From IMG/VR virus record IMGVR_UViG_3300011115_000853, positions 1 to 25,469 of that record: a stretch of 25,469 nt of DNA. One strand, 5' to 3'. Position 1 is the first letter of the stretch; each line of letters starts with the position of its first letter. Below the pieces are notes generated by a model. The model saw nothing but the letters and a program-made list of their open reading frames with translations. It did not search any database and was not told the DNA's origin. Shown here one piece after another: positions 1 to 25,469 of this stretch. This DNA comes from a virus. Position numbers and translations under genes: made by a program.

Positions 1-74
1 TGGCCCGACACCACGAAGGTTTTTCGTGGGGTCACTTCGCGGAAAACCCTCGTTTCTAATCCCCCCCTGTCCTG
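1..74. other. Leader upstream of the terminase genes, with hairpin
   Basis: This short stretch precedes the small terminase gene. Positions 7-33 can fold into a hairpin: CCACGAA (11-17) pairs with TTCGTGG (23-29) around a 5-nt loop, and after one A-G mismatch GAC (7-9) pairs with GTC (31-33). No T-run follows, so it is not a typical intrinsic terminator. One frame is open from the window edge to a TAA at 57-59 and could be the last codons of an upstream gene, but it is too short to identify. In lambda-type phages the cos packaging site lies just upstream of the small terminase gene, so a packaging role is possible but not shown. Confidence 0.4.
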
Positions 75-635
75 ATGGCCGACCGCGTGACCAATGCCCA
101 ATTCGCCGCCGCGTTAGACGTGACGGTGCAGGCGATCGCTTACATGAAGCGCAACGGGATGCCGACGGACTCCATCGAGTCGGCGCTTGCGTGGCGAGCG
201 GCCCGGGACGCGGCCCGCCGTGCCCAGGCACCGAAGGCTTCGCCGGCGCAGCTCGACGACGGTACCCTGTCGGACACCATCCAACAGCACCGGGCCTTGG
301 TCGGTAGGGCGCGTGGAGTCTGGCAGGCGAGCATGGAGTCGGGCGACCCGAACCAGAGCAAATACCAGTCGGCCTATAACGCTTCGCTCAAATCGCTCAT
401 CGCCCTCGAGGAAGAGCAGGAGCGTCGGCTCATCCTGGCCAAGGACTACATCAGCGCCAAGGAGGCCGCAGAGGCGATGCGTCAGATCACGTCCGAGATG
501 GTGAACCGTCTCGACAAGCTCGCCCTGGACGTGGCCGAAGGGTGCAACCCCGAGAACCCGGCGAAGGCCGTGAAGGTGCTCGAGGCATGGGTGCGTAAAG
601 TCCGCGCCGAACTGACCGCCGATGAACAAGTCTGA
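75..635 (+). CDS. Terminase small subunit (Nu1-like)
   Basis: This 186-residue protein probably recognises the packaging site on concatemeric phage DNA and loads the large terminase onto it. The first 40 residues form a helix-turn-helix candidate (FAAALDVTVQAIAYMKRNGM), similar in layout to the Nu1-type winged helix that binds cos. The rest is charged and helical, as expected for oligomerisation and for contact with the large subunit. The gene overlaps the large terminase gene by 14 nt (622-635), which suggests coupled translation. No Shine-Dalgarno sequence precedes the ATG; the leader is C/T-rich. The call rests on the N-terminal motif and on position directly before a certain large terminase. 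Known small terminases are very divergent, so family membership is inferred. Confidence 0.8.
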   Translation: MADRVTNAQFAAALDVTVQAIAYMKRNGMPTDSIESALAWRAARDAARRAQAPKASPAQLDDGTLSDTIQQHRALVGRARGVWQASMESGDPNQSKYQSAYNASLKSLIALEEEQERRLILAKDYISAKEAAEAMRQITSEMVNRLDKLALDVAEGCNPENPAKAVKVLEAWVRKVRAELTADEQV

Positions 636-2409
636 CTTGCTGCGCATCGGGCGCGAAGTGCTCAAGCCGTCAGACTCGGGCGACGTGGTCGAGTGGCTCG
701 AGGAGAACGTGCTGGCCATCCCTGACTCGCCGATGCCCGGGCCGTTTCGGTCGGAGCGGACGCCGTGGATCGTGGAGGCGCTGCGCTTGGCCGCCGACCC
801 AGAGACGAAACTGATGACGGTCCTCGCCAGCATCCAGTCGGGCAAGTCTCTCTTTGCCCGCTTGTTCACCTGCCACGTCATCGCGAACCAGCCCGGGCCG
901 ACGATGTTGCTCCAGGCTACGGACGCGGAGGCCAAGGACTTCGCCCTGCGTTATTTACGCCCCGTCTGGAACCATTGCCCGCCGGTGAAGGCCCGCATGA
1001 GCGCCGAGGACATGGACCGCTCGATGACGGCGGACTTCGACCGCATGACGCTTTACTGTCGCGGCATCTGGAACGAGGCGAACCTTCAGCGCCTGTCGCT
1101 TCGGTACGTCATCGCTGACGAATGCTGGATGGCTCCGCCCGGTCACTTGGCCGAGGCAAGCGCGCGCGTCACGGCGTTCGGCTGGATGGGCAAGCGCATC
1201 TTCATGTCGCAGGGCGGACGGGCCGGGCAGGAGTTCCATCAGCTCCACGAGACGACCGACCAGCGTGACTGGAACATGCGTTGCCCGAAGTGCGACCACC
1301 TGCAGCCGTGGGTCTGGGAACAGGTACGCTTCCCCGAGGACGCCAAAGCAAGCGGCTCCTGGGACATACACAAGGTCAGCGTCGGCACGACCTACGAATG
1401 CGCGGCGTGCCGGACTCTGCTGCCTGACACAAACGCCAGCCGTATCGAGGCCAACGCCCGCGGGACTTTCGTCGCTACAGCCGTCGCCGCAAACAGCGGA
1501 CACATCGGCCTTCACTGGAACAGCCTTGCGACGATGAGCTGGGGCGAGCTGGGCGTGATGATGCTCAAAGCCAAGGAAGCCGCCGACCAATACGGCGACG
1601 AGGAGCCACGGCGCATCTTCAAGCAGAAGAGGCTGGCCATGCCCTGGAGTGAAGAGGGTGGCGAGATGGTCAGCACCGCCGAGGCCGCCAACTACAAGAT
1701 GGGCGACCCTTGGGACGCCGAGGCCATGATCTCGCCGAAGGGCCGGGTCGTCGAGCAGGCGGACGCACCGCAGGGTAGCATCCCTTTCCGCACGATGGGC
1801 GTCGACGTGCAGCGCGGTCACTTCTGGGTCGTCGTCCGCAGGTGGGCCAAGACCGGGCATAGTCGCCTGATGGCCTTCGCCCGCGTCGAGTCGTGGGGCA
1901 ACGTCGAGGCCTTCGGCAAGCAGTACGGCGTGCACCCTGCCATGGTCTTCGTGGACTCGGGCGACAACACGACCGAGGTCTACCGCGAATGCGCAAAGCG
2001 TAACTGGAAGACGGCCAAGGGCTCAGGCTCAGAGGATTTTGCGGTCACCGATCGTGACGGCAAGACAAGCCGACGCTTCTACTCTGAGAAGCAGGCCATC
2101 GTGGTACCAGGTATCCAGCAGAGGGCTATCCTCGTCTCCTGGTCGAACTTGGCAGGCAAGGACTTGCTCCACGGCCTGCGGGCCCGCAAGGTCTGGACGT
2201 TCGCCCTAGACGCGTCGCCCGAATACGTCGAGCAGCTAAACGCCGAAGTCCGCGTGAAGGACAAGCGCACGGGCAAGCCCCAGTGGATACTGCCCCAGGG
2301 GAAGAAGGACAACCATGCCCTCGACGTCGAGCTGCTGGCCCTACTGGCCGCCGTCCGCTGGGGCATCGCCGGGAGGGAAACCGCCGAAACCGACTTGCCT
2401 TCCACATGA
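622..2409 (+). CDS. Terminase large subunit, GpA family
   Basis: This 595-residue ATPase-nuclease drives DNA into the procapsid through the portal and cuts the concatemer. Visible motifs are a Walker A-like loop SIQSGKS (about residues 70-76), a Walker B segment VIADE (163-167), and two CxxC pairs (CPKC and CAAC, about 220-262) that look like a zinc-binding insert of GpA-type terminases. A C-terminal RNase H-like nuclease follows, with Asp in MGVDVQRG (about 395), VFVDSGD (about 445) and HALDVELL (about 568). Length and order match lambda gpA and the phage terminase GpA family (PF05876). The start overlaps the small terminase gene by 14 nt. The protein looks intact. Confidence 0.96.
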   Translation: MNKSDLLRIGREVLKPSDSGDVVEWLEENVLAIPDSPMPGPFRSERTPWIVEALRLAADPETKLMTVLASIQSGKSLFARLFTCHVIANQPGPTMLLQATDAEAKDFALRYLRPVWNHCPPVKARMSAEDMDRSMTADFDRMTLYCRGIWNEANLQRLSLRYVIADECWMAPPGHLAEASARVTAFGWMGKRIFMSQGGRAGQEFHQLHETTDQRDWNMRCPKCDHLQPWVWEQVRFPEDAKASGSWDIHKVSVGTTYECAACRTLLPDTNASRIEANARGTFVATAVAANSGHIGLHWNSLATMSWGELGVMMLKAKEAADQYGDEEPRRIFKQKRLAMPWSEEGGEMVSTAEAANYKMGDPWDAEAMISPKGRVVEQADAPQGSIPFRTMGVDVQRGHFWVVVRRWAKTGHSRLMAFARVESWGNVEAFGKQYGVHPAMVFVDSGDNTTEVYRECAKRNWKTAKGSGSEDFAVTDRDGKTSRRFYSEKQAIVVPGIQQRAILVSWSNLAGKDLLHGLRARKVWTFALDASPEYVEQLNAEVRVKDKRTGKPQWILPQGKKDNHALDVELLALLAAVRWGIAGRETAETDLPST

Positions 2410-2522
2410 CCTTTGGCAGACTGAACTCAAGGGACGCGGCGCCAATAGTTGCGGGAAGGAAGAAGCTCGTGGCGTGGGTTGGTCGTCGCGTCCCCCCTTT
2501 CCTTCCAATCCGAGCAAGATAA
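2410..2522. other. Gap between large terminase and gpW-like gene
   Basis: This 113-nt stretch has no credible coding frame. Near its 3' end it carries the 13-nt leader motif listed separately (2505-2517), preceded by a pyrimidine-rich run (about 2491-2506). No hairpin with a T-run and no clear -35/-10 pair were seen. Confidence 0.5.
2505..2517 (+). promoter_or_regulatory. 13-nt leader motif, copy 1
   Basis: CCAATCCGAGCAA lies 5 nt before the ATG of the gpW-like gene, in the place where a Shine-Dalgarno sequence would sit. An 18-nt stretch (2501-2518) matches the leader of the gene at 12042 with only two differences. Its function is unknown; the position suggests translation initiation or an mRNA 5' end. 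Confidence 0.5.
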
Positions 2523-2777
2523 ATGGCTTCTGGACTCTTCATCGGACTGACCGAGTGCGAACTCCTCGACATCAAGGCGAAGGCTTTGGCGATGATCATG
2601 GAGGGCAAGACGCTGATGTCCTACTCGGACTCCGGCTCGTCCGCGTCCAAGCAGTTCGCGATGCCCCCGAAGGAGATGCTCGGCGAGGCGATGTACGCCC
2701 TGAGCAAGCTCGACCCGCAGACCTACGGCAAGTCCATCTCGGTCATCTCGACCGACTGGTCTACGCGCCGCGACTAA
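2523..2777 (+). CDS. Head-tail joining protein, gpW-like
   Basis: This 84-residue protein sits between terminase and portal, exactly where lambda encodes gpW, a small protein that closes the filled head and prepares it for tail attachment. The protein starts with a helical segment (LTECELLDIKAKALAMIMEG) followed by a short polar stretch and a second helix (KEMLGEAMYALSKL). This resembles the helix, hairpin, helix plan of gpW, although gpW itself is about 68 residues. The gene is separated from the portal gene by only 3 nt and is preceded by the CCAATCCGAGCAA leader motif. Function is inferred from size, predicted fold and position. Confidence 0.6.
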   Translation: MASGLFIGLTECELLDIKAKALAMIMEGKTLMSYSDSGSSASKQFAMPPKEMLGEAMYALSKLDPQTYGKSISVISTDWSTRRD

Positions 2778-2780
2778 TCT

Positions 2781-4331
2781 ATGGCACCCCGCAAGAAGAC
2801 CGTCCCGACCGTCAGCCTTCGCCCCGCCAAGGTGGGCAAGCCTGCGTCGACCCCTGCCCCGCAGGCGTCCTACGGCGGATGGCAGAGCATCGGCATCACG
2901 CACGCTCGCCGCGCCATCTACGGCAAGGAAGCCGGAGACCTGCGTCGCGACCTGACCCCTTACGACCGTCTGTCGATGGTCAAGAAGTGCCGATGGGCGG
3001 AGCGTAACAGCGGCCTGTTCAAGCAGATCCTCGCCGACATGGTGCTCTACACCGTGGGCGACGGCATCAAGCCGCAGAGCCACGCGTCGACCCCGGAGAT
3101 GCAGGAGGTCTACGAGGCCTACTTCGCCGAGAAGGCCAAGCGCATCGACATCACGAACCGCTTCTCGTTCTATCAGGCCCAGGCTATCCTGCTGCGCGGC
3201 ATGATCCGTGACGGCGACTCCTTCGCGGCCAAGGTGCGCAACGCCACCGGCGAGGCGAAACTCCAGCTGATGGAAGCCCACCGCGTCGGCAACCCTCTCG
3301 AGGAGAGCGTGGTCATCCCTGGCATCCACGACGGCATCATCTTCGGAGCCTACGGCGAGTACGTCGCCTGCAACGTCTATAAGTCGGACGGAGGCAACCG
3401 CCAGATTTTGGCCCAGTCGATGATGCACATCGTCGACCACGAGTACGCCAGCGGCGCCCGCGGTATTCCGCTCCTCCAGCACTCCATCAACTCCATTCAG
3501 GACGAGATGGAAATCCTCGCCCTCGAGAAGCAGGGCGTGAAGGACAACGCCGACGTCACCCGCGTCATCACGAAGCAGGGCGGCACGCTCGACCAGGACA
3601 CTGCCTCGGAACTGGGTGCCCTCCAGACCCCTTCCTACACCTCCATCGCCAACACGATGGGCGGCAAACTGCTGGTGCTCGACCAAGGCGAGGCCCTGAC
3701 CTCGCACATGAGCAACCGCCCGAACCCGACCTTCACCGGCTTCCTTGCGGCGCTTGAGCGCGACATCTCGCAGGGCGTTTTGCCTTACGAGTTCGTCGGC
3801 GACTCCTCGAAGCTCGGCGGCGCCACCGTCCGCCTCATCACGGCCAAGGCTTCTCGAGTCTTCGGTAAGTATCAAACTGTATTGATTGAGAGTTTCTGCG
3901 TCCCGACCTGGGGTTACATCATCGGGCAGGGCATTGCAAACGGAGAACTTCCTGATGACCCTAAATGGAATGAAGTTTCTTGGACTACGCCGAAGAGCGT
4001 GACCGTCGATGCTGGCCGCGATGCCGCCAACGATCGTAACGACGTCGAGATGGGACTGCTTTCCATGTCCGAACTTTACGCCCAGCGCGGCCTCGACTTC
4101 CGGTCTGAAATGGAGAAGCGAGCAAATGACATGGCTTTCATTATTGAGAAAGCCAAGCAAGCCAAAATCCCAGTCTGGATGCTGTACAAGCCGGACTTCA
4201 ACTGGCTTCAGCAGGGACAACTGAATAGCCAAACGCCTGAGGATGTTGCTGCCAACCTTGGCATTGAAGAGCCTGAGGACGAATCTTCCGACATGGAAGA
4301 GCCGGCATCTAAAGACGAACCCAACTCCTAA
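2781..4331 (+). CDS. Portal protein, lambda gpB family
   Basis: This 516-residue protein should form the twelve-subunit ring at one capsid vertex through which DNA enters and leaves. It shows hallmarks of the lambda portal family (PF05136): a basic N terminus, the RWAERNSGLFKQI segment (about residues 72-84), a VGDGIKPQ motif, MIRDGDSFAAKV and the LQLMEAHRV strand. The acidic C-terminal tail is typical. The last part, roughly from 3865 to the stop, uses visibly more A/T at third codon positions than the rest, which may mark a recombination boundary inside the gene. The S49 protease gene follows after 7 nt; in lambda the neighbouring protease gpC processes the portal. Confidence 0.96.
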   Translation: MAPRKKTVPTVSLRPAKVGKPASTPAPQASYGGWQSIGITHARRAIYGKEAGDLRRDLTPYDRLSMVKKCRWAERNSGLFKQILADMVLYTVGDGIKPQSHASTPEMQEVYEAYFAEKAKRIDITNRFSFYQAQAILLRGMIRDGDSFAAKVRNATGEAKLQLMEAHRVGNPLEESVVIPGIHDGIIFGAYGEYVACNVYKSDGGNRQILAQSMMHIVDHEYASGARGIPLLQHSINSIQDEMEILALEKQGVKDNADVTRVITKQGGTLDQDTASELGALQTPSYTSIANTMGGKLLVLDQGEALTSHMSNRPNPTFTGFLAALERDISQGVLPYEFVGDSSKLGGATVRLITAKASRVFGKYQTVLIESFCVPTWGYIIGQGIANGELPDDPKWNEVSWTTPKSVTVDAGRDAANDRNDVEMGLLSMSELYAQRGLDFRSEMEKRANDMAFIIEKAKQAKIPVWMLYKPDFNWLQQGQLNSQTPEDVAANLGIEEPEDESSDMEEPASKDEPNS

Positions 4332-4338
4332 TTTCCCC

Positions 4339-5127
4339 ATGCGTTTCCTCACCAACGGACTGTCGGGCCGCGAGCCCCTTCTCATCGACCCGGCCAAGGC
4401 GAAAGACCATGCGGTCTTAGCCGAGAAGTTCGGCTTCACCGATATGCTCGCCCAGTTGTTCGGCGTGGCCCCGAAGCCCTACGTCACCGCGGACGGCATC
4501 GGCGTCATCCCGGTCGTCGGCGTGATCGGCAAAGGACTCTCGCCCTTGGAGAAGATGATGGGCGCCGTGGACGTGAACGACTTGGCCGATACGGTCGACG
4601 CCTTCGCCGCGAACCCCGAGGTCGAGAAGATTGCCCTGCAAGTCTCGTCCCCTGGCGGTACCGTCACGGGCGTCGAGGAACTGGCCAACAAGGTCCGTTC
4701 CATCGGCAAGCCGACCCTCGCCTATACGGACTCCGAGATGGCCTCCGCCGCCTACTGGATTGCCTCCGCCGCCGACCGCGTCGTCGCCAGCCCTTCCGCC
4801 ACCGTTGGCTCCATCGGCGTCTACATCGCCATCCCTGACTACTCCGCCGCCGCCGAGATGGCTGGCATCAAGATGGTCGTCATCAAATCGGGCAAGTTCA
4901 AGGGTGCCGGCATCGAGGGCACGTCCCTCAACGCCGACCAGATCGAGAACCTTCAGGCCAGCGTCGACACCATCCACGCCGAGTTCAAGGATTCGGTGAA
5001 CATGAAGCGCAAGCTCGTGAAGGCCGAGGCCATGGAAGGTCAGACCTTCTCCGGCAAGCAGGCCGCCGCCCAGGGACTGGTGACCGGGCTGGCCGACTCC
5101 TTCAACGCCGCCCTCGCGACGTTCTGA
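4339..5127 (+). CDS. Head maturation protease, S49 (SppA/ClpP-like)
   Basis: This 262-residue serine peptidase probably trims head proteins and removes scaffold during procapsid maturation, like lambda gpC. The S49 signature is visible: VSSPGGTVTG (about residues 102-111), the nucleophile segment MASAAYWIA with Ser about 136, the ATVGSIGVY motif (about 154-162) and VIKSGKFKGAG, whose Lys about 188 fits the general base. The ATG at 4339 is chosen because it follows the portal stop by 7 nt; an in-frame ATG at 4243 lies inside the portal gene and would add unlikely sequence. The C-terminal QTFSGKQAAAQGLV is the usual end of SppA-type domains. The separate scaffold gene follows after 26 nt. Confidence 0.94.
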   Translation: MRFLTNGLSGREPLLIDPAKAKDHAVLAEKFGFTDMLAQLFGVAPKPYVTADGIGVIPVVGVIGKGLSPLEKMMGAVDVNDLADTVDAFAANPEVEKIALQVSSPGGTVTGVEELANKVRSIGKPTLAYTDSEMASAAYWIASAADRVVASPSATVGSIGVYIAIPDYSAAAEMAGIKMVVIKSGKFKGAGIEGTSLNADQIENLQASVDTIHAEFKDSVNMKRKLVKAEAMEGQTFSGKQAAAQGLVTGLADSFNAALATF

Positions 5128-5133
5128 AAGTTT

Positions 5134-5146
5134 CCAACTCCCGCAA
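5134..5146 (+). promoter_or_regulatory. 13-nt leader motif, copy 2
   Basis: CCAACTCCCGCAA lies 7 nt before the scaffold ATG. It shares the CCAA..CC.GCAA pattern with the leaders of the genes at 2523, 6571, 8375 and 12042. Confidence 0.45.
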
Positions 5147-5153
5147 ACTCAAG

Positions 5154-5591
5154 ATGACCATCGAAGAACAGCTCCTCGCCGCGAACGCCGCCCTGTCTGG
5201 CCTCACCGCCGAACGCGACGACCTCCGTGCGACCGTCGAGAAACTCACCGTCGGCGCCGCTTCCGAACTGGAAGCCCTGAAGGTCGAAGCCGCCGCCAAG
5301 GACTCCAAGATCGCGGAACTCTCCGCCATCGTCGAGGCCGCCGCCAAGGAAGCCGAAGCCCTCAAGGCCTCCGCTCTCGAAGCCGAGGCCGCCAAGATTT
5401 CCGCCTCGAAGGAAGCCGCCAAGATCGTGGCCTCCGTCGGCGTCGTCCCGGTCTCCCTTCCCCAGGGCGAGTCCGCCCCCACGGAAGCCGTGAACCACTA
5501 CGCTGCCTTCCTCGCTCTCCCGGTCGGCTCCAAGGAACGTAACGCGTACTTCGAAGCCCATCGCTCGGCCATCATCAAGGCCGCCCTCTAA
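5154..5591 (+). CDS. Capsid scaffolding protein
   Basis: This 145-residue protein is rich in Ala, Glu and Lys and forms one long predicted coiled coil from about residue 3 to 100, with heptad-like segments such as AKDSKIAELSAIVEAAAKEA. It sits between the head protease and the major capsid protein, the standard place for a scaffold that shapes the procapsid and is later degraded. A Pro-containing linker (about 102-112) is followed by a C-terminal helical segment (FLALPVGSKERNAYFEAHR) that could contact the coat protein. No enzymatic motif is visible. Fold and position support the call; direct sequence similarity to a known scaffold was not recognised. Confidence 0.75.
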   Translation: MTIEEQLLAANAALSGLTAERDDLRATVEKLTVGAASELEALKVEAAAKDSKIAELSAIVEAAAKEAEALKASALEAEAAKISASKEAAKIVASVGVVPVSLPQGESAPTEAVNHYAAFLALPVGSKERNAYFEAHRSAIIKAAL

Positions 5592-5620
5592 TCCCTTTCA
5601 TCCCTACCCAATCCTAACAC

Positions 5621-6493
5621 ATGGCTAACTCCATCTCTGCCGCTCCCGCTGTCCTCAGCGCTGGCGTCCTCTCCACCCTGAAGAACAAGCTGCCCGTCCT
5701 CTCGGGTATCTCCACGGTCTTCTCCGCCCGCCCCGGCTCGACCGGCATGGCCATCCAGGTGCCCCTCATCGGCGTCTCGACCGCTACTGCCTTCTCCACC
5801 GGCGGTTACCTCACGCAGGACGACGCGACGATCACCTCGTCCACCGTCTCCCTGACCCAGTACAAGATCACCAGCCGCTTCACCCCTTCCAACCTGAAGG
5901 ACTACGGCGCTGACTTCTTCGTCAATAATTTTGTACAGACGGCGTCGATTGGTCTCGCCCAGAAGGTCATGGACGTCATCAACGCCCAGGTCACGAACGC
6001 CAACTACTCGGTCTCCTCGACCTCCGGCGCCGACCTCTCCTACGCCGAGCTCGTGGCCGCCCAGAAGACCCTCGACGACGCCAAGGCCCCGAGCCCGCGC
6101 TACGCCGTGCTGAACAGCACCTACATCTCGGACCTCCGCAAGGACACCACGATCGTCGGTAACAACGTCCTCGGCGCCCGTATCGTCGCTGACGGCGACC
6201 TCGGCGTCATCGCCGGTGCCCGCATCTACCAGTTCGCGAACCTCTCGGCCAACGCCGAAAACCTCGCCGGCTGGGTCGCTGGTCCTGACGCGATCGCCTT
6301 CGCCTCCGCCCTGCCGGACTCGATGGACATCCCGGGCTTCGAAGTCTCGAACGCTGTCGACCAGGACACCGGCCTCGGCGTCCAGGTGCTCGTCGGCATG
6401 GAGCAGAGCGGTTACCTCAACGTCACCGCGACCCTCATGTTCGGTGCCGCTGTCGGTCGCGCCACCTCCCTCGTCCGCCTCAAGACCGCCTAA
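5621..6493 (+). CDS. Major capsid protein
   Basis: This 290-residue protein is the best candidate for the coat subunit. It follows protease and scaffold, and an intrinsic terminator lies right after it. It is rich in Ser, Thr, Ala and Val with many short beta-type stretches. It has an N-terminal region with LSGISTVFSARPG and VPLIGVSTA, a helix around FVQTASIGLAQKVMDVINAQ, and a later GPDAIAFASALPD segment. These recall HK97-fold coat proteins of phages whose capsid is not cleaved at a long N-terminal arm. No Shine-Dalgarno sequence is seen; CCAATCCTAACAC lies directly before the ATG and resembles the recurring leader motif. Codon use is extremely biased to C-ending codons, as expected for a highly expressed gene. 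Confidence 0.87.
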   Translation: MANSISAAPAVLSAGVLSTLKNKLPVLSGISTVFSARPGSTGMAIQVPLIGVSTATAFSTGGYLTQDDATITSSTVSLTQYKITSRFTPSNLKDYGADFFVNNFVQTASIGLAQKVMDVINAQVTNANYSVSSTSGADLSYAELVAAQKTLDDAKAPSPRYAVLNSTYISDLRKDTTIVGNNVLGARIVADGDLGVIAGARIYQFANLSANAENLAGWVAGPDAIAFASALPDSMDIPGFEVSNAVDQDTGLGVQVLVGMEQSGYLNVTATLMFGAAVGRATSLVRLKTA

Positions 6494-6516
6494 TAGCGGC
6501 CTGAGAGAGTTAAACT

Positions 6517-6542
6517 GGGGCTCCGCAAGGGGCCCCTTTTTT
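6517..6542 (+). terminator. Intrinsic terminator after the capsid gene
   Basis: GGGGCTCC (6517-6524) pairs with GGGGCCCC (6529-6536) with one G-U pair, closed by a GCAA tetraloop of the stable GNRA type, and is followed by six T (6537-6542). This is a textbook rho-independent terminator. It probably reduces transcription into the neck and tail genes so that coat protein is made in excess. Confidence 0.92.
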
Positions 6543-6553
6543 GTGCCCGCTTC

Positions 6554-6566
6554 CCAAAGCCCGCAA
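6554..6566 (+). promoter_or_regulatory. 13-nt leader motif, copy 3
   Basis: CCAAAGCCCGCAA lies 4 nt before the ATG at 6571 and is identical to the 13-mer at 8356-8368. It is the only conserved element between the capsid terminator and the next gene. Confidence 0.5.
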
Positions 6567-6570
6567 GGTT

Positions 6571-6951
6571 ATGAGTCTGTATGGAGATGAACTGTTGAAC
6601 GACGCCAAGGAAATGGTGGGCGACTTCGGCGTGGCTGGTTCCTGCAATTCCGGGGCCATCACCTTCTCCTGCCTTATCTCCGACCCCGCCGTGCAGACCG
6701 TCCTCGAAGCAGGGGGCTATTGCGAGCGGACCCAGTACTCGGTCAGGCTCCCCGCCGTAACGGCCTCCTGGAGCCAGCCAGACGGGTCTATTGGGGCATC
6801 GGCGGCCCTACTCTCGGGCGGTGCCCCCATCGCCTCCCTCGCCCAGGGGAAGAAGATCGTGGCCGGCGGGAAGACCGTCCGCATCACGACCCAGACCTAC
6901 AAGCCCGGGTCGGCATGGATCACGCTCGTCGTCATCGACGACAACCAGTAA
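6571..6951 (+). CDS. Head-tail connector candidate (gpFII position)
   Basis: This 126-residue protein comes directly after the capsid terminator, where lambda-like phages encode head completion proteins such as gpFII. It begins MSLYGDELLNDAKEMVGDFG and continues with beta-rich sequence, including ASLAQGKKIVAGGKTVRITT and a final ITLVVIDDNQ strand. A short helix followed by a compact beta domain fits small connector proteins. The ATG at 6571 is preferred over an upstream TTG at 6541, which lies inside the terminator T-run. The gene is 6 nt from the next one. The role is inferred from order and size. Confidence 0.5.
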   Translation: MSLYGDELLNDAKEMVGDFGVAGSCNSGAITFSCLISDPAVQTVLEAGGYCERTQYSVRLPAVTASWSQPDGSIGASAALLSGGAPIASLAQGKKIVAGGKTVRITTQTYKPGSAWITLVVIDDNQ

Positions 6952-6957
6952 CCCGCC

Positions 6958-7911
6958 GTGGTCACGGTACGCGTCGAACCCCGCAGCCAGAACCGTTTCC
7001 TGACGGCGCTGGCTCGTTTCGCCGCTAGGACCAAGCAGACGATGCGCGACGCTATGCTCGAACAGGCCGCCTTGGCTTGTCAGGATGCGGCGACCTTCAC
7101 CCCTCCGCTGCCAAAGGGCGGGGGCCGTGGCCTCTCCAAGGCCGCCCAGACGGCTGGCGACAACGCAGTGGCCGGGGATATCCGCAAACTCTACGTCGCC
7201 GCGAACGACCGCAACAGCAACTCGGCCTCGGCCCTACTGACCAATCAGCTCGCCTACGCGACCAAGGCCAACGACTACAGCCTGTTCAACAAGGTCATCG
7301 GCAACGGCAAACTTCAGGCGCTGAAAGGCCTGTCGCCCATCCTCCGCAAGATCGCGAACGACCAGGACTACGCCCGGGCGTTCGCCAAGGCCCGCAACTA
7401 CTTCAACACGACGAACCCTGTCCGCACTGAATACGGCCAAGGCTTCGTGCAGGAACTCCGCCCGCCCCACAACCGCATCAAGGCGAAGTTCGGCGGACGT
7501 ATCGGCAAGAATGTCCGCCCGACCAAGGTGAAGATGCTGGTCGAGAGCAAGGGCGACCTCGACGCGTACATCAAGGAACGGCAGGCCATGGTCGGCTACA
7601 TCAAGTCCGGCTGGGCCTCGGCGCTCAAGTCGCTGCCGAAGCCGATGATTAACGGCGTCCCCAAGGACTTCGGCGTCGACCTCCTCGCCGTAGCCTGGAT
7701 TAACCGGCACACGGCCAGCGGCCTCGGGATGTCCCGCGTTACCACTGATCAACGCAGCACTGAAGTTATCGTCCGAAACCTTTTCGGTAACGTCAACAAC
7801 ATCGCAGTAGATGCAAGTGTCGTTCCTCTAGTCGTTGCTAATCGTATGAAGCAAATGAAGGCCCGAGTTAAAAGGCTATTCAAGGACGACGTAGACGATT
7901 TTAAAAAATAA
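6958..7911 (+). CDS. Minor neck/tail protein (gpZ position)
   Basis: This 317-residue basic protein starts with GTG, 6 nt after the connector candidate. It sits between connector and tail-terminator candidates, the position of lambda gpZ, which completes the head-proximal tail end. The N-terminal half is helical (FLTALARFAARTKQTMRDAM, then LEQAALACQDAA) and the middle is rich in Lys/Arg (NRIKAKFGGRIGKNVRPTK). No enzymatic motif is seen. The last 55-60 codons (from about 7740) are clearly richer in A/T than the rest, while the frame stays open and ends in a very basic tail (KARVKRLFKDDVDDFKK). That suggests a recombined C terminus. Function is inferred only from position. Confidence 0.45.
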   Translation: MVTVRVEPRSQNRFLTALARFAARTKQTMRDAMLEQAALACQDAATFTPPLPKGGGRGLSKAAQTAGDNAVAGDIRKLYVAANDRNSNSASALLTNQLAYATKANDYSLFNKVIGNGKLQALKGLSPILRKIANDQDYARAFAKARNYFNTTNPVRTEYGQGFVQELRPPHNRIKAKFGGRIGKNVRPTKVKMLVESKGDLDAYIKERQAMVGYIKSGWASALKSLPKPMINGVPKDFGVDLLAVAWINRHTASGLGMSRVTTDQRSTEVIVRNLFGNVNNIAVDASVVPLVVANRMKQMKARVKRLFKDDVDDFKK

Positions 7912-7915
7912 CTTT

Positions 7916-8350
7916 ATGGGCACCAAATCCATCCGCCACATCGTCGAGTCCACGGTCGCGACCTACCTCGCCGCCCAGACCGACCTCACCACCATCGCCT
8001 TCCTGACGGGCGACAGCGCCGCGACGCAGACCCTCCCGAAGGCCATCGTCCTCTGCGAGTCTGCCAAGGCTCCGGGCGACCTCCCCGAGGGCTTGGGCAA
8101 CTACTCCTGCTCGGTCCGCGTTACCTTGTTCTCGAACGCCGACGATACCACCCTCGCCGACCACCGCCTGCGCTGCGCGGCCCTGGCTGGCAATATGCGT
8201 GACCTGACCTCCATCAAGGCGGCCTTCACGACCGGGGCGGACGCGTCCTGCTATGACGTCACGATCGGGTCGGAAGACGAAGGGGTGGACGAACGCTCCT
8301 GGGCGACCTCTTTCAGCTACGACATCCTCGTGGTCCTGCCCCCCGCGTAA
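7916..8350 (+). CDS. Tail terminator candidate (gpU-like)
   Basis: This 144-residue protein has the usual size and plan of a tail terminator, which caps the growing tail tube and joins it to the head. An N-terminal helix (SIRHIVESTVATYLAAQTDL) is followed by beta-rich sequence including KAIVLCESAKAP, YSCSVRVTLFSN and the C-terminal strand FSYDILVVLPPA. The pattern of a helix, a value strand, a helix rich in Ala/Leu (HRLRCAALAGNMRDL) and a final strand is typical of gpU and similar proteins. It lies 4 nt after the gpZ-position gene and 24 nt before the tube candidate, in the expected order. Recognition is by fold pattern, not clear sequence identity. Confidence 0.55.
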   Translation: MGTKSIRHIVESTVATYLAAQTDLTTIAFLTGDSAATQTLPKAIVLCESAKAPGDLPEGLGNYSCSVRVTLFSNADDTTLADHRLRCAALAGNMRDLTSIKAAFTTGADASCYDVTIGSEDEGVDERSWATSFSYDILVVLPPA

Positions 8351-8355
8351 GGTTA

Positions 8356-8368
8356 CCAAAGCCCGCAA
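8356..8368 (+). promoter_or_regulatory. 13-nt leader motif, copy 4
   Basis: CCAAAGCCCGCAA lies 6 nt before the ATG at 8375, identical to the copy at 6554-6566. It fills most of the 24-nt gap between the tail terminator and tail tube candidates. Confidence 0.5.
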
Positions 8369-8374
8369 TTACAA

Positions 8375-8755
8375 ATGGCCGCCATCAACAACGGAACGAC
8401 CTGCCTCTACGGTGTTGCGGGTACTGTCACCAACCTTTACGTGCAGAGCTACTCGCTCTCGTCCTCGTTCAACGCCGAGGCCACGGTGGTCGACGAGTCC
8501 GGCCTGACCAAGACGCACCGCCTGGACGACCGCAAGTCCGAGATCACCATCGAAGGCATCTGCAAGACCTCGACGATGCCGACCCTCGGCGCCGCCCTTA
8601 GCTTCACGCTCAACGCCGCCACGGCCTACCCGTCCGGCACGGCCTCGGTTTCGTTCGCTGGCACCATCACCAAGATTGACGAGAAGGGCTCCAACAAGGG
8701 CTTCACCGCGGTCACCGTGACGGCCATCGACTACGAAGGCATCACGCCTGCCTAA
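8375..8755 (+). CDS. Major tail tube protein candidate
   Basis: This 126-residue, almost entirely beta-type protein follows the tail terminator candidate, where siphophages encode the tube subunit that stacks into the tail. Alternating strands are visible (LYGVAGTVTNLYVQSYSLS, KSEITIEGICKT, ASVSFAGTITKIDEKGSN, FTAVTVTAIDYEG). They fit the single-domain tube fold shared by tube proteins and related virion proteins. It is shorter than lambda gpV but near the size of minimal tube domains. The leader holds the 13-nt motif, as for other virion genes. A different small structural protein cannot be excluded. Confidence 0.55.
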   Translation: MAAINNGTTCLYGVAGTVTNLYVQSYSLSSSFNAEATVVDESGLTKTHRLDDRKSEITIEGICKTSTMPTLGAALSFTLNAATAYPSGTASVSFAGTITKIDEKGSNKGFTAVTVTAIDYEGITPA

Positions 8756-8764
8756 TTGACTTAG

Positions 8765-8776
8765 CCCCGCGAGGGG
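8765..8776 (+). other. Small GC hairpin between tube and chaperone genes
   Basis: CCCC (8765-8768) and GGGG (8773-8776) flank a GCGA tetraloop in the 33-nt gap before the gene at 8789. No T-run follows, so it is not a standard terminator; it may be an mRNA stability or processing structure. Confidence 0.3.
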
Positions 8777-8788
8777 TAGCATAGGCGC

Positions 8789-9367
8789 ATGGACAAACGC
8801 TTCCTTGCGGCCTTCATCGACCCGGCGCCTTTTCGGTTGCTGGGTCGAACGCTTTTCCCCTGGTGCCTGAAGTACCGCGTCCGCCTGATGGCCTTTGAGT
8901 CCCCGCTGGTGACCGGGTCTCGCGGCATCACCCCTGCCGACCTGCTGTTCGCCTGTCAGGTATGCGCCGAGGAGGAACTAGGAGGCACCATCAGCTGGAA
9001 GGACAAGCTCCGCCTCGGTCGCCTGAACGATAACCCGGCCAAGTTCGAGATGCTGCTTAACGCCTTCGCCGGCTACATCCTGGTCGACGATTGGCCGAAG
9101 TTCTGGGAGCAGAACAACAAGAAGAGCGGGGGCGGGGACAAGGGTGTGCCTTGGCCGCTGGCGATCGTGGCTAACCTCATCGCGTCTGGTATCCCCGAGA
9201 AGCGGGCGTGGGAGATGCCGGAGTGTCAGGCCATCTGGTACAACTCCGCCCTGGCTATCCGCAAGGGGGCGGACGTCGCGATCATGTCACCGGAGGAGGA
9301 AGCCTTCATGGCGGAGGAGGAGGCGAAGGAGAAGGCCGCTTCCAATCCTGCAAAGGAAAAGACCTGA
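8789..9367 (+). CDS. Tail assembly chaperone candidate
   Basis: This 192-residue protein lies between the tail tube and tape-measure candidates, the place of lambda gpG/gpGT chaperones that guide tape-measure folding. It is mostly helical, with GITPADLLFACQVCAEEELG in the middle, a Trp-rich stretch (DDWPKFWEQ; WEMPECQAIWYN) and a highly charged tail (EEEAFMAEEEAKEKAA). A C terminus rich in Glu/Lys is common in such chaperones. Near the end the -1 frame is open and runs straight into the next gene, but no canonical slippery heptamer was found, so a frameshifted long form is unproven. No catalytic motif is visible. Confidence 0.45.
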   Translation: MDKRFLAAFIDPAPFRLLGRTLFPWCLKYRVRLMAFESPLVTGSRGITPADLLFACQVCAEEELGGTISWKDKLRLGRLNDNPAKFEMLLNAFAGYILVDDWPKFWEQNNKKSGGGDKGVPWPLAIVANLIASGIPEKRAWEMPECQAIWYNSALAIRKGADVAIMSPEEEAFMAEEEAKEKAASNPAKEKT

Positions 9368-9372
9368 CGACC

Positions 9373-10116
9373 ATGGCAGACCAAGAACTAGGCTTAAAGA
9401 TTAAGACCGACTCGGACGTGCCCGAGGCCATGGGCAAGGCTCAGAAGGCTACCGTCTCATTTGAGAAGCAGGTGCAGGACATCCAGAAGAAGTTCAGCAC
9501 GGCGTTCAAGGACATCTTCCTCGGGTTCACGGCGCCGATGGTCATCATCCAGAATGTGCTCGGCTCTATCTCCTCAGCTCTCGATAAGGCGAAGCAGGAC
9601 GCCAAGGAAGGCCTTGACCTCCTTGCCAAGGGCGAGACCATCTACGCTAGCGACGAGGAGAAGAAGGCCGCTAATTTCTTTGCCGCCAAGAAGCGGCGAG
9701 AAGACGAGATGGAGTCCGTCAGGAAGGGTCGTGCCGAACTTACGCGGCAGTTCATGGACACGAAGGAAGGCAGCGCGCTCGCCGGGCAGATGGCCGCCAG
9801 CAAAGGCATCTATGAGCCTGAAGGTCAGGCCCTGTATTTCAAGACGCTCGCCCATGACGTTGAGTTTCAGAAGAAGGCACTGGAGGCCTTTCTCAAATCC
9901 CCGGAAGGAAAGATGTATCAGCCTATCTTCGACGGCCAGAAAGACAAGAGTTTCAAAAGCCCAGAAGGCTTCTCCAACGTCGTCGGCGTCGGTGCCAACC
10001 CGGTCATCGAGGCGATGAACGAGCAGCTCGAAATCCAGAAGCAGCAGCTCGCTACTCTTCAGGAGATCGCAAACAAAGGAACCTCTCCCACCGACTTCAC
10101 TAAAGAATCTAAATAA
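9373..10116 (+). CDS. Short tape-measure-like tail protein
   Basis: This 247-residue protein begins like many tape measures (ELGLKIKTDSDVPEAMGKAQ, then further helical repeats). It has a single hydrophobic stretch at about residues 48-70 (FLGFTAPMVIIQNVLGSISS) followed by long charged coiled-coil sequence. The C terminus also has heptads (MNEQLEIQKQQLATLQEIAN). It follows the chaperone candidate by 5 nt. If it sets tail length at about 0.15 nm per residue, the tail would be only about 37 nm. The ATG at 9373 is chosen because it follows the upstream stop; the frame stays open further upstream only inside that gene. A tail adaptor or ejection protein is the main alternative. Confidence 0.45.
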   Translation: MADQELGLKIKTDSDVPEAMGKAQKATVSFEKQVQDIQKKFSTAFKDIFLGFTAPMVIIQNVLGSISSALDKAKQDAKEGLDLLAKGETIYASDEEKKAANFFAAKKRREDEMESVRKGRAELTRQFMDTKEGSALAGQMAASKGIYEPEGQALYFKTLAHDVEFQKKALEAFLKSPEGKMYQPIFDGQKDKSFKSPEGFSNVVGVGANPVIEAMNEQLEIQKQQLATLQEIANKGTSPTDFTKESK

Positions 10117-10118
10117 CC

Positions 10119-10949
10119 ATGGCACGCGTATCTCAAGGCAACTCTCTCAGCACGGTGATGCTCCAGCCTGGGGCGAAGTTCGCCGATGACGGCTACGGCC
10201 TCATCACCGGCACCTGTGTATTCAAGGCCGACCAGACGGCCTCCATCGGTGGAACCATCACCCGGGGCTCGGCTTGTCCGATTGCTGCTTACAACTATTG
10301 CACGACTCATAAGTATTCGGTGAGCCTGGACAACCTCGGCGTAGCGACCTACACCGTGGACTACGTCGGCATCTATCCGTCTTTCGGCACGATGACCGAC
10401 CCGCAGATCACCGGCTCGCAGGGCCTGACCTCCGAGAACATCACGGCCCACCCTAACTTCTTCGAGCTTGCCACTGGCTTCTCCGGTTCTCCGATCGCTG
10501 GCGTAGGAACTGGGACTCTGGCCACTCCTGCCTATACCGCCAAGACGGACGTGGCTCCTACCGAGTACGAGGGCAACAACGGTTCACGTTTTGCGGCTGT
10601 CACTGGCAACAGGTTCCTTGGGTTCAAGGTCGCTCAGAACAAAGGTTTCTACGGCAAGACGAACTACCTCGCCCCGACCTCGTCTATTACCGGGCATTTC
10701 TACACCACGAGCTCAACGGCCATCACCAATCTCCGTGACGCCGTAGGCAAGACCTCCGGGACGGGAACTTTCGCCACCAGTTACGATCTGCTCCCCGCTT
10801 ACCTCGGCACGTCTTTCACGGTCGGAGGTAAGAACCAGCTGCTCTTGGCTCAGGTCTCCTTTGAGGACTTCGGCAACCTGTATAAGATGCAGTACGAAAT
10901 CCGTTACAACCGTGACGGCTACGAGCCTTCCGTCTACGCCGCGTCCTGA
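10119..10949 (+). CDS. Virion structural protein, unrecognised
   Basis: I do not recognise this 276-residue protein. It is rich in Gly, Thr, Ser and Tyr with many predicted strands (YGLITGTCVFKADQTASIGG, HKYSVSLDNLGVATYTVDYV) and ends with YEIRYNRDGYEPSVYAAS. Composition and position between the tape-measure candidate and the fibre genes fit a distal tail or baseplate component. It has no signal peptide or catalytic motif. Its stop codon shares one base with the start of the next gene (TGATG at 10947-10951), so the two are probably translated together. Codon use is less extreme than in the head genes. Confidence 0.65.
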   Translation: MARVSQGNSLSTVMLQPGAKFADDGYGLITGTCVFKADQTASIGGTITRGSACPIAAYNYCTTHKYSVSLDNLGVATYTVDYVGIYPSFGTMTDPQITGSQGLTSENITAHPNFFELATGFSGSPIAGVGTGTLATPAYTAKTDVAPTEYEGNNGSRFAAVTGNRFLGFKVAQNKGFYGKTNYLAPTSSITGHFYTTSSTAITNLRDAVGKTSGTGTFATSYDLLPAYLGTSFTVGGKNQLLLAQVSFEDFGNLYKMQYEIRYNRDGYEPSVYAAS

Positions 10950-11518
10950 TGAAAATCCAGCCCGGACTTGGCTACACCTTCGACTCGTCCTCCAAGGGTT
11001 TCACCTTGGATACGTCCGAGCAGTTCCCTGATAACCCGAACATTGCCACGCATCCGTTCCAGGTCATCGGCCTTGGAGCGTCTGGAAGCAACTATCGTTA
11101 TATGGTCGTCTCGGGCGCGCTGAACAACCTTGTTCCGTTGCTCTATGACGTGGTATCAAGCGCCGATGTGCTCCTTGACCGTACGACCTCGGGTGTCGCA
11201 AATCCTCCAATCGGTCAACTGAGCATCAACACGACCACCAAGGAGTCTTGGATCTACCTGCGGGCTGGCATCTCGGCATCGACCGGAGCCTTCCCAGACC
11301 CTGACTTCACGACTGCGAATTATCCTAAGGTCATTTCATCGAACGTCGAGCTGACCGATACCGATACCTACGGCTATGTACTGCTAGCCAAGTTCGACAT
11401 GGATTCGGCGACCGCACCGACGAGCGCGGCCCTGTATCAGTACGTCACCGGCTCACTCTGGGGTGACCGCCTGAAGACCGGCATGGATACGGCCCGCTAC
11501 TACTACGCCCGCATCTGA
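10949..11518 (+). CDS. Virion structural protein, unrecognised (tail tip)
   Basis: This 189-residue protein is not recognised. It is beta-rich and polar (GYTFDSSSKGFTLDTSEQFP, SNYRYMVVSGALNNLVPLLY, KESWIYLRAGIS) and ends in an aromatic cluster (DTARYYYARI). One-base overlaps join it to both neighbours (TGATG at 10947 and at 11516), forming a tight three-gene unit at 10119-11997. The position before the tail fibre suggests a baseplate or fibre-attachment subunit. No enzymatic motif, membrane segment or signal peptide is visible. Confidence 0.65.
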   Translation: MKIQPGLGYTFDSSSKGFTLDTSEQFPDNPNIATHPFQVIGLGASGSNYRYMVVSGALNNLVPLLYDVVSSADVLLDRTTSGVANPPIGQLSINTTTKESWIYLRAGISASTGAFPDPDFTTANYPKVISSNVELTDTDTYGYVLLAKFDMDSATAPTSAALYQYVTGSLWGDRLKTGMDTARYYYARI

Positions 11519-11997
11519 TGGGAGCCATCGTCGGAGATTATGCTGGCGGAGGCCCTTCGACCTGGGGAGCCTTGCGCAGCATCATCATCAACGGAACCCT
11601 ATCTGGCTCTCCCATCGCCAACGGCGGAGACCATAACGTCGAGTACGATCACGGCTTCAAGACCGCCGCTGGGAATGGTTTCATCCGTACGGACTACTCA
11701 GCTTTATACTTCAATGCTTCCGTAAAGGCATCGGGTCCTAACTTCATCGCTTCTGGGGTGACGTCATCTCCTGCCCTAAGCAGGTTTGGGTCTTATTATT
11801 CCATTAATGGAGCAGGTTCTTCCAGCGGTATGCTGGTCAACGAGGACCGCTCCCAGCTCACAGGCGAGACCGTGACCGTAACGTCTGGAACTTTTACCAT
11901 TGGTTCTTCCGCGTTTGTTGGTCCGTCCTATCAGATCTACTCGACCTATAACGCTTCCGAGGTCATCACGGCCATCGGAAAACTGACGGCTTTCTGA
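11518..11997 (+). CDS. Virion structural protein, unrecognised (tail tip)
   Basis: This 159-residue Gly/Ser/Thr-rich protein is the third of a translationally coupled trio. It starts MGAIVGDYAGGGPSTWGALR and has probable beta strands throughout (ETVTVTSGTFTIGSSAFVGP, YQIYSTYNASEVITAIGKL). Such composition is usual for exposed virion proteins near the tail tip. I cannot assign a family. A 44-nt gap with the 13-nt leader motif separates it from the next gene. Confidence 0.6.
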   Translation: MGAIVGDYAGGGPSTWGALRSIIINGTLSGSPIANGGDHNVEYDHGFKTAAGNGFIRTDYSALYFNASVKASGPNFIASGVTSSPALSRFGSYYSINGAGSSSGMLVNEDRSQLTGETVTVTSGTFTIGSSAFVGPSYQIYSTYNASEVITAIGKLTAF

Positions 11998-12016
11998 CGG
12001 CCTGACCCCTCCCCTT

Positions 12017-12029
12017 CCAATCGGGGCAA
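12017..12029 (+). promoter_or_regulatory. 13-nt leader motif, copy 5
   Basis: CCAATCGGGGCAA lies 12 nt before the ATG at 12042. The longer 18-nt stretch 12013-12030 differs from 2501-2518 at only two positions, although the two sites are 9.5 kb apart and the genes downstream are unrelated. Confidence 0.5.
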
Positions 12030-12041
12030 GTTTAAGACCCG

Positions 12042-12356
12042 ATGAGCTGTAACACCGTCACATTCAAGCGCGGCACGTCCTTCTCGGCGTCCGTGGTCTG
12101 GAACCCCGAAGTGGGGGGCCTCGCCAACCTGATCGGCGTGACGGTCACCTCGACCATCATCGACTCCGCCCAGAACGAGTACGACCTCGTCTGCACGGTG
12201 GCCGGGAACGGCCTTTCGCTGACCGCCGTCTACTCGGGCGACACGGGCGCGTGGGCCGTGGGTTCCGCCAAGTGGGACATCAAGTTCTCGAACAACGGCA
12301 GCATCTTCTTTTCCGACACGATGCGCCTCGACGTCATCGGTCAGGTCACCGTCTAA
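12042..12356 (+). CDS. Small beta-domain protein upstream of tail fibre
   Basis: This 104-residue protein has a compact beta-sandwich look: FKRGTSFSASVVWNPE, then LIGVTVTSTIIDSAQNEYDL, then SAKWDIKFSNNGSIFFSDTM and a final strand MRLDVIGQVTV. Small proteins of this plan often precede tail fibres and act as adaptor or immunoglobulin-like domains on the tail tip. The fibre gene starts 3 nt after its stop codon. It carries the CCAATCGGGGCAA leader motif. The assignment as a virion adaptor is inference from fold pattern and position. Confidence 0.55.
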   Translation: MSCNTVTFKRGTSFSASVVWNPEVGGLANLIGVTVTSTIIDSAQNEYDLVCTVAGNGLSLTAVYSGDTGAWAVGSAKWDIKFSNNGSIFFSDTMRLDVIGQVTV

Positions 12357-12359
12357 TCC

Positions 12360-15215
12360 ATGTCCCTCACGATCACCATCCCTGGAGCGGTAAATGCTAC
12401 CACGGGCGCGACCGCCCCTGCCACGCTCACCGTCAGTGTCGGTACCCCTGGAGCGACCGGCCCCGCCGGCGCTGGCGTTCCCGCAGGTGGCACGGCTGGC
12501 CAGTTCCTGACCAAGATTGACGGCACGAACTACAACACGGACTGGACGACCCTCCCTGCCTACGCTCCGCTCGCCTCCCCGGCCTTTACCGGGAACCCGA
12601 CCGCCCCGACCGCGACTACCGGCGACAGCGACACGTCCCTCGCGACGACCGCCTTCGTGCAGCAGGAACTCGCCTCGGGCACGGCCATCGCCAAAAACCT
12701 CGAGGTCTACGTCCGCAACCAGACCGGCTCGACCCTCGCCGCCGGCACGATCGTCTACATCAACGGCGCCACGGGTAACCGCCCGACCGTCACGCCCGCC
12801 CAGGCCAACAGCGACGCGAACTCCGCCCAGACCTTCGGCTTCGTCAAGACGAGCATCGCGAACAACGGCTTCGGCTATGTCATCGTCCGCGGCGAACTCG
12901 AGAACATCGACACCTCCTCGCTGACCGAAGGCCAGCAGCTCTACCTGTCGCCCTCGACCGCGGGAACCTGGACGACCACCAAGCCCTCCGCTCCTCAGCA
13001 TCTCGTCTACGTCGGCATCGTCGTGCGCTCGCACCCGACGCAGGGCACCATCCTCGTCGCCATCCAGAACGGCTACGAGCTCGACGAGATCCATGACGTC
13101 GCTATCGCCAGCAAGGCCGACAGCGACCTGCTGGCCTACGACTCCGCGACTACCCTCTGGAAGAACAAGTCCTTCTCGACGCTCGGCCTTGCTACGCAGT
13201 CTTGGGTCGGCTCGCAGGGCTACCTGACCTCGTCCTCGCTGACTGGTTACGCCCAGCTGAGCGGGGCGACATTCACGGGCGAAGTGGCGACCCCTGCCTC
13301 GACGACCTCTACGGCTGGTTTCAGCATCGCCCCTGGCACGGCTCCCTCGGCTCCGGCCAACGGTGAAATCTGGAACACGGGTTCCGACCTGCAAGTCCGC
13401 ATTGGCGGCGTCACCGAGACGCTGGCCGAACAGTCCTGGGTGACCACGCAGCTCGGCTCGTACCTGACGACCTCGGCGGCGTCGACGACTTACGCAGCCA
13501 AGGCTGGCGCGACCTTCACGGGGCTTGTCACGACCGTCGCGGCCACCACGACGACCGCAGGCCTCAACGTCCCTCACGGCGCCGCCCCCAGTGCCCCAGT
13601 TAATGGAGACGTCTGGACGACCACCTCCGGCCTCTTCGCCCGCATCAACGGCGGTACCCAGCAGTACGCTCCGCTCGGCTCGACCAACACCTTCTCGGGA
13701 ACCAATACCTTCTCGGGTGCGACCGTCTCCTTCGGCACATCGACGGCGGCCTCGACCATCAGCATCGGCACGGGCGCTACCCTGACCGCCACTACCAAGG
13801 CCATCAGCATCGGCACGAACGGCGTCTCCGGCTCGACGACGAACATCACGATCGGCAACTCGATCAGCGGCGCGACCTCGACCACGACCGTCGCCGGAAC
13901 CCTGAACGCCACGGGCACCTCGCTCGACCTGGGCAATTCCACCGCCGCGGCGACCTATAACTTCGGCGCTGGCGCCACCCTTACGGCGACCACCAAGGCC
14001 GTCAACATCGGCACCAACGGCGTCGCTGGCTCGACCACTAACATCGCCATCGGTTCGACGACCGGCACCTCGACGACCACGCTCCAGGGTGCGACCAACG
14101 GCGTCACCGCCGCCGCCGATACGAACACCACGGCGCTTGCGACTACGGCCTTCGTCGTCGGACAGGCGTCCTCTACGACCCCTTCCGCGACAGGCACGGC
14201 CGCAGTCGGAACTTCCCTCAAGTACGCCCGCGCAGACCACGTCCACGCGAACCCGCTCCCGACTGGTGGAACGGCCGGGCAGGTGCTCTCTAAAATCGAT
14301 GCCACGAACTATAATGTTCAGTGGACTACGGTTTCTGGTGGCGGTGGTGGAACCGACCTTCAAAGCTACACGACCGCAGGTTCGTTCACGTGGACGAAGC
14401 CCGCTAACGCAAAGTGGGTTTATATCAAGATGTGGGGTGGTGGTGGCGGTGGTGGATCTGGAGCCAGGCAGGCAACTACAGTAGCACGTTCTGGAGGCAC
14501 CGGAGGTGCTGCGGGTGGTTATCTGGAATTCATGCTCGCGGCATCATTGCTTGGAGCAACTGAAACGGTTGTAGTTGGAGCTGGTGGTACTGGTGGCGTT
14601 TCTGCTTCGGTCGACTCTACGTCTGGAAGCAATGGAACAGCCGGTGGTAATTCCACTTTTTCATTTTATCAAGCAAGGGGTGGAAATCTGGGAGGCGGAG
14701 GAACTACTGCAGCAGGAACTAATTCCAGCGCCGCTAGTAATTCTATTTTTGGCGTTCAGACTCCAACTTCTGTTGGAGTTGGTGGCGCTGGAAATGTTGG
14801 TGTAGGAACTGCAGCACCTACGCTGCAATTCAATATTTTCTATTCTGCACTAGGAGGAAGCGGTGGTTCAGGTGCAGCCGCTTCTTCTGTTGCTGCTGCC
14901 GCAGGTGTTGCCGGAGGAGGTAAAGCCACAACCACATCGCCTGGAGCTAGCTTGATTACGGCAATTTCAGGCGGAGCCGCTGGAACTACCGCCGGGGTTT
15001 CTCCTACTGCTGGAGTTGATGGTAATTCTGCTACGGGCGGAGGTACAGGAGGAGGATCTGGCGCTTACCGTACTGGTGTCGCTGGGATGGCCGGAGCTGC
15101 AGGCGGATCTCATGGAGCCGGTGGTGGCGGAGGTTCTGCTTCAGATAACGGATTCGCTTCTGGTGCAGGTGGAGCCGGAGGAGCCGGCGCTGTCTACATC
15201 ATCACTTACAGCTAA
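12360..15215 (+). CDS. Tail fibre with Gly-rich tip
   Basis: This 951-residue protein is the likely host-recognition fibre. Residues 1-40 include a short collagen-like GATGPAGAG. Fibre-type repeats follow: YAPLASPAFTGNPTAPT with LATTAFVQQ (about 69-102), YAQLSGATFTGEV (about 297) and YAAKAGATFTGLV (about 378). A Ser/Thr/Gly-rich beta-repeat zone with two GATLTATTKA..IGTNGV units follows (about 470-567). From about residue 660 the protein is dominated by Gly runs (GGGGGGGSG, GGSHGAGGGGGS), like Gly-rich receptor-binding tips of T4-like adhesins. The DNA changes from C-ending codons to A/T-ending codons near 14340, marking a transferred tip. No chaperone-type self-cleaving domain was recognised. 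Confidence 0.87.
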   Translation: MSLTITIPGAVNATTGATAPATLTVSVGTPGATGPAGAGVPAGGTAGQFLTKIDGTNYNTDWTTLPAYAPLASPAFTGNPTAPTATTGDSDTSLATTAFVQQELASGTAIAKNLEVYVRNQTGSTLAAGTIVYINGATGNRPTVTPAQANSDANSAQTFGFVKTSIANNGFGYVIVRGELENIDTSSLTEGQQLYLSPSTAGTWTTTKPSAPQHLVYVGIVVRSHPTQGTILVAIQNGYELDEIHDVAIASKADSDLLAYDSATTLWKNKSFSTLGLATQSWVGSQGYLTSSSLTGYAQLSGATFTGEVATPASTTSTAGFSIAPGTAPSAPANGEIWNTGSDLQVRIGGVTETLAEQSWVTTQLGSYLTTSAASTTYAAKAGATFTGLVTTVAATTTTAGLNVPHGAAPSAPVNGDVWTTTSGLFARINGGTQQYAPLGSTNTFSGTNTFSGATVSFGTSTAASTISIGTGATLTATTKAISIGTNGVSGSTTNITIGNSISGATSTTTVAGTLNATGTSLDLGNSTAAATYNFGAGATLTATTKAVNIGTNGVAGSTTNIAIGSTTGTSTTTLQGATNGVTAAADTNTTALATTAFVVGQASSTTPSATGTAAVGTSLKYARADHVHANPLPTGGTAGQVLSKIDATNYNVQWTTVSGGGGGTDLQSYTTAGSFTWTKPANAKWVYIKMWGGGGGGGSGARQATTVARSGGTGGAAGGYLEFMLAASLLGATETVVVGAGGTGGVSASVDSTSGSNGTAGGNSTFSFYQARGGNLGGGGTTAAGTNSSAASNSIFGVQTPTSVGVGGAGNVGVGTAAPTLQFNIFYSALGGSGGSGAAASSVAAAAGVAGGGKATTTSPGASLITAISGGAAGTTAGVSPTAGVDGNSATGGGTGGGSGAYRTGVAGMAGAAGGSHGAGGGGGSASDNGFASGAGGAGGAGAVYIITYS
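12489..14338 (+). repeat. Internal repeats in the tail fibre gene
   Basis: Several imperfect units recur in frame. GTAGQFLTKIDGTNYNTDWTT (12489 on) returns as GTAGQVLSKIDATNYNVQWTT (14268 on). LATTAFV occurs near 12640 and near 14140. APSAPANGEIW near 13350 returns as APSAPVNGDVW near 13590. GATLTATTKA plus IGTNGV occurs near 13770 and near 13970. The DNA copies have diverged mostly at synonymous sites, so these are old protein-level duplications. Confidence 0.8.
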
Positions 15216-15440
15216 ACATGATCACAGACTCACAGAACTTCATTTGGACACCGAACGAAGACCGCTCGCTTTGGACTTGTTCGGATGGTCGAAAACTCAT
15301 CGTTAATCCGACCATGACTAACGAGCAGGTCATTTCTAGCATCGACTCGATTTACGCGAGCCCAGTTTTACCTGAACCTCAAACTGATTCCGACCGAATC
15401 GCTGAACTCGAAGCACAGGTCAAAGCCCTCCTCGCCCGCC
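14340..15440 (+). other. A/T-richer segment: fibre tip and follower gene
   Basis: From about 14340 the third codon positions switch from mostly C/G to many A/T (GGT, GGA, GTT, GCT), and this continues through the fibre stop into the 76-residue gene at 15218 up to about 15400. Upstream fibre DNA and the downstream membrane-protein genes have the usual C-ending bias. The segment looks like one transferred unit made of the receptor-binding tip and its small partner. Confidence 0.65.
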
Positions 15441-15448
15441 TCTCATGA
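15218..15448 (+). CDS. Small protein following the fibre
   Basis: This 76-residue protein begins 2 nt after the fibre stop. Its first half (FIWTPNEDRSLWTCSDGRKL) is Trp-rich; the C terminus is a short coiled coil (DSDRIAELEAQVKALLARLS). Small genes directly after a fibre often encode fibre assembly helpers or a trimerising cap, and the shared base composition with the fibre tip supports co-transfer. I do not recognise a named family. The stop overlaps the next start as ATGA (15445-15448). Confidence 0.6.
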   Translation: MITDSQNFIWTPNEDRSLWTCSDGRKLIVNPTMTNEQVISSIDSIYASPVLPEPQTDSDRIAELEAQVKALLARLS

Positions 15449-15570
15449 TCGCCTACCTCCTCTGCATCGCCGTCGGCTTCGCGGGCGGCTTCGTCGCCGG
15501 ACTGAAGAACGCCTCGTCCGCCAAGGTCGAGAAGGCCAAGTCCATCCTCGACGTCCTTAAGGGTCGCTGA
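15445..15570 (+). CDS. 41-aa single-span membrane peptide
   Basis: A short gene (ATG at 15445, TGA at 15568) encodes MIAYLLCIAVGFAGGFVAGL followed by a basic and amphipathic tail (KNASSAKVEKAKSILDVLKG). One membrane segment covers about residues 2-20, with Lys on one side. The ATGA overlap with the preceding gene and the 4-nt gap to the lipoprotein gene argue that it is real. It opens the lysis-type cassette, so an antiholin, pinholin-like or spanin-partner role is possible but not shown. Confidence 0.6.
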   Translation: MIAYLLCIAVGFAGGFVAGLKNASSAKVEKAKSILDVLKGR

Positions 15571-15574
15571 CGCC

Positions 15575-16297
15575 GTGCGCCTCGCCCTAGCCATCTGCGT
15601 CACGCTCCTGGCTGGGTGCTCATCCCGCCCCGCTCCCCTGCCCCCGCAGCCGAACGCCCCGACCTCCGAGGGCATCGTCGCCACCGTCGGCAAGCAGTGG
15701 GATAAGGCAGACCAGAAGGTCGCCGCCTCGGTCGCCATCGCCCGCGAGAACGCCGAGAAGCCCGAGGTCGTCCGCTCCGAGACCACCGTCGCCCTGTCCT
15801 TCCTCCCCGCCCCCAGCCCGGAGGAACTCGCCCTCGCCCGTCAGCGCGCCGGCAAGGCCGACCAGAAGGACTACGCCGAGGCCGTCGCCTACGGCAAGAA
15901 ACTGCTCGCCCAAATCGACGCCAACTGGGCGAAGGTCGAGGCCGACAACCGCGAAGCCATCCGCGTCTCTCAGCTGAAGGACGCCCGGATCACCGAACTC
16001 ACCGCCGAGGTCGAGCGCGTGAAGCGGGAAGCCTCCGCCAATCTCTGGACGATGGCAGGGGTCGGCATCGCCGTCGTTGGCGCCATCGCCACGGCCTTCG
16101 TCGGCCCCAAGGTCGGCATCCCGTTGCTTCTCTCCGGGGCGGCCATCGGCGCCTTCCCCTTCGTCGTCGACTCTGAGTACTTCTCCTACATCGCCGCGGC
16201 CTCTCTGGCCTTGGCTTGCGGCCTCGGCCTCTGGTACCTTTGGGACAAAGTGAAGGACGCCAACAACGAGAACGACCCGCCCCATGGCCAAGCGTAA
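15575..16297 (+). CDS. Lipoprotein with C-terminal membrane segments, spanin candidate
   Basis: This 240-residue protein starts with GTG. It has a lipoprotein signal, MRLALAICVTLLAGC, with lipobox LAGC and the lipidated Cys at residue 15, followed by a Pro-rich linker (about 18-29). The middle (about 33-152) is charged, helical and coiled-coil-like (ARITELTAEVERVKREASAN). Three hydrophobic segments follow at about 156-176, 180-198 and 203-223, then a short hydrophilic tail. A protein with lipid at the N terminus and membrane anchor at the C terminus is the plan of one-protein spanins such as T1 gp11, which fuse inner and outer membranes in the last lysis step. Three anchors instead of one is unusual. 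The stop overlaps the next gene by 14 nt. Confidence 0.6.
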   Translation: MRLALAICVTLLAGCSSRPAPLPPQPNAPTSEGIVATVGKQWDKADQKVAASVAIARENAEKPEVVRSETTVALSFLPAPSPEELALARQRAGKADQKDYAEAVAYGKKLLAQIDANWAKVEADNREAIRVSQLKDARITELTAEVERVKREASANLWTMAGVGIAVVGAIATAFVGPKVGIPLLLSGAAIGAFPFVVDSEYFSYIAAASLALACGLGLWYLWDKVKDANNENDPPHGQA

Positions 16298-16568
16298 GCC
16301 AGGAGTGAAGGTCATCTGGCGCAAACTCGGCAAAGAGCGCGCATGGGGTCAGGCCACGATCGGCGAGAACCTCATCGAGATTGACCCGCGTCTCGGCGCC
16401 AAGCGTCAGCTCGAGGTGCTCTGCCATGAGCAGGTCCACCTGACCTTCCCCTCCCTCCCCGAAGCCGACGTCGACCGCGCCGGCAAAGACCTCGCCCGCC
16501 TCCTCTGGCAGCAGAACTACCGCAAGGTCGTCCTCGACCCTAACGCCAAGCCTCCCCGCATCTCGTGA
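16284..16568 (+). CDS. Mini HExxH metallopeptidase-like protein
   Basis: This 94-residue protein contains a zinc-protease motif, CHEQVHLTFP, with HEQVH at residues 48-52 and a nearby Glu60 or Asp64 that could be the third ligand. Before it, a Trp/Gly-containing strand region (AWGQATIGENLIEIDPRLG) resembles the beta part of minimal zincins such as SprT or ImmA-type domains. Its start overlaps the spanin candidate by 14 nt and its stop overlaps the next start (GTGA at 16565). It has no signal peptide, so it should act in the cytoplasm unless carried out by the holin. Substrate unknown: it could cut a host regulator, a phage protein or, less likely, peptidoglycan crosslinks. Confidence 0.65.
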   Translation: MAKRKPGVKVIWRKLGKERAWGQATIGENLIEIDPRLGAKRQLEVLCHEQVHLTFPSLPEADVDRAGKDLARLLWQQNYRKVVLDPNAKPPRIS

Positions 16569-16732
16569 CCGTCGATATTTTTACCACGGTCTGCGTCCCA
16601 GGCATCGCGTCCCTGGCGTACTTCTCCGCAGGGGTCGCGAACCTCTGCACCCGTAACTGGCCGATGGCCGTCATGTGGTTCTGCTACTCCATCGCCAACA
16701 TCGCCCTGCTTTCGACCGTCCTCCGCAAATGA
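16565..16732 (+). CDS. 55-aa two-span membrane protein
   Basis: GTG at 16565 opens a 55-residue frame ending at TGA 16730-16732. It begins MTVDIFTTVCVPGIASLAYF and has two hydrophobic segments (about 7-27 and 33-52) split by a short polar turn (CTRNWP), ending in basic VLRK. The start overlaps the metallopeptidase stop and the end overlaps the holin start as ATGA (16729-16732). Two spans beside a three-span holin suggest an antiholin or second holin. Function is inference. Confidence 0.6.
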   Translation: MTVDIFTTVCVPGIASLAYFSAGVANLCTRNWPMAVMWFCYSIANIALLSTVLRK

Positions 16733-17052
16733 GCCCTGTCCAACCTCCCCAGCCCGACGACCTCCCTGTCTCCCTGCGAGACGTCAGCGTCGGCATCCTG
16801 ATCGGCTCGACCGCTTGGCTCGTCCGTTACGCCTGCTCCCTCGAGAAGCATAGCCTCGGCTACATCTTCCGCCGCACCGCTACGGCTGGCCTGACTTCGC
16901 TCCTGGTCGGCATGGCCACCAAGGGCTACTTCTCCTCCGAGGGGATGGCCTTCGCCGCGGCAGGCTGTGCCGGGTATGCCTCCCCCGAACTGGTCGACCT
17001 CCTGCTGGCCCGCATCAAGGCCATGAAGGGGAAGACACCCGCCAAGGAGTAA
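16729..17052 (+). CDS. Holin, LydA/superfamily III type
   Basis: This 107-residue membrane protein likely makes the timed lesions that start lysis. After a Pro-rich N terminus it has hydrophobic segments at about residues 18-36 (VSVGILIGSTAWLVRYACS), 46-66 (FRRTATAGLTSLLVGMATKG) and 72-92 (GMAFAAAGCAGYASPELVDL), then a Lys-rich tail. The first loop with Arg pairs and a last segment of the form G-Y/H-x-S-x-x-x-x-x-LL recall LydA-type holins (PF16083). The ATG at 16729 is chosen because it overlaps the upstream stop; an earlier in-frame ATG would run through the 55-aa gene. A 149-nt gap follows, the largest in the window. Confidence 0.75.
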   Translation: MSPVQPPQPDDLPVSLRDVSVGILIGSTAWLVRYACSLEKHSLGYIFRRTATAGLTSLLVGMATKGYFSSEGMAFAAAGCAGYASPELVDLLLARIKAMKGKTPAKE

Positions 17053-17201
17053 ACCCGCCTCTGAGGGCAAGCCAGAGGGGTCTAATGGGGTAGCCATAGG
17101 GCGACCGTAGGCAGGGCTTAGGGGTCTCAATCTTTCTTACGGAAAGGTGCTTGACGAATGTGGAACAGTCCGCCAAGGTCATTGACGCACCACCAAACCA
17201 A
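17053..17201. promoter_or_regulatory. Intergenic region between late and early modules
   Basis: This 149-nt stretch is the longest non-coding gap. It contains an imperfect hairpin CCTCTG/CAGAGG (17058-17078), two copies of GGGGTCT (17077-17083 and 17121-17127), two copies of TTGACG 31 nt apart (17151-17156 and 17182-17187), and a short inverted repeat CTTTC/GAAAG near 17132-17145. TTGACG resembles a -35 box, but no convincing -10 box sits 16-18 nt downstream of either copy. It is the most likely place for a promoter or operator of the rightward early genes, with start site unknown. Confidence 0.4.
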
Positions 17202-17312
17202 ATGACCAAACTCCTCGCCATCCTGTTCTGGGCCACGCTCGCCGCCTACGCCCTCGCCACCTTCCTCGACCCCGAGTTCCCGGGCATCCTGGACATCATC
17301 AACTTCTTCTGA
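17202..17312 (+). CDS. 36-aa membrane peptide
   Basis: ATG at 17202 opens a short frame ending TGA at 17310-17312. The product starts MTKLLAILFWATLAAYALAT, a clear single membrane segment, followed by FLDPEFPGILDIINFF. It is 8 nt from the next gene. It might be a small inner-membrane effector or a second antiholin-type peptide; nothing in the sequence decides. The A-rich leader (CACCACCAAACCAA) has no Shine-Dalgarno sequence, so the call is moderate. Confidence 0.45.
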   Translation: MTKLLAILFWATLAAYALATFLDPEFPGILDIINFF

Positions 17313-17320
17313 TCCACACC

Positions 17321-17659
17321 ATGAGCACCCCCACCAAACCCAAGGCCACCCTCGTCTCCGACAAGGCGATGGTTGAACTCCTCAAGCGCAAGGTCGCCAA
17401 CTTCCGCGAGTCCGCGTCCCTCAAGGACAAGGACGGCTACGTCCGCGGCATCGGCTCCTACGCCCTCTACGGCGTCGACCATACCCGCGGTCAACTCGTC
17501 GTCCTCGCCAGCGAACCCACCGCCGGCGACTTTAACAAGTACGTCACCGCCAAGGCCAAGGCCGATGTCTGCGCCTTGTTCGACCAGGTCGTCGAGTACC
17601 GCGACGCCGGCTCCCACTCCAACCCGAAGGTCACCATCCTCTGCTGGCACCTCGCCTAA
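17321..17659 (+). CDS. Hypothetical protein, 112 aa
   Basis: I do not recognise this protein. It is soluble, basic at the N terminus (MSTPTKPKATLVSDKAMVEL) and mixed alpha/beta, with RGIGSYALYGVDHTRGQLVV and a C-terminal strand KVTILCWHLA. Strong C-ending codon bias supports true coding. It is the first soluble gene of the early region and has a CCACACC leader directly before the ATG. Ten nucleotides separate it from the helix-turn-helix gene. Confidence 0.6.
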   Translation: MSTPTKPKATLVSDKAMVELLKRKVANFRESASLKDKDGYVRGIGSYALYGVDHTRGQLVVLASEPTAGDFNKYVTAKAKADVCALFDQVVEYRDAGSHSNPKVTILCWHLA

Positions 17660-17669
17660 CCTTCCCACC

Positions 17670-17936
17670 ATGCCCAACGCACACCACCCATACACCGACA
17701 CCGTGACCTTCGCCGGTCGCCCCATCCCCCTCAAGCGCCCGATGGCCGTCTTCGCGGCCAAGCGCCTCGAGGCCATCCTCCCGCAGATCGCGGCCCTCAA
17801 CGCCGCCCACAAGTCTCAGGCCGACGCCGCCGCCGCCCTCGACACGACCGTCTGCACCCTCCGCACCTGGCTCGAGCTCACCGGCACGACTTGGATCAAC
17901 CTCAAGCGCCGCGGGAAGTACAACCGCCAGAAGTAA
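17670..17936 (+). CDS. Helix-turn-helix DNA-binding protein
   Basis: This 88-residue basic protein has a likely helix-turn-helix at about residues 46-72: AHKSQADAAAALDTTVCTLR followed by TWLELTGTTWINLKRRGKY. The spacing AAALDTTVCTLRTWL matches helix, turn and recognition helix. The first half contains strands and the segment LKRPMAVFAAKRLEAILPQI. A role as transcriptional regulator of the early or late genes is plausible given its place just after the main intergenic gap. ATG at 17670 is preferred because a CTTCCCACC leader precedes it. The stop overlaps the next start as TAATG. Confidence 0.6.
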   Translation: MPNAHHPYTDTVTFAGRPIPLKRPMAVFAAKRLEAILPQIAALNAAHKSQADAAAALDTTVCTLRTWLELTGTTWINLKRRGKYNRQK

Positions 17937-18196
17937 TGCCTGACCCATCCCACCTCCCCTACCGACCCATGACCATTATCCGACCCCACACCATGCCCCG
18001 CTTCTGGTGGCTCGTCCCTTGGGCTTACGCCCGGACGCTGCACCGCGCCGCCAACGCCCTCCGCGCCCTGTCCGACAAGCAGGACGATACGATTGCGCTT
18101 CAGGCCAGCATCATCAACGAGCAGAAGGACGACATTCAGTACCTTCAGCGTCGCATCCTCGACCTCGAGGACACCCTCGGAGGGCTCCAGAAATGA
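17936..18196 (+). CDS. Small coiled-coil protein with hydrophobic patch
   Basis: This 86-residue protein has a Pro-rich N terminus, a short aromatic stretch (PRFWWLVPWAYARTL) and a C-terminal coiled coil (QASIINEQKDDIQYLQRRIL). The start at 17936 overlaps the upstream stop (TAATG); MTIIRP at 17969 is an alternative start. The aromatic stretch is too short for a normal membrane span but could bind the membrane surface. No family recognised. It overlaps the next gene by ATGA. Confidence 0.5.
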   Translation: MPDPSHLPYRPMTIIRPHTMPRFWWLVPWAYARTLHRAANALRALSDKQDDTIALQASIINEQKDDIQYLQRRILDLEDTLGGLQK

Positions 18197-18477
18197 GCCA
18201 GTTCAAACACCTCGACGGCATGGTCGCCCTGTTGTCCGAGATCTACGAGATCAACGAGCGGGTCATGACCGGCGACATCTGCTCCGCGAAGGCCGCCATC
18301 GCCTCGGGCCGGATGAAGAAGCTGCTGAACCACTACCACGAAGCCCTGCACGAGGACGGCGCCACTAAGGTCTCGCTCCAGGCATACGTCGCCGCCGGCG
18401 GCTGGGTCGGCATCACCTACTCTTACGACATCGACGGCTTCGAGGTCGCCGGATCGCAAGTTCCGAGACGCGTATGA
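18193..18477 (+). CDS. Hypothetical protein, 94 aa
   Basis: No family is recognised. The N-terminal two thirds are helical (DGMVALLSEIYEINERVMTG, then SGRMKKLLNHYHEALHEDG) and the end is beta-type (GGWVGITYSYDIDGFEVAGS). It is translationally coupled to both neighbours by ATGA overlaps. Codon bias matches the surrounding genes. Confidence 0.55.
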   Translation: MSQFKHLDGMVALLSEIYEINERVMTGDICSAKAAIASGRMKKLLNHYHEALHEDGATKVSLQAYVAAGGWVGITYSYDIDGFEVAGSQVPRRV

Positions 18478-18728
18478 GCTACTACGAGAACCGAATCAAA
18501 GCCCTTGAACAAAAGGTAGCCGAGATGGCAAAGCGAGAACGCATGAAGGCCATCCCTGTTGAAGCCCAACTGCTTGACAGCATCGCTCGCCTCAAGGCCG
18601 AGGTCGAGCGGCTCCGCAAGGCCGGGGATGCGATGCTTCCATTCTTTATTTATCCTCCTTATGAAAAAGGAAGTCATAAAGCCGTTTTAAATTGGAACGC
18701 CGCCAAGGAGGGCAAGCCGAGCGTATGA
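18474..18728 (+). CDS. Small coiled-coil protein, paralogue A
   Basis: This 84-residue protein has a long coiled coil (MSYYENRIKALEQKVAEMAK; then LKAEVERLRKAGDAM, about residues 40-54), a short variable AT-rich-coded centre (LPFFIYPPYEKGSHKAVL) and the ending WNAAKEGKPSV. The coil core and the ending are shared, almost base for base, with the gene at 20397, while the centre is different. The layout recalls small Ea22-type accessory proteins of lambdoid phages. No biochemical function can be assigned. It overlaps the endolysin start (ATGA at 18725). Confidence 0.6.
   Translation: MSYYENRIKALEQKVAEMAKRERMKAIPVEAQLLDSIARLKAEVERLRKAGDAMLPFFIYPPYEKGSHKAVLNWNAAKEGKPSV
18591..18630 (+). repeat. Direct repeat A1, copy in gene at 18474
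   Basis: This 40-nt stretch encodes LKAEVERLRKAGD and matches 20490-20529 with a single base change (GCC against GCT). Sequence on either side is unrelated, so the ends of the repeat are sharp. Confidence 0.9.
18692..18716 (+). repeat. Direct repeat B1, copy in gene at 18474
   Basis: This 25-nt stretch encodes the WNAAKEGK ending and is identical to 20585-20609. Together with repeat A1 it frames a 61-nt AT-rich centre that has no match in the second gene copy. Confidence 0.9.
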
Positions 18729-19168
18729 AGCGCCCCTTCTCCATCGTCGCCCTGCTGCTCCTTGGCTTCAACGCCGCCGCCGCCTCTGACGCCAACCTGC
18801 TCGAAGCCATCGCTTACGTCGAAAGCGGATGCAACCGCAAGGCCATCGGCAAGGCCGGTGAGCGCGGGATGTATCAGGTCGGCGAGGCCGCGTGGAAGGA
18901 CGCCGAGGAACGCCTCAAGGCCGAAGGCCACTACCGCTTCCCCTGGTCCAAGTGGCGGGACGCGACCGCCCAGGACATGATCGCGGCGACCCACCTCCGC
19001 CGCATCCGGGACAACTTCAAGCGCATCGGCATCCCCGCCCCGCTTCCCGAGCAGATCGCGCTGGTCTGGAACCTTGGCTGGACGGCGGCCCGCAACCGCG
19101 AGTTCCGCCCGAACGACTACGCCCTCCGCGTCGGCGCTCTTTTCCGCTCGACCCAGCTCAAACGCTGA
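18725..19168 (+). CDS. Secreted lytic transglycosylase endolysin
   Basis: This 147-residue protein should cleave the glycan strands of peptidoglycan at lysis. It begins with a signal peptide (MKRPFSIVALLLLGFNAAAA), so it is probably exported by the Sec pathway. The lysozyme-like/SLT fold signature follows at once: LLEAIAYVESGCNRKAIG, with catalytic Glu33 in VES, then GERGMYQVGEAAWKD, the counterpart of the G-x-x-G-L-x-Q motif. The later segment LVWNLGWTAARN matches the family's third helix region. The C terminus is basic. ATG at 18725 overlaps the upstream stop. The gene sits 1.7 kb downstream of the holin with unrelated small genes between. Confidence 0.85.
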   Translation: MKRPFSIVALLLLGFNAAAASDANLLEAIAYVESGCNRKAIGKAGERGMYQVGEAAWKDAEERLKAEGHYRFPWSKWRDATAQDMIAATHLRRIRDNFKRIGIPAPLPEQIALVWNLGWTAARNREFRPNDYALRVGALFRSTQLKR

Positions 19169-19182
19169 CAAGGGTCTTACCT

Positions 19183-19647
19183 ATGGCTCATCTCATCGTG
19201 GCAATCGACCCTGGCGTGAACGGAGGCATCTGCTGGTCGGTCGACGGTGAGGAAGTCACCTGCGAGAAGATGCCCGGCACCGACGTCGAGGTCTGTCAGC
19301 TGCTCGCCTCCCTCTCCTTCAAGGCCAAGGACGTCGAACTCTTCCTCGAGGAGCCTCCCCTGTTTGCCGGCAAGAACATCCCCGGCTCGGCCATCGGCAA
19401 ACTGATGTGGAACACCGGCGTCCTCTACGGCGCCGCCGTCGCCATGGGCTGGCGTATCCACCGCATCCGCCCCGCCATCTGGCAGAAGGCCCACACTGTC
19501 GGCAAGAAAGGCGAACGCTCTACGACTGAGTTTAAGAATGCTTTGAAGGCTAGGGCTGCCGAACTGTTCCCCAACGTCGACGTCACCCTCTGGAACGCCG
19601 ACGCCCTCCTGATCTACGACGCCGCCACCCGCCGCGCCATCAACTAA
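19183..19647 (+). CDS. RuvC-like Holliday junction resolvase
   Basis: This 154-residue nuclease has the RNase H-type fold of RuvC and probably resolves branched phage DNA before packaging. It starts with the first catalytic strand IVAIDPGVNGG (Asp9), has the acidic strand VELFLEEPP (Glu56/57), and ends with WNADALLIYDAATRR (Asp140 and possibly Asp146). The spacing of D, E and D fits RuvC-like enzymes. The middle contains a basic helix (GKKGERSTTEFKNALKAR) for DNA binding. It lies between endolysin and the recombination genes. The ATG follows the endolysin stop by 14 nt. Confidence 0.85.
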   Translation: MAHLIVAIDPGVNGGICWSVDGEEVTCEKMPGTDVEVCQLLASLSFKAKDVELFLEEPPLFAGKNIPGSAIGKLMWNTGVLYGAAVAMGWRIHRIRPAIWQKAHTVGKKGERSTTEFKNALKARAAELFPNVDVTLWNADALLIYDAATRRAIN

Positions 19648-19656
19648 CCCTCTCCC

Positions 19657-19884
19657 ATGAAGAAAGACTCCCTCAAACCTTCCGCTGAGTACCGCATCAT
19701 CGCGGACTCGTCCTACATCATCCTCCCCGACCAGAAGGTCGCCCGCCTGCTCACGCCCACCGTGCGCAACGGCGTGACCTACTACAACCTGTTCGTCCCT
19801 GGCTATACCCGGATGTCCCTCGCCGACATCGAGGCCACCATCAAGGCCGGCGAAGTCACGAAGGCCGAACCGTCCGCCAAGTAA
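19657..19884 (+). CDS. Hypothetical protein, 75 aa
   Basis: This small protein is not recognised. It is beta-rich, with EYRIIADSSYIILPDQKVAR, GVTYYNLFVPGYTRM and a final helix (SLADIEATIKAGEVTKAE), a plan common in small phage proteins with a compact beta domain. It lies 9 nt after the resolvase and 9 nt before the ERF recombinase, so it may be part of the recombination operon. The leader is CTCTCCC with no Shine-Dalgarno sequence. Confidence 0.55.
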   Translation: MKKDSLKPSAEYRIIADSSYIILPDQKVARLLTPTVRNGVTYYNLFVPGYTRMSLADIEATIKAGEVTKAEPSAK

Positions 19885-19893
19885 TTTCCCACC

Positions 19894-20400
19894 ATGAGCA
19901 CCACGCCCAACAAAGACAAAGCAATCATCGAGGCCGACAAGGCTTACATGAAGACCATGAACCCCAAAACCGCAACCGCCGCCCTGGTCGCCGCTCTCGC
20001 CGAGCTCGACAACGTTAAGGCCAACAAGATCGTGAAGGCAAACTTCACCGCGAAGTACGTCTCCCTCGACGCGCTGCTCGACGCCGTGAAGCCCGTCCTC
20101 CTCGACCACGACCTCGCCCTGATTCAGACTCTCGTCAGCCAGGAGGGCAAGATCGGCGTCTCGACCGCTTTTCTCCATACCTCTGGAGAGCGCTTCGACT
20201 TTGGGACTATTCTCATGAAAGCCGACGGCCTGACCGCGCAGCAGGTCGGCGGACTTGTGACCTATGCTCGCCGGATGTCCATCAGTACCGCATGCGGCAT
20301 TTCGGTCGACCTCGACGACGACGGCTCCGCGGCCTCTGGCTTGCGTTCTGCGGCTGTTTCTAACGTCACCCCTACTACCCCTCGCCCCCTTACCCGATGA
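19894..20400 (+). CDS. erf: ERF-family single-strand annealing protein
   Basis: This 168-residue protein anneals complementary single strands during phage recombination. The ERF signature is clear: YVSLDALLDAVKPVLLDHDL (about residues 55-74), GVSTAFLHTSGERFDFG (about 88-104) and the hallmark GLTAQQVGGLVTYARRMSIS (112-131) followed by ACGISVDLDDDG. A helical N terminus and a short disordered tail (TPTTPRPLTR) complete it. The PDDEXK exonuclease encoded at 21987 is the natural partner, making single strands for ERF. The stop overlaps the next start as ATGA (20397). Confidence 0.95.
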   Translation: MSTTPNKDKAIIEADKAYMKTMNPKTATAALVAALAELDNVKANKIVKANFTAKYVSLDALLDAVKPVLLDHDLALIQTLVSQEGKIGVSTAFLHTSGERFDFGTILMKADGLTAQQVGGLVTYARRMSISTACGISVDLDDDGSAASGLRSAAVSNVTPTTPRPLTR

Positions 20401-20618
20401 ATGATGTCAAACGATACACCGCAGCCGGTTCTGGCGTAATGAGGACTGACGAAAAAGGTGGGTATGTAAATTACTCCGACTATCTTGAACTCAAGGCCGA
20501 GGTCGAGCGGCTCCGCAAGGCTGGGGATGAAATGCATCGAGCCATTAAAGTTTCTGACCCCATACTTGATTGGAAGATTGAACTTTGGAACGCCGCCAAG
20601 GAGGGCAAGCAGTCGTGA
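20397..20618 (+). CDS. Small coiled-coil protein, paralogue B (Ea22-like layout)
   Basis: This 73-residue protein begins MNDVKRYTAAGSGVMRTDEK with a following GGYVNYSDYLEL, an N-terminal pattern seen in Ea22-type accessory proteins of lambdoid phages. Then comes LKAEVERLRKAGDEM, a different centre (HRAIKVSDPILDWKIEL) and the shared end WNAAKEGKQS. The coil core and end match the gene at 18474 almost base for base. Overlaps with ERF (ATGA) and with the next gene (GTGA at 20615) show tight coupling. Function unknown. Confidence 0.6.
   Translation: MNDVKRYTAAGSGVMRTDEKGGYVNYSDYLELKAEVERLRKAGDEMHRAIKVSDPILDWKIELWNAAKEGKQS
20490..20529 (+). repeat. Direct repeat A2, copy in gene at 20397
   Basis: Second copy of the 40-nt repeat found at 18591-18630, with one mismatch. 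Confidence 0.9.
20585..20609 (+). repeat. Direct repeat B2, copy in gene at 20397
   Basis: Second, identical copy of the 25-nt repeat at 18692-18716. The centre between A2 and B2 is 55 nt, 6 nt shorter than in the first gene, so the reading frame is kept. Confidence 0.9.
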
Positions 20619-20854
20619 GCGACCCCAAGCCCTTCGACCCTTTCGACCCGGTCGGCGCCGCCATGGCCGCCATGCATCAGGCCAACCTCCTCGCCGCCAA
20701 GGATGCCCGCATCCTTCAGCTTGAGGAACGCCTGGAACGCCTCCGCGAGGCCGGCGACGACATCTGGTACTGCGTCCGCCACGCCCAGACCGTCAACCCG
20801 CAGGAACTCATCGAAGCCATCGCCAACTGGCAGGAGGCCCGCAACGATGGCTGA
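20615..20854 (+). CDS. Small coiled-coil protein, paralogue C
   Basis: This 79-residue protein (GTG start overlapping the previous stop) has the same plan as the genes at 18474 and 20397 but is diverged: coil ILQLEERLERLREAGDD, a centre (IWYCVRHAQTVNPQELIEAI) and the end ANWQEARNDG. The R-L-R-x-A-G-D core and the Trp near the end are kept. The N terminus is Pro/Asp-rich (MSDPKPFDPFDPVGAAMAAM). No function can be assigned. It overlaps the next gene by 8 nt. Confidence 0.55.
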   Translation: MSDPKPFDPFDPVGAAMAAMHQANLLAAKDARILQLEERLERLREAGDDIWYCVRHAQTVNPQELIEAIANWQEARNDG

Positions 20855-21068
20855 CAATAACGAGGAGGTCTGGGCCGAGGCCTGCCGCCGTGCCGAGAAG
20901 CGCTGCGAGAACCAAGCCGAACACATCGCCGCCCTGCGCTACGCTGGGAACGAACTCGCCCGCGTCATGGAAGACATCCTCGGCTCCGGCATGGTCGACT
21001 GTCAGATCTCCAGGGCCGTGATGACCTCGACCATCGCCAAGTGGAAGGAAACCCGCTTCGGACGATGA
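20847..21068 (+). CDS. Small coiled-coil protein, paralogue D
   Basis: This 73-residue protein is a more distant member of the same family: a charged coil (WAEACRRAEKRCENQAEHIA), then ALRYAGNELARVM in place of RLRKAGDEM, and the end STIAKWKETRFGR with the conserved Trp. It overlaps paralogue C by 8 nt and the next gene by ATGA. Three members in a row suggest tandem duplication followed by divergence. Confidence 0.5.
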   Translation: MADNNEEVWAEACRRAEKRCENQAEHIAALRYAGNELARVMEDILGSGMVDCQISRAVMTSTIAKWKETRFGR

Positions 21069-21304
21069 GCACCCCAGTCCCCGCCGGCATCGAGCGCATC
21101 GCCCGCACCGTGCAAGGCCAGTACGCCCTGCTCCTGCTCCTGGACGGCTACCCCTACGTCGAGTTCACGGCCCGCAAGCACGCCGACTTCCTCTCCGACC
21201 TCGGTCTCTGGAAGCGCAAGACGCACCCTTCTCTCGTCCGATCGCAAGTCCGCTTCTTCACTGTTGACCCGGTCGGTACCTTAAAGGAACTTACCTTCAA
21301 ATGA
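21065..21304 (+). CDS. Hypothetical protein, 79 aa
   Basis: I do not recognise this protein. It is soluble and beta-rich (IERIARTVQGQYALLLLLDG, YPYVEFTARKHADFL, VRFFTVDPVGTLKELTF). ATGA overlaps join it to both neighbours. Codon use is C-biased over most of its length and becomes more A/T-rich near the end (from about 21250). Confidence 0.5.
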   Translation: MSTPVPAGIERIARTVQGQYALLLLLDGYPYVEFTARKHADFLSDLGLWKRKTHPSLVRSQVRFFTVDPVGTLKELTFK

Positions 21305-21651
21305 ACCGCGAGAACATCAAGAGGCTCGTCGAGAACATCACCGGCTCGCTCGCCGTCGTCCAGCACATCGCCAGCCGCTACGAGCAGCACGACGCCGACA
21401 TCATCACCGTCTCCGACCTGAACCGCTCGGCCATCACCGAGCTTCAGGTCTTCTCGGACTCGGTCGAAGTCGCCGACGAGGCCGCCCTCGTCAAGCCACT
21501 GCACGATCGCGTCCACGTCCTCGTCGTCCAGCTGCGCGTCCTGCGCAACACGCTCGAGGCCATGGAAAACGCCGCCGATAAGGCCCTCGAAGACGTCCGC
21601 CGCATCTCGGCCAGCGTCGAGGAGTCCGCCCCCGACGACGACGCGCTATGA
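21301..21651 (+). CDS. Helical coiled-coil protein, 116 aa
   Basis: This all-helical acidic protein has long heptad-like stretches (IKRLVENITGSLAVVQHIAS; HDRVHVLVVQLRVLRNTLEA, then MENAADKALEDVRRISASVE) and an acidic end (EESAPDDDAL). No membrane segment or catalytic motif is present. It is linked by ATGA overlaps to both neighbours. No function can be proposed beyond a structural or partner-binding role. Confidence 0.5.
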   Translation: MNRENIKRLVENITGSLAVVQHIASRYEQHDADIITVSDLNRSAITELQVFSDSVEVADEAALVKPLHDRVHVLVVQLRVLRNTLEAMENAADKALEDVRRISASVEESAPDDDAL

Positions 21652-21947
21652 GCGAAGCCTGCAAACTCTGCCGCGGCGCCTGCTGTGAGAGCATCATGCT
21701 CCCCATCGACCGCAACCCGCTGACCGCCGAGTTCTACTCCGCTCGCGCCGAGGTCTTCGCCATCAACGGCAACCCTGTCGCCGAAATCCCGTCCCGCTGC
21801 CCTTCGCTCTCGTCCTCCGGCAAGTGCAAGTGCTACGCCTCCCGCCCGGTCGCCTGTATCCGCTTCGCCGTCGGCTCCACGATGTGCCTAGCCGCCATCG
21901 AACGCCGCCGCCGAGATCAGGCCGAGGCCATCAAGGCACTCATCTAA
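21648..21947 (+). CDS. CxxC..CC metal/Fe-S cluster protein, YkgJ-like
   Basis: This 99-residue protein has nine cysteines: CKLCRGACC at residues 5-13, then Cys51, 60, 62, 70 and 80. The N-terminal CxxCxxxCC and the later C-x-x-Y-x-x-R-P-x-x-C (CYASRPVAC) match the YkgJ/CxxCxxCC family (PF03692), thought to bind zinc or an iron-sulfur cluster. Family function is poorly known; some members are linked to post-translational or RNA-related chemistry. It sits between the coiled-coil genes and the exonuclease. The cluster ligands look complete, so the protein is probably active. Confidence 0.7.
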   Translation: MSEACKLCRGACCESIMLPIDRNPLTAEFYSARAEVFAINGNPVAEIPSRCPSLSSSGKCKCYASRPVACIRFAVGSTMCLAAIERRRRDQAEAIKALI

Positions 21948-21986
21948 TTTCCACCATACCCAACCACCAAGAAACCACACCACGCC

Positions 21987-22796
21987 ATGCGCATCCATCC
22001 CACCCCCATCGAACACCGCGTCATCTACGACGGCATCCAGGCGCTGAACTACAGCGGCGCCAAGGAGCTGCTGAAGTCGCCCGCCCACTACCAGTCCTAC
22101 CTCAACCAGGAACGCGAGGAGACCAAGGCCCTCCGCATGGGTTCGCTGATCCACTGCGCCGTCCTCCAGCCGGAACTGCTCAGCGAGAAGTTCGTCACGG
22201 CCCCCGAGGTCGACCGCCGCACCAAGGACGGCAAGGAAGCCTACGCGGCCTTCCAGTCCTCCCTCAAGCCCGGGCAGACCGTGATGACCTTCGAAGAGTC
22301 CGCCGAGGCTCAGATCATCGCCTCCGCCGCCAAGGCCGCCCTCGACCGTCTCGAGGTCACCTTCGACACGACCGAACTGATGTTCACGACCGACTACAAC
22401 GGCGTCCAACTCAAGTGCGCCATCGACGGCGTGTCCGGCGACTACCTCTGGGACCTGAAGACCACCGAGGACGCGTCCCCTGCCGGCATCCTCAAGGCCA
22501 TCCGCGCCTATCGCTACAACCTCCAGGCCTACTTCTACCGCCTCTGCTTCGAGACCGCCTTCGAGCGCCGTATGCTCGGCTTCCGTTTCCTGTTCGTCGA
22601 GAAAACCCCGCCCTACGCGACCGCCGTCGTGGAGATCGGGCCCGAGCTGATGTCCTACGCCGTCTCCGACTTCGAGAAGGCGCTGCAGACCTACCGCGAG
22701 TGCACGACGCTCGGCGAATGGCCCGCCTACGGTGACGCCATCCAGGTCATCGACATCAAGGGCGCGTCCGCCTCCACCCCCATCACCTTCGCCTAA
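21987..22796 (+). CDS. PDDEXK exonuclease (RecE/exo VIII-like)
   Basis: This 269-residue nuclease probably degrades one strand from DNA ends to make substrates for the ERF annealing protein. Motifs fit the PDDEXK exonuclease family related to exodeoxyribonuclease VIII (PF12684): LNYSGAKELLKSPAHYQSYL near the N terminus, MGSLIHCAVLQPE with His56, KCAIDGV with Asp147, LWDLKTTEDAS with Asp156 and Lys158, and YRYNLQAYFYRLC with Gln180. The C terminus carries FVEKTPPYATAVVEIGPE, another common family strand. The 39-nt leader is C/A-rich (CCACCAAGAAACCACACCAC) and contains no clear Shine-Dalgarno sequence. Four nucleotides separate it from the SSB-like gene. Confidence 0.88.
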   Translation: MRIHPTPIEHRVIYDGIQALNYSGAKELLKSPAHYQSYLNQEREETKALRMGSLIHCAVLQPELLSEKFVTAPEVDRRTKDGKEAYAAFQSSLKPGQTVMTFEESAEAQIIASAAKAALDRLEVTFDTTELMFTTDYNGVQLKCAIDGVSGDYLWDLKTTEDASPAGILKAIRAYRYNLQAYFYRLCFETAFERRMLGFRFLFVEKTPPYATAVVEIGPELMSYAVSDFEKALQTYRECTTLGEWPAYGDAIQVIDIKGASASTPITFA

Positions 22797-22800
22797 TAAC

Positions 22801-23238
22801 ATGGAACCCACCAACGACCGCCCGCCGCTCACGTCCATCTCGACCAACGGCACCTACCGCCTGAAACTCATCCGTCCGAAGCCCGAGAAGGTCAAGGTCT
22901 GGGATGACGGCTTCGTCTCCTCTCGCCTGTTCTTCGTCGACGACAAGGGCTTCTGCCTGTCGAAGAACTTCTCAAGCAAGTACGGCAAGGCGCTCGCCAT
23001 GCTCGTCGGGAAGTTCTCGGGCAAGTTCACCGAAGAGATCCGCCCGGATGCGACCAGCGCCGAGTTTCTCCAGTACTTGGCACCGGCCTGCGGCCAGACC
23101 ATCTTGGTCGGCGTCGAGGTCGAGGCTAACGGCGAGTACAATGGCAAACCCCAGTACAAGTACAAGCTGACCTACCCGAAGGGTTCCCAGAAGCCCACCG
23201 TGCAGGACAACCCTCCCGCCTCTGGCGTGGACTTCTAA
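22801..23238 (+). CDS. Putative single-strand DNA-binding protein
   Basis: This 145-residue protein follows the exonuclease by 4 nt, where recombination operons often encode an SSB. It is beta-rich and basic (NGTYRLKLIRPKPEKVKVWD; SSRLFFVDDKGFCLSKNF; TILVGVEVEANGEYNGKPQY), as in an OB fold with aromatic residues on strands. The C terminus (DNPPASGVDF) is Pro/Gly-linked and ends in Asp-Phe, like the acidic tip of bacterial SSB that recruits partners. No confident family hit could be recognised by eye, so this is inference from context and shape. ATG at 22801 is chosen as the first start after the exonuclease stop. Confidence 0.5.
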   Translation: MEPTNDRPPLTSISTNGTYRLKLIRPKPEKVKVWDDGFVSSRLFFVDDKGFCLSKNFSSKYGKALAMLVGKFSGKFTEEIRPDATSAEFLQYLAPACGQTILVGVEVEANGEYNGKPQYKYKLTYPKGSQKPTVQDNPPASGVDF

Positions 23239-23240
23239 CC

Positions 23241-23834
23241 ATGGCCGACGCACCCACGCCGATGGCCGCACCCACGCTCGTCCTGATCGCCGGGTTCGCT
23301 CGTGCAGGCAAGACCACGCTTGCAAGCGGTCTTCTTGAATGGTCAACAAGGCCTGCTGAAAACATCAACTTCGCCGACGCGCTGAAGGAGGCCGCCAATC
23401 ACTACATGGATTACCTCGGCCTCGACGGCAACTTTTTCCGCGAGGACTTCAAGTGCGACAACCGCGACTTCCTCGTCAACGCGGGTACCTTCGCCCGCCG
23501 TCTCGACAAGGATGTCTTCGCCCGACACTTCGCCAACTGGTGCCCGGTGATGAAGCACCACGACCAGCCGTCCCCCGAGACCGTGGTCTGCTCCGACTGG
23601 CGCTACATCAACGAGCTGCGCGTCTGCCAGGACATCCTCTGGGAGAAGGGCTGGAAGGTCCGCACCGTCTACGTCTCGACCGCCGGAGTCGGCCCCGCGA
23701 ACGACGAAGAGCTCGAGTCCATCGCCGAGATACGCGCCTCCCACCTGTTCGACCAGGAGTACATCTTCAAGCCGAACGCCCGCAACCAGATCATGTCGGA
23801 GGGCCGCATCCTTGCCAAGTCATGGAGACTCTGA
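23241..23834 (+). CDS. P-loop kinase, dNMP-kinase-like
   Basis: This 197-residue protein has a Walker A loop GFARAGKTTLASG (residues 18-30) after a first strand TLVLIAGF. NFADALKEAANHYMDYLG, then a long charged region and VVCSDWRYINELRVCQ follow, a plan like phage deoxynucleoside monophosphate kinases such as T4 gp1, where Asp/Arg in the D-x-R-x-x-x-E stretch act in substrate binding. Such an enzyme would feed dNTP synthesis during replication. Other P-loop nucleotide kinases cannot be excluded. Its end overlaps the next gene by 13 nt (23822-23834). Confidence 0.7.
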   Translation: MADAPTPMAAPTLVLIAGFARAGKTTLASGLLEWSTRPAENINFADALKEAANHYMDYLGLDGNFFREDFKCDNRDFLVNAGTFARRLDKDVFARHFANWCPVMKHHDQPSPETVVCSDWRYINELRVCQDILWEKGWKVRTVYVSTAGVGPANDEELESIAEIRASHLFDQEYIFKPNARNQIMSEGRILAKSWRL

Positions 23835-24136
23835 CCCGCGAGACCATCCAGTGGGGTCAGCGCATCGGCATCTCAGCCGACCGCCTCGCCTTCCTCGCCT
23901 CCTGCCCGAAGTTCACCGTCTGCCACGGCAACCGCAAGAGCGAGCGCAACGTGAAGGACAACCCGAACCATCACCTGCAGCGCCTCGGTGACTGCTGGTG
24001 GTTCCGCCTCCGCCGTCGCGGCAACGACATCGTCGAGAACATCGGACGCGACCTCGAGACGGCCCGCAAGCGCCGTGACGAGATGCTCGCGGCCTTCGAC
24101 GCCGGGAAGCCTGTCCCCTACCTCTCGAACAAATGA
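23822..24136 (+). CDS. Orphan integrase arm-type DNA-binding domain
   Basis: This 104-residue basic protein resembles the N-terminal arm-binding domain of tyrosine integrases: after an N-terminal helix, HHLQRLGDCWWFRLRRRGND is followed by IVENIGRDLETARKRRDEML. That is the three-strand-plus-helix pattern in which a W-x-x-R strand, a turn and the L-G-x-D-x-x-x-A-x-x-x-R-D helix bind DNA. No catalytic domain (R..HxxR..Y) follows in this frame or nearby. It may be an independent DNA-binding protein, an excisionase-like factor or a remnant. It overlaps the kinase gene by 13 nt and the next gene by ATGA. Confidence 0.5.
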   Translation: METLTRETIQWGQRIGISADRLAFLASCPKFTVCHGNRKSERNVKDNPNHHLQRLGDCWWFRLRRRGNDIVENIGRDLETARKRRDEMLAAFDAGKPVPYLSNK

Positions 24137-24315
24137 GCATCTGGCAACCTATCGAGACGTCCCCCAAGGATGGAACTGACGTCCTGCTATTTGAGGGCGG
24201 TAAACAGTATGTCGCACACTGGTCAAAAACTGATGGTGGCCAGTTTTTCAACGATGCTGAAGATCAGCATAATCCCACCCACTGGATGCCCCTTCCCAAC
24301 CCACCTACCAAATGA
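24133..24315 (+). CDS. DUF551-like small protein
   Basis: This 60-residue protein fits the DUF551 family common in phages: it starts WQPIETSPKDGTDVLLFEGG, has YVAHWSK in the middle and ends THWMPLPNPP, the family's hallmark. Function is unknown. DNA is more A/T-rich than in the neighbours, suggesting separate acquisition. ATGA overlaps join it to both flanking genes. Confidence 0.8.
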   Translation: MSIWQPIETSPKDGTDVLLFEGGKQYVAHWSKTDGGQFFNDAEDQHNPTHWMPLPNPPTK

Positions 24316-25076
24316 GCACGCCCACCCGCTTCGTCGCCTTCGGTGACAACCACGGCGACATGGTCGACCTCGACGCCCAGGACGCCCTGCTCGAGTTCAT
24401 CAAAGACTACCGCCCGACCGTCCGCATCCACCTCGGCGACTGCTTCGACTTCCGATCCCTCCGCCGCGGGGCCGGTAACGATGCCGAAGGGGCCGAGTCC
24501 CTGCTGGCCGACATCGAGGCCGGCGAGGACTTCTTGGCCAAGACCAAGCCCACCGTCTATCTGATGGGCAACCATGAGCACCGCGCCCACGCCCTCCAGC
24601 ATACCTCCGGCTCCGCCCTCGTCCGCGACTACTGCGCCGACCTCGAGGCCCGCGTCCGCACGACCGCCAAGAGCTGCGGGGCCAAGACCATCCTGCCCTA
24701 CCACGCCGAGAAGGGCGTCTACCGACTCGGCCCGGTCGCCTTCATCCACGGCTACGCCCACGGCCTCAACGCCACCGCCGAGCAGGGCAAGCATTACGCC
24801 GATCGCGGAGGGGCTCTCATCCACGGCCACACGCACACGCTCTCGCAGGTCAACCTGACCAAGGCCGAGGGCGGCGCCGCTTTCTCCGCCGGCTGTCTCT
24901 GCCAGAAGGACGCCATGGCCTACGCGTCTCACCGTCTCGCGACCTCCCGGTGGGGTTCAGGCTTCGCCGCCGGCTGGGTCGACGGCAACGACTGGAAGGT
25001 CTTCCTGGTGCACCGCGTCGGCCAGCGCTGGATCTGGACGTCCGACCTCAAGGTCTACACGCCCCGCAAACGATGA
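24312..25076 (+). CDS. Calcineurin-like metallophosphatase
   Basis: This 254-residue enzyme has all five metal-binding motifs of the metallophosphatase family: FGDNHGD (Asp12, His14), LGDCFDF (Asp43), MGNHEHR (Asn87, His88), FIHGYAHG (His146) and HGHTH (His173, His175). It should hydrolyse a phosphoester using a two-metal centre; phage relatives include phosphatases and nucleases acting on nucleotides or DNA. No additional domain is visible, and the C-terminal SGFAAGWVDGNDWKVFLVHR is a normal family ending. A role in nucleotide or end processing is plausible next to the kinase, but the substrate is unknown. ATGA overlaps at both ends. Confidence 0.92.
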   Translation: MSTPTRFVAFGDNHGDMVDLDAQDALLEFIKDYRPTVRIHLGDCFDFRSLRRGAGNDAEGAESLLADIEAGEDFLAKTKPTVYLMGNHEHRAHALQHTSGSALVRDYCADLEARVRTTAKSCGAKTILPYHAEKGVYRLGPVAFIHGYAHGLNATAEQGKHYADRGGALIHGHTHTLSQVNLTKAEGGAAFSAGCLCQKDAMAYASHRLATSRWGSGFAAGWVDGNDWKVFLVHRVGQRWIWTSDLKVYTPRKR

Positions 25077-25469
25077 GACCATTCGACGCCCGGGCGCTCG
25101 TCGCGGCTATGCACGGCCAGCGTGACTACTCCATGCCGAAGGGCTGGTACTCCGTTGCAGACATCCGCGACGAACTCAACCTCGCCCACACCCGCAACGC
25201 CTCCTCCCGCGCCTACGAGCTGCACCGCTTCGGCCTCCTCGAGCGCATCGCCCACCAGTTCAAGGCCAAGACCGGGCAATGCCATCGGGCGTACATCTAC
25301 CGCCCCGTGAAGCCCTGGCGCACGATCGCCGAGGCCGCCGCCAACACCTTCAAGGCCCGCGAGGACAAGGTGCCGAAGGGCTGGGTCCGCGTCGTCGACT
25401 ACTCCGTCGACCTCGCCATGTCGCACGTCGCCCTGCGCGCCCGCATCGCCCGCTCGAACATCAGGCCGC
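25073..25469 (+). CDS. Winged-helix protein with repeated domain, cut by window edge
   Basis: The frame starts at ATG 25073 and stays open to the end of the window (132 codons seen), so the protein is incomplete. It contains a winged-helix-like unit: MPKGWYSVADIRDELNLAH (from residue 21), then a helix NASSRAYELHRFGLLERIA and a wing GQCHRAYIYRPV. A second unit begins VPKGWVRVVDYSVDLAMSHV (from residue 100), followed by ALRARIARSN, a diverged repeat. Two tandem DNA-binding units suggest a regulator or replication-origin binding protein, but the missing end prevents a firm call. It overlaps the phosphatase stop. Confidence 0.6.
   Translation, partial: MRPFDARALVAAMHGQRDYSMPKGWYSVADIRDELNLAHTRNASSRAYELHRFGLLERIAHQFKAKTGQCHRAYIYRPVKPWRTIAEAAANTFKAREDKVPKGWVRVVDYSVDLAMSHVALRARIARSNIRP

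Follow-up and report, generated by a model that had tools for sequence, protein, structure and literature searches.

The window analysed here, an IMG/VR virus record of 25,469 bases with a GC content of 0.626, contains two small genes that raise the question of how two coding sequences can be nearly identical in two short stretches and show no significant similarity in their remaining parts. Gene A (18474..18728) encodes 84 amino acids and gene B (20397..20618) encodes 73 amino acids; both are open and in frame and both, as well as every other feature of the window given below, lie on the plus strand. The genes share a 40-nt core patch, located at 18591..18630 in gene A (LKAEVERLRKAGD) and at 20490..20529 in gene B, with one GCC/GCT mismatch that is synonymous. 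They also share a 26-nt tail patch (18692..18717 in gene A and 20585..20610 in gene B), which encodes (W)NAAKEGK, contains the motif AAGGAGG, and is identical in both genes. The original prediction had described both stretches; the first is found as described, and the second is indeed identical, however, it measures 26 nt and not the 25 nt given. About 4e-7 exact 26-nt pairs are expected in 25 kb of the window's composition (hand calculation), so the tail-patch match is not a chance event. Between the patches lie the exchangeable AT-rich centres, which are 61 nt long in gene A (18631..18691, GC about 0.32) and 55 nt long in gene B (20530..20584, GC about 0.38), well below the GC content of the window. 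As predicted, the two centres are dissimilar (shuffle p = 0.15) and differ in length by a multiple of three, namely 6 nt, and the N-terminal parts of the two proteins differ as well (shuffle p = 0.33).

Locus A lies between two conserved genes. The left neighbour (18193..18477) has 74-89% nucleotide identity in relatives, and the right neighbour (18725..19168), an SLT transglycosylase/lysozyme (PF01464), has 72-79% and begins within the ATGA at 18725..18728, where the stop of gene A overlaps the next start and which forms an exchange border. The flanking genes are syntenic in eight relatives (72-89% nucleotide identity), and the N-terminus and centre of gene A are different every time. Shuffle z-scores of -1.5 to 3.9 place the N-part and centre near or little above chance against these eight relatives; gapped identity was dropped for this comparison, as it is inflated by gaps. 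The tail of gene A is 88-100% identical in the same relatives. Downstream are a RuvC-like Holliday junction resolvase (phrog_1770, 19183..19647), an Erf single-strand annealing protein (phrog_2324, PF04404, 19894..20400), gene B, and g20615 (20615..20854), a diverged gene with the same layout (LERLREAGD...NWQEAR). The Erf stop overlaps the start of gene B in an ATGA (20397..20400) that marks the left end of the inserted gene, and the gene B stop overlaps the start of g20615 in a GTGA (20615..20618) that marks its right end. Six relatives without gene B have g20615 directly after Erf with an ATGA at the join, and gene B is therefore a cleanly added gene with an RTGA overlap at each end. To call the pair a duplicated gene, as the original prediction did, is misleading: the locus of gene A is a standing one, gene B is an addition that relatives do not have, and the N-terminus and centre of each occur elsewhere in other combinations. 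Separate acquisition of the two genes is a better reading than a simple duplication.

Searching IMG/VR by protein and by pattern gave, after parsing, at least 144 members of this family, with membership defined by a W-x-A-A-K-E-G-K end and an L-K-A-E-V-E-R-L-(R/T)-K-A-G-D core. The 144 members cluster into 80 unrelated centre types and 104 N-modules. Each consists of an N-part, a core patch, a centre, and a tail patch, sometimes with extra internal patches; the centres are 14-31 residues long and are AT-rich across the family (GC 0.49 versus 0.59 for their loci, p = 1e-22). The family, which comes from environmental phage sequences, is one of small phage-only proteins built from interchangeable parts. 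Among isolate phages there are at most weak N-module matches for gene B and none for a common centre. The tail-patch pattern has 18 matches in 84,980 species genomes of bacteria and archaea, none with the family core, so this search identified no provirus or host. Pfam, PHROGs, and PADLOC profiles matched neither A nor B with confidence, and 20 family members compared with PHROGs gave nothing beyond weak, scattered matches. Genome content was counted in the 50 carrier contigs longer than 20 kb. A terminase related to that of the window is present in 31 of these (best match 35-88% amino acid identity) and none is detectable in 19; the mean tail-patch identity in those 19 is about 0.98, which matches that of close relatives.

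The search of relatives with the constant flanks yielded many unrelated centres, in agreement with the cassette that had been predicted, and the similarity breaks sharply at the flank borders; the gradual divergence across the whole gene that was to speak against a cassette is not seen. The centres are exchangeable as proposed, however, exchange is not limited to them, because the N-terminal half is exchanged too. One centre is found on up to ten N-modules (centre 0) and one N-module on several centres. The 129 pairs that have the same centre (85% nucleotide identity or more) and different N-modules share just 10-52 nt upstream of the centre, which is the core patch. In the 63 pairs that have the same N-module and different centres, the shared stretch on the left reaches up to 468 nt (L198/L219); their similarity ends no more than 11 nt after AGD and resumes no more than 4 nt before W, followed by a tail of 20-36 nt. 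Across the family, the breaks are located inside the patches or at patch ends. More than one tail type accompanies 23 of the 29 recurrent centres and more than one core type accompanies 11, and therefore the crossovers fall inside both patches. Homology is present at both borders of the exchanged pieces, which is a feature of relaxed homologous recombination. A 141-nt tract of gene A (18588..18728) is 100% identical to contig 3300011115_000819 (L032) and comprises core, centre, and tail as one exchanged unit. Its left border is just before the core patch and its right border is at the ATGA overlap, and outside it the two loci are unrelated on either side. Additionally, a centre related to that of gene B sits on another N-module in L125.

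These observations bear on two other accounts of the pattern. In one, the flanks are kept because the protein needs its coiled coil and tail, and the centres, never exchanged, have diverged rapidly because selection on them is weak or diversifying. The patches do code for a plausible coiled coil and for a helical tail whose Trp is invariant, but identical centres occur on unrelated N-termini, including the perfect 141-nt tract, and the synonymous sites of the patches are nearly fixed, unlike the other codons of the same genes and the neighbouring genes. The shared tracts already contradict this account, which is very improbable and whose sole rescue would be chimeric contigs. That metagenome assembly produced the mosaics as chimeras, by joining sequences at a repeated patch, is itself scarcely credible. 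The relatives are all metagenome contigs, and short repeats can give misjoins, however, the patches are mostly 24-40 nt long, the same combination occurs in several samples (e.g. L023, L026, L040, L058), and both neighbours of locus A are from the same phage lineage in the eight relatives around a different interior, so a chimera would need two joins back to one genome.

The conservation of the patches was followed at the codon level in the subset of members found solely through a synonymous-degenerate tail pattern. Both GCC codons of the tail are present in 39 of 39 members (background 42%), as are AAG, GAG, and the final AAG (39/39 each). Elsewhere in the patches, GGG is used in 36/39 members (background 0.17) and GAT in 35/37. 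Compared in the same nine phages, codon identity is 0.956 in the tail patch, where it covers five columns only, versus 0.66-0.70 at the amino acid-invariant sites of five neighbouring genes. The near fixation of synonymous codons indicates that the patches are conserved as DNA. A role of the patches in translating the next gene could add to this DNA-level constraint. The start of the next gene overlaps the stop of the family gene (RTGA) in 138 of 143 members, with the AAGGAGG of the tail mostly 9-13 nt upstream of that start. Both features would suit a tail patch kept constant chiefly because it provides the ribosome-binding site and the coupled start of the overlapping gene, with exchange being incidental. 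This is unlikely, as a Shine-Dalgarno-like motif was found at just 6 of the 43 window starts examined (a few of these coordinates are not on a start codon), two of which are the tails themselves. Furthermore, fixation is just as strong in the GCC GCC that precedes the motif and in the core patch, at which no gene starts. Initiation in the window's phage is, by the same 6/43 count, seemingly largely independent of Shine-Dalgarno motifs.

The exchange itself is probably homologous, takes place between phages at the conserved patches, and would be driven by phage annealases, as judged from gene content and sequence. The exchanging phages encode such proteins: Erf is found in the window, and an Erf or RecT-like annealase in 38 of the 50 carriers (Erf in 25 and RecT-like in 13 others, six of the RecT-like matches being below the curated cut-off), a frequency that describes the carriers. 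Neither of these two annealase types, the ones searched for, was detected in the remaining 12 contigs, which may be partial. The minimal pairing segment is reported to be 23-27 nt for Red beta and 31-34 nt for RecA (PMC3945230). The exact tail-patch runs of unrelated members have a median length of 24 nt; in the core patch, the median of the exact runs between members is 15 nt, below the minimal length quoted for Red beta. The presence of annealases in most carriers, together with tail runs near the pairing length of Red beta, makes annealase exchange the best explanation. In the proposed mechanism, a phage single-strand annealing protein (Erf here, RecT-like elsewhere) would pair the 24-40-nt patches in mixed infections or in recombination with the DNA of resident phages. 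Crossovers at the patches would then swap N-modules, centres, or whole genes with the reading frame kept; the patches would stay alike from phage to phage through frequent exchange, and the centres would stay unlike through diversifying selection.

The patches might instead be where a dedicated site-specific system (shufflon-, integron-, or DGR-like) acts, so that centres are switched within a single phage lineage. Such a system would account for short fixed sequences that border variable segments, and tandem copies are present in some contigs (L102 has three tails). However, the 50 carrier contigs contain no reverse transcriptase, no serine recombinase, and two tyrosine integrases/recombinases, a silent store of centres was not seen in an unsystematic look, and the breaks vary within the patches (10-52 nt) as homologous exchange predicts. 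A site-specific system is therefore quite improbable. Two particular candidates were rejected on the enzyme counts, a diversity-generating retroelement (reverse transcriptase in 0/50 carriers) and a shufflon or invertase (serine recombinase in 0/50 and tyrosine recombinase in 2/50).

The preferred mechanism, annealase-driven exchange, has a precedent in the relaxed homologous recombination performed by phage Rad52-like annealases (PMC3945230), which it resembles in the homology at the mosaic borders, the occurrence of Erf or RecT in most carriers, and patches close in length to the shortest segment paired by Red beta. It differs from the temperate coliphages of that study in that the borders are inside one gene family, the same two patches are used repeatedly, and the phages are mostly without a tyrosine integrase. 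Domain mosaicism of phage proteins, in which fragments are common to otherwise unrelated proteins, is described as recent and ongoing in PMC10684548. There it is best documented for tail proteins, lysins, and replication proteins; a term search of that paper gave nothing on a family of small coiled-coil proteins whose DNA joints are fixed.

The closest described analogue of the A/B family is lambda Ea22 and the Ead_Ea22 family (IPR025153; PMC10834534), whose ea22 genes are mosaic in Stx phages (PMC10834534). In both, a small phage protein combines a short N-part with a coiled coil and a C-terminal part that is exchanged, a likeness that for A/B is an analogy from predicted structure and sequence exchange, and both are mosaic between phages in an accessory-gene region. 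Ea22 is a tetramer in solution and influences lysogeny, features that belong to the Ea22 side of the comparison; no lambdoid context or lysogeny link is known for the A/B family. Unlike Ea22, the A/B family has its variable part between two constant patches that are fixed at synonymous sites, and it is far more diverse, with 80 centres. The Ead_Ea22 signature had no Pfam match for A or B (E up to 1), nor for B and the L032 relative (E up to 5). The N-terminal 39 residues of a Salmonella Skatevirus 'Eae' protein (LPST10 ARK07811.1) resemble the N-module of gene B (about 49%, E 7e-3), however, this protein has neither the core patch nor the WNAAKEGK tail, and it has no Pfam match.

By structure prediction, gene A is expected to form a helix at residues 3-59, a loop, and a short helix at 67-78 (pLDDT 83.5), and gene B two short strands followed by helices at 26-53 and 55-68 (pLDDT 80.9); overall, the predictions have pLDDT values of 81-84 and pTM values of 0.41-0.47. 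The coiled-coil core has the consensus LKAEVERL-R/T-KAGD and the constant tail is WNAAKEGK. In the models the variable centre spans the turn together with the last part of the first helix and the first part of the second, which makes a rod with a variable tip plausible. The constant rod and tail would carry a variable helical-hairpin tip, and on the basis of variability and fold prediction this tip might contact a target in the host or in a rival phage, which is a weaker suggestion.

The terminase and portal of the window are closest by bit score to those of Verrucomicrobia phage P8625 among the matches listed, and the next best portal match among those listed is from an Akkermansia phage. The likely host therefore belongs to the Verrucomicrobiota. 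A further reading, offered tentatively and at less than even confidence, is that the patches are kept by selection on the DNA, and not on the protein alone, as standing exchange joints through which a phage community, probably of Verrucomicrobiota, shares a pool of tips and N-modules. If true, such a pool would work as a shufflon at the level of the population, with no recombinase dedicated to it. In phage mosaicism, the borders usually noted are those between entire genes or large domains; the joints here are within one gene family, are short and fixed, have been reused in over 100 combinations, and bear codon use that marks conservation at the DNA level. Homology-driven module exchange in nature can thereby be tested quantitatively, and the family draws attention to a class of small, highly variable phage proteins that probably contact host or rival-phage factors.

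Several individual contigs have further features. The terminase is present twice in G031 (the L140 contig) and Erf is present twice, in opposite orientation, in G005 (the L031/L033 contig); these doublings are terminal repeats or assembly artefacts. Contig 3300020044_007518 (L102/L003) features a tandem array of at least 3-4 family genes, each of which starts on the RTGA overlap of the preceding tail. Near-copies of the tail patch at L034 2690, L005 609, and L169 39 (minus strand) end genes that lack the Trp and in part also the core, so other genes too are capped by the tail alone. A recombinant gene in L131 (3300037493_004584, around 604-632) combines a g20615-type N-terminus (MSQPDFNPFDPISAAMGAMH...) with the core of the family and with a centre that other members also have. 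Long N-parts (e.g. L074, L025, L051) contain internal copies of the CTCAAGGCCGAGGTCGAGCGG patch, with the same exact 21 nt in 25 of 41, and these copies suggest chains of modules.
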